Source of the DNA: Cucumis sativus
Taxonomy: Eukaryota > Streptophyta > Magnoliopsida > Cucurbitales > Cucurbitaceae
Assembly (NCBI RefSeq): GCF_000004075.3
Contig: NC_026660.2
Span: 16,821,837 to 16,885,836, forward strand
Direction of reading: 5' to 3'
DNA length: 64,000 nucleotides
Positions 1 to 64,000 of the stretch are shown one piece after another (position 1 is the stretch's first letter; each line of letters opens with the position of its first letter). Under the pieces are notes generated by a model, which saw only the letters and a program-made list of their open reading frames with translations, was not told the DNA's origin and made no database searches. The position numbers were made by a program, and so were the translations under genes.

Positions 1-1931
1 CAAGAGTACCATAAAAGAGGAAGATGCCAAAGCCAGTCACATTCACATTGGGGAAAGAAAAAAATAATAATAATAACAAATTAACAAACATCAATTAAAG
101 ATTAATGTTGAGAGAGAGAGATACACACACATACCTGGCAGTTGCATGCATGCAGGTCTGTAAAATTTGTATATATTGCACATTAGCATCAGAAAAGGCC
201 TGGTGATTTAGGACCCCACAGCTTGATTATTGTCATTTGTAAATGTTAACTATGAGATAGTATGATAATTGACGTAATCCTCCTATTTGTATATATAAAT
301 ATACATATGACAGAATAAGTGTTTGCAATGATAAATAAATGTAGATGATAAAGGTTACCTCCCCAGGAACTAACTCAAATAATTTCAACATAATATTTAG
401 TGTGAGTCGAGTTTGTATCTATCCAAGCTTGATAAATCTCTTTCTATAAAAGCATCTGTTTCTGTATAAAAAGAAAAAGGATATATAAAAATATCTTTCT
501 ATAAAAGGAAAAGTTATTTACCACTAGGAAGGTAACATGTACATGCCCTGCCATTCAGAGAACCAGTAGCTTTTTCATAGTGAGTTTAGCCACTGGGATT
601 TACTTAGCCACTGGGATTTACCATCATCATTTCACAGGTATCAACTACCACCACATCCATTAGATGCTTAAACAATACCCACCTTAAGAGATCAACAATT
701 AAAAGAGAAAAAAAAGAGAATGAGCAGATACAAATTTAGAATTATATAGCACACTTCTCGAGGAACGTGAAGACCCTGTGCTTGTGCTTGATTGTTTAGG
801 ACATCTGAAAAATAGATTTAAGGCATTTTAATCATTAATTCACCTAACAAATTGTTTGTTTTAGTTAAAACTAAACAACATCAAACAGCAAAAGCAGAGC
901 CTTAATATTCAATGTAATAAACAATAACTCATTCCTTCCAGATTTTCAAGTTACCAAATGGAATAAATACAAGGCATATGTGTATTGGAGTCATCTAAAA
1001 GAACTAATTACAATCCAATCCTTGCATAAAATTCCAAAACATATTTCAACTATATTCAGTCAGTTGGCACTAATTTGATCTGTCGTTGCCGACAGGTGAT
1101 GCCTGCCAACCACTAACATGATCTCTTCAATCAATCAAATATGATAGGATTTCGTTGTTTAGGTTATCAGTTTTTTTGCTAGAGAATATATTTTATAATA
1201 GCATACCTGATGAGTTGATGCACTAAAAAGTTGTCAAAAATATGCAACATTCCTTTTTGTTCCTTCTAAAACATTTTTTTCTAAATTCACATTCAAACTA
1301 CGTGTTTGCATGGCGGTAATCTTTTCATTATCAATATCAGGTTGTGCCAACCACGAACATTTTCTCTTCAATCATTTATATGATTTCATTGTTTGAGCCA
1401 TCGCGTCTAATAGACGCAAGTGCATTTTATACTTGCATATATGTGATGCACCAAAAAGGAAAAGTAGTTGCCAAAAATATGCAATAATGCTGGAAATGAT
1501 ATACAAATGATTCAGCAAGTTTCAACGAGATATTCCGAATGCAGGGCAGTTTGGATCTTTCCCTAAGTCTCACCATAATAATATTGAATTCTAAAACAAA
1601 CTGCAATGAATTCTCTAGGCAGAATATAGATTTTGAAAAATGAAAAAAAATAATAAAGTAGAAACTTTGCAAGCTAATTAGCAGTTAAATGATCACCAAC
1701 TAGTTCATGAGAATGTCAAATAGCGTTAAATCATAATACGGTAACCGTTAAACCTAAGTTTTGATCACCGACAAGTTCGGGATTAACTTTTGACTACAAA
1801 TTTTAACGTTCAGCAGATTTCTTCTGTAGGAAGAGTAAAGAGGCAAATTCCAAATTCAAAGGTAAGAAGTTACAGCGAGATCAATTTAAGAGCTAACCTT
1901 TGATGCTTATACAATGGATTGCTTCGCAAGT
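1..1931. other. Left-edge non-coding stretch with weak exon-like pieces
   Basis: No complete gene is visible here. Three short minus-strand pieces look slightly exon-like. One around 750-810 follows an acceptor-like TTTTCAG and can read DVLNNQAQAQGLHVPRE. One at about 357-400 reads LKLFELVPGE before a GAG|GTAACC donor. One at 140-165 ends at CAG|GTATGT. They could be downstream exons or 3' UTR of the minus-strand gene at 1932-3051, or chance. I could not chain them in a single frame. A roughly 240-bp diverged direct duplication occupies part of the stretch and is listed separately. Confidence 0.3.
1090..1500. repeat. Diverged direct duplication, about 240-bp spacing
   Basis: Two blocks repeat in the same order. 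CCAACCACTAACATGATCTC near 1107 returns as CCAACCACGAACATTTTCTC near 1349. GTTGATGCACTAAAAAGTTG near 1213 returns as TGTGATGCACCAAAAAGGAA near 1442, and both blocks end in CAAAAATATGCAA. The two copies differ by many substitutions and small indels, so the duplication is old. No protein is apparent in it. Confidence 0.55.
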
Positions 1932-3051
1932 TTAAGTTGGCAATGGTCCAGTGAAAGAGCTCTCGACTCCCGAACCGACAAAGAAAGCTTTAGCCAAGAC
2001 GATGATCCACAGGAATACACACACACAGAGAACATGATATTTGGCAGAAATAAGTTGAGCAATCTGATCTCGCTGTTGAGGTATAGCAAGGAAGTCGTCC
2101 GCAATGATACGCATAGATGCATCTATAAGCTTCTTCGACTGATGATCAACATCCGTCGATTGCAGGACTTGAGTTAAAGCACGCCGTATAAAATTCACAG
2201 CAATCTCTGCCTCTACTGAGCCCGCGCTTGCTTCATTTATATCATTAGATCCAGAAAAATCAGCTGAAACCTTGTCAAGCAGTTCATTGTCAAAACTGAC
2301 GACTGAAGATGAAGAAAGATCGGGGAAAAGCGAGGTATCGCAGCAAGCAGAAAATTCCGGATTAACACCTTGCAAGAAACTCTGAAAATTGATAAAAACT
2401 AACTTAGATCGCTAAAAAAACTTAGTGCCGTAAATGTCTCATATACTTCGTTTCACCGTTTAGCCGTTAAAAACATCAAATGAATCTCCATACGAATAAA
2501 ACTTGGGCATAGAATAAATTACAAATCTACTGCTCCATGGTTCGAGATCAATGCCGTAAATGTCTCGTATACTTCGATTCATCGTTTAATCATACGTTAA
2601 ATACATCAAGTGAATCTCCATACGAACAAAACTTGAGCAAATAACATATTCCAAATCTACTACTCTATGAATAGAGATCAACTAAAATAGAAATAGAAGA
2701 ACAAAATGAAAAGTAAAACCAAAAACAACAGATGAATCGGAACTTACACTGTGGATATCTGAAATCTGATTGAGGTCTGAGACAGCAGAGATGGGAGAGG
2801 AGTTTTCTTTAGAAATTGAGTGGATTTTATCTTCGGAAAGTGATAACAATGTGGCACTGAAGCATTTGGCGATCTTGAAGGAAGTAGAAGGAACAAGTAA
2901 TGAAAGTAGAGAATAATAATGAGCTGGAAGATTGAGAACGAACAACAAATGAAAATATGCAGAGAAATCGTACCTTCTGAGGCTTCCTTGATGTACGATT
3001 TGTGGTTTGTTCTCTCTGTGGAGTTTGATGGTCTTTCATCCTTTTCTCCAT
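1932..3051 (-). CDS. Unknown 217-aa protein with a possible C-terminal membrane anchor; E2F-type promoter sites
   Basis: I do not recognise the family. The model has three exons: 3051-2974, 2873-2748 and 2381-1932. Introns are GT-AG and all joins are phase 0. The start was chosen at 3051 because two E2F-type sites lie directly upstream and this frame splices cleanly. The first 26 residues are basic and polar (MEKRMKDHQTPQ...). Residues 27-110 are Ser-rich and probably disordered. Residues about 115-180 (SVEAEIAVNFIRRALTQVLQ... and RIIADDFLAIPQQRDQIAQL) look helical. The end reads YHVLCVCVFLWIIVLAKAFF and then a short tail, which resembles a tail-anchor membrane segment. That tail could instead be unrecognised intron read-through, because no strong donor was found before it. 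The 3' end is therefore less certain than the first two exons. The E2F sites suggest S-phase expression, which is an inference. Confidence 0.6.
2426..2677. repeat. 126-bp tandem duplication inside an intron
   Basis: Two adjacent units begin TGCCGTAAATGTCTC at 2426 and 2552. Both contain an imperfect CATACG(A)A block and the shared GTGAATCTCCATACGAA-type segment, with AAATCTACT near the end. They lie within intron 2 of the minus-strand gene at 1932-3051. The copies differ at scattered positions, so the duplication is not recent. It does not disturb the splice sites used in the model. Confidence 0.8.
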
Positions 3052-3060
3052 TCTTGAAAT

Positions 3061-3103
3061 CGCGGGAAAACTTTGGGGAAGTTCTGAAATTAAGCTTTGG
3101 CGC
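3061..3103 (-). promoter_or_regulatory. Pair of E2F-type binding sites
   Basis: Two matches to the plant E2F consensus TTTSSCGC lie just upstream of the start codon at 3051. On the minus strand TTTTCCCGCG covers about 3070-3061. TTTGGCGCCAA covers 3096-3106 and is near-palindromic. They are about 10 and 45 bases from the ATG. Two close matches in front of one start codon are unlikely by chance in DNA this AT-rich. They point to E2F/DP control, as is typical of S-phase and cell-cycle genes. Confidence 0.6.
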
Positions 3104-3106
3104 CAA

Positions 3107-5324
3107 CAGATATTGTGCACCATTACCATACGAAACACATAAATTAACGATGCCCCAAAATTTTAAATTTTTAAATTTTTAATTTTAACATTTAATATAT
3201 ATATATACATCGACGTTTTTTCGAAAATAAAACTATTTATGAACTATTTACTTTTTCATAAAACAAAACCACTAAATAAAAAAAATTAATTACCCTCGTT
3301 TCTTACTCAAATGTTTTATTTTTTTCAATTTTTCATATATCTATAATTTTAAAAATTTTCTTTCTTTTCTTAGAATTTAATTGACGATTTTAGTATTTTC
3401 TTTTTAATAAAATGCCAAAAATCACAATAGAAAATTCGAGAGAAAACGAGGAAATGGTTCTTAAATGGACTCTTTTAAGTATATCTTGAATAGATAATGC
3501 ATCAATTACTCTTCTAAAGTTTGAATAATATGTATAAGCGTTGTTTCATTTTTTTTAATTCTACCACCTATGTAGATTAATAAAAAGTTAGAGATTTCAA
3601 CGTAAACATAACTCAGAGAAAAATAAGAAACTAATTTTGATTAATGATTGGTGTAGTCATTCTTACCAGAAAAAAAAGTTGGATAATCTCAATTAGAACA
3701 TGGGAGAAAGGGTTTGAGCCATTTAGAAGGGACCTCCACCTACAAATTACAATCACAGGGCCCAATGGATATTATCATTAATTTTGGATTGACAACGTAT
3801 ATGGTATCTGTGGGTTAAATGTGTTTAGCTGTCACCAAGGTGATATGAATTTATAAAATTTTAAAGAGTAAATAACGTGAATAGAAAGCCATGAGTTTTT
3901 TACGAAGAACAGTCATTCACGAAACATGCATCACAATTTTAGGACAAAATGATGTGATAGTTTGTGCAAACATCTCCATTTTCACTATAAAATAGATTAT
4001 TGCGATGTTTTAAATATATTGTCTAAATCACACTCATAATACAAAATAATACACCCACTACCCACTCTACGTATGTGTATCAACCTCAACCTAAATATAT
4101 AACAAAGAACAAAATAAGAAGTGTATTAAAAAACATGAGAGCAAATGAGAATGTAAAACTTGTCACGTATACAGTGTTTTCTATAAAATTGCATTATAAA
4201 TGAAAACATAGAATTCAAAACTATGACTCTTGGTTACTAAACCTAAGCATAATTCAACAAATTCTTATATCAATATCATGTATACGTTCCAACCAAGTAT
4301 CAACCTTTCTATTAAGCAATCACATTTTGTTCCAATTAGTCGCAAAATTATGTACTTAATAATTCACCGGAAGCTAGTAGGTTTGATTAGGTCCATAAAT
4401 GGTAAAAGAAATTGGAGTTGAATTGATTTGTTATATATATGATTAATTTAATGATCTTCAAATCAAATTATTATCAAAACCGAAATTAATTATGTATGAA
4501 TATCATAAACAACATTTGTGTAGAACATAACATCAACAAAACATAATTCCTAATGTACACGTGGGTTCAAAATAATTTCCTTATATTGGAATTTTAGGGT
4601 CCAAGTTGATGAAGATGATTGCGATACAGATATTGATACCTAAAAAATCCTAATATATATATTTTTTATAAAAGAAAAAAGAAAAAATTCTACTCATAAT
4701 TATTGCTGGCTTAATAAGAAAATGAGGAATTTAAATAACATTGAAAAAGTATTAAACAATATATAATTGGTGATTTAATTATTAAATGGTTGAAACTTAA
4801 ATTGATGGAAATTGCGTTAATCATAATTACCTCTGGGTGGGAAGTGAGGGATCCCCTTGCCCCCACATTAGTTTTTCTTTTTTCTTTTTTTATTTTTAAA
4901 TAATAATAATTACTATGAAAAATATTTTAATTTTTGATCAAAACAGGGAGATGTTAAACGAGTTTGGCACATACATTCTTTTTACCTCAATTTACTTAAC
5001 TTATTAGTCAATAATTTGTAGGATTTATAAATGTTATATATATATATATATATATATTGGTTATGTAAACCCTAAAAATGATATTTTGTAAATAAGGGGC
5101 CAATAGTGAAGCGACAAACATATATGGTGTCTCCACTGCGGTTAGTAAAACCCCACTTTTTATTTTTCCTGCATGATGATGAATTCTACAAAGTGCTTTA
5201 AGACGTTATTCACAATCTTTATTGCTTTTTTTTAAAAACACTCATGATATTTCTTGTTAATGTTTTCCCCTCTCCATATATATTATCTCTTCGCAGTGTA
5301 CAAAACAGTGGTCACACTTTTACC
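3107..5324. other. Intergenic, AT-rich, no gene seen
   Basis: Only short ORFs without family character occur here. A (TA)n microsatellite lies at 5035-5059. No RNA gene or transposon end was recognised. Confidence 0.6.
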
Positions 5325-5487
5325 TTTATATATATGCTTCATTTTTTCCCTAATTCATACCATATTATCCTTCCAATTCTCAAACAAATCATAAGGTAAC
5401 TTTTTTAAACATCAAATTCTTTCCTGATTTTGCCTTTTATTTACTGAATTCAAGCTTTGTTTTTCCTCTTCCTTTAGGGTTTTGCAG
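5325..5487 (+). promoter_or_regulatory. TATA box and possible 5' UTR intron of the secreted-peptide gene
   Basis: A TATA box (TTTATATATAT, 5325-5335) lies about 155 bases before the start codon at 5490. Between them AAG|GTAACT at 5396 and CCTTTAG at 5477 could bound an 82-nt 5' UTR intron with a pyrimidine-rich 3' end. A second acceptor, TTTTGCAG, ends at 5487. The promoter call is fair; the intron is a guess. Confidence 0.5.
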
Positions 5488-5489
5488 TA

Positions 5490-5816
5490 ATGATTATGAT
5501 GAAGAGGGTGCTTCTTCTCTTTGCTGCCTTGTTGTTGCTCCTCATGGCAGACGCTGTTATTGTCGAGAAGAAGGGTGCACGTAAGCTAGCTCAAGGCTTC
5601 AGTGAGCGAAGAACCCCCAAAGCAGGAGTGTTCAACGATGCAAATGAGTCTGACCTTGAGAACACTGATGTTGCTCCTGACGACGTTGTAGCTAACAACA
5701 ACGTTAACGATGACAATGAAGATGACGATGCCAATCTTGGTTATAAAAATTACGGAAAGGGCTCTGATACTGAAACTCACCGATACTTCTCAAGTGATAA
5801 GCCATATAGACCCTAG
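5490..5816 (+). CDS. Small secreted acidic protein, 108 aa
   Basis: A single-exon gene. It starts MIMMKRVLLLFAALLLLLMA, a clear signal peptide with cleavage probably around residues 22-23 (ADA|VI). The mature part begins basic (VEKKGARKLAQ, GFSERRTP). A strongly acidic Asn/Asp-rich middle follows (residues about 50-82, including NNNVNDDNEDDDANLGY). The basic, aromatic tail is NYGKGSDTETHRYFSSDKPY plus RP. No cysteines are seen, so it is not a defensin or lipid-transfer type. The layout (signal, variable acidic middle, short C-terminal motif ending in Pro) resembles precursors of secreted signalling peptides, but the tail matches no hormone class I can name with confidence. A TATA box lies upstream and an AATAAA signal at 5905-5910, which supports a real transcript. 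Confidence 0.75.
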   Translation: MIMMKRVLLLFAALLLLLMADAVIVEKKGARKLAQGFSERRTPKAGVFNDANESDLENTDVAPDDVVANNNVNDDNEDDDANLGYKNYGKGSDTETHRYFSSDKPYRP

Positions 5817-5904
5817 AAAGTCTTTCTAAGATCATCATCACCATTGTCTTCGTCTTCGTCCAAGGTAGTCAATTGTAAAGACATGAAGTGTTTTTCTGTG
5901 TTGC

Positions 5905-5910
5905 AATAAA
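5905..5910 (+). terminator. Poly(A) signal of the secreted-peptide gene
   Basis: AATAAA lies about 90 bases after the stop codon at 5816, in the sense orientation. Confidence 0.55.
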
Positions 5911-6870
5911 CTGTGAAATGTGCATGGGATGTGCCTGCTTTATAAGAGCTAAGCCCTATAGTTAAAAAGAGATGGTTGGCTTTATATTAAGCATGGCAAG
6001 CTTTTGGCATTTCATAGAGTTTGATGTTCGATGTGTGTTGTGAAAAATAGAATATATTTTGAATAATGTGGATGAAATCAAAATATATTATGTGTATCAT
6101 AAATTATATGCTATGGCGTTATGATTTTGGGTCTTGTAACTATTTTATGAAAGGAAAAATGACTAATATAAAGTTGGTGATGATCTTAATCTTATTATTA
6201 GTAATATAAACTTGCCAGTTCATGTTCTACTGATTTTAAGTTTTATTTTATGTGTTAATTATGAATCAAATTTTGTTAAGTTACAAGTTTACTAATAATA
6301 GTTAATTAACTTTTAATTTTATTAACTAAATTTATAGATTATTAAACATTGATCAGTTTACATAATTTTGATGATCTTTTGAAATACACTATAGTTTTCT
6401 AAGCTAAACTTTTGATCTAGTTGAAGATTGATCAAACCTTTCGTTTAAAAAGAAATGATACGTTTCAATTAAGATTACCGTGATTGATATGATTAACCAT
6501 GTGTGGTTTTAATAAAATTAGCAAACAATGTTATTCAACACATGCAATATAAAACATTAATTTATGTGTATTAAAGTATTACGTTAATCAAAATATTCAT
6601 GGTGAATTTTTAATTAATGTTGATGGGTTGTGATTTCTAAATTTTGCAAAGATGGTATAATTTGTTAATTATTGTTTATAATTATAGTAAATTTGTTCAT
6701 TAACACTTTTGGTATTGAAAAATCACTATCGGCAATCATTAAATGAAACTAATTAATAGAGAAATAATTTTCCTTTTTGGTTTGATAATATATATATATA
6801 TATGAATGCTCCTTTGTTCCATTGATCTTCATTTAATATCTATATCATGTTAAATAAGTGTTTGAATTAA
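5911..6870. other. Intergenic, AT-rich, no gene seen
   Basis: No ORF, RNA gene or repeat boundary was recognised. A short (TA)n run lies near 6789-6803. Confidence 0.6.
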
Positions 6871-8177
6871 CACTACAAGAAATCAGAGTAATTCTGATGC
6901 GGAAAAAAGGCATTGAAAAAAAAAAACGTTGACGTTGACCACCCAACGCCAATGTAAGATTATTTACGTCGGCTTCGAAGATGTTTCCTGACGTATGGAA
7001 AATACACGTCGAAAGTATAAATATTCATTTAATGTTTCAACTTTTTCCAACGTGTCTACCAAATTCGTCGGAAAAATTGGAAACTAATTAAATAGTTCAA
7101 CGTTCCCCGACGTGTGACACATACACGTCAGAAAAAGGTTGGAATATTAAATTAATACCCTTTTGACCGACGTTGCGTTGACCACGTCGTAAGAATCATA
7201 TAAATAAATTTGAATTATGAACTTTTTCCAACTTGTCACTTATAGCGTCGAGAAAAGGTCATTTATCCCAACGTATTGGAAGATGTCGGAAATTGTCAGC
7301 TCTATTTCTTCCTCGTTCAACACAGAAGATAAGACAAGCACATAGAGAAAGTAAAGGAAAGACGATCGAGAGAGAGAGGAGAGAGCTTGCTGTCCTCCCC
7401 CACTGTTTATGTCGTCCGTCTTTGTCATTGTCATCCGTGTTGACGCAATCTTTAATTCATTCGTGTTATGTCAGGTACACACGCTTACTGTTTCTCAACC
7501 TTTTGCATTTATGTTATTATGGGGAGATGGTTGATGATATGATCAAATCCAACCACTTTTTGAATATCTATTTACTAAATTATCAAAACTCATCTACTCG
7601 ATTAATTCTGGATTTCTTCTTGCGGATTTTGAACGAAATAAGTTCAAGGGAGATGGACAAAATCGATGTGTTCAAAGGCATACTTGATAACTATGTGTTT
7701 GTTATTGTCCTTGGTTCCACCGTCATCTTTCAAATAATCATCATCAAAGTCCTAGAAACATTTGCAACCGCAACTCCTCTTAGTATGTCACAGCTTGGTG
7801 ATCGGTAATGTACAATAACAAAAAGAAAAAAGAATTATAAAATAATAAAATAAAAGCTTTCCTTGACGTGTAATACACGTTGGAGAAATGGCCAAATAAC
7901 CCCGGCATTTCGCAATTGATATTGGGGAAGACGTTTTATGACTTCACGTCGGAAAAGACTTCGTTGATGTGCTGACACACATCGGGGTTTCCTTTTCTGA
8001 CGTCAAACCTCTATATCGATGAACATTACACCAACGTTCGCATCGTGTGTGTCGGGAAAGGTATCCCCAACATTATTTCCCCAACGTCATATATCAAGTC
8101 GAAAATACCTTTCCCGACTTATTTTGTGTTTTTTTTTCGACGTCTTTTTATTGAAAAATGTCTTCATTCTTGTAGTG
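6871..8177. mobile_element. Non-autonomous CACTA (En/Spm-type) transposon, 1,307 bp
   Basis: The left end is CACTACAAGAAATCAGAG and the right end, read inward on the other strand, is CACTACAAGAATGAAGAC. CACTACAAGAA is the typical CACTA-superfamily terminus. Flanking trinucleotides TAA (6868-6870) and TAG (8178-8180) agree at two of three bases, close to the expected 3-bp target duplication. The outer regions on both sides are packed with short repeats built on ACGTCGG/CCGACGT (6940-7300 and 7865-8150). These are typical CACTA subterminal transposase-binding repeats. No transposase is encoded. The middle, about 7300-7810, lacks the subterminal motif and contains captured host sequence, including a Ca2+-ATPase exon. 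Confidence 0.85.
7605..7799 (+). pseudogene. Captured exon fragment of an ACA-type Ca2+-ATPase inside the CACTA element
   Basis: In the frame of an ORF spanning 7233-7808, residues from about 7629 onward read LNEISSREMDKIDVFKGILD, then NYVFVIVLGSTVIFQIIIIK and VLETFATATPLSMSQ. This closely resembles the transmembrane 7-8 region of plant autoinhibited Ca2+-ATPases (ACA1/ACA2 type), where NEISSRE.E.I.VFKGIL and F.QIIIIE..GTFA.TTPL are conserved. Family matching is from memory. Only about 55 residues remain, with no catalytic or phosphorylation domain, so it cannot pump calcium. The sequence before it (SSTRLILDFFLRI) looks like degraded upstream exon or intron. The reading frame is intact across the fragment, so the capture may be fairly recent or transcribed. 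Confidence 0.8.
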
Positions 8178-10391
8178 TAGAAAGGGTATAAAATCAAAAT
8201 GAGCATAATTCAACTTATCACCAACTTTAAAGTTAAGATCCTCGTTTTACATATTTATAGAAAAAAAATTGCAAAATGTTTTCTTTTAAGAAAGAAGATA
8301 GGTAAGCAATGTGTTTTTGTTTTGTCAAGAAATGACAATTTTTCCTAAAATCAACAGTTTTATGAAGTTGTATTGATAGTTGTAGACTTGTGGGTAGTTG
8401 CTCATTGGAATTAATATTATTTTACAATTTTATGCCATGATTTGTCTAGTTCCAACACCCAACATTGTGTGATAATGTTTTGGTAGATAATACATTTTAG
8501 CCTTTTCCAAATTTGTAACACTTTAGTTCTTTAAATTTAATATGAAACCTTTATGATTCGTAAAAATTGAATGATTAATATAATTTGAATTTGAAAGTTT
8601 GAATAAATTTAAGAATATAATTGCAATTACCACCCAACCTAACCTATCCAACCTAGATGTGGTTTTTGTAATTTTTTCAAACATCTAGATATATTAAAAA
8701 TAGATGAATTAATAATTAAACCCAAATTACTAACATCTAACGTATCAATATATTCTAAAAAAAATGTTAAAATAGGATATTAATTTTGTGTATGTATATG
8801 ATGTAAAATTTGAATTTGAAATGGAGAAAAGAAAAAAGAAATAATGTTGCAACAACTTGAGCACTAATTCAATTAAAATAAGTAAATCATGTGGGCGTGT
8901 TTTAGGGAACAGTAACGCCATCTCGAGGAATTAAAAAATCATTAAAATAAAACCACGAATATATTCAATTAAATATACATAAGAATATTATTATAAGGAA
9001 AAAAAATAGGTAATTAAAAATACATGATTTATGGTTATCCAATAAAAGCTGTAACGCATCATTAATCAATATCTTCTAAGAAAAAAATAATCATGGGAAA
9101 CAAAATCATACTCTTCCAGATTTCCCTTTCAACGCCTCTCTATTTCTAAATTCGACAATTTAATATATATATATATAAATAAATAAATCTTTTTAAATAC
9201 AGTCAACTATCAAACTGAATACAAATTGAAGTTTAATAATTGACTTATAAAAGACTTAGGGTTGTTAATTTGCCTCAGAATGCGTAATTTGTTTTAGGTT
9301 CTCTATTTTCAATAGATATGTAGAAAATATTCTAAAAAAATTAAATTACAAATTTGTCTAATCTTCATAATGGCTTGATATCAGTCTACAGTACTTAGAG
9401 TTCCAAGCAAGACCTTATACTTTTCTTCTAAAGTCTCATTTCCTAAATGAAAATTGTAAGAACTATCTTATAAAACTATCAAACCTTTTTTTTCAGTTCA
9501 TCAGACAAACCATTAGGATTCGGTTCTTTTGGACCTTCTTAGTACATGTCAGTAGAGATGTACACCAGGATATTATTTTAAGTTCAAAGACTTGAAAATG
9601 TTAAAACGTCCTTGAAAACAAACACTCTGTTAGACATACATAACAAAGATTAACCTAAAAGACATATTTCCATGGTCTTTTAAATTAAATAAAATAACAA
9701 AAAAAAAAAAGGTTTTAACACAGAGAGAAACAGAAGGAAATATCAGAAAAATTGGGTTACTGAATTTTTTACTTGAATCCAAAGAACAGCCCCAGATGAG
9801 CTTCTAAATATCTGATCTGGGTTCTACATATGGGTGGGTCTGCAGTGTAAATGTTTTGCAACAAGTTATACAAATCTTTCCAAAAAAGGAAAAAAAAGAA
9901 AAACTTTTGAAGAGTCTTCAATATGTTTCTTCTTATCAGTGAACCTCTCTATGATGGATCCGGATGTATCTAAATATCAAATTACATTGGATATTTTTCC
10001 TTCTTTTTTGACTAAATTATAAAAACTACTCCACAACTCTGCTCCTTTGTCTAAAAATGTCTATTATTTCAAAAGCTTCAATATTACACTTATCTTTCAT
10101 AAACGTTTCAGAAACTACCATTAGATTGTTGAAAAAGAATTGAACCTGAAAGTAGAGATCGGAATACCAACACTAGTTTCAGATCACAATTTTCATCTAC
10201 AGTTCTAAATGATATTTACTCAAACGATAGTTTTGAAACATTTACAAAAGATCGAGGAGCAATATTACAAGTTTTGAAAAAATATGTGTACTTTCGAAAT
10301 AAAGAGCAAAGTTATACGAGTATTTTTTTTAAGTTAGTCGCTCTTTTTTTCTCTGATTTTTTTTTTAATATTTAAGGAACAAAAATTTTAA
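8178..10391. other. Intergenic, AT-rich, no gene seen
   Basis: Only short ORFs without recognisable protein character occur. A (TA)n run lies near 9162-9177. The part nearest 10391 is probably the 3' flank of the PP2C gene. Confidence 0.55.
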
Positions 10392-13300
10392 TCAATGATC
10401 AAAAGCACTTCTTACTGATAATGGTTGATCTAGGTGGACATTGTTTCTGGATATAAGATCGTGGTTGAAAAATAAAACGATAACACTAATGTCATCGTGG
10501 AAATGACGCCGAACTTTCTTGTCAATCTTTCGGAGATCTGAATACCGCATCTCTCGTTTTCGAGCTGCTTCTTGAAGGGCTGCCTTCACAAGCCTTTTTG
10601 CACTTCCCTGCATCCAATATCCAATCAAGCAAATGGCAAGAAAGGAGCAAATCAAATGTGCATCAGAAAATGCTTGCAAGCAATCAAAATGTTTGTTTAC
10701 AGATAATTTGAAACTCAAATCTGAAGTATCACGTTCACCACAACAGAAACAACCCAGTGGCAAAGAAAAGGAGAGATGAATTTTTATTACACTATCTAGT
10801 AGGTACATGAGCTTTAGAAAAGATCGTATAGGACAAGGATCCAACACAAAATTTGAAGTTTATAGCCTAATGTATCAAACATTTTTTAACTATAGAATAG
10901 AGACCAAATAAACACAAACACAAACTTGAAAGTATACTGACACTTTTTAGAGCCGTGGATTGAATAGACCAAATATAAACAAACTTAAAAGTTCAAGAAA
11001 TTCACCCTTTTTTTATCATTCTAGATATGAAAGCAACTAAAGAATTGAATGTGGAGAGAAACTTACTGCACGTGGATGATTATGAACAATATCCACTGCT
11101 TTTTCATTGGTTAGGTGTTCCCAAAGTCCATCAGATGCAAATATGAGAAAAGAATCGTTTTGATGAAGAGGGTGAGCAATAATTGTAGGTACAGCAGTCA
11201 ATATAGGCATATCAATTGGCTCAGGAAGCCTAAATTTAGCATTGATTCTTTCATTATTATACTGAGCATGCTTCAAATAGACATCCCCAATGGATCTAGA
11301 AACCTGCCATCAGAAAGAAGAAAGTTTAATCATTATCCACACAGATAAAAATGGATTAAAAATAACGAGGACATATAAAGGATTTTGCCAGATGTCTAGC
11401 AATTTCTAGATAACGGTCACTTAAGAAATTGAATAAAAATAAACTGATAGTAGAGAACTTCAAAGAGCTCTCACAACCTACAAGAACCGCAAGCAAGAGA
11501 GTAATTATTCTGATGCGAACGATCTCTTTTAAAAACCTATCAACCAACCATTAGTGGTTGAATATGCATCATCACTGTCTCCTTGATTAACAATAAATTA
11601 CAGGGAACCATTTTCTAAAACTGTCTAAAGAAATTGGCACCGGTGAAATAACCACATATAGTGACAAATAAATTGGATTTCAGCTTGAAAGAGAAGGAAA
11701 AGAAATTTCAAAAGTAACGAAAAAATCAACTGTAAGCCTTGATAGATATGGTATTTCCACAATTTTTTTGTTCTACCAACAAAAACAATTAACTAATGCC
11801 AAACTATGAATTATGGTTCCTCCATTACAGGAAACAATTTCCAATATCTATATAAAAAAATAACATCAATAAATTACACAAACGAAATGACAAATCACAA
11901 AGATGTTAGACAGCAACCCCGAAAAAGAATTAACTTTTCTTTATTATCCTTGAGTGCCCAGGTCAGCTTAGCGCAAAAAGAAAAAGATCAACTTTTAACA
12001 TAAAGAAAACTCGACTATATGCCTTTGCTTTGAAAGATACAGTATTTTTGTTTTATATTACAGCACAAGTCCAGTGATTCCCCAGTTACACTAAAACGAT
12101 AGCAAGTAGCATAATGGAAGCTTTGGTAGTTTTGGGAATTAGATAGAGTTTTGAAATATGGCCACTATACACTGAAATTGAAGTGTGCAGGAAGTATCAT
12201 TCCTTCACAATCTTAATGTAAGACTGGGGGAAAGAATTGAAATATCTTGACCCTTTCATGATACCTAATCTGAAATTTAAATCATCCTATGATTATATTA
12301 AGATCGGTATGCTACAAGACAAGAAAACAGATTCTAAAGTTGTACGCCAGATATTATATGCCTGAGAACTGCAATAATGACAGTTATTTTTACCTGTATA
12401 ATTCCTTTCACTCTCCAAACTCCATGTCTTTGGACCACAATTTGAGGGTCATTTGGATGCATCTCGCTTAACTCTTGCCTGATTTCGTCAAGATTTGCAT
12501 TATGCTCAGTTGATAATTGAATGGCAGCAATCTCACCAGTGTTGCCAACTTTCTTCCCTAACACAGCACGAGAATCCCCCAGGCTCGCAATGTAGAGTGT
12601 CTGCTCGTGTATAACCCCTACTAGACAGCACGTCCCAACTGTTGCTATCTGGGGTTGAGTACTCCATAACTCTGACACGACAGCCGTGAACCCTTCTTCT
12701 GTTCGACGAAAAGCGTTCAGAATGGTTTCACGAGTCACCACTCCCTGATGTTCTTCTGAAATTAAAGCATCAAAGAAGTTAACGAGAATGTCAACCTAAC
12801 CATCCCCTCCACTCTATTTAAGAAGGAAACGATCAAAAAGAAAATTTCTGGCATTCAAAAATATTTTAGCTTTTGATAAGTCGTGAGTAATCAAGGAACA
12901 CAACGACGAGTGTCATTTGAAAACATACGCGTAAAATTATTTAAACTATGTATAGAATCATCAGCCAATCAGAGGAAACGTGTATCCACTGTCTTCAAAC
13001 AAAACCCAATACACAATTAAATTCCATTTAGCTACCCCAATCTCCTTCAACTTCATAAGCTATATAATCTACACTAAACTCAAAGACAGTAATCAATCAC
13101 AAACAGTAATCAGTTTCCGACGGAGAAAAATAGCAAAAAGCAAAAACCCGCAGTTCAAATAACAAAGAAAAATAAAACAGATCTAAAGATGAGTAACAGT
13201 AGAGACAATGATTAATAAAACGCAAGAAATCAAACCAAAAAAAGGGGGGGAAACAAAACACGAGGGCGTTGAAAACAACAGGAAAGGAAAAAGAAAGATG

Positions 13301-13639
13301 AAAAAGAAAAAGAAACGAACCTTGGAAACGTCTAAACAAGTTATCACAAACATAACGAGCAGCGTCGGGACCGCCATGACCATCGTAGATACCGAGGAAA
13401 GTACCAAAAGGGCCAGATTCAATTTGGCTCTGGTCTTCAAGGACTTGGTTGGCTTGAACAACAGCCATGGAGAAGTCACCGGAAGCATAATGACCATAAT
13501 CATAGAACCAAAGTAAGGTGTCTTTGGTGTCTTTGGCACCACAATTGGTCCCAATAACACCAACAGAGGTGAAATTATCAGTAGGATGCCCAAAAGGCTT
13601 CCAACAAAGAGAGAGCAGATTCATGAATTCCCGGAGCAT
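10392..13639 (-). CDS. Protein phosphatase 2C, clade D (PP2C42-like), 377 aa
   Basis: Metal-dependent Ser/Thr phosphatase. Four exons: 13639-13321, 12755-12394, 11303-11067 and 10607-10392. GT-AG joins have phases 1, 0 and 0 and give 377 codons plus stop. The chosen start gives [18 protein letters not shown], the usual clade D opening; an upstream in-frame Met (13732) lacks this character. Visible motifs in order: [36 protein letters not shown] (metal-binding Asp), [66 protein letters not shown] (metal-binding Asp), and [12 protein letters not shown] (last metal Asp pair). The domain is complete with short flanks and no transmembrane segment. Clade D PP2Cs in Arabidopsis dephosphorylate plasma-membrane H+-ATPase and are inhibited by SAUR proteins; a similar role here is inference. 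No disabling change was seen. Confidence 0.95.
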
Positions 13640-13827
13640 CCCACATCTCTGAGAGATGAAAACCCCCTCCCCCCAAGTAAGTAAGAACCCTAGGAAGGTT
13701 TGGTGATGATGGGAATGAAGAAATGAAGACAAAAAATGAAACCCTAGAAAAGATGAAGAAGATGAAGATTTGTGTGTTGGGTTGTAGAGAAACAGAGAAA
13801 GGTCTTCGCCTCAATTCTCTTGTGGGG

Positions 13828-13856
13828 AAGAAGAAGAAGAAGAAGAAGAAGAAGAA
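13828..13856. repeat. (AAG)n microsatellite in the PP2C 5' flank
   Basis: About nine to ten perfect AAG units. It lies 190-220 bases upstream of the PP2C start codon and is probably in the 5' UTR, where it would be CTT-rich on the mRNA strand. Confidence 0.85.
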
Positions 13857-16800
13857 AGTGCTGTGGGGAATCCTTCTTCTTCACTTCGCTCTCTCTTTTT
13901 CTCTCAACTTTCCTCTAATTTTCCCGTTTTTTTTTTTTCTTTTTTTTTGGTTAAGGTTTTGGAAATTTCTAACATTCAACTTTTCCGTCAATAATATATT
14001 TTGAGATAATTGCAAATTTTCGTTATATTTTGAAAATGTTCCAATAGAATTGTTTTCACTTTATGGCATTTTAGTAGTTGATTGTTAAATTCTTTTTACC
14101 AAATTACCAGAATATATAATCTTTCTTCATTTCAATTTGATAGAGATCGAACTTTAAAAAAAAAAAACACTAACTTTGCTATTTATTGTACAAATACTTA
14201 TATTATCTTAAGAATTACAATATTACTTCTAAACCTTTATAAGCATCTAACAATTATTGAAGTACAAAATTGCTATATGTTTAGAAATTTGAGATCTCAA
14301 GCATTGTGTCAATAAACACTATTCCAAGTCATAAAAGATTAAGAATAGTATTAAGAAACAAAATTCAAAAGTACTTTTTTACAATTTAGTTTTTGTGTTT
14401 TTATGATCTCTTTTGATTTTGCGCGTATTGGAAATTGATTTTCTTTTTCTTGTTTCTCAAAAAAAGGAAAAGAAATAAAAATCTAAAAGTCCGCCGCGTT
14501 TTCTCTCTCTCTAACTGCTACGTTAGATTACACGTTTACTCTTCCTGGGCTGGGCTTTCTCTTTCGTCTCAAGCCCATTTTATTTGGGCTTAGCCCATCC
14601 TCTCTCGCCCAATATCATTGTTATACCCTTAATTGATATTTTTAAAAGTGTGTTTAATGTAATTACTCGAGGCTTATAATATTATTTTGGTCCATGTATT
14701 TTGAGGATTGTTAATTTCTATTTTATTAGACTTTGTATTTTTTAAAAGCTAATTTCTAAATTGAAAATGGTGGAAATAGCACCATTAGGTGAAAATTAAT
14801 TGCGAGTGGGCAAGTATGATATAATTTAAATAGTTGTATTGATTTAGATAATGTTATAGTGATGTGTTGGGATCAAACTATATATATATGTGTGTATATA
14901 TATCGTAGTACCTATACTATGTTTAATTTGTCTCTTTCTATTTACTTTCAATATTACAAATTATATATCTATATGTTCACTGTCTTTATTACAATTTAAA
15001 ATTGACAAAATCAATTTAGAATACACAATGATACAATCCATCAATTATTAGTTTATCATAAAATCTCAATTCCATCCATAAACTTTATCACATTTTGTTT
15101 TTACCATACATCTCTTTATAATTAACTCCAATAAACTACATTTCAATTTCCTTTCAAATAAACATAACTTAATTGCCTTAAAACTTCTACTCCGTCCGTA
15201 GTGTCCAAGCTCGAGATTTGAAATGTAAATCCAAACCTTAGGTCCAAGACGTTATAAACGATATTAAATTAATAGTGTTTCTCTTGTAAGATTGTGGTTC
15301 AAATGACAAACTAAGAAGAAGTGGAGAGAAATCTCGATAACATCAAAGTATAGTTAAAAAAAAGTTTAAAAGAACTTAAAGTTAACTTACCTATATCAAC
15401 AAGACACAAACATTTCTTTCCAACAGTTCAATTAAATTATAGTCTAATAAATTCAATTTTACGTCGGATAAATATTATGATAATTTTTGAAAGATGAGAT
15501 GAATGTATAGGATTAGGGACCATAAATGTTACCTATGTGTTTGTTTGCCATTTTGTTAGGATGGTCATTGAAAAAAGAAGGTATTAATTAAGAGTTGTTT
15601 AATTAGGGAAATGAGTAGTTAAATGGAAGTGGTGCGTATGGGCATACGTATGCATGTGGATATTTCACGTGCAAACCCCCATTTGGCGCCCACGTAATTA
15701 TTCTCACCTTTTCTTTTCTTCTTTCTCTCTTTTTATAATTAATCTAATTAACAAATCAACAACAGGTACAAAAAAATTATAACTCCACTATTTTTCGATC
15801 TCGTTTTAAGTTTTAAAATGTCATATGAGTTTAATTTGAATTAGTACAAAAAAAAAAAAAAGTATGTATCAAACTTTTTTCAATCAAAACATTCTAAAGA
15901 ATGAGGAAATAAATTTTCAATTTAAAATGAAAAAAGATCGGCATATAAAAGGCGCGGAAAAGTGGATGAAACTTGTGATAGAAATGAGGCTTTTTGTGAT
16001 GATCATAACTTAAATTTAGATTTTAGGTTTTAAGATATGGTTTTTTTTTTTTTTTTAATTTGGTCTCAAATATTAAAATGTATGTTTAATTAAATCTTGA
16101 TTTTTTTTTATTTTGTTAAATTCTCGTTTTAATCTCCAAGGTTTATGAATGATTGGGAGAGAATTTTTAAATATATTGGGATAATTTGCTATATTTTATA
16201 AAATAATTTAAGTTCATTTGGTTGTATTTTAAAATAACTCAATTTTAACACAATTTAAAGCTAAGGCTGTGAACAAAAAATGTAGGTGAAAATGTTTAAT
16301 TTTTTAAACGTAAATTAATATTAAAAAGATTTAAAAAGAAATAGTATATTATATTCCCATGTGAGTTTAATTGTTTATTTATTCTCAACATTATTTTATT
16401 TTTTCTTTCTACATTTTCCGATATTATCTATGGATGATTAATAATAATTTTCAAATGATTTATGCATTTAATTTGAGTATTTCATATTAACTATTAGTCC
16501 ATCTTCCATTAAATCTTTAAAATTAATGATATTTATTGAGTCTTAAATAGTTTCTTTAAGATATACTCAAAATACGATCTAATTATATCAAAACGAGTAA
16601 TTGACGTGGACTTTTTCTCCATTCAAATTGAAAGTTAGATTACATTTCTATTTTGTCACTGTTTATTATACCGAAAATAAAACATAGTCGTTTCTAATTC
16701 CTCCAATAATTTTGGTTGTTATATTTTATGTTGTTAATGAATTATTACAAAGTTTTCAACCTATTTATTCTTAAAGGGTTTCTCTTTTTAACCATAATCA

Positions 16801-17426
16801 TAATCATTTAGTGGATTACAAACGCTTTTCAACTAATAAATTGATGTATTGATTATAAAAAACTAAGGTATGTACGATTGTTATTTAGCCTTGACTTTGT
16901 GTTTTATATAATCGAGTGCATTTACTCCATCCTCATAAGTCAAGTAACAATCTCACTTGATCACATCTGCATTCTGAACCTAGATAAACGTTAACATTGA
17001 TTTTCAAAATCGATTTAACGAATTTACTTGACTTTTATGTGTTGATAACAATGAAAGCTTTGTATTTTTGAAAAAAGTTGTTGAATTTTCATTGAGATTA
17101 ACGTTGGTTGTTTGCAAAATATAATCAACCGTTGCTTACTACAAACATTCTAAAAAAAGTTGGATTTTCATCCCAAGTGTAGATGACCTTAAGGTATAAT
17201 TATGTATTTATATGATGTAAATGGTATCTAAAGTTATCCCTAATATTTTTTTTCTTTTTGGATTGGGTTTAGAAGTTTAAGAAAAGTGGCCCAATCGCGA
17301 CTTTTATTTGGGCTTCCAAAGATCTTGTATTAACTTTTCTCTCAATTTTTGATGGATTCTGATTAAGTAGGTTTGTAATGTTAGATATCATTAGAAAAAA
17401 TAGATTTTATAATTAATAACTTTTTC
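13857..17426. other. Intergenic, AT-rich, no gene seen
   Basis: The first few hundred bases are the PP2C 5' flank. A cluster of TGGGCT motifs (14546-14597) is listed separately. A G-box core CACGTG occurs at 15666-15671. No coding sequence, tRNA or transposon end was recognised. Confidence 0.55.
14546..14597. promoter_or_regulatory. Cluster of five site II (TGGGCT) elements
   Basis: TGGGCT occurs at 14546-14551, 14551-14556 and 14585-14590, and its complement AGCCCA near 14572-14577 and 14592-14597. Site II TGGGCY motifs are bound by TCP factors and mark promoters of growth and translation genes. The nearest start codon is PP2C, about 900 bases away on the minus strand. The cluster may be a distal PP2C promoter or the promoter of an unseen non-coding transcript. 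Confidence 0.45.
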
Positions 17427-17939
17427 TATATACCAATTTCTTAAACAATTTTGTAAATATAGCAAATTTTGTATTTTTTTTAAACTATTTTAAAATTACC
17501 ATTGTTTTAAAAGAAATCTCCACAATTTTCTCTCTCCACGATTTTCTCCATTTTTCATCTTTACCGCCGTTTTCTCTATTCTCTATATTCACCGTCTTTT
17601 TCTCCTTTCTCCATCTTTACCATTGTTTCTTCTTCATCTTTTTTGTGATTTTCTCCTATTTTAAGATCATTTCTTCTCTCCACGATTTTCTTCCATCTCA
17701 CTTGATTTTGTTCAATTCAATTAATTTTACCAATATTTTTATATTTAAAAATGTGTTTAATTTCACTTGTATTGTACTTCATTAGTAAGAGGATTCATAG
17801 AAATTGAACATATTAAGAATTTTTCTATCACTTCTACAATTTTAGGTTAAAAGAAATTGAGATTTTTTTTCCTAAAAATATTGATGAATACAAGTTATCA
17901 CTGATAGACTATTAGTTGGATTAGTTAATATGAGCATAA

Positions 17940-18350
17940 TGATGTTAGTTTATAATTGATAGACTTGTATCCTAGTGCAACACTAATATCCTAAGTTATC
18001 ATGATAGTAGTATATCAATGATAGACTCTTATCCTAATCCATAAGTGATATTAGTCTATTAATGATAGACTCTTATCTTAGTCTATCACTAATAGTAGTC
18101 TATCAATGATAAACTCGTATCATAGATCATCACTGATATTAAACTCTATCCCAGATCATCACTAATATCCTAAGTTATCACTGATAGTAGTATATCAATA
18201 ATGGATATGTATCCTAGTCCATCACTGATAGTAGTCTATCAATGATAGATTTGTATCCTAGTCCATAACTGATAGTAGTCTATCAATAATAAACTTGTAT
18301 CCTAGGCCATCACTAATATTAGTCAATCAGTGATAGACTCTATCTGCTAT
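17940..18350. repeat. Minisatellite, about 44-bp units
   Basis: Tandem, diverged copies of a unit reading roughly AGTCTATCAATGATAGAC, then TTGTATCCTAGTCCATCAC and TGATAGT. Each unit contains the small palindromes TCTATCAATGATAGA and ATCACTGAT. About nine units are recognisable, with some shortened. The array forms the loop of the foldback element. Confidence 0.8.
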
Positions 18351-18381
18351 AATGCTATAAGTGCAACACTAGGATGATAAA

Positions 18382-18384
<3 letters not shown>

Positions 18385-18416
<32 letters not shown>
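18385..18416. repeat. (TA)n microsatellite
   Basis: Uninterrupted TA run of about 16 units within the loop of the foldback element, next to its right arm. Confidence 0.9.
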
Positions 18417-18417
<1 letters not shown>

Positions 18418-18952
18418 CAACGATTCAGAATTATGATTAATCAATGTTATGAGTGTAATACTATCTCTATTCTCACACATTTTTAAATATAAAAATACTA
18501 GTAAAATCAATTGAATTGAACAAAATCAACCTAGAGTGATGAAATTAAATCAAATTGTAAAAATTGAATGAAGTAAAATTTTAGGGAAGAATCACATCTA
18601 AAAAAATATCAAAGTGAGATGGAAGAAAATCGCGGAGAGAATAAATGATCTTAAAATAGGAGAAAATCACAAAGAAGATGGAGAAGAAACGATGGTAAAG
18701 ATGGAGAACGGAGAAAAAGACGGTGAAGATGGAGAATGGAGAAAGCGATGAAGATGAAAAATGGAGAAAATTGTGGAGAATGAGAGAAAATTGTGGAGTA
18801 AAGAAAATCTTTAAAGAAAATCAGAATATGAAAAAAAAAGTGTATTTGGAGTATTTTCTTCTTTTACCTTGAAATTTAATTAAAATTTGTCATACATGCA
18901 ATTCTTTTAAAGATTTGCTATATCCTTAATTAATTTGTAGTAATTTGGTGTA

Positions 18953-19489
18953 TTCTTACCCACCCCTAGAAAAAAAACTCTTTGTAAATGAATTCTAAAA
19001 CACTTAAATTAATCAAAACGTTATTTTCTAATTACCAAGAAATCCTAGAGAGATAGACTATTTCGAGCCAACCATATTTAAATTGATAAATATTATTTTC
19101 CTATCTACGATGAAAATTATTTTGGTGTTTCCGTTTTACAAATCTTGAAGACTCAAAACTTCATTCTCATTTTTGAAATATAATTAACAAGTAAAAAAAT
19201 CATTTGTTTAAAAACAAACAAGGTTAGAATAAGTGTTAGTAAGTAAGTAAGGCCCCGTTAATAAATATTTGATTTATGATTTGAATTTTTTAAGATAAAC
19301 ATTGTTAGATCACCAAATTTATTGTTTTGTTATTTATTTTTTAAAATATAAATAGTTATGAAATAGAGTTTAAAAATTGAAATAAAATAAAATAAAATAA
19401 CGTCTAAACACAAAACTATGATAAAATTTTGAATAAATTATAAAGCATTTGCAATTTTTATAGACTTGTTGGTCAATTATATGGTTGTG
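18953..19489. other. Spacer between two mobile elements
   Basis: AT-rich DNA between the foldback element and the MULE. No gene was seen. A small run of AAATA/AATAAA units lies at 19380-19400. Confidence 0.6.
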
Positions 19490-19498
19490 AATTGGGCC

Positions 19499-19580
19499 GG
19501 ATTTTTTTAAAAAAATAATGTGTTTTGTAAAAGTATTTACAAAAATAGGGTAGTTGGGAAAGTATTTTAAAAAATAGGTG
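19499..19580 (+). repeat. Left terminal inverted repeat of the MULE
   Basis: About 80 bases matching, in inverted orientation, 23350-23430. It starts GGATTTTTTT and includes AATAATGTGTTTTGT and AATAGGGTAGTTGG. The two copies differ at several positions, which indicates some age. Confidence 0.85.
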
Positions 19581-19583
19581 ACT

Positions 19584-19774
19584 GAAGTCCTGTACGGGGT
19601 ACACGACTTCCACAAATCGAAATGGTGTCGTGAACCGGGCTTACGATATTCGAGTGGAGTCGTGGACCCGGCCCACGTTTTCTGACTGGAGTCGTGTACC
19701 GGGTACACGACTCCCGTACAGCTAGCACATTTTGCCGCGTATGGTGGAAGTCGTGTAACCCGTACACGACTTCC
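19584..19774. repeat. Left subterminal hairpin repeats of the MULE
   Basis: Three palindromic copies share the arm GAAGTCGTGTAC or GAGTCGTGTAC and its complement: 19584-19610, 19689-19713 (perfect arms around one base) and 19746-19774. More degenerate copies lie between them (GTCGTGAACC, GAGTCGTGGACC). The same motif recurs near the right end. Such subterminal repeats may bind transposase; that is inference. Confidence 0.8.
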
Positions 19775-20584
19775 GTACAATGAGTCAACAGTGAGTCAAC
19801 GGTCAACAGTCCAGTCAACCGTAGGGTTCACGGGTGGACGTAGGGTTCAGAGGGTGTGGACACGTGTCTTCATTCTGCCTTCATTCGAAATCTTTTTTCC
19901 TTCCTCTCTTAATTTTTCCTCTTCCTCTTTTTCGTTCTTCCTTCGTCTTTCCTTTCCTCTTCCTTCGTCTTTCCTTTCCTCTTCCTTCATATTTCCTCTT
20001 CCTTCATATTTCCTCTCTTCACCTCATAATTTTTACTAGTTTTTTCTCTCTTCATCTTTCCTCTTTCTAACCCATTCTTCCTCCCAACTTTTCATCTTTC
20101 CTTTCCCCCTCTTCATCTTTTCTCTTCCTATTTCATTCTCCCTTCCAACTTCAAATTTTCTCTTCCCCTCTTCTCTTTTCCTCTCATCCATTTTTCCTTT
20201 CAAATTTTCTCTTCCTCTCTTCACTTTTCCTCTTCTATTTTGTCATAAAGGTATGTTTTTCTAAAAATCGTGGACGGGGTACACAATTTTGTTGTTAAAA
20301 TTATTTTATTTTATTATTATGTTGATAAAATAATTTATTTTTTGTTGTAAGCTTCTCCTATCCTCCATTGTCTCCTATCCTCCATTGTCTCATTCATCTT
20401 CACAAGGTATGTTTATTCTAACCCTAATTTTATTTAGATTTGTTATTTTATTTTCTTATTTTGTGGAAAAAATTTGTTTGAATTTAGTTATATTTTTTTA
20501 ATTTAGTTATGTTTTTTGAATTTAGTTATGTTTTTTGAATTTAGTTATATTTTTTGAAATGGATCCAAAATGATCCAAAATGAA

Positions 20585-20689
20585 ATGGATTGGAAAGAGT
20601 CTAGTCAATCAATTAGATGCACGATCTGTAAAGTAGAAGGACATAACAGACGTACTTGTCCTCAACGTGCTTCTTCTTCAAGACACTGA
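20585..20689 (+). CDS. Small zinc-knuckle ORF inside the MULE, 34 aa (transposase tail remnant?)
   Basis: The ORF reads MDWKESSQSIRCTICKVEGH followed by NRRTCPQRASSSRH. The spacing C-x2-C-x4-H-x4-C is a CCHC zinc knuckle. The form C..C...GHN.RTCP followed by a short Ser-rich tail is typical of the extreme C-terminus of plant Mutator-family transposases. Upstream frames are interrupted, so this is probably the surviving tail of a lost transposase, not an independent gene. It could also be an exon of the adjacent PMD transcript. Confidence 0.5.
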   Translation: MDWKESSQSIRCTICKVEGHNRRTCPQRASSSRH

Positions 20690-20898
20690 TATGTAATTAT
20701 TTTAGGGTTTGATGTAATTATTAATGCATGACTTCTATGTAATTGTTTGATGTATATCTTAGTATTTGATGAATAGTTTAATTATAATTTATTGGTATGT
20801 AAAATTAACAACTTAAATTTATAATATTGTAATCATGTAATGGAACTTGGGTCAATTGATCCTCATAGTATTTCGATATTTTTTAGGTTATTTGCATA

Positions 20899-22641
20899 AT
20901 GGAACCTGGGCCGAGTGATCCTACACAGCTATATCTACAACCATCCCATCGTTCACAGTCTATATGGGAGGCCTCCTCCAAAGTTGTTTTGAGTTGTCGA
21001 CGAAGAGAGGCAGCATCTCAGCGTACGATCCCATTTGATTAGCGTATTGTACCATATTTAGAGGCTGCTGGATTTCTAGGGGCTTCCCAAATAGGATTTA
21101 TGCAGTTGGACTGGCATTTGATTACTGCTCTGGTCGAGCGTTGGAGACCAGAGACCCACACATTTCATATGCCTTGTGGGGAATGCACGATCACCCTATA
21201 GGATGTTGCAGTTCAGTTAGGGTTACCTGTGGATGGTGAGCCTGTGGTAGGGTCGTTATTATATGACTGGAAGGTACTCTGTGAGGATTACTTGGGAGTT
21301 CGTCCACCTGAAATGAAAGGTAAACGATTGAGCCTTCCTTGGTTGGCAGAACAGTTCACATAATTGCCACCGGATGCTGATGTAGTGAGCGTTCAAAGAT
21401 ACGCTCGTGCATACATTATGCAGTTAATTGGAGGCTTTCTATTTGCAGACAAATCAAACACCCTGGTCCACTGTATGTTCCTCTCACTTTTAATTAATTT
21501 TGACCAGGCTGGTACGTATGCTTGGGGAACTGCATGCCTCGCATGGTTGTATTGGGAATTGTGTCGAGCGAGTAATGCACGATCTTTAGAGATTGCTGGC
21601 CTATTAATATTGTTGCAAGTATGGGCGTATGACAGATTTCCTATTCTGGCACCACAAGTACCAGTTGAGGTATCAGTTGGTCGACCTTTGAGTTTCAGGT
21701 ATTATATATATATATATATATTATATATATATATATAATTTTTTAGTAAAATTTGCAGGGTTTATAACTTATTAATGATTTCATTTCTCACATTAGATGG
21801 AGCGGCGTTATACCATTGTCAGAACTGTCCGCAAATATGTTGATCACCTACCGAATGTTTTTTGATCGGCTGATCAACTCTCAGATAGTAAAATATTATA
21901 CTAATATTGCGTAGGCATGTTTTTTGTTGTTTCCTTATGTTCGTTTTTTTTAACAGATTAATTGGACACCATACACGTCCCACATTATGGCATTGCTTCC
22001 ACATCAATGTCATAACGGTCAAGCGATGTGGACATATGTGGGTCCTGTGATTTGCTTTCATCTCGTTGAGAAGCATCAAACAGATCGTGTATTGCGACAG
22101 TTCCATATGCTACAAATGCCACCAGAGTTTTGCTCCACAGATCAGGGCCTACACCAAATTGATTTAAGAGGCAAGCACGATCAAGATTGGAGTAGGATTC
22201 ATGCAGAACATATAGCAATGTGGCATTCACGAAATAATTTTTGTGCCGAAGCAGAAGCAACACAGAAGCCGACAGTATCAGATAACTATTTTTTCTGGTA
22301 CACGTCGATTACCCGACGCTTCATGACACCTGATGGCGCTTACTGTTATCGCATGGTAATAGTTTTAATATGATTTATAAATTTAATACAAGCATGAACA
22401 TTTTTTAATTATATTATTTACAATCGTTCAGAATAATTTTGTTGAAGACGTACGTCGAGTCTCCATGGAAAACAATTTTGAAATTTTTAGTCCAATGTGT
22501 GACGAAGTCATGGGAGATATAGACAGCCTTGTTCAGCGGACTCGACGTTTAAATGTTGCCGACACAGATCGTAGACGCATTCGACGGCGATGACGACGAC
22601 AAGGCGATGATGTCGTAGAGGGAGATGGGGAAGCTTCTTAA
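20899..22641 (+). pseudogene. Decayed plant-mobile-domain (PMD, MAIN-like) gene carried by the MULE
   Basis: Reconstructable exons are 20899-21698, 21797-21887, 21957-22355 and 22432-22641, about 500 codons with GT-AG introns in consistent phase. It starts MEPGPSDPTQLYLQPSHRSQ. PMD features include PYLEAAGFLGASQIGFMQLD, LVERWRPETHTFHMPCGE, VQLGLPVDGEPVVG, YARAYIMQLIGGFLFADKSN, YAWGTACLAWLYWELCRAS, LILLQVWAYDRFPILAP and DWSRIHAEHIAMWHSR. Four in-frame stops break it: TAG at 21040 and 21199, TAA at 21361 and TGA at 22591. Each is one C-to-T step from Gln or Arg. PMD proteins (MAIN/MAIL1, and fused to PP7-type phosphatases) act in gene and transposon silencing, and the domain is often transposon-borne. 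This copy cannot give a full-length product. Confidence 0.88.
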
Positions 22642-23179
22642 GTTGTATAATTTAAGTGTTTTTAAATTTTGCTAGAACTTATTCAAGTTGTATAAATAAA
22701 AAGTTGAACTTTTTTAAATTAATTATAAATTAGAAGTTGCTAATACATGATTTAGATGTAGGAGTATTCTTAATAATATCAATATATAATATATATTTTT
22801 TAAAAGTAGAGAACCAAGTATTAAAAAAAACGTTCAAAATATTTTTTTCTCAATCTATCTTAAGCCACAAGATTTCTTTAATAAATTAACAAAAATTATT
22901 ATAAGATATCACTAATGATGTGTTTACCTTTGGTTTATTTTTTTAATTTGTTCATAATAAACATAAATTACCAAAAATTTGGCCATTTAAACAAAAACTA
23001 AAATTTTCACATATTTAAAGTTGAACATTTAAACAAAAACATAAATTTCCAACTACCCTAATTTTGAAAATACTTTTTAAAAACACATTATTTAAAAAAA
23101 AAATCCGTCTTTCACAAATGTTTTTACCCTAAAAATAGTTAATCTTTTAAAATATAATAATTTGAAAAACAATTATTTA

Positions 23180-23302
23180 GGAAGTCGTGTACCCCGTACA
23201 CGACTTCCGTCCACGTGGGTCAAACTCGTGCATACGTGGAGCGAAGTGGTCAAATGTGCTGACATGTGCATTTAGGAAGTCGTGTACGGGGTACATGACT
23301 TC
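23180..23302. repeat. Right subterminal hairpin repeats of the MULE
   Basis: Two palindromic copies occur: 23180-23208 (arms GGAAGTCGTGTAC and complement around CCC) and 23275-23302 (GGAAGTCGTGTAC with a slightly mutated partner arm). They match the hairpins at 19584-19774, so the motif occupies both subterminal regions. Confidence 0.8.
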
Positions 23303-23349
23303 GTTCAATTTCAAAAAAACACATATTTTTTAAAATAGTTTGGGAAACA

Positions 23350-23430
23350 ACCTTATTCTTATAATTTCTTTTCCAACAACCCTATTTTTCAAAATATTTT
23401 CACAAAACACATTATTTTTTTAAAAAATCC
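23350..23430 (-). repeat. Right terminal inverted repeat of the MULE
   Basis: Read on the minus strand it begins GGATTTTTTAAAAAAATAA and continues TGTGTTTTGTGAAAATATTT, matching the left repeat. It directly abuts the 9-bp duplication at 23431-23439. Confidence 0.85.
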
Positions 23431-24216
23431 AATTGGGCCTCTTAGCCATCCAATCATTCTATTTGGGCTACATATATTTTCAATAACTATATATATAGAA
23501 AGATTTAGATGAAATGCATTCATTTAATAAAAAATTTGAATGAATGTCCTAATTTAAATTTATTTTTTTAAGTTGAAAAGATATTATTTTACCAACAATT
23601 ATAACATTTTATAAATTATTAATTATATAATACAAATACTAATTAGATATTATATTCATAAAATTATTTGAAAAACTACCTTATTTAAAATTATTTGAAT
23701 TTTTATTTGATTAATAATAATAAATTTCATGTATGTTTTAAATTAATTATAAATCAAAATATACTATAATATTTGTAATTTTTTTCTAATTTGTAATAAA
23801 CTATTTATATATTCTTTTCAAAATTATATCTTTACCTAATTATTCCCCTCTCCGACAGCCACTATATATCTATTCTTCTCTATCGCTGGTAACTATTTTT
23901 ACCTATTCTTCTCCATCATTTGAAGCTTTTAGATATTCAATCATAAAATTTGAACTTCTTATGACATTGTTTTCTCAATTTGTATTCAAATTTCTCATAA
24001 CTGTAAGCTGCAGAATCTTAACAAGTCGCTGACATATACAATTCTTCATCACTTGAAGCTACGATAAAGTCTGCAGTAAATCATTTGTTCTTTTACCCAT
24101 TTAAAATTAAATAGTTAAACAACAAAACTACCTGATTAGTTCATTCTGAGTATATCACCTGCATATATATCGTATATATTAACAATATACCGCTCATTTT
24201 AATGTTATTCCGATCT

Positions 24217-24460
24217 GATTTTATAAATATATACTATATATTATTTATGATTATACTAGTTTTATAATATTATCGCATTATATAATAGTTTGTATATGTG
24301 ATTTATTATATATAGACCACATCTTATTCACATTTATATTAGTTTTATATATTACCCGTGAGATATAATACTTTTAGTTGATGTTTTATATGATATATAC
24401 CATATATTATTTACAATTATACTTTATAATAATCTATAACGAGAGTATGTCTAAAAAAAA
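24217..24460. repeat. Diverged tandem repeat, 83-bp period, three units
   Basis: Units start at 24217, 24300 and 24383, exactly 83 bases apart. Each starts G(A/T)TTTTATAA- or GATTTATTATA-like and continues with ATATA.ACCA/ACTATAT, ATTATTTA..ATTATAC and TTTATAAT. Divergence is considerable. A fourth, more decayed unit may precede at 24134. Confidence 0.6.
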
Positions 24461-25123
24461 ATTACCTTTTTGCATTTGCTCAACAACTAGAACATTCAAC
24501 ATATACCCAAAGAAAATTTCAGATATACCCAATATCCATATGAAAAACACTCATGCGACGTTCCTAAAAAACTTATTCTTCAATCTGATACCTCAATAAA
24601 CCCTAGGATATAACACATGCAAAATCACATTTTTGATTTCGTTGCCTATTCAGACTAAAATCTTTAATTTAGGTAAGATACCAAATGCAAAATGTGTATA
24701 GAATATATACAACCTAATCTTGTATCTTTTGGCCGTCGGAAAACAGATAAACTGGTCGGCCGTTTTAGAAAACCTTCACCATCGAATTCGCTTAAACGCT
24801 TTAACTTCACGGCCGAAAACCAAAAACTCGAATCACTTCCTTGACCGTCGAAAGGGCAATGATTTAGTTGAATATGGAAAGTGAGAAAACTGTCAAAGAA
24901 CTTTCCTATTTTAATGTTGCACGATTTTCTCTCATTTTCTATAGTAATATAATATGTATATTGTGTGAAAAAACTACCTAATAGGTATATATGTAAATTG
25001 GGCCTATTTTTGTGTAATATTGTGGCTCATTTAGTACATTTGTGTAAAATTTGATCAATTTGTGTCTTTGTTGTAAAATCATATGGTAAATTAGGCTATA
25101 TGAGTTAAAGACCCATATGTGTG

Positions 25124-25145
25124 TATATATATATATATATATATT
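25124..25145. repeat. (TA)n microsatellite
   Basis: TA run of about 11 units within the intergenic stretch. Confidence 0.8.
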
Positions 25146-27270
25146 AAATTAAGTAGGACTCAAATTTTCCAATTTTTTAGAAAGGTTATAAATTGACTGA
25201 TGTTTTATACAAATATAAGGTATAAGTAACCAATATACCCATATTTATTATTAATAAAAAAAGAAAAAGAAAAGTGGATCATGATTAACATTTGCCTTTA
25301 TTAGATATACTATATAAATACGTTAAATGATTAATTCTATTATGGTAATATTATAATAAAAATTGTCTCTTAATTATTTTATTTAATATTAATACCTTAC
25401 ATAGTTAATAATACGTTATGTTTGAAAGAATAGTAAGTATTATACATGCTATTGTTTATATATAAATGTATATATTGATAACATCATCTGTGTATTGAGT
25501 TATATATAATGAAATTCAACTATAAATTGTGTATTATTGAGTATATTTAGTAGTATATATGTAACAAATCACATAACACAAATATGAATAAAATGTATAT
25601 ATTTGATAAATCACATAATAGAAATAGATAAAACGGTGATATATAAATGTATATATTGTTGACGGAAACTTTTCTAAACAGAAATATGAATAAAATGACC
25701 GAGACGTATCGTAGTTTACAGTATATATAAACTATAAATGTTTATATGACTAACAACTTAATATTACTATAGGATAAACAAAATATAAAAGAAAAAATAC
25801 CGAAAGGAAAAAATTCAAACGTTTTACTGTATATCATTATATATATGTTATTATATATATGAAGTGATATATATGTGTAAGTAATACAATGAAATAAAAA
25901 GTCAACACATTCTTGGTAAAGTACGATGTGATGGATTGGCGAATAATGCAATGAATTGAGAAAGATGACTAACCGGAAGTTTAAAGAGAACGAAATGACG
26001 GAATAAACTAAAGACCAAATAGGAAACAATGAATAATGATATTAAAGACACTGCAATTGATGGAAGAAAATATCGAAATTGAATGATGGCAAACGGTGAA
26101 GTCATTGCCCGCGCCCGATGAAAGCTCTCACATTCTTAATGTGGTGGAAAACAATGATATACAATTATACTTAATTATTAAATTATTTCATGTTAAAAAA
26201 TATTTTGTTTTATATTTAACTAATAAACTATTTTAAAATTATTTTCATAATAAAGTTATACATTAATTAATAGCCTAATAAATGGGATGTAACGTGAATA
26301 AGGAAATAATTTGAATTTTATTTCAAAAATCATATATAATTAATAATTGTAACGAGATTATAATTATTCTAAAAATATACCAAATCCTAATCAAGAAAAT
26401 AAAGTTTAATTTAGAACAACTGAAAAATTTTGGAGTAAATTTGTGTGTTTTGTCTAAATATTTCTGAAATTAATTTAAGTGATTAAAAGCACATTATATT
26501 ATATAGTAATTTGAAAGAAAAAAACAAAAAAAGAAATTGATTTTGGACGATTTTAAAATCACTCTTAAGTATCACATTAAATTACAAACTTTGTCACTAG
26601 ATATTTGAGATTGTATCATAAAGGTCTATTTGAATCTACAAACTTTAAAAAGGGTAAAGTAGATTTCTAAATTTTCAAATGGATGTGTAGATGGATCTTG
26701 ACCGTCTTTAAAATTCATAATTAAATCTATTCAATACAAAATACAAAATAAAAAAAAATCAATAAACAATGTATCATTTGACACATAGTTCGATTCATTA
26801 TGTATAACATATACATCAATTTAGAAATATGCTGGAGTCATATCAAAACCTACTATTTACAAATTTAACGTGGTCCCTTGATAGGAGTTATGTTGTTTGT
26901 TTTTTAGTACTATGGTGTGTTTTACTTCAAAATTCTAAAAACTTGACTTCATTTTCAAAAACATCAATAAAAATTTAAAAAACCCCAAACCCAAAACTAC
27001 AAAATAAAACATTGAATGATATCCTTGATTTTAATGTTAATTTTTTGTGCATACGTTTTAAATATACTTATTTTGGTATTTGGGGTTAATGTATATTAAT
27101 TAATTTAAAACAATTATAATAAATAAAATTTCACTATTAATTGAAACGAAGATGAATTTAAAATGAAAATGAAAATTTAAAAACGAAAATAAAATAGTAT
27201 GGTAAGAAATGAAAAATAAAATTGAAACGTAATAAAGGGTTGGAAAAAGAAGAAAAAGGAAAAAGTGTGG

Positions 27271-27297
27271 GGGTGGGGGGGGGGGGGGGGGGGGGGT
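27271..27297. repeat. Poly-G run (22 consecutive G)
   Basis: GGGT then 22 G at 27275-27296 and GTCGG-type flank. The plus strand could form a G-quadruplex. Runs of this length are also prone to sequencing or assembly error, so the exact length is unsure. Confidence 0.8.
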
Positions 27298-28086
27298 CGG
27301 CCATGTAGGTAATGCAAGGTGTGAAGGAAGCATGGGCTATGGCCAGTCCACATCTCTCTATCAAATTGGGTCCTCTACTATATTCTCCCCTTCTTCCCTA
27401 CACTCCCACACATCTCTCTCTTTACTTTAACTTTTTTTTTTTTTTTTAATGTTACTTCAATGATTATATAAGAATACGTACAAGATCGAACTATCGATTT
27501 TTCAAATGGTAATTAGCTTTTTTGTAACGATATTTAGAACTGAAGATAAAGAAGGTGTATATAAATTTGTGAGTCGCTTCTTGTTTCTTGTTCATCTTTG
27601 ATGATTGATTTCTTAAGCAAGGAGAAGTTCAATATTTTCTTTAAATTTTTGTATAGTTTGTACAATTAATATAATTAGTATATTATAATAACTCATACTT
27701 GTTTAGTAATAAATATCACTTTTGAAATAATTACTTTCGTTTTAAATCATTTTTGTCAAATCACTACTCAGCAGATTTTCCAAAATTTGACGATGTTTCT
27801 TGACTTTTATGTTAATTTAGCATTTGGAGAATTACTTTTAGGTCAAAGTGCATCCAAACAAAGTCATAATCAATATCACTTTCTAACAAAAGTAGACCAA
27901 ACACAAACCTTATTTTAATTAAAATTACAGTTTTTAAATCATTTCCTTAAAAGAAAATCGAAAGACGTGTCTCAAACTCATTCGCACTTTGAGAAAAAAA
28001 TCTCATCTTTCTTCTAATATTTGAAAATGAAACTAAAGTTTCAAATTAACTAATCAACCGAGACAAACACTTGTCAATGTCTACCA

Positions 28087-28094
<8 letters not shown>

Positions 28095-28126
<32 letters not shown>
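28095..28126. repeat. (TA)n microsatellite
   Basis: TA run of about 16 units; no gene nearby. Confidence 0.9.
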
Positions 28127-28128
<2 letters not shown>

Positions 28129-28339
28129 GTTGAGAATAAGTTAGGGAAAATATTATTTAAGTACACTGAATGTGAAATAATATATAGTTTAGAAGTTAGG
28201 TCAGGGTATTATAAAAGAGGAAGAAACTTTATTAATATTTGACATTTAGATTATTTTTTTATTTCATGTCACACATCCCAAACCTAACACTCCAAAGCTA
28301 ATTGCACTTTTTTATGTTAATATCAATCACATATACCAA

Positions 28340-28570
28340 TTATATTTTGCGATCCTTTTCATAACATTTTTAAAAATAGTAAAGTAAATTAACAAGTTAT
28401 ATCAAAATTTTGGATTCTATCAATGATAGAAATTAATAGACTTTTATCACTGTTATCAAAATGCACCATATCAGTGTCTATGTATGTCTATTATCGATAG
28501 AATTTAAAATATTTGTTATATGTAATAGATATTTTTATCAAATTTGTTATTTTTTATAATTCTTTTTTTG
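28340..28570. repeat. Short decayed relative of the TATC foldback repeat
   Basis: The centre carries TCTATCAATGATAGA and TATTATCGATAGAA, like the minisatellite at 17940-18350. The flanks (AACATTTTTAAAAATAGTAAA on the left, TTTGTTATTTTTTATAA on the right) look like weak inverted ends. It is probably a small deletion derivative or relative of the same repeat family. Confidence 0.4.
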
Positions 28571-29170
28571 TTCTATAATAAATAATTTAATACAAACAAA
28601 GTAATAATAGAAAAAAAAACAGCAATAATTTTGACAATGACCATGTGGATCCTTGACCTATTGGCCCTTAGTCACCATTTTATTATTGGACGCAACATAC
28701 CCTTCTGATTTTATTTATTTTTTAAAAAGTTTCTTTAATATCTAAAATATCACTTTAGTATATGTATATATTAGAGTATTTTCTTGTCTCAATATCTATT
28801 TTTAGTTCCACAACTTTTAATAACTTCACTGTGAATATTAAAAAATATACATATTCACATATTGTATTTCTGATTAAAATTAACTTGAAGACACTAAATT
28901 TAAAATTTATAACTAAAATGTACAAAATGATATTTTAAGTTCAATATATAATTTATTATTTTAGTTAATAGTCTATATTTATTTGTTTAATTATTTATTT
29001 GAAATCACATGGGAAGTTTAGGACATACTTTTGTTTAAAGTAGAAAGTGTCCTTTATAACCCTTTTTAAAGAAATAGTATCTAATTTTTGCATTATATAC
29101 ATCTAAAATTTACCACTTCTAGAAACCATCACTTCTAACCATTGCTTCCCCATTTTTATATGCCATGCAT

Positions 29171-29212
29171 ACACACACACACACACACACACACATTTAT
29201 TTATTTATTTAT
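29171..29212. repeat. (AC)n plus (TTTA)n compound microsatellite
   Basis: About twelve AC units (29171-29195) run directly into about four TTTA units. Confidence 0.9.
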
Positions 29213-29796
29213 TAATTTTTGTCTCATGACTTTTTTAGTCTTATAAGTTTGGTACTTTTTCTTCCATTACTTCTAATTTAATAACATATTCTTCAAAAAG
29301 TTGGAGATTCCTTGTATCTTTAGCTTGGACACACTAACCTCTTACGTTATACACTATTTTTATATTACAAACAAATAAATTGCGATCATATTCAGGTTTT
29401 AATTTCAATATTCACAAGGTTTGGATCTCAATTTAAAAAGCTCTTATAAACTATTTATTTATTTAAAATTGGAACGTTGCTGGGATGACCTTAGACTTCT
29501 CTAAACATAATCCATCGAACCATTATCGGAAGTCCAAATTAATTCATAGATAAAGAAAATGTTGTAATATAGCATCGCAGTATCTGAAATGTAATAAAAT
29601 TTGCAAGTTTGGAGGATTGATTTTGGAAATATAGAAATTAATTAAGGAAGGGAAAATAAAAAAAGAAATTAATAAATATAGTTGTTTTCGGATTTTGTTA
29701 TAATAAACCCGAAATATTTCTGTATAATTTAAATTCGTTGAATAAAGTTTAAAAAAAGAAAGAGCAAAAAAGCTGGAGGTTGGAAGTTGGTACCAT

Positions 29797-30753
29797 CTAT
29801 GAGGAGGTGCAGAAATGGAGAAAAGCTGCGTGCAGATCCCGATGCATCTTCTCCATTAACGTCTTGAAAATGGCAGAAACATCCCCTCTTTTACAGTTTT
29901 CACCATTATTATTATTGTTGTTGTTGTTCTCTTTTTCATTGTACCTCCCAACCCTAACTCTTCCATCGGAATATGCTTCACATGCTGCCAATATCCTTTC
30001 CCCTTTTCCCCCAAAGTAATTCCTCACAAATTCTTCATAATTCTTCACCGGATTCTTCATCAATCTCATCATCATCTCACAACACAACAAATACACTTCC
30101 TTATTATACGCATCTGAGTAAATCTCCCCTTGATCCGCTTCATCTTTTTCCAACTCCGGTTCGTTGAAATACGGCTTCTCATTCAACACCAGCCCTTGAA
30201 TCGATATTAAAATCTGTAGAACTGTTGAAATTGATGGATTCCATCTCTCTTCTTCTTTTCCATCCCAGGTGTTGATTAAACTTAAGCAAACGTAACCGTC
30301 TTCGTATAGGTTAGGGTTCAATCTCAATCCGTAGGAATGGTAATACACCATTGGTGGAGTATTTGGATAGTCTGAAGTGAAGGCTAAATCGAAGAAGAAT
30401 AATCCATCGTGATATGGTGTTCCGGATGGACCGACGATTACTGCTCTTAATAGATCGATTCGCTCTTCGTAAGCCCGAACGAAAATTGATTCCGGAAGAT
30501 TCCTTTCGAGAACCTTCCATTCTCTCATGATCTTCTTCGAGACGTCTGATCCAATGCAGTTCGGAAAGAGGTTGGAATCGGCGTAATGGTGATCGGAGTA
30601 GTCGGTGACGATGTCGAAGCGTTTGAAGGAGAACGACGGTGGAGATGGAGACGAAAGCGATCTGTTTGGTTCGTCGCCGCCATCGACGGTGGTGGGGTGT
30701 TTGTCTTCGCCGTCGAGAGGAGGAGGAGAAGGAGGAAGAGATGGAGAAGCCAT
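29797..30753 (-). CDS. E2 ubiquitin-conjugating enzyme, UBC24/25/26 (PHO2-like) clade, 318 aa
   Basis: A single-exon gene. The start at 30753 (MASPSLPPSPPPLDGEDKH) was chosen because the longer in-frame extension to 30858 is hydrophobic and AT-rich. Residues 1-55 are Pro/Ser-rich and disordered. The UBC fold spans about 70-250: SKKIMREWKVLERNLPESIF, IVGPSGTPYHDGLFFFDLAF, YPNTPPMVYYHSYGLRLNPN, LYEDGYVCLSLINTWDG (catalytic Cys in GYVCLSL), WNPSISTVLQILISIQGLVL and NEKPYFNEPELE. A long helical C-terminus and a poly-Asn patch (about residue 277) follow. The LRLNPNLYEDGYVCLSLI signature is that of the large PHO2/BIRC6-like E2s. Arabidopsis relatives are, from memory, clearly longer at the N-terminus, so this is a short member. 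It would accept ubiquitin from E1 on the Cys and pass it to substrates. Target unknown. Confidence 0.92.
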   Translation of the reverse strand: MASPSLPPSPPPLDGEDKHPTTVDGGDEPNRSLSSPSPPSFSFKRFDIVTDYSDHHYADSNLFPNCIGSDVSKKIMREWKVLERNLPESIFVRAYEERIDLLRAVIVGPSGTPYHDGLFFFDLAFTSDYPNTPPMVYYHSYGLRLNPNLYEDGYVCLSLINTWDGKEEERWNPSISTVLQILISIQGLVLNEKPYFNEPELEKDEADQGEIYSDAYNKEVYLLCCEMMMRLMKNPVKNYEEFVRNYFGGKGERILAACEAYSDGRVRVGRYNEKENNNNNNNNGENCKRGDVSAIFKTLMEKMHRDLHAAFLHFCTSS

Positions 30754-33700
30754 TTTTGAGTGTTTATTTTTATTTTCTTGAAGGAGATAAATAAATAAAA
30801 TAAAACAAAACAAAACAAATAAAGAGAGAGAGTGAGAGATATGATTCCTTGGTATCAAAACGACGGAGGAGATGTCGTTTTAAGATGGTGACGGGAAAAC
30901 TAAACGTTTTTGGCGGTGCGTTGAAAGGGAGTAAGTTTAGTAGCAAATGCTCAATGACTATTTATGGGCTCAAAGGGAATCACGGGGACGTTTTTTAAAA
31001 TTTGTTTTTACTGTTTTTTAGATTTTTATTTTTTCATTACCATTGTTGTTTAAAAACCAAAGAATGGGTCCAATATCGAAATTAAATAATGGAAGAAAAA
31101 CGGAATGTTTTTCTTTATTTTGAAAAACAGCTTATTTTCTGCTAAATTACAAAAAAAAATATCCCATTTCTTTTCCTATGTGCTCAACAATACTGTGTGG
31201 TAATCATCCTTTCATCCTTATCATTTTTTTGCTTATCTGTCAGGAGAAAAAAAAGTATTATGTGAAGCAAAAAAACGGTAAATTTTATGGTTTTTGTTTT
31301 TTTGTTTTTTAAAATTAAACTTATCTATTCTACATTTTGAAAAACTACCAACTATGCAACTATTAAAGATTTATTTTTTAAAATTTCCTTAAGAATTCAT
31401 CCGCTTGAGAAAATATTTAAATTATTATAAAAAATTAGAAAAAACTATGCTTGGTTTTTAAAAGACAGTTTCCTAGGGGAGTGTTGATTGTTTCTAATTT
31501 TTAAGATACCATATGGTATTTTCTAAAATATTCTTCCATTTGTTTTTTATTCCCAAAAAAAAAAAGACTAACAATTCTTTTGAAGTTATATCACCTCAAA
31601 TTGTAAACTAATAATTTAAATCTAAACCTTTCCTATGCAATTAATTTAGATTTACTTCTAGCATTATTCTCTCTAAATTTAGCTTCATTGTTTCATTTAT
31701 TAAAACGTCAATTTCAAAACAAATAATGGAGTGTTTGTTTACCTTTATATATAATTAAAATTATTATTTAAAGTGAATATATAAATAAATAAATAAAAGA
31801 TAGAAATAACAAAATGATATTTAAACCTTTTGGTATAGGAAAGGAATATATCTAAAAATAGGATACATGTTTTAAATGAAGCTATATATATTATGATGTT
31901 TGTAGGTACAAACTTACCGTTGGGAAGGGGCTTTTGAATGTGGACATGAAATTAATGAGAATTTTTATATAGTTTGATTAAATGTGTAGTAGTGAGATGT
32001 TAGTGAGCATCTAGCAGCTGCATCATCCCCACAAAAAGATAATTAACCATATTTCATAGTTGCAATACTGATTGATTGAAATTATGAAATGTATATACCT
32101 TCTTGTCTCTAACATAAAACATTTCTTGAAATATTTTTAAAAAATATCAATAATTTGTTATATGTCGAGTTATAATTGGACAATTTAATTGGATGCAAAA
32201 AGATAAATGCCTACTCGAGATATGTAACTTAAATATTTATTTTTATAAAATGAAAAATTGAAATCTATGAATAAGAACCCCACACTTTTATTTTGTGTCT
32301 AGTCTATCTAAGATATTTTTAATATTCAAAATCATAGACTAGATTTGTACTTTTGAAATTTTTGGTGTCTATCATGACCCTTTGATTTTTTTGAAGATTG
32401 TGTTCATTTTTTTTTCTTCACACTTAATTGTAATGTCTAAATTCATAGTTATTTTTTTTAAAAAAAAATTGTTTTTTTAATAAAAGATTTAATTACTAAG
32501 TTTCTAAATCAAATTCTCCAAAAAAAAAAAAAAAACTCTAAAAAGCCAAAAATCAAGTAATTATGGAAGAAAGGGTAAAAAACAAAATAAAGATACATAT
32601 TTTAAAGTTAATGAATTAAACGTATTCTAAAAGTGTCGTACATGTATTAATTATTGTCGTACTATAAAGCGAACGTTTTCGACGAATACAAAAAATTAAA
32701 AGATTGAATTAATGGTAGAAATGTAATCTAGAAAACAAATGAATGGATTTGGTATGTAGGTAAGGGTATTTAAAATTGATAGGAATGTAAAAGTTGAAAA
32801 GAAAAGAAAAAAAAAAAAAGAAGACAAAATAGGAGCTAAAAATAATATGGAGTAAACAAAAAGTAGAATATAAGGGTTATTGAAATGGTGAGGTGGCAGT
32901 GGGGGAGGGCGTTTTTTACAAATTGGTAGTTTTGGGGGGGCCTCTGGGAGAAAGACACGTCGAATTTTATTTAATTGCAAAACGGTACCCTTTCCATCAC
33001 ACCTTAAGCCAACTCCTCTCTTTGCATTGCTTTGTTTATATAAAAATCTCTTCGCCACATTTATACGTCAATTTCTCTCTCACTATCTTTTTCTTCCCCT
33101 ACTTTTCCATCTTCCATCATTTGATAATTGTTTACATGTTTCATTTAATAATTATTTGGGTTTATTAGTTTAGTAATTTTTTTTAGAGGCTTTGAGATTA
33201 AGGGTGTAACTAATAAGCCGAGTTGAGTAGGATTTGAGACAAATTATGGATCAATTCGAAGTGACGGCTTAGCAAAAATTGAATCTATTAGTTAAACGTG
33301 CAAGGGTCAACCCAACTCATAATTTATGACTTTTTTTTTTCTAATTATTTACTTTTTCATTAAAAGTTGATTTTTTCTTTGTAGTAGTACTATTAATAAT
33401 AACAATAATAACCTGGTCAGTTTGACCTGGTTACTAAATCCTATAACCTGATATCCACAAAATTTTATGTAATGGAATCAAAGTCCTCATCGATTAGATA
33501 AGAGAATGATCTTGGGTATATAAGCGAGGACAACCATCTCCATTAGTAAAAAATCTTTTGGGATGGTAACAAAAACAAAGTGGACAATATCGTAATAGTT
33601 GATTGTTCTCTTCTAAATCTGATATCGAGGGTAAGAATTGAGGAAAAGGACAAGTGAGTATAAGTTTTTTTCAAATTCGTTTGATTTTCAACATAACTTC

Positions 33701-36069
33701 AAAGGATTTGACTATTTGGAAGTTGAAAAACTATTTTGGATATTAGAAAATTGTATAAGGAGTAGGTTAAAAGACCAAAAAGCACTTCGTTTATTTGAAA
33801 ACTTGACCATTTGACATAAAATAATAGAGAAAAAAAAAAAAGAATAGTGGAAACATAATTTGAAGGGAGAATTGTAAATTTTATCCCTAAGTATGACCGT
33901 AGATGCAATTACACTCTCAAACTATCCATAATAACGTATGAATCTTAAACTTTTAAAAGTGTTAGAATTGGACATACAAATGATGAAAAATTAAATTATC
34001 AAAACTTATACAATGTATACAGTTATATACGTTTGATGATTCAACTTTAGAATTTGGATAAATTTTGGAGCTTATTTTTTTATTTTAAAAGTTTAATTTA
34101 AAGATTTAATTGTAATTAACACCATATTCAATCATTTTTTTTCAATTAGCCCAAGATCTTAAAGATCGAGGAAAGGGAGAAGATGATAAGAAAAGTATTA
34201 AGAACAAGTTATTGTTTAAAGTGAATTAGTTACCAATCACACATGTTTTTTAAAAATTAAATTTCAAAAACAAAAAATAGAAAAAAAAATACCAAACATG
34301 GTTTTAAGGACTAGCAAAACTAAATTAAAAAAAAAGTTACCAAACATGGTCTAAGGAATTATTACAATTTTTTAATGTTGAAATGTACTCCATGAACTAA
34401 GTTTTTACCTATATACAAAAATGTCGAGTGTTGTTCACGACAAGACCCAAAGCAAAGCCCACAAACATGTGCACGTAGGGTACTGAGAAAAGGCACAGAG
34501 CAACACATATTTACTAAGAGAAAAATACCAAAACCTCATAATTTAGCCAACCATGCTAGCCGATAAACCTCTACCAATTTGAAAATAAACGAGTAGAGTC
34601 GTAATTGCTAGTATAATACACTGTATAAGTTGGAGTATTAAAGAGAGGGACCATGGATATGTGTCAAATGATTGGCTTAAAAACAGAAAAAGGAAAAGGA
34701 AAAAGATAAAAATGAAAATGAAAAGGGAATTTGTTATTAGAAAGGTTGATTCATCCAATGAATGTAATGGGAGAGAGTTGTACGTTTAATATGGTGTGGG
34801 ATTGGGCCAAAATAACAATGTGTTTGTGATTTTATGGGAAATGGGCGATGAATGAACGAATGAACAACGCGGCACGCACTACGCATCCTCTTCCCCTCTT
34901 CTCTTTCTAAATTCACAACTTTCATTCTTCTTTAGGACACCGCCAGAATTCGGTTTTTCATTATCATTTTTTTTCTTCTGTCAAATCACTTTTCAATAAT
35001 TGGTTAAACCTTTTTAAAACATTATGCTCATTTCAATAATCAAAATTTTAAATTATATCATCAAATTTTTAAAAGATTAGCATTTATGGTTTATTAGAAT
35101 TTTTAAAAGAATTATTCAAAGTTTTCAAAAAAAATTATCTATAAAATTATGTATGTACGTGTTCACACTATATTTTGAAGAAATGTATATTATGGAATTG
35201 AATTTTGTATTATGGAATTAAATTTTGTATATTGATGAATATAGCAAATATTGCTCCTTTAATGTTTTCTTTCAAATATAAGATAAAAACTTCAATTATT
35301 CCTTCAAATAAAGACCTCCTTAAATGAGAGGCAAAATCTCTATTTATAGAGAAATTTCATCGACTTTACATGGACTTAAGCTCATTTGCCTATTGAATTT
35401 GAACTCATTTGCTTGTTAGGCCTGAGTTTAAACCTATTTGTCTGTTAAACTTGAACTTATTTGTCTGTTGGACTGACCCATTTTCTTAATTATTTTTTCA
35501 AAAATAGAAAAAATGAAGTTTTCATAGTTCCAAATATTTAGTTTTTAATTTCTACTTACAATAAAATTTAAATTTATTAAAATGAAGGAATAGGAATAAC
35601 ATTATCAATAATTTTCAATAGGAAAGAAAGCCAACTTTGAGTTAGGTTAGTTAAAATGATTACCACTGTGTGTGAGTGCACAAAACTCTACCATCCATTG
35701 TTAAATAAATCAACTTTATAAGCCTAAGCAACTTTGAAAATATCTCTTAGTCTTTTTTACAATTAAACAAAGATTCAGAAACCAAATAGTATTTTAACCT
35801 ACTAATTTATAAATTTGATTAAGAAAAAGTTAGAGTTTGATAAATAAAATCCAAAAGTTAGAATTAGAATTAATTATTCCTTCAATTCTGTGGAACTACG
35901 TATTATCGAACCACTAAGATGAGATTAATTATGAAGTGATTCGCATCGATCGGCTATGGCGATGGGGATGAAATTCTTGTTTCCAATATAGTAACAGCTA
36001 AAAAGAAGATGAAAGGTTTGTTTTTGTTATTATTGAAAAAGTGAAAGGGGTTTAGACAAATTAAATTAA
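30754..36069. other. Intergenic, AT-rich, no gene seen
   Basis: Begins with the E2 promoter side. It holds a promoter-like patch at 32980-33110, a possible degraded short transposon around 33200-33320 (GGGTGTAACTAATAAGCCGA...GGGTCAACCCAACTC), an LTR-like patch at 35270-35480 with repeated GAACTCATTTGC/CTGTTRGRCTTGA units, and A/T homopolymers. No ORF with family character was found. Confidence 0.45.
33030..33110 (+). promoter_or_regulatory. TATA-like promoter patch without a visible coding gene
   Basis: GTTTATATAAAAATC (TATA-like, about 33033-33047) is followed by a pyrimidine-rich leader (TTTCTCTCTCACTATC, TTTTTCTTCCCCTACTTTTCC). This resembles a plant core promoter and 5' UTR, yet the following sequence has only an ORF without family character. 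It may drive a non-coding RNA or be a dead promoter. Confidence 0.3.
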
Positions 36070-38516
36070 TTATAACTTGGAAGGTCTCTTGGAGCTCCGA
36101 CCAGCTATGAATTCTTGCATTTTCTGGAATTGTTCTTTCGTCATTCCATTGTAATACGCATGAGCTCTCTCCTGCATTCACAAAACATAAACGAGTTTAA
36201 TGATGTTTCAAAATTACTATACTTCATCGTGTTTGTTTGATAACTATTTTGATTTCTTATTTTTTTTCAAAAAAGATTATGAAGTATGATGTTAATTACA
36301 ATTATATACACAGACATTCAGGAAACGTTTAGAACAAGGGTTATCCTAAGACTATAGTAGCTAGAGTACCATATTGTTTTGTACTCTCTAATTAGCTACA
36401 TCAATACTATTTCAAAATCTCTATTTGCTACAACTTTGTTTATTATTTCCTTCTTAAGCTAAACAAGTTTATACCTCAAACATATACTATGTTATAATTA
36501 AAACTAAAATAAGCTATGTCTCAAATGCAACTAAACTCAACAACGACAACCTAGAGCTATAATAATCAACTCCTTGTCCGAAATGTCTACTCAACGATAA
36601 AAATTGAGCTCTTATCAAATGTTAAAGTTGCTTGTTCAAACTTACACATATAACTGTAAAATTGAATCTCAAACATTTAGGAGGTGTTTGAGTCATGAAC
36701 TTCAAGTTCGTGTTTCTAACTATTATAACTAACGTTGTTACTATTCAAATCCCTTTTAACTACAACCTATATTATTTACTATTTGCTATAGGGTATCTTT
36801 TTCTTTCTTCATTACATTATTTTCTGCCCAAACCATGCATCCTAAACATAGTTTATTATAACTCATAACCTGTACTAACTAGTAACTCTAATAAGTCAAT
36901 AACGAATTCAATGTCCCAACCGTCCTTAGAGACTAAATGATAAAATAGATAAAATTTATGGAAGAAATTTGTTAGGATACTACCTAACAAGAATCAATTT
37001 CTGAAAACATATTGAGAACTAAAGAAGAACTACAGGATCATCCAAGTTTATGGTGCTAGGAACCCTCTCGGCCTCTCCCTTCAGTGGTCTTAGATTACTC
37101 CACAGTCCACAAAATAGTCTTCCTCTCCCCACTCACCTTCATACTATTTTATACAACATCCGGTAACTAACTTTCCATTCAATGACCAATAGATTCCTTG
37201 CTACTAACATACTAATATTACTATCTAAGTTACCTAACAAAATTCGACCCTTCTTAACATCTACTTCAAAAATTAAAATGGTTAAAAACTTAAAATGAGT
37301 ACTGAAAGGACCATCCCATCCCATACCATTGCCCAAATATATGAATCTAGAAGAACATAATAACATTCCTACAAAATTTATTGTTCAAGAGACAAAAATT
37401 TCTACTAGCTTACAAGTTTGGAGGCTTAAGGTTGACAATTCTATAAATCTGAAATTCAATTTTCATCATTGAGGGTCTGATTCCTAGTAGAGTCCAATTT
37501 TAACCCTTTTCTATAAATTTATTTTGGAGTTTTGAGGGTGTAATTCCAAACAAATTTTAGTTGAAATTGATCCATTTCAATCAATTTTCAGTCCAAATCC
37601 TTGCATTCCAGACAATTTTGAAGCAAAATTCATGAACAAGAAATCAGAATTCAATGATGAATAGAGATTCGAAATAGTTATGAATTACCTTTTCTAGCGT
37701 AAGAGCTTGGCCAAGATCAAGCTTCAAGCCATCGTTAATGACTGACTTGTATCTCACTACCAAATCCTGATTGTTCTTCAAGATTGCCTCCGCAACCTCT
37801 CGAGCTTTCTTCAACAATTCACTTCCTTCAACCACCTGATTCACCAATCCCCTCTTCTCTGCTTCCTCCGCCGTTAGAGGCATCGCCGTTAACGATACTT
37901 CACGAGCTTTGTTGACTCCAATTATCCTTCCTAATTTCTGAGATAATCCCCATGAAGGAAATATCCCAAATCTGTCGTAACAGTATTTGGTTCCAGAAAT
38001 TTCAATAAAAGAACAGCATCGCACCGCCAATAAATTTCAGAAATTTACTTTGTTTCCCCTTATCCTAGCAAATTAATCAATTAATTGAAAGAAAGAGGAA
38101 AATAACCTAGCATGAGTGTCGATGAACTTGGCTCCTTTGGCAGCGATGAGTATATCACAAGCCAAAGCGATTTCAAATCCAGCGGTGATAGCAAAACCTG
38201 CAATCGCTCCGATGATCGGCTTCCGGCAGAGTTCCATTTGCGCAACGGGATCGGATTCAACATCCTTCACATCTCCCTTGAAAACATCCTCAGCCGCAGT
38301 TAGATCTACACCGGAGCAGAAGGCTCGTCCTGATCCAGAGAGGATGATGACCCGGACAGAATCGTCGCGGTCTAAGCTCTTAAACGCGTGAGCTAAATCT
38401 GCCATCATATGTTTCGTTAACGAATTCAACGACTTCGGGCGGTTGATCGTAATGAATGCGATCCCATTTGATTCTCTGTTAACGAGGATGAGATTTTCCG
38501 ACGAAGAGCGATCCAT
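36070..38516 (-). CDS. ECHIA: Peroxisomal enoyl-CoA hydratase/isomerase (ECHIA-like), 264 aa, C-terminal SKL
   Basis: Crotonase-fold enzyme of acyl-CoA metabolism. Three exons: 38516-38107, 37971-37689 and 36171-36070; joins are phases 2 and 0, giving 264 aa. The last intron is about 1.5 kb. The start MDRSSSENLILVNRESNGIA matches the family length; the upstream Met (38633) would add a stretch without homology. Motifs: FITINRPKSLNSLTKHMM, GSGRAFCSGVDLTA (first oxyanion-hole segment), KPIIGAIAGFAITAGFEIAL ACD (second oxyanion segment and first acid position), KFIDTHARFGIFPSWGLSQK. The C-terminus ERAHAYYNGMTKEQFQKMQE...RPSKL ends in SKL, a canonical PTS1 peroxisomal signal. It is very close, from memory, to Arabidopsis At4g16210. 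The second catalytic Glu of classical hydratases appears as His (DTHARFG against QPEILLG), so true hydratase activity is uncertain. Confidence 0.95.
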
Positions 38517-39452
38517 TCCGGCGAAGAAATGATGAAATTGGGTAATGAAAATTGAATTAAAAAGAGTTGCCGCATTGATATAGAGAAAGGTATGGGGAAG
38601 TTTGTGGATAATCGCGTATGGGAAAACGAGCAAATCATGAGATACGTTAAAATCTCATCTTTCACGTTAGATAAGACTGAAAAGCACTATCAAATTCTAT
38701 CTGCTTCCGAAAATTTTCACACATTTCTAAGTTTCATTGCAAAATGAAAATTAAAAAATATGGGGGACTTTTTTTAAAAAAATTTATATTTTATCAATAC
38801 AACCTAGTGTTTTAACTTGAACATAACCATCACTCAATTGGTATAAGAGACTTTGAATAGTTAACTATGTTTGTTGAGATAGCCAACTTTGAGGTTGAGA
38901 CTCACTTAAAAAGTTTTCTATTTGTAAATCACCAGGATACTTTCCAAACTAAATTTTGAACTTTGCTTTTAATACTGTGACTTATCCATGTTATTTTTTA
39001 GGAACATTTTCAAATGCTAGCTCTAGTTCATAGTTTTACTATATGATACATAAGATATCTTTTTATGGTTTTTTTTTTCTATATCTCTTAGATGAAGCAA
39101 TAATAGGACCAATGGTTTTATCAAACTATTGGAACTAAAACCCTAACTTTAGATTAAATTTGCAATTTTTTTTCTTCTTTTAATTGCCTTTTTTCTTGGG
39201 CCCGCTCTAATGACTGGGCTTTTGAGTCATGACACCCTAAAACTTGGGCTTGGGCTTGCATTTTGGGCCTAGGCGCCGCTTTCCATTCTAGTCTCAGTGA
39301 ACGACGAGCTGGAAATTGGAGGTAAGGGTTTTGCTGATCTTTGCTCATCGCCATCGCCGATTTGTTTCGATTCTCAACAGAGACGCACCAAATTCTTTCG
39401 ATTCTCACTACAAAATCACCAAAAATATTGTTGCGTTGTTCGTTTACAGAAA
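38517..39452. promoter_or_regulatory. Divergent intergenic region between ECHIA-like gene and HYPK
   Basis: The two genes are head to head with about 940 bases between start codons. The HYPK-proximal half holds a telo-box and five site II motifs, listed separately. The ECHIA-proximal half is AT-rich with no motif I can name. Confidence 0.6.
39138..39269 (+). promoter_or_regulatory. Telo-box plus five site II elements in the HYPK promoter
   Basis: AAACCCTAA (telo-box) lies at 39138-39146. TGGGCC or TGGGCT lies at 39197, 39215, 39245, 39251 and 39264. The pairing of telo-box and site II (TGGGCY) motifs is characteristic of promoters of ribosomal-protein and translation-apparatus genes. That fits HYPK, which acts at the ribosome. 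The last site is about 185 bases before the HYPK start codon. Confidence 0.7.
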
Positions 39453-40967
39453 ATGGAAGCTGGAGACGATGGAATCGAGAGGCTGGTTGATTCGAAGGAT
39501 ATGCAACAACAGAGTAAAGCCTTCGATAAGCTCACTGATCGCGTTGAAGACCGTCAACTCGATTCCACTCGTGTTCAGGAGGTATTTACTTCTGCAACCA
39601 CTTCTTTTTGCTTTTCTATTCTTGCTTAGAACATGAATGAATTTACTAGCAATTTAACTGACCTACGACTGAAGTTAGAAATTGATATTATCTTGACTAC
39701 AAAGTTGAAATGGTTTTGTAGTTTTTTATATATGTATCGTCATTTTTTTCTAGCAGTCTCTGTTTAGATTCTCATGAACAAATTAGTGGAAACAATTTTG
39801 AATTGAACGTCCTTTCATTTTGCGATCGCTGGCAGGCAATGGCGTCTATTGCTGCATCGGCTGAAGCCGATTGGAACGCTATGATGTTGAGGTGTGTATA
39901 GAAATCCTGAATTTTCCCCTTTAATTTATAGGAAATGGTGAAGGTCATGGTATGATAAAATTTTTGGTTTATACGTGACTTGGAATTGTTGCCAAATAAT
40001 GAGTTCCATTATATCATTGGGATTCTTTTTTGGATGAACTTTGCTCCATTTTCTGTTTCTTCAAGTCTACCCTTTGTTTTGTATTTTGTATTTTGTATTT
40101 TTGAAGATTAAGCTTATAACACCACTAATACCAATTGATTTCTTTATTTTGTTATCTTATCGATCTGTCAAGAGTGTTTTCAAAATCAAAGACAAACTTG
40201 TCTTTTGCTTCTGAAAGCTGAACAAGAATTGTAATCCTTATCAAGGAAAAAATTAAAACTATGGTAAAGAAATTGTGAGAAAACATGAATGATTTTCACA
40301 ATCCAAATGTTTATTCAACTTAGTCTCAACGAAATGTTTTCTTCCTTTAGTACACCTTGTGTTATATCATTTCCCACTTGCATCATCAATGCTTCAAAAC
40401 TTTATGTCGGTCGTATAAGCTTCGTGGTTGATATTTAATCTCGGTAATTTCATTGTAATGTTGCCCAAATTTCAATAGTTACCTACAAAACTGCCAAGTT
40501 GTTAATTCTCTACATCTCTCGTATGTGCGGGTACAATGAGTACTTATCATAATCTTTGGCTATCCAGTAAAACCAATAATTGTGAACAACTAATTTTCAT
40601 CATTCAGATAGTAGACCTTTGAACTATACATGTTTTTCTTCTTTGCTAAGCTTTTCCAGCTACAATACTTTGTATAAATTCTAGCATGAATTGTTTACTA
40701 AGTAATCATTGTATTTTGCTTCTTTCAGAGAGAAAGAGCTTGCTGCTGTCAAGATAAATGCAGCTGACGTCGACATAATCGCAAATGAACTCGAGGTTTG
40801 TTTCACATCTTCAACGTAGATAACATCTTATAATAAGCTTTCAAGTTCTAATTCATTCCCACAATCTTTTCTTATACTGTCTACAGTTGGACAAGAAGGT
40901 TGCTGAAAGAACACTGCGAGAGCACAAAGGCGACGCTGTTGCTGCTATACGATATTTACTACGTTAA
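39453..40967 (+). CDS. HYPK: HYPK, NatA-associated protein, 110 aa
   Basis: Small partner and regulator of the ribosome-bound N-terminal acetyltransferase NatA (NAA10/NAA15). Four exons: 39453-39581, 39836-39891, 40729-40795 and 40887-40967; phases 0, 2 and 0; 110 aa. The N-terminal part reads MEAGDDGIERLVDSKDMQQQ, then SKAFDKLTDRVEDRQLDSTR. The centre is AMASIAASAEADWNAMMLRE (long helix). The C-terminal UBA-like domain reads LAAVKINAADVDIIANELEL, DKKVAERTLREHKGDAVAAI and RYLLR. Length and sequence match plant HYPK almost throughout (Arabidopsis At3g06610, from memory). Human HYPK inhibits and stabilises NatA; plant HYPK promotes NatA stability and activity. A telo-box/site II promoter precedes it. 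Confidence 0.95.
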
Positions 40968-42175
40968 GCAGGTCTCTCCTAACTTTGAAAAGACCCAAAG
41001 CCTTCTGTAACTCCAGATTGTATGGAATTGTACCTTTTTTTTTGCTGGAAGTTTCTTCTTTTCTTCGTTCGTCTGTAAAACTCCAACATTATTTCTTATC
41101 CTGACCGTACACACATGTTTTTGTTGAAGGAGAGTATTCCATCAAAAGCCATTTGATGAGAAGCCAAATGATCTTTTGCTAGGTAGAAGTGTTGGAAAAC
41201 GTCTCCATGCGTTAGATGAAAAACAATACTTGGGACTTTAAAAATTATCTTATGGATTTTTTTTTGTTTTTAAATTCCAAATGGCAAGCTTTAGGAAAGT
41301 GTTTGACAACTAAGATCATAAGTTTGTGTCGAATAATTCAAAATTATTTCAATAATATTTTACGAGTAGAGTTAACATGTTAATATGTACAATTTTTCAA
41401 GTCCACCTTACTGTTTCAATTAGTTTATAACTCACATGATTTTGATTGATTTAATCTTTGCAATGAAGTACACACCAAAAGGCACAACAACCAAACAATC
41501 AAATCAAATCAAAAGTGATTATTCTACCAAAATTCCTCCAATAATACTGATTACAAACAAGTAATTGGCAAATAGGATGACAAAGACAAGGCAAAAGAAG
41601 AAAAAAAAAAAGAACATTTAAGTTTCACAATTCTAAACTCTAAAAAAATTAATGTGGTGTTTCTTTCATCATCTTTGTACAACTTTTGACAAGTGGTCAG
41701 GAAAAAAAAAACTCATTTACAACCAAATGAAAAGGCAAGTGGGTTACACTTGAACATCCCTAATCAAACACCACTAATTTTTTTTTTTTTTTTTTTTTTA
41801 AAAAAGAGGTCTTTTATTATGGCACTTTACCTTTTAGAAAAAGGGAAAAATAAAATGGGGGAGAGTCTCACCCACTAGACTACCACCAGTGTCTGAGGAG
41901 TCAATTTCCTTTTGTTTTCTTTTCCTTCTCAAATGCCATAAAAAAAAAAAAAAAAAAAAAAATCCTTCACTGCCAATGCACAGCCATTAACTTACATGTC
42001 CACTTTGTGGTTCAAATAATGTTGAGAGTCCAAATCCTACTGCCACCATTTGTGAACCTCTTCAAAACTTTGATACACCTTTTGTTTTGACTTTTGCCTT
42101 CTTCATCAATTAGAAGACAACGCAAAAATAAACCCATAAGAATTGAATGTTGGGTTTTTCTTTTAAATTTTATTA
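40968..42175. other. Convergent 3' region between HYPK and the Raf-like kinase
   Basis: The genes are tail to tail. The stretch contains the two 3' UTRs, long A and T homopolymers (about 41779-41801 and 41940-41961) and no further ORF with family character. Confidence 0.6.
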
Positions 42176-45100
42176 TTATGTTTCCTTTTGAGGGATATTG
42201 TTGTTGTTGCTGTTGCTGTTATCTCCACCCGAACGAGCTGCTTGTAATTGAATAGTATACTTCCTTTGTAAGTCTCTCAGCTTTTCTATCAAAACTTGGA
42301 ATGATGGCCGGTTTGAAGGTTCACTGTTGTCCACATCAAACAAATAGAATAATGCTAAAGAGCTACTCCAAAAACTCGGCTAAATTATCAAAAGTTGCAA
42401 TATTACTCGACCTTTCATAAATGTTTCACTTTTACAACTACATTACGAGGAGAAAAGAAATCTGTTGGAATGTTGGATGAAATGAGACCTTGGAACAACG
42501 TGAATGTGACATGGAGTGGAAATTGAGACCTGTTCCATATCACTGTTACAAGTGTTCCAAGTTTCTCAAAGTGATTTCTAATCCGTAAGTATAGTTTTGT
42601 AACATTTGTGATAGGTTAGGAGTAATATTGCAACGTTTTGGAAGAATACGAGTAAGCTTAAAAATAAATAGCAAAGAAAGAGAGGTAGTTTTTGTTAATT
42701 CAGCCACGTATGCTATTAAGGAAAAACGTAACAAGTTTTTTTATCTTATAACCGTTACTTTTAAACCATTCATCACCTCTTTTATCCACCAACTTCTTAA
42801 GTTAGTAAATACTTCCACAACATACTTATTGAGTAACTCCGTCTTCCATTCTTTATACTTTCCACTTTTACCATAGAACTCCATTTTTCTCCTCTTAATT
42901 TAAAATTTACAATCATTGATGAACTCTGTCTTACACATATTAGAGTCAGACTTATTAACGCCACGCAATGGATCAGATACCCCTAAATAAATTCAACAAC
43001 TATCTATCTAAGAAACTATAAATAAAGCTGAGGCTCCGTACCTGTGCCAGCAGCTTTCAATAATTGAAATCCATTGTGGATCCACGTCCTTTGGGATTTC
43101 AAGACGTTGGTTCATGAAACCAACAGCACCAATGACCTACCAATTCTGAAAATGGTCAAATATGCAATTGCCAGCATTTGGCAAAGAACAAACACAATAA
43201 ACTTGCTGCTTTCTTGCATTGGAAGTACGTTCTTAGGTATCACTTGAAGAAATTAGTACCTGCATTGAATTGAGATTTTCCCAAGGGATCTTCTCAGTTG
43301 CAAGCTCCCACAATATGACTCCAAAACTGTATATGTCAGACCTGTATATTGCAACCATAATCAACGTATCGATCTTTGAGTTTTCACAATTCAGAATAGA
43401 ATGAAGTTTGAAACGTCTTATTGCTTGCTAGAAGGAAAATAACATACTTCTCATCTGAGGGCTCGTTACGAAGAACTTCGGGCGCCATCCATTGAGGCTA
43501 CATAAAGGAAAATGAACTGAGTAATTAATGTTTGCAGCAGCACAAAGCAGAAATTCTAGAATTGAATGCCAATGGAACTAGCAATCAAGGAAATGTTGGG
43601 CTTTACCGTGCCCTTTCCGGTCTTAGTTGTTAGATAAGTCTCATGCTTAAGTCGAGATAGACCAAAATCTCCAACCTGCAAAAGTAATAAAGATTAGAGG
43701 ACTTTAAATTGCAATTGTATTATATATATTTATTCAAGGAATCAACGACATACCTTCACGGTCCAGTTTTTATCGATTAAGAGGTTCGACGATTTCAAGT
43801 CTCGGTGAATAATGGGTGGATTGCAATGGTGAAGATAGTTCATGCCTCGCGCCTATCAAAAGAGTAATACATGTAAAAGCATGAAATAACAATAGATTCA
43901 TAAGAATTATCAAGAATTAGTTGAATGTATTCAATATGGAAAGAAGAGAAAGTTGATCGGGAACCATCATTTCTAAAACAGAAAATTGTGGAATATATGG
44001 AAAAACTCACAATGTCCAAAGCCATATGAACACGGCGTCTCCAATCTAATTTGCCTGTGTTCCTCTGTAGTAAACGAAACAAACTTCCACTGTTTTTTAT
44101 AGGTACCAGACACTTCAATCAGCCTATGAACAATGCTCCTTTTGGAAGAATGAAACAAAATAATTTAAACCAAAAGGGATAGTCAAGAACAAACCGTGGA
44201 AGGAATTCTGTGACAATGCAGAGACGCTGAGGTGAAGTCACTACTCCCATAAAGAGAAGAATATTGGGATGTCTAAGCTTTTTCATCAGGGATACCTTCA
44301 AAAACAAAAGTAAAAAGTTGAATTTAGCTCTAAGAATCAAGCTTTGATTGGCAGAAAGTTTTGATGAACATGGAAGTGAAGAGAGAACCAGAAAGAAAAG
44401 ATACCTCCTGTTTGAAGGAGAGAATCACATCATCTGAATACTCTTGTTTGGAGAACACTTTAACGGCAACATCCTACAAGAACAGTTCAAAGCATTTTTC
44501 AAACAAAGATATTATAACAGTTTCTTTATGTTGTGTACTTCTATATATAGAATGAAAAAAAAAAAACCTAAAGAATCTCAGAATTCTAGTTGCACAACAG
44601 CATAAGTGAAGCAATTGAAAGGATAAGTGAACATACTGATCCATACCACAGTGCATGATAGACAGTTCCACAAGAACCTGCAGACATGAAAGCAATTCAT
44701 GGATTAAAATCGAATTGATTTGCACAAGTATTAAACGAAACATTAAGAACAGTTCCATGAGTTCCTGAATTATTTCAGTTTAGACAGATGGAGAATTAGA
44801 ATCAGGTATAGCGGTGAATCATGAAAATAGGTTAAAAAAATTCATCTGAATTTCCAGCATTTTGTCGATCATGTAAAGCAGCAGTAGACGAGAAATGAGC
44901 AGAAAATAAATGGTAAAGCAGAAACAAAATGTTGAATGTTGCAAACACAAACTAATTTATTCCAAAGGCCATCACTTACCTTGTCCTATTTGCTCCCCAA
45001 TGGTAAGGTCTTCCCACAAGATTTCATGATCCAAGCAGTCCATGTCCGACTCAACCTTGTTGACAGCACTACTACTGGTACTCCCACAGCTACTTACACT

Positions 45101-46700
45101 GCTAGTGCTGTTAATATTGATCGATGACCAAGATCCCGATGCCTCATTATTGACTGCTCGATGACCGTCATTTTGCTGCATTTCTAGTTTACCAGATATA
45201 GATGAACTCTTATGATTAGCTGGTTCAGCTTCTTGATCAATTTGTACCCAAGGCCAAACGAAACGGGCTGCTCTTGTTTCAGATCCTCCTTCCTGCTCAG
45301 TCCCTTTCCACGGCCACGATAAGCCTTTCTTGGCAATCCATTCTTCTGCCTTTGAGGATAAAATCTTCTGGATGGTAGGTTTTCCCTTACCCTCATCACT
45401 AGAATCCCTCACCAGTCTCCCAGATAACTTCTCTTCAACCTGGGAAAATGCACCATGAGCCGTGGAATCTCCTCGTGGCGTGCTAGCTCCACTCGAATTT
45501 GCATCATCCCGATTATCACAAAGAACTGCATCCGGATGGCCATGATCAGAGTGATAACCATCTCCACTTCCACCTTCACGATCCAAGCTGTTTTCTCCAG
45601 TTCGAATTTTGGACTTGACTTTGTTGCTTACTTTTGATGCCTATCTCAAGGCTACAAACTATCAAGATACACAAACTACAAAAGAAATCATAGGGAAATG
45701 AAACAAAAATACTAACCAAATTCGATAACTTCGAAGCGATTGCCACTTGAAGAGGCTGCTGAGGATCAAGACCAAGCTTAACCGAAACCGGGACTCGTGA
45801 TCGAACCATGCTTGAATCTGCATCCTGCTGTTTAGAACCTATTGATAAAGGAATCTTCAAATCTTGAAATGGCCGGGAATCGCTGGATATACAAATAATC
45901 CCAATCAATGCACCATCGTCGTAGAATGGAGTGTTGGTAGCAACAACTACAAATTTTTGCCCCATCTTGTTCTTTACAGGTAAATGACCAGTCCAATTCT
46001 CACCCGCCATTACACGAAGAATGACATGGTTTGTAATGGCGAAATCCTCAGGATCTACTAGAAGTTCAATGGCATCCTGACCAAGAGCCTCCGCCGCAGA
46101 ATACCCATATACAATTTCAGCAGCTCGGTTCCTACAAAGATAAAATTTTCAAAAAAGCCACATCCGAAAGAAAATTACGAACTGGGTTCTAGTCCAAAAC
46201 TCGAAACAATATAAACAGGTAACGTACCAGTAAATTATGTGATAATTAAGGTCAAAAATATAAACAGGCTGTCCCAGTGACTGTAAGATATTTAGATACT
46301 GTTTGTTGGTGAAATTCACAGCGGCGGGGCCAGAGCAGCCGCCGCCGCCGTCTGCGGCGGCGGCGGCGGCGGGATTCATAGGGTCGCGAGTTCTACTCTC
46401 TCTCTGAAGAGGAGAAGAATGTCGAAACGAGGAAGAGCCTCTTTTCCAGGCTGCAGCAGCGCCGTCTAAACCTCCGGTAGTGCCACCTCTTCTACGAGTG
46501 GCAGCAAATCTAGAACGTTGAGGTGATATGGATTGAGAACGTTGATGGTGATGGTGGTGATGGTGGATTTGGTGGTCGGAGTTGGAATCGGCAGCAGTTC
46601 CTGAGAGAAGAAGTTTGGACATCTCTTTCTTGAGATGCGCTTGACCCTCCTCCAGCTCTTGGACCTTCCTCAGAAGCTCCTCTGCTGGTGGAGTTCCCAT
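42176..46700 (-). CDS. PAS-domain Raf-like MAPKKK (B2 type, Raf7-12 related), 793 aa
   Basis: Serine/threonine (dual-specificity-like) kinase. Thirteen exons: 46700-46228, 46131-45717, 45640-44980, 44677-44637, 44473-44405, 44295-44195, 44089-44011, 43852-43754, 43675-43607, 43497-43448, 43341-43260, 43136-43042 and 42323-42176. All borders are GT-AG and phases agree. The N-terminus ([19 protein letters not shown]) is coiled coil, then low-complexity His, Ala and Gly runs. The PAS domain is at about 130-240: [61 protein letters not shown] Ser-rich linker follows. Kinase domain about 515-765: [16 protein letters not shown] (P-loop), DVAVKVFS (Lys), [31 protein letters not shown] (catalytic loop), [42 protein letters not shown]. 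It is catalytically complete. Related Arabidopsis kinases (Raf10/11) act in ABA and SnRK2 signalling; a similar role here is inference. Confidence 0.96.
46340..46376 (-). repeat. GC-rich trinucleotide repeats coding Ala and Gly runs
   Basis: GCCGCC/GGCGGC units within exon 1 of the Raf-like kinase encode [20 protein letters not shown] run nearby (46546-46565) encodes a His stretch. Both are in the disordered N-terminus and likely length-variable. Confidence 0.8.
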
Positions 46701-47327
46701 AAAAACCAACAACAACGGATCAATATTCAACACTTCCACTGCCGCAATCTTTAAAAACAAAAACCAAAAGAAAAAAAGAAACAAAATACACACACACACA
46801 CACACCCAAAAGAAGAAGAAGAAGAAAAAAAAACAATGCTCTGTTTTCCAATCTAACTCTCTGCTCTCAAACTCTTTCCCCTCTCTTCTCCTTCCTTCAA
46901 TCTACCTCTGATCTTTCAAATCTCTTCCCTCTTCAAAAATGACCATCAAATCAATACACCCAGAGATGAAAGAAAGATTTCAATCTGTACCAAAAAAAAA
47001 AAAAAAGAGAAAAAAGAGCATCAAAATCAAGAAATTCCGTTGAACTCAGAGATAGATAGATAGATAGATCGTAATCTTAAAAGAAAAAAAAGAAAAGAAC
47101 CAACCAACCGAATTGAATAAAACGTAATCCAATCGAAACCCAGTTGTTGTTGAGCAGAGTCAATCGGTTGAGACAGAAATTTTTGATAGAGAATGAAAGG
47201 GTTTTTCGTCTTGATGGGTCAAGAACCTGCTCACCCTCTTACTTTGAGTCTTCCTTCCTACAGACCTCCGCCTTTCTTTCTTTTTTTTTTTTAATAAACT
47301 TAATTTCATTTTACTCCAAATTTAATA

Positions 47328-47370
47328 TAGAAATAGAAATAGAAATAGAAATAGAAATAGAAATAGAAAT
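47328..47370. repeat. (AGAAAT)n hexanucleotide repeat
   Basis: About seven perfect AGAAAT/ATAGAA units, about 630 bases upstream of the kinase start codon. Confidence 0.9.
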
Positions 47371-50300
47371 ATATATATTGTTTTTTTTGTATTGAGGTAG
47401 GTTTTAATAAATGTTGTAGTCTTTTTTCTTCTTTTCTTTTTCTTTTTTTTTTCTCAAACTCTTATTCGTTCAATTTGGGCGGTTATGTTTTTCTATCTTA
47501 TCATTATCATCTGAATCTATATATATATAAAAGAAAAAGAAAAAGAAAAAGAAAAGAGGTTAATTATAAGAAGAAGAAGAAGAAGAAGAAAAGGAAAAAT
47601 GTTAAATAAGAGAGAAAAAGAGGAGAATTGGGAGTGTAGGTATCGTGGCCAATCACACACCTCCAATTTATTTTTATTACGCCCTCTAACTTCTCTGCTC
47701 CCAATTTCCATCCAAATCTTCTTCTTTTTCTTTCTTTTTAACTCTCTCTCTCAAAAATTATATATATTAAATGTCCCTTTAATTGTGGGCGACTTCCACA
47801 CTTTTTTTTTTTTTTTTTGTTTTTCAACCACTATACCAAAAAGAAAATGAGTGTATTAGTAATCAATAAAATCGTTCTGCCACCATATTTTGATTCACGA
47901 AACATGTTTTCAATCCTACAAAATTAAATAGTTGTAGTTGTATTAAACTCAGTTTTATGATATATAAAATTAATTTTGTAAAATTTATATTTAAAATTAT
48001 AAAATTAACTTTTAACGAAAGTCTTTGAAAATAATTTTTGTGTATAATAACAAAGATGGATTTTACCAAACATATACTAGATATTATAGACTAGGATGTA
48101 CCCTTTTCTTTTCTAAATTACATTTTAGTTTTTCTTTTTAATTATAAAATCCGTTCTATTTTAGTATTTTAAATGTTAGATTTTAATTTCTATCATAAAT
48201 CTTAAACTTAGTCCAAGTTTATAATTAATTTTTTATTTTATTCTTTTCAAAAAATAATTTATTATATGTCTTATCATTCACAAATATATATATAACATAG
48301 AAGTTTATGTTAAAGTATTTTTATTTTATTTGGGATGTGATTTTATGAGTCAAAAATCCTTTTGTTTTAAATTGCTTTTGGTTCATCCATTGTCTGCCCA
48401 ATTAATGCCATTGACTTTTTAATTATGAATTTTTTTCTTAAATGAGTTTGAATAATTAAAGCTTAAGTTAGATAACTTATTTATTATGAGTATTTATTAT
48501 TATTTGGATGAAGGTAGTTATTTGATTAGAAAGCCGTAGGAAAGATTTGTATGTTTCTTAAATCGTACTTGTCTTTTGATTAGTACGAAATTCGATAATT
48601 AAAATTAGGTTAAGTTAGGTTTCGTTTGAAATTACATTAATAATAATAATAAATCACTAAAAAAAATTAATATTTTTTTATGTCCATAACAAACTTTATA
48701 TCGTATCAATTTAAGATTTTCATTTCAATTTTGTTATTACATAACTCCTATATGAGAATATAATTATATTTAAAGTGATTATTTTTAAACAATAACGATT
48801 GATCTCTTCTACAACAGTTTAGGTTCAGGTTTAAATTTATACAAATAGTTCGAAAATCTTAATAAATTGGCATTACTTATTTTATTTCTTTTATTGTAAG
48901 TTTATTATTATTATTATTATTATTAAAATTGGGTATATGAAAGGGAAGGAAATTAAATGGGTAAAAGTAGAGAAAAGAAAAAGGGTACACTTTGCTTCTT
49001 TATAAAGACAGTACCTATCCTCTTTCATGATTATGGGTCTTAAAGAAGCATCCTCTTTTCAAAGTGTTCTTATACTTTGTTTTTACCACATTTCAACTCT
49101 CTTCAAACAAAATTTGTTTTCTATTATACCAACTTCTGTGCTCGTTTTAGTCAAACTTATCATTTCGTTTACATTTCTCTCCTTTTACATAGTTTACTTA
49201 TTTGAGTTGTTTTTCAATGTTAAAACGAAATAAAGTATTTTAATTTTTAGTGGTGAAAGTTTCACGGGTCATACTAATCTTCATCCATACATATTTATTT
49301 TTCTTTTTTGTTAGAAACTTGTCATGTATGTATTTGACCATTCATCCCATCACAATTTAACAAAATGTATTGTGGAACATCTTTTAGAAAATAAACTATA
49401 TTAGTAACTTTTGCAGAACTCATAAAAGGTAATTATAATGTTCAAGTTTATATACTATAATTAATTAATTTAAATGATGTGAAACTATATTTTAACAAAC
49501 TTATCATAAGGTAAGAATTGTCATAATTTTCAAAATTGAAGTTAATATTGCCACTTAGTCCATCCTTGAAATGCAAACTTAGACTCATTCAAAATATAAT
49601 TATTATAAAATGAACAACTTGATGATATAAAAAAAGTTTGTAAAATAAAAATTGATATAATTTTACAACTTTAGTAGTGAAATTTGAAATAATTATTGTT
49701 GGTGTATTATTTTTATTTTAAATTGAATTTTTTGTACACAGGTTTCAAATTTCAAACAAATTATTACTCAATAATATATGGTGAAATTAAGTGACCTAAG
49801 GATGATGTGTGACACTTAAATTAATATTATTTAACACGAATTGCTATCTTTTTTAAATGTAAACTAAATGACCATAATGCCCATATGCAATTTAATAATA
49901 TAAAACCTTTAACGTTTTCACTTACTCGATAGACTACGACTATATTTGTGCAACCTATAAAACTATTCAGTCATGTGACAAATATTTTGTTTTAACTTTA
50001 AATTTTTTAATATGTTACATGATATAGACATATAACTTCGTTCTCCTTAAAATATGGTTATGCTTTACAAGAAAATGGGATATAATATCGAGTATATATA
50101 TACATGGGGTTTTGTAAGAATAATAATAATAATAAACAATATATATATTATAGGTAAAAGTTCACTATATACAATTTTTATATGGAATGTAAATATTTTT
50201 TTGATATTTTTATATTACGTTTGAAGTCAAATATTTGACTAATTTTTGTTTAAACCCTAAAGAACAAAATTTTAAATTTTATGTAAAAAAAAATGTCTAA

Positions 50301-52271
50301 ACCTTCGAAGTTAAAAGGGGGACTAATAGAGACTAATGAGTTAGTAATCTTTCTTTAATTGCCGTTAGTAGTAATTTAGGGCTAATAGTTAAATGTATAG
50401 TGATATTTAAAATATATATATATCATTAGTCTTTTAGAAATAAACTTTATTATTAATAGATTAAATTTAAAATTGAATATTATGTTAAACATAAAAAAAA
50501 AAAAAATTACTTTCCTGCATTGTATAGTCTTAACAGTCAGAAAAAAAAATAGAATAGATTGAAGATAACGTAAAATTAAAAATTCAAGAATATATGGATG
50601 TGTTTTAAATTAAAGTTGATTATAAAAAATAAAAAAAGTGAGGAGGATATTATTTTGTGAAAGACTTTATTATATATATTTTCAGTTCTCCAAATTGTTA
50701 AAGTTTATAAAAATAAATGTTAGTAATTGAATGAGGAACGAAAAAAGAAAACAAAAATAAATTGGGGAATTGGGGAATTTTTTGGAGAGTTGGAAAAGGG
50801 TAAATAGGGAAAGTTAAGGTTGCGTGCAAAACATATGACTGAAAAGGGCATTCCATTTCTTTGCAACTTGGAAACAAACACACATACCCAACCCACCCCC
50901 ACATATATCTTTTCTTTTTTTCCCTTCTATTATTATTCTTTTTTCTATTTTATTATTATATTAAAACATCGTCTCCACTCTCTAACAAAAAGAACAAAAC
51001 TTAGGTACTAATTGTATTTTCTTTTTCGTGGGTAAAAAAAAGAGATGATAAACCATCTCTAAGTTGAACTTAATTATTGCTATCATTTTTTTTTGTTATT
51101 TTAAATGTTTGAATTTTAAGGATGAAAAATATGTTTACACAGTTTTTTTTTTTTTGCATTGAAATTAATTATTATTTTTTAAAAAACTCATTTCAATATA
51201 AAATTTATATAGAAATTGTTGGAATGTCGTGCATTTGTCAAGATGACAAAGCATAGGAAGTTGAGGTTTAAGGAGCGACATGACAATATGAATTGTCTAG
51301 ACTCAATGTATTGTTTAAATATTATTTAATAATTTTGATGTAATTTTACTAACCTTCCAATTTTACGCTTCTGATGACATTTGAGTATGGTTGGTTTTGT
51401 TATTTTACTATGATGCGAGAGAGTTTTTATTGGAAGGCTATTTAAAGTCTTGCCTTAGGTTGTTTTGGAGGCTACGATGAATTGAATTCATCTCGGTGCT
51501 TTTTCTTTCAAGTTTAGCCAACGAGCTTCCATAATCTGGCATGTATTGAGTTGCATGTCAAGAACATTCTAGATTGGTCATCCTATATATTTATGGAGTG
51601 CTTGAATTGTAAGGCAAGAAACTTGTTCTCTTTTCAAGATATTTGATAACTCAGATTCAACCCAATCAAATAGATTTGGATTATTAGTGATTGAAAAACT
51701 ATGAGTTTTCATATTCAAAAGGGTTTTCAATTCCAACCACTATGGTTTTTGTATCACATGCCCCAATGGAAGCTCGGAAAAATATACATTTTCTTTATTT
51801 TATACAAATTTGGACCTATGATTTATTGTGACATGTTATACATGTTAGATTTTCTGACCCTAAATGCATATTTACAATATATGACATTTCTCCATAATAA
51901 CAGATTATTTTCTCTTTCACTATCGATACATGTAGGCATAACCAACATATATCGTAAACTAGAGAATGTTTTTATCAACCTTTATTGTCTACTTCTTTTA
52001 CTTTATTTATTTGTCGATTTAGTAACAAAAAGATTAATATAGAATTCATTAAAATTAGGATTAAACGTGTCTATAAAGATTAAAACTATACAATTAAAAG
52101 AACTAACTAAGACTAAAATGGAACGGAACCCAAAGTAGAATAAATGTTAAACAAGAATTGCAAACGAAGGATTCCCAATCTCATGGTTGTATAAAAAATG
52201 CTAAAATGTTATATTCACTTTATTATTATTATATATACATTTTGGCAAATTGCTTACATGTGACATCAATA

Positions 52272-52291
52272 GTGAGAGAGAGAGAGAGAGA
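52272..52291. repeat. (GA)n microsatellite
   Basis: About ten GA units in intergenic DNA. Confidence 0.85.
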
Positions 52292-53525
52292 AAGTGGAAA
52301 AAGTCCAATCAAATTCGTTAGTTTTATAATAGAGTTGTAAAGTTGAATTGTACGTAGTTTGGGTTTTAATTGTGGATGGTGATGCCCTCTTTTTCTTTTT
52401 CTTCCATGAAATTAAAATATAAATAAAATGAACATATACAATACAACCAACCAAACAACAACCTTTATTAATTTTCCAAAGTTTCCACTTTTGAGCAATC
52501 AGCTTTGGATATAAATGCCATCAATTCCCTGCTCTCAACCTTCCAATTTGCCATCTCAATTTTACCATAACACAACTACTCTCCAACTCACATCTCAAAT
52601 ATTGCCTTAAAACTGCACTCAAATTCATGCTTCCATTCTCTCAAACATTATTTCAATATTAACATCCATCACACTTGTAAAATAAGTACGATACTTGAGT
52701 TCAACAATACTTGAGTTCAACATTTGTTTAGTTCTTCTTTGAAGTGTGTTCTGAATTTTTCTTCTTTCACTATCAATTCTGCCTTAACTCCATGCATTTA
52801 TTAAGTTTTTGTTTTCTTCAAATTTTGTCCTATTATGATTTTCACCATTCTTTTTCTAAAATAATATCTTAATTCCTAAACCAAAAAACAAAACACAAAA
52901 CAAGTTTTTGTAAGTTTTTATTGTGTTTATAAGCTTAATGAAAAAAAAGTTATCAACTGAGACTGATTAATGTATTTATGAACTATAGGGTTGGTTTTTT
53001 CAATTATACACTATATTTTCCTTTAAAGTTGAATTTCAAACTAAACATTTTAGGAATATATTTATACTCTTAACAAAAATGAAATTAAATAAATAAAATT
53101 ATACGTAAAAGGAAAAAAGAAAAAGTGGAATTTTATTGGTAAACCAAACACCTAGAAGTAGCAGTAAAATACTGACTAATTTATGGATGGGGAACCAAAA
53201 AATGAAGGACAGAATTTGCATAGCTTGTAGTGGTCAAATAAAGACATAATTTTACATAAAGATAGTGATTGATGACATTTTGTTTTGGGTTTATTTAAAA
53301 AATGAACTACAATTCTTCCTTTTATGAACTAGAAAACCTGAGAAATTTGAAGTAACACTAAGGCCTTACAAACAGTTGTTCTAAAGGGAGGAAATGTAAG
53401 AAGAAAAAGAGACATTCCACAAAATTATAGAAGAAGCAGAAGGCACCAATAATATAAATTCAATATTGCAAAGGAAACGTACTACTTGAGATTGATATTT
53501 GTAACTCTTGCTATTTGTGATTTCA

Positions 53526-56500
53526 TCATTTGGTGTAGAGAACGTCTTCCCAAGGATGACGGTAAAGTGGTTGTTTCAGTCTCTTCTGATCAAAAGTGTG
53601 TCTGGAAATTTCAATTACAACAAGCGGATTAGGTAATAACTAAAAGATCAAATTTAACTCCAAAAACTAAGAAATACGATGCTTTTATGTTTGCATAGTG
53701 TGTCCGTGCCCGACACTTGGACAGGTATCACACGTTTGTTAGCATAATAAATATGTGTTAAGACATTACTAGTGCAAAATCAATACACGTCCAACGTATG
53801 TTGAGACTTGTATTAAACACGTATTATGTTACACTAAATAGACATAGAGCGAAATAAATTTAACTCTTTTTTTAGCATATAAATGTGTGAACCTATTGAG
53901 TTTACTTTATAAATTGTATATTATAAGAAGTGTGTTTTGGTGTATCTGTAGTCTCATATATAGATATATTTTTAAGTTCGAAAGGAAGCAGACAAGCTTG
54001 GATAATAATGGTTAGTAGAGTGTTTCATACTCACCCAATCAGACCAATAGATCGAGCCAGGACGAACAGCCCGTTCAAATAGCCGATCTCGACAATCTCA
54101 TCAATCTCTTGTTTGCTGAACATTCCACTACCAGCAAGAAGATCCAAGAAAAGGGACCCGATTGCACCATCTACATTAAGAACCAAGTTGTTTGCCTTTG
54201 AGAGAGTGTAAGTTTCAACTTGCACAGCATATTCCATGTACTTCACAGATGGGAAATGCGTCCGAGCAAACCGTTGCAGTAGCTCCACTCTCTTATCTCG
54301 GTTGTCGCCTCTCTTGATCCTTATTCCACAAAATCAAACCATCGATTAGCCACTTGAATAACCAATAAGAAAATCTTAACTGAGAACAACCTAAAATGTT
54401 GTAACTTGTAAAGAGACTATCGTCCTTATACCTGTGGCCAATTCCAGGCACACGAATCCCTTTCTTCTTCATGCTTTCGACAAATTCGTAAGGTGTAAGG
54501 TTCTGAAAAAGTCAGGAAGTCACATTATAAAGTCTTAGAGAAAAACGATTCAGAAAGCACCAACTTAATTTAAATTTCAGCAACGAACAAATCTTACTCT
54601 GTCATATGCATCCTTAAAATACCGAGCGGCATCGTCAATGGCACCACCAAATCGAGGGCCAATAGTAAGCAAACCTGTTTCAGAATACAGTCGTTGATTA
54701 GGGAAATCAAATACAGACCTCATTACATCCTTGTACAAATAAGTTGAATTAGAACCTGAGACAAGGCTGGACACGAGGTCTTTTCCAGCCCTAGCTGTTA
54801 CTATGGTGTTGTGTGCTCCGGATACACAAGGACCATGGTCAGCACAGAGCATGATGCATATCTGAAAAGAGCACGAAACTTGTCAAACCACCTCACACTC
54901 TCTATAAGATATTCTTAATTGACAATTAGAGCAAATTCATTTTGAAATCAAACTCCATGTTTATCTAATATATGTGAATACTAGACAAACCCGACTCTTT
55001 TTTTTTTTTGTGGGAGGGGGATCTGACTATAATCATCCGTTTCTACTGTGAGCTACTTACCTCAATAAAATGTGTACAGTATCGAGGAAGGCTGCGCTTG
55101 AACCATAATAGTGAGATAACATCCCCAACACCATAACCTTGCTCCACAATGGAAGACATTGGAATTCCAGCATAGCTGGGCTCCTCACCTATTTTATTTC
55201 AAAAACCAATCATAACTTATTTAATGCAATAAAGCCTAAAAAGGCACTGAAAGAAAATTTTGTCACTAGTTTAAAAAGCAAACCTCTGTCATCAGAAATG
55301 GTGGAAATAATGTGGGTTGGCGCCCGAACTTTGCCACTCTTAATTGCTGAGTTAAGATCTTCAGGAATTTGTGGAGGCTTCACTTCCTTTACTGGAGTAA
55401 TTTTACCCTCTTCCACCTAGGCACAAAATCAGATGGAAAAAAAATTATCTGGTAGTCGGAGATAAATTTTAATGATCATCATCCCTCTCCAGCTCTCCCT
55501 ACGATGAATTGGATAATAAAGTATAAAAGAGCTCTTAATGAATTACCAATTTTCCAAATGTTTCCTTAATTGCATCTTCAAGGGCTTCATATGAAGTTGG
55601 AACGATTGCTCCAGCATCTCTTAAAGCTTGGTTTTTCGCTTGTGCAGACTCCAACTCACCACCACTTTTTGCTCCCTATAAGTCAATGTCAGGGAAGGTC
55701 AAGGAGTAAATAACGTGCATGCAAATCGTATCACATACAATTAAATACAGGAAGCAGGATGAGTCCATTTCCATTGTAAACTTACAGCATGCCCAAATTG
55801 AACTTCAGATTTGAACAATGTCGCACAAGTACCGCTAACCCAGGCAACCACTGGCTTGTTAACTTTTCCTTGTTTCATGGCTTCAACTAAAGAATACTCA
55901 TCCCTACCACCAAGTTCTCCTAGTACGACCATCATCTTAACCTAAGAAATAGCAAAAATAAAGGCATGTTAAATGCAGAGAATAAAGTACTCAAAGAAGC
56001 CAATTGGTCAATAACTTCATTGAAGTGATATCAACACTGCCATACACGATTATGGAGGCAAGTATCTTAGTTTAAGCCAAGCATTTAATTTTTACTCGCA
56101 TTTGTGTGTTTGTGAAGGGTGGAAGTGATCCTCAAGTGTTATCATCACTGCCATCCATGATACGGAGGCAACAAGTATTATAGTTAAAGTATTTTGTTCT
56201 TGTATGCATTTTTTGTATGTGAATGGAGGAATTCTGACTAGAAATAAAGCGAAAGGCAATAAACAACACTAAGGTGTCAATAACAATACCTGTGGGATGT
56301 TGTTAAACCGCAAAATATGATCCGAAAGAGTGGAACCTGGAAACACATCACCTCCAATTGCAATACCTGTGCAATTAAAGGATGTGAATCAGATTGAATA
56401 TTTCAAAACTGCCTAGACTAAGATCAGTGAAAAGCTAGGAAGTTTACCTTCGTAAATTCCATCTGTAACACGGGCAATAGTGTTGTACATCTCATTAGAC

Positions 56501-58096
56501 ATTCCACCCTATAGAATTGTAAAACATTATCATATTTGTATAATTTCTCAGTAAATCACTACTTTAGAGGGTGGCAACGAGGGTTCACTTTTCTTTATTC
56601 AACAAGCAAACATAAAAATTGATGACATATGCCAAAAAACACAAATGACTGGTGCGTGATAAATCTATCAAACAATCTTTTCCATCATAAGCGGACACTT
56701 TTGGTAGACTTGAACCACTAAGTCACTGAAAAAAAGTAAGGAAAAGACTCCACGGAGAGTTCATCAACAGTCACATACTGATTTGGAGACAAAGCCCACA
56801 GATCCAGGCCTGTATAGCTTGCACTGTACTATATTGTCAATTGTTCCAGCAGTGTCACCGATCTTAAATGCACCAGCTTGAATACCACCAACAGTAGCTG
56901 GACCTATAACGACCTGCATTTAGATTAAGCAGTGAGAAAAGGTTCCACTTCATCAATAGGCCCTAAGTATTATAGATTTTTACTCCTTTTTTGCTGTTTC
57001 AGTTCACTTGTCATTTGGTGCATGTATGTGCCCTCGAGTATGTATTTCTGTGTGTTACTGACGCTAAAAGCTTCGTTTTAGTAAAAGCATAAAATCTGTT
57101 CTTACCTTATTGTTAGCTCGTGCATATGCAATCAACTGTTTGGTGTCTGACTCTGGAACACCTTCAGCTATGATAGCTATAACTCTGATGGTAGGCTGTT
57201 TCAAGGCAGACAATGATGATGCAGCAGCACTGCCGTGCACATGGCGCATAAACTAGTTATGAGTGGGAACAGAAAACCCAATGTCTCTCATAATAAAGTT
57301 ACATGAATGAACACTAACCTTCTGAAGGATGCAAAGTTGATGAAGACATCGGCTGTGGGATGTGCTGCACAAGCTGCTTCAATCCTGAAAATGTACCAAA
57401 CAGAAAGCCAGAAGTCAATCGATCTATTCATTATTTAAGAAGTAATACTGGTCAGTGATGCTTAATTCAATTTAAGAAGATTGATAAAACTACCACTCTA
57501 AACTACTTGTTGAATTTCATGATAATGTCATGTCATGGTACAGTAAAAAAACACAAGTTGGAGGAATGACAAACTATATAAGCGGCTTTATGAACTAAAA
57601 GCCAACAAAAAAGTCATTGGTCAATGGCTACAAAATCATATCTAGGAATTAGATGGAAATTATGGTGAGATGTGAAAAAACATAGTTAATAGAAGAGAAT
57701 GTGTAAGTTAGTTACGCACGTAGAATGCACAGGGATGGCAATTTCCTCTTGACCAAAAAAGAGTTTCTGAAATCCTTCAGCACCTGGATTGATGATTCCC
57801 GCAACTGATGGTGTTTCCCTACCTGAGTAACAAGTCAAAATGAAAAGTTAATCGTGCAGATAACCACAATCCACAGTGAACAAAAACGATAACCAATTTC
57901 GAACACTCAGAAATTTTAGTTCTGTACTACTGATATGGTGCTCAAAATAGAAGATAACATATACAAAAAGAGGAAACTATAAGAAATGAAACATACCGCA
58001 AAGGAAGTCAAAGTCAAGCATCCGCTGTATGGGTAGTTGCTTGTAATTATAGAACAGTGCTTGGGTCGTACGAGAAAATATTTGTCCAGTAGCCAT
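53526..58096 (-). CDS. ACLB: ATP-citrate lyase subunit B, 608 aa
   Basis: Cytosolic enzyme splitting citrate with ATP and CoA into acetyl-CoA and oxaloacetate. In plants it is a complex of ACLA and ACLB. Sixteen coding exons: 58096-57997, 57822-57720, 57384-57319, 57229-57106, 56913-56779, 56508-56448, 56366-56290, 55941-55786, 55675-55547, 55416-55284, 55188-55061, 54861-54756, 54674-54598, 54502-54432, 54319-54035 and 53601-53526. Phases agree and yield 608 aa, the usual length. Start [20 protein letters not shown]. The succinyl-CoA-synthetase-alpha-like half has [40 protein letters not shown] and [20 protein letters not shown] (GHAGA carries the phosphorylated His). The citrate-synthase-like half has [40 protein letters not shown] and [20 protein letters not shown]. 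It ends [10 protein letters not shown]. All catalytic segments are present; no break seen. Confidence 0.98.
53690..53850. repeat. Probable dispersed repeat in the last ACLB intron
   Basis: GTGTCCGTGCCCGACACTTG followed by GACAGGTATCACACG and ACACGTCCAACG is of a kind that I associate with short dispersed plant repeats. It is more GC-rich than the rest of the intron. No terminal repeats were confirmed. Confidence 0.3.
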
Positions 58097-59130
58097 GGTG
58101 ACCGTCAAAGGAAACTGAGGACAGGAACAATCTTTCATCATACCTTTTTCACAAGATCTTTATACGTAACTTTTTTCCCCCAAAAAGCAAAGACTTAAAT
58201 AAACTTACAACAAAAGAAATTAGGTTTTAAGTTTATCAACACACGATTCAGTGAACACAGTTACCAAGACACAAATTAGATAAAATGAACTTCCTCAATC
58301 AATACATCTCCCATCATCACAAATACCGATTATCTAAAATCCAATTAGCTAATTACATAATAATTCTTCCGTTTCATTATATTTCGACTAAAAGCCCTTC
58401 GCGAATTAAATACATATGTTCAAACACCAAATCGATCTAAAGTTGATAAGTAGAGAAAGCGAAAAAAAAAAAAAAAAAAAACCAATAACGTCTACATAAT
58501 TAAATAGTTCTACATTCAATCCATACACAATTCAACAAATCTATCCCCGAAAACGGAAAGAAATCCAACAAATCACATTATGATCTACCGAGACAATAAA
58601 TTAAAGAAATCCAAACAACTACATACCACAACAAATCTACTAAAAATTCAAATCCCAAAGCAAAAAACAACAGAGATAAACCCTCACGAATTGACCAAGC
58701 GTATCAACAAGCTCAATGCCTCAAAAAACACAAACGACTGGCAAATCCAGCAGATCAAGAAATCAAATGCAGAGAAACACGATCTTCAAATCTATAAAAA
58801 AAACTCTTCAAAATACAGAAGTTAAGGTGTAAAGAGATCGGAAAACGCAGAGGTTAGAAGATTATGAGTAAAAACGAGAGAAAGGAAGGTAATGTAAAAG
58901 AGGTAAAGAGGAATCGAAATCGAAGAGAAGTGAGAAACAGATCAAGAAAAGGGGAAGAAGAGAAGATGATGAATGTAGAATGATGAGTAGTTGAAGACGA
59001 AGAAGAAGACGAAGTCAAGAAGAAGAAGAAGAAGAGAGAACGGACCTGAACGGAAAGTGAGGGATGGGAATCCGGCGGTGGTGGGATTAACGGGAAATTG
59101 AACACTGGAAGTTGAGAAATGGGAATGGGA
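58097..59130 (-). other. ACLB 5' UTR with a probable intron of about 930 nt
   Basis: On the minus strand TTCAG|GTCCGT (donor at about 59044) and TCCTCAG|TTTCC (acceptor at about 58117) would remove most of this stretch and leave a short leader before the ATG at 58096. The putative intron starts pyrimidine-rich and is T-rich throughout. Leader introns of this kind often raise expression of housekeeping plant genes. Short ORFs inside it are not considered real. Confidence 0.6.
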
Positions 59131-59140
59131 TTTTATATAG
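59131..59140 (-). promoter_or_regulatory. TATA box of ACLB
   Basis: CTATATAAAA on the minus strand, followed after about 30 bases by the pyrimidine-rich leader CATTTCTCAACTTCC. The position agrees with the predicted first untranslated exon ending at about 59045. Confidence 0.65.
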
Positions 59141-62100
59141 AGAAGGAGAAAATGGTAAAAACCCAAGAACGTTGAAGAGGGTGATCAAGGCACGTGCTCG
59201 CTGTTGCGTCTGTTAGTTAGCTCACAACCATTAGCACGTGATTCTCATGTTTGGGGCGGGAACATAACTCTATTTTACTTTCTTTTAATTTAATACTTCT
59301 TTTTTTTACCCTTAATTTGTCTTCTTTTTTTAATTAACACATTTTCTTAACACACATAACCATCCAAAATCATTCCACGGAAAGATTAACATTTTGATAT
59401 CAACCAACCATAGACAAAGAGATAACTACTTCAAACCTCCTCTATCTAAATTACTTAAATTACCCTCATTTCAATAAATTTCAATCAATATTTTCACATC
59501 TACCTATGAGTTCAACATCAAAATAAAATCATGTAATTTTTTATAATTAAAAAAAACATAAATTTTAGCACAACAACCGTCAAGGAAATGAGAGATTGAA
59601 GCTTTGACCACCGAAGAGAAAAGTTGTGCATGTCATTTAACGTCAATATAAGGTTTTAGTTCGTCATTGCATTTTCTATTAGCAGAGCTATATCTCAAAT
59701 ATAAAAATGTCTTATAAGTACACTCATATTCTTAAGCTTTCATAGTTGTTCAAATTATGTGTCATGTGTCAGATTCTTTCTTTGATATTTTAAATAACTT
59801 TTTAACTTCTTTTCAACTTTGTGTTATTAAAGTAGATAATTAAATAGGGATATTTTGTTAAATAGTAAACTGAATTAAAATATTTAAAAACTACAGGAAA
59901 ATTTTGGATTCAATAATGCTATTCATCATGGTCTATTATTTAAGTATCTTCATTTAAAATAACTCATTAAATGAATTAAATGAATAAGTACGTTCAATTA
60001 AAATAATTCATTAATGAATTAAAGAAATGATATTAACAAAGTATTAAGTCTAATACATTTTGGGATTTTCTTAAAATAATAATAAATCTAAGCATTAAAA
60101 TAAAAACTTAACTATAAGCATTATTTATTTCTGCATTTGACAAAGTGGCAAAATATATAGTTTACCAATTTTATGGAATGAAGAATTTGGATAAAAAAAA
60201 ATTAAATGTTAGGTATAAACGAACGTCATAATTTGGCTTTATGTTCCATCAAAATTGTTGGAATTTTTCGTAATGTTCAAAGAAACATATAAACAAAACA
60301 AGTAAAATCCAACTTGCAATTATTTTTGTTTTGGTTACATTAGGTGACTAAGGCCCTTCTATTCAAATTATGTGATCAATGAAGTTTGTTACGAGTTTTA
60401 GAGTAAATCTCAATCCTCTCTTTTCTTTTTCAATCGCGTTCGGATGAAAAATTAGTTTAGTTTCAAATTTTACAACAGATATCTCTAAATTTTGAAATTT
60501 AAACTGGATTTTGTTATTTGTCGAGGTTTTAAAAATAAAACTTAAAGGGTCCTTACTGAGTAATTTTTTAAATTAATTATAAATGTTGATGTGACATTTT
60601 ATGTAATGTCGTTGGAGTTTAAGAGAGGTACACGAATGTGAGTTGAAATTATATCAAAACAAATTTGATTTTGAATATATGAAGCTATGCTTAAGAAATG
60701 ATTGATAGTTATTATTACATCTAAATTTCAAAGTTAAGCATGTTTAACTGGAGTCGTTATTGTTGAGTTCAAAGCAAGTATGAGTGAAGTATTTGTGAGG
60801 TTAGAATGATGCAATGGACTTAAGTATGAAAGTGAAAAGAAAACATTTTGAAAGACACGGGTCCATTTTTATGAAAGTTTTATAGTACATTTGGATTACA
60901 AATCTTATTTAATGGATATATATAAATATCTCAAATAATTAATAAATGTGTTTGTAATTAACGTTTGAAAATTAAATGTATGTATTTTATTTACCAATTT
61001 TGTACATAGAAATTAAAGTTAAATAATTACTTAATTAAAATGAATGCAAGAGAGCCATAATTTAAATTTAACATTACTTAATATGTTGTTATATAAATTA
61101 GTTAGAATATAATAAAAGTTCACAATCAAATAATTAAGATATTATATAATATTAATTACAAAATGTATCAATTGAAATTTACCAAGTCTAAACCATATAT
61201 CTATACTTTAATAATGATAATTAACTCAAATTGACGAAATGGTTAATTAACATTCATGTGTAGGTTATTTTTCCTATATTTTTATATTGTTATCTTTAAA
61301 GTAAAATTTTACTAAATAACAGTCGAAAGTAAAATTTTGTGAAACAAATGAAAAGATTAAAATGTTTATCTAAATTTGGTAGCAATTCTCTTAAAACAAT
61401 TTAAAACAAATAAACAATTACAAAATAAATTGTTTTGTTGTATAAATACAAAAAATGTCATATTTTGGTTTATTTTGTTATATTAAAAATATTTTAAAAT
61501 ATAATGCAACATCGAGTGGTCTTTCACATGTGTTAATGTAGTGACAACACAGAGAATGAGAATCGGACATTTGATTTTTGAGAACTAAGTAAATTATTTA
61601 TTTTTAAAAAATTTATAAAGTAGAAATAAAAACAAACCGTCCTATGCACCAAAGTGTGATATCGTTTCTCGATTGACTATATAAAAAAAAATTCATATGA
61701 TTAAAACTTTGTAATTTATTATTTCCGTCGTCGAGTTATATTTTCATAGTTTATTAGACATTGACCTAGTAGGGCTATATATATTATTAATAATTACATC
61801 ATGTTTCATGTGGCTTATATGATTAATGATTATTGATAATGATTTTTCTTAATAATTTTTTTTTTGTCTATTATAGCCTTCTTTCTTTGTCTAGTTTTCG
61901 ATTAATTTACATCATAATATTTTCTTCAAGGGTTAAATTAGTCATTTTAATTTTTTTTAGTATTATCGTCCCTAATAAATCTCTAAACTTTTTAAAATAT
62001 ATTAATTTTATATTTTAGTAAGTCACTTTTTAAAATTTTTTAATTATGTGTTTCATAAACAGTTATCATATTCAATATTTGTTAAATTGATCAAATATTC

Positions 62101-62187
62101 TAAAATATGAAATTATGAAAGGGGACTTTCAACTTTAACAAAATTAACAAAATTATTTAAAAAACTGCTATAATTAATAATAGAGTG

Positions 62188-62227
<40 letters not shown>

Positions 62228-64000
62228 TTTATCATTTATAATAATTTTTCATTATAAAATCTTATCAATCAAGAATAGAAGCTTCATAATTTTTTTTTTA
62301 AACGTTAAATTTGTCAATAACCTATTGTATACAATTAAATTGTTTAGAATTTTTAGATATGTAATTTTTATGAAAACTATTAGACACAAATTTAAAAATT
62401 TAAGATTTTTTTTAATCTTCATAAACTTGTTTGGTTTTTTGCCTAAATAATTTATCGAAAATTGACAAATATGAACAATTTCAATTTTCGTGTCTGAAAA
62501 TGGGTTACATTTTTCAAAAACTCGTCTTTTGTTGATGAAGAGTAAAATTAATTTTATATCATTATTTTCTTCAAATTTCAAGGACATTTTTAAATTTTTT
62601 CACCGGCGTTTATAATAAAAAATATTTAAACTGGAATAAGAAATTTTAAAATAAAAAATTCTACATTTTTTTTATTAATACAATCTAAAGAATTTGGTAT
62701 GAATTAAAAATAATTATACTTTTGTTAAAAAATATAATTATTTCAACCATAACTATTGGTTTAATAAAAAAAACTGAAAAATACTACAAAAATAAAATTA
62801 AGGGAAGAAAGTATTTTTTTAAACAAAAGGTTAAAAATAAAAATCACACCTAAAAAAGCGTTTTTTTGGTGGGAGAAGAAAAAGAGACCAATTAATAATA
62901 TACAAATGTGATATTCTAATAATTTGTATTTTCCACGTTGAAATAATCTAGTGAAATAAGAATTTTTTCTTGTAGTTATTAAAACAAATTTTTGTGAGGA
63001 CGTGTAGACTAAAATTGTATATATCATCTATATAAGAAGTAAAGATCGAAATGACATTTTAATTAATACTTATCTTAACAATTCTAATTAAAATTGTGCT
63101 AAAAAGTGTAATTTAAATTTTAAATTGGATTTTGATCGTTAATTTTGAAGTTTGATAGTTGGTTTACATTTAATTGTTACAACCTAATTTTGTTTTCATA
63201 TTTATTGTTAGGGGTAATTTGGGATTAAAAACTTAAGAGATGAAGTCAAATATGTAAGTAAAATGGGAAAAAAGTTGTCACATCCCAAACTGACCTGAAA
63301 CAATCATGAAACAGAGATAGGGAGAAGCCAATGCTAATGAGATGTGGGAGAAAGAATTTGGACACAATGAAAGCCAACTCCTCTTTCTTATGTTGACCGA
63401 TATTAAATAAGATAGATAAAAGCACTTTAACCACTCGTGTTGGATCAATGAATTTTGTTGATGAAAGCTTTATAATTTAGTAAAATAATTTAAAAAAATA
63501 TAAGAATTTCACCATGAAACCAACTACTCGTATTAATATCATTTCATTTTTTTTATATATACATTATACATAAAGCATAAAGTTGAGGGGACTCGTCTTC
63601 CTAGACCTATACTAAATTCGTCGGTGTCAAGAACCCTATTTATAAAGAGACAAAACAAAATTAGATTAATTTTTCTAAAGTGACGAAGAAAATCCTATAG
63701 ATTCATAGTCCCTCTACATGCATACAAAATTTATAGTTTCAAAATAAGTTATAAGTTCATTTTCCCTTGAAAAATTTGCTCTAACCCGTATGTTGGAAAC
63801 AAAGGTAAGTAATGTTAGAATATTTGTGGCAAGCACACAACACTTCTTGATATATGTTATTTTGATTATTTTGCATGTGATCTCTTTTTACCAAAATGCA
63901 ATTTATCGACAACGAGACGTGTAAGTCATTGGCTAGATTTTGCTAATTAAGCTAACCTGATTACATCGTTCTATTTGTAACTAATAAAGAATACTATACA
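59141..64000. other. Intergenic right end, AT-rich, no gene seen
   Basis: The first few hundred bases are the ACLB promoter. The rest is extremely AT-rich, with only low-complexity ORFs rich in Phe, Ile, Leu and Lys. A (TA)n run lies at 62190-62227. No RNA gene or transposon end was recognised. Confidence 0.55.
62190..62227. repeat. (TA)n microsatellite
   Basis: TA run of about 18 units with one phase slip near its end. Confidence 0.9.

Follow-up and report, generated by a model that had tools for sequence, protein, structure and literature searches.

A Mutator-like element of Cucumis sativus and the plant mobile domain gene that its family carries behind the transposase gene

Mutator-like elements (MULEs) that carry a plant mobile domain (PMD) gene, the capture of such genes from the host and the idea that they counter silencing are all in print, according to the available portions of PMC6446971, PMC5418596 and PMC8616336; interference with host silencing by an element-borne PMD is already proposed in the accessible text of the last of these. 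The PMD-carrying MULEs of flowering plants given in Table 1 of PMC6446971 belong to the groups VANDAL, MuDR-9_OS, MULE-Monocots, MDR, MUDRAVI2 and MUDR. The element analysed here lies in a window of 64,000 nucleotides (the whole stretch of DNA that was analysed). Its family resembles these groups, as described in the available part of that paper, by its duplications of 9 bp, by inverted ends that measure tens to hundreds of bp, by a SWIM transposase and by the presence of a PMD in many members, but differs from them in that its PMD is a separate gene located behind the MURA transposase gene on the same strand, whereas it is often antisense in several of the groups described there. Fusions of a MULE transposase with a PMD occur in grasses and Amborella, and their authors inferred a capture from host genes (PMC5418596, accessible text). 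Like these fusions, as far as that text describes them, the present family combines a PMD of the host-gene kind (clade PMD-C there; here PMD-C by resemblance only) with a MULE transposase; unlike them, it has a conserved stop codon between MURA and PMD and belongs to a eudicot genome. The kind of element is already known and this family is an additional member; a literature search based on partial texts found no published account of this particular MULE family.

Boundaries and mobility of the element

The MULE, a non-autonomous internal-deletion derivative of 3,932 bp, occupies positions 19499–23430 on the + strand, with a boundary common to the family. Its GG...CC termini directly adjoin, in the window sequence, both copies of the 9-mer AATTGGGCC (19490–19498 and 23431–23439). 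The terminal inverted repeats (TIRs; 19499–19576 on the + strand and 23354–23430 on the − strand) are about 77 bp long: 19503–19576 and 23354–23427 pair over 74 nt at 85%, and the repeats reach out to 19499 and 23430. The boundary at 19499 is confirmed by a left-end query that began at 19490, as 30 of the 39 other matches listed start at its base 10, which corresponds to 19499. The original prediction of inverted ends of about 80 bp, and of an identical flanking 9-mer that fixes the boundaries to the base, is thus borne out. An additional TIR copy lies inside the element near its right end (23038–23106, − strand). As in the MULEs with multiple TIRs (PMC3310237, available text), this internal copy has no duplication of its own; unlike what is described in that text, it is one-sided and common to many family copies, including those that bear MURA.

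Among the 16 family elements that have both ends, nine have an exact 9-mer duplication at the boundary and 12 have one with at most one mismatch, versus 0 of 240 mismatched flank pairs used as control. This count leaves aside L003, which represents the insertion already entered as L002 (with the duplication in reverse complement), as well as L008, L061 and L062, whose full right end was not found. L030 and L039 show an exact 10-mer duplication, L034 a 9-mer once shifted slightly, and none was found at the element flanks of L004. Several exact 9-mers (L040, L041, L063) are of low complexity. Copies with distinct 9-bp flanks and a common PMD, which had been proposed as the check for a mobile family, therefore exist, and the family of the window MULE is mobile.

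Gene content of the window copy and of its relatives

Three longer family copies (6.8–8.8 kb) carry a MURA transposase gene followed, on the same strand, by a four-exon PMD gene. The MURA open reading frame of L040 has the domains MULE (E 3.3e-20), DBD_Tnp_Mut (E 1.4e-08) and SWIM (E 4.2e-08), all above Pfam cut-offs, and its PMD matches with E 1e-60. An unbroken MURA reading frame was looked for in the three longer copies and none reads through. The window element matches L039–L041 up to element base 1056–1060 and again from base 1071; at this deletion junction (20555–20569) about 3 kb of L040 are absent, comprising the remaining leader and most of MURA. The MURA 3'-end remnant that follows (20570–20689, + strand) is 98% identical to bases 1883–2003 of L040 MURA and consists of 39 codons with a CCHC-like zinc knuckle (zf-CCHC_2, E 3.1e-05, which does not reach the Pfam cut-off), then TGA. 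PMD is the sole large gene of the window copy because MURA has been deleted. The earlier description of PMD as the only large gene is thus right for the window copy and wrong for the family, since longer copies have MURA.

The domain had been correctly identified: PF10536 matches at 21364–21738 (E 1.2e-26) and 21954–22373 (E 2e-16), the two exons scoring 94.2 and 60.5 bits against a cut-off of 34.9. PMD relatives were sought among solved structures, with three matches (best E 0.046), none convincing. The gene is a pseudogene of four predicted exons on the + strand: exon 1 (20899–21698, splice sites read by eye) with in-frame stops at 21040, 21199 and 21361, exon 2 (21797–21884), at which the GT donor of the other copies is lost, exon 3 (21957–22355) and exon 4 (22432–22641), which encodes an arginine-rich tail and has an in-frame stop at 22591. 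With only the last 39 codons of MURA left, and with a PMD whose 498 codons include four in-frame stops and which has lost one splice donor, the window copy encodes nothing intact; it therefore cannot interfere with silencing through a PMD protein of its own, contrary to what had been suggested for it.

The window element is very probably a dead non-autonomous Mutator-like copy of an element whose longer form has MURA and a separate four-exon PMD gene, which as a whole is the best explanation of the locus. A loss of about 3 kb that took nearly all of MURA gave rise to this copy, which was inserted with a 9-bp target duplication. Since it has no transposase of its own and shows such a duplication, it or its ancestor would have been moved by the transposase of another copy. 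After that, its PMD decayed.

In all 20 scored copies that keep the 3' end of MURA, PMD lies 143–434 bp downstream of it on the same strand; this count includes the window copy, and C47 and C1:17.2 Mb, which share a layout, are probably a single insertion counted twice. In the longer form, PMD begins about 180 bp past the MURA stop codon. Such counts are lower bounds, the scored sets being 40 of 225 left-end, 40 of 163 PMD and 40 of 57 MURA candidates. The same MURA-PMD order is found in two copies (L067 and L068) of a divergent second family, whose MURA is 35–58% identical to that of the present one. PMD is thus a stable second gene of the MULE family. As a stop codon follows MURA in nearly all copies inspected, MURA and PMD are separate frames and a simple read-through fusion was rejected; alternative splicing of both from one promoter is possible. 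Further PMD loci with a MULE domain upstream were seen by eye and are uncounted.

Inverted ends without the PMD gene, one half of what the original prediction had held to speak against it, do occur: for 24 of the 40 scored left ends (of 225 candidates), no family PMD lies within 10 kb. Nine distinct readable PMD-less insertions belong to this family as short relatives, which fits with ordinary internal deletion and is no argument against mobility.

Origin of the PMD gene and selection on it

The element PMD clusters with L042–L044, intron-bearing PMD genes of this genome, and is separated from L046 and L047 (100/100 in an unrooted tree, in which the position of the host gene L043 is an open fork). 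It shares the PMD domain with MAIN/MAIL1 and these host genes; L043, to which it is closest among the host PMD genes compared, is about 45% identical to it and has two intron positions in common with it. Unlike the host genes, the element PMD is located in a mobile element, lacks the first (LLQ) intron and has the arginine-rich tail. These data suggest an ancient uptake of an intron-bearing PMD gene of the host, from which the element PMD would descend, the tree being unrooted. An origin from the long intronless PMD frames was rejected, L047 being only about 20% identical.

The branch of the PMD tree leading to L011 has a dN/dS of 0.18–0.23 (dS 0.40–0.53, five triples), versus 0.60–1.51 for the branches of dead siblings; on the L040 branch, a single triple from the same elements gave 0.28 for MURA and 0.24 for PMD. 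Pairs of young copies gave 0.30–0.96 for PMD, and the MURA pair L040-L039 gave 1.4. These latter values correspond to decay as expected and bring no support for selection (pairs exclude L052 and other low-coverage copies; L066 was entered with 75% of its PMD). In the lineage that led to this family, PMD has thus been under long-lasting purifying selection and, with a dN/dS of about 0.2, it is not mere debris.

Two other readings of the locus should be considered. It could be an ordinary host PMD gene around which the inverted repeats and the 9-mer arose by chance or from nested insertions; this is practically excluded, as its only argument is the existence of host PMD genes and as copies recur whose ends are the same while their flanking duplications differ. 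Chance repeats are excluded as far as sequence can do so, by the control of mismatched flanks (0/240). Pack-MULEs are non-autonomous MULEs in which host gene sequence has been taken up and replaces their own genes. The element would be one of them if it carried a recently captured host PMD as neutral cargo, irrelevant to its success. The window alone does show PMD as its only large gene, broken and without a transposase, and this PMD resembles an intron-bearing host gene. Against this, longer copies carry MURA with PMD, all 20 scored MURA 3' ends are followed by PMD, the second, divergent family has the same order, and the PMD branch is constrained; moreover, an identity of only about 45% to the closest host PMD compared indicates that the uptake was not recent. 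The PMD stood beside MURA already in the longer copies, of which the window copy is a deletion product. This reading is therefore very improbable and, for the family, weakened to near exclusion. The capture proposed at first is supported in so far as the PMD is of host-type descent (clustering, two intron positions of L043) and fails in so far as PMD alone was seen as captured cargo.

Possible role of the PMD protein and significance

Five subterminal palindromes of the form GTCGTGTAC-NNN-GTACACGAC are found in the window element, two exact (19691–19711 and 23184–23204) and three with one mismatch (19587–19607, 19750–19770 and 23279–23299). The exact form occurs 223 times in the genome, versus 0 for the reversed control, and 47 of the first 50 sites among the matches listed (all on contig C1) have a scored family member within 2.5 kb. 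The second-family copy L067 has leader palindromes of another sequence, GGGCGAGT...ACTCGCCC; no perfect palindrome was found in L068 of that family or in the relatives L055 and L066. It looks as if each PMD-MULE family might have its own palindrome mark.

The PMD would be retained for a benefit that its protein brings to the element; in the simplest case, this protein would act in the nucleus on how the DNA of the element is silenced or transcribed. The basis of this proposal is the selection on PMD, together with published work on MAIN/MAIL1. Counter-silencing of the element by its PMD is our tentative first choice, as a possibility somewhat short of an even chance. That PMD rather aids transposition itself, as a cofactor of MURA or in DNA integration, with silencing untouched, appears less probable. 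MURB holds the second-gene place in maize MuDR, the place that PMD would hold as a transposition helper. The fixed position directly behind MURA, the similar constraint on both genes in one triple and palindromes near both ends, candidate sites for either protein, all agree with such help; it is at odds with the known PMD proteins MAIN and MAIL1, which are involved in gene expression and in the silencing of transposons (PMC5418596 and PMC7156037, available texts). The movement of many PMD-less and MURA-less copies does not decide the question, as PMD could act in trans. It is unlikely that PMD restrains the element, drawing host PMD-dependent repression onto its own copies and so limiting damage: host MAIN/MAIL1 silence transposons (PMC5418596, accessible text) and the carried domain is host-type and full-length rather than truncated, but selection at the level of the element keeps helpers more readily than restrainers.

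Counter-silencing could take a more specific form. Like VANDAL21 with its anti-silencing protein VANC21 (PMC10398659, available text), the MULE family combines an additional gene with short motifs that are repeated in the non-coding ends. Its likeness to the VANC-type system lies in a motif array seen in the sequence. VANC is not known to be a PMD protein. The PMD might be a VANC-like, family-specific factor that recognises GTCGTGTAC-NNN-GTACACGAC in the non-coding ends of its family and relieves the copies, whether full, shortened or PMD-less, of host repression based on PMD or on methylation. The number of palindromes relative to the control, their proximity to the family among the sites listed and the other palindromes of L067 support this version, which is nonetheless quite doubtful: second-family palindromes were seen in one copy only, and MURA is an equal candidate for binding.

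PMD genes are carried by transposons, which the PMD proteins of the host silence, and this relation might work in either direction. The present family adds a case in which, in one plant genome, a MULE lineage has PMD as its fixed second gene, maintained under purifying selection. The counter-silencing proposed for its protein can now be tested on a defined family, which offers apparently intact frames, a candidate binding motif and, as controls, relatives that lack PMD.

Boundaries and mobility of the element

The MULE of the window (19499-23430, 3,932 bp) is flanked on both sides by AATTGGGCC, and its inverted ends match at 85% over 74 paired nt. The assembly searched (226.6 Mb, 88 contigs, seven of them large; the window lies on C6) yielded 225 candidates for the leftmost 111 bases, 9-mer included. 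Among the best 40, which were scored, 30 of the 39 matches other than the window start at the exact first base of the element. The flanking 9-mer is exact in nine of the 16 elements with both ends known and has at most one mismatch in 12; among these 16, two (L030 and L039) show a 10-mer duplication, one (L034) a slightly shifted 9-mer, and one (L004) no flanking duplication. Left and right flanks taken from different elements gave no exact or one-mismatch pair (0/240). These data confirm the boundaries of the original prediction, and copies with different 9-bp flanks and the same PMD, which it named as a sign of a mobile family, do occur in the genome.

Near the right end, at 23038-23106, the inverted repeat is present a third time, inside the element, as in many family copies; this resembles the arrangement of the multi-TIR MULEs described in PMC3310237. 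The window also contains pieces of neighbouring host genes, all on the minus strand, for a PP2C (12334-12795), a ubiquitin-conjugating enzyme (29797-30879), an enoyl-CoA hydratase (37644-38036) and a PAS domain protein (45576-46148).

The element carries five palindromes GTCGTGTAC-NNN-GTACACGAC at ≤3 mismatches, with none elsewhere in the 64,000-nt window at this threshold. The exact form occurs 223 times in the genome versus 0 for the reversed control, and a scored family member lies within 2.5 kb of 47 of the first 50 sites listed (all on C1).

A family PMD follows within 10 kb of 16 of the 40 left ends scored (of 225 candidates), and the other 24 lack one over that distance. Nine distinct PMD-less insertions are readable: L002 and L003, counted as one, and L004, L005, L007 and L061-L065. 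Apart from their two ends they retain little, which in L007 includes 57 bp from the tail of PMD. Mapped onto the longer copy L040, the left part of L061 and L063-L065 reaches to about element base 542, and the right part begins again at 6380. The two parts join within a few bases in L061, L063 and L065, which suggests one deletion that spread afterwards.

A two-gene family and the loss of the transposase

When the window copy is aligned with three longer copies, L039, L040 and L041 (6,834, 6,983 and 8,811 bp), it follows their left leader as far as element base ~1057 and the match is taken up again at 1071; the roughly 3 kb of L040 left out in between include the transposase gene MURA. A 629-residue ORF of L040 has MULE, DBD_Tnp_Mut and SWIM above the Pfam cut-offs; the window retains only the last 39 MURA codons, with a zinc-knuckle motif and a TGA directly after. 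No active element was seen, as the MURA frame is broken in all three longer copies. The window element or its ancestor would have moved by its inverted ends and the transposase of other copies, a mode of mobilisation established for MULEs generally.

A DNA search with MURA gave at least 53 matches, 20 of which retain its 3' end. Among the matches listed, PMD follows on the same strand at a distance of 143-434 bp in all 20, a count that takes in the window itself and two copies (C47 and C1:17.2 Mb) that are probably one insertion. The MURA and PMD frames are separate, since MURA ends in a stop codon in nearly all copies displayed. The same order and strand are found in L067 and L068, which are members of another family (MURA pieces 35-58% and PMD pieces 37-55% identical to those of L040).

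The left leader of L067 carries a palindromic array (GGGCGAGT...ACTCGCCC) that differs from that of the first family; its exact form occurs at two sites genome-wide, both in this leader, and no palindromes were found in L055, L066 or L068 at the threshold used for L067. At L021/L023 (C5:24368691-24376846), two PMD-MURA units lie head to head, with MURA ends ~280 bp apart, like an inverted duplication. The same insertion, with identical duplication and layout, appears to be present on a small and on a chromosome-sized contig (L002/L003; C47:78431-84167 and C1:17205811-17211551), so redundant contigs may make some copies count twice.

Decay, selection and origin of the PMD gene

The PMD gene of the window has four predicted exons (20899-21698, 21797-21884, 21957-22355 and 22432-22641) with predicted GT-AG introns. 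Its 498 codons include four in-frame stops (codons 48, 101, 155 and 483), and the donor behind exon 2 is lost. The PMD body occurs at no fewer than 40 genomic places (48 matches, best 40 of 163 candidates scored). Among 34 aligned copies, including that of the window, in-frame stops range from 0 to 17; the copy with none, the PMD of L040, has a one-base insertion near the end of exon 2.

Selection was estimated from Nei-Gojobori distances on triples, as simple counts with a bootstrap over codons rather than codon-model fits. Five old siblings were used in turn, and in every case the branch to the L040 PMD has a dN/dS of 0.18-0.23 (dS 0.40-0.53), while the sibling branches have 0.60-1.51, as expected of dead copies. 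In one triple of elements with both MURA and PMD, dN/dS on the L040 branch is 0.28 (MURA) and 0.24 (PMD); on the two remaining branches, MURA has 0.56 and 0.36, and PMD 0.41 and 0.33. Young copies compared among themselves range from 0.30 to 0.96, which reflects decay after insertion.

A related PMD, L049/L054 (C5:31433814-31435540), has a single in-frame stop (codon 388 of 498), five similarly diverged siblings having 15-22, and a branch dN/dS of 0.15-0.20. The genome search found no copy above 80% identity, and the 6 kb upstream are free of MURA. This locus may have been domesticated from the MULE as a host gene, or it may be all that is left of a once-active lineage.

Thirteen PMD rows from the genome were placed in an unrooted tree. 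There, the MULE PMDs group with the intron-bearing host genes L042-L044 and are split at 100/100 from L046 and the long intronless ORF L047; the two MULE families join at 90/94, with the host gene L043 in an open fork. L043 and the element PMD have two intron positions in common, one of phase 2, after the AG that splits a codon ahead of Trp, and one of phase 0, before an xxWxPY motif; the LLQ intron of the host is absent from the element PMD. The common positions favour either long-ago uptake of an unspliced, genomic PMD gene or descent from a common intron-bearing ancestor, both putative histories.

Possible roles of the PMD and known PMD-carrying MULEs

MAIN and MAIL1 are described as having a role in transposon silencing (PMC5418596, PMC7156037), and PMC8616336 presents a counter-silencing device as a possible role of TE-borne PMDs. 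Interference with host silencing was also the idea of the original prediction, and counter-silencing would be the likeliest role in this family, at somewhat below an even chance. The PMD might instead help in transposition, which is rather less probable, or serve the self-restraint of the element, which is unlikely.

Table 1 of PMC6446971 lists several plant groups with PMD in MULEs, PMC5418596 reports transposase-PMD fusions in grasses and Amborella and infers their capture from host genes, and according to PMC7156037 genic PMD-C predominates in eudicots. PMD-carrying MULEs are already known; the family described here adds a member in which the two-gene layout is clear and there are signs of selection.
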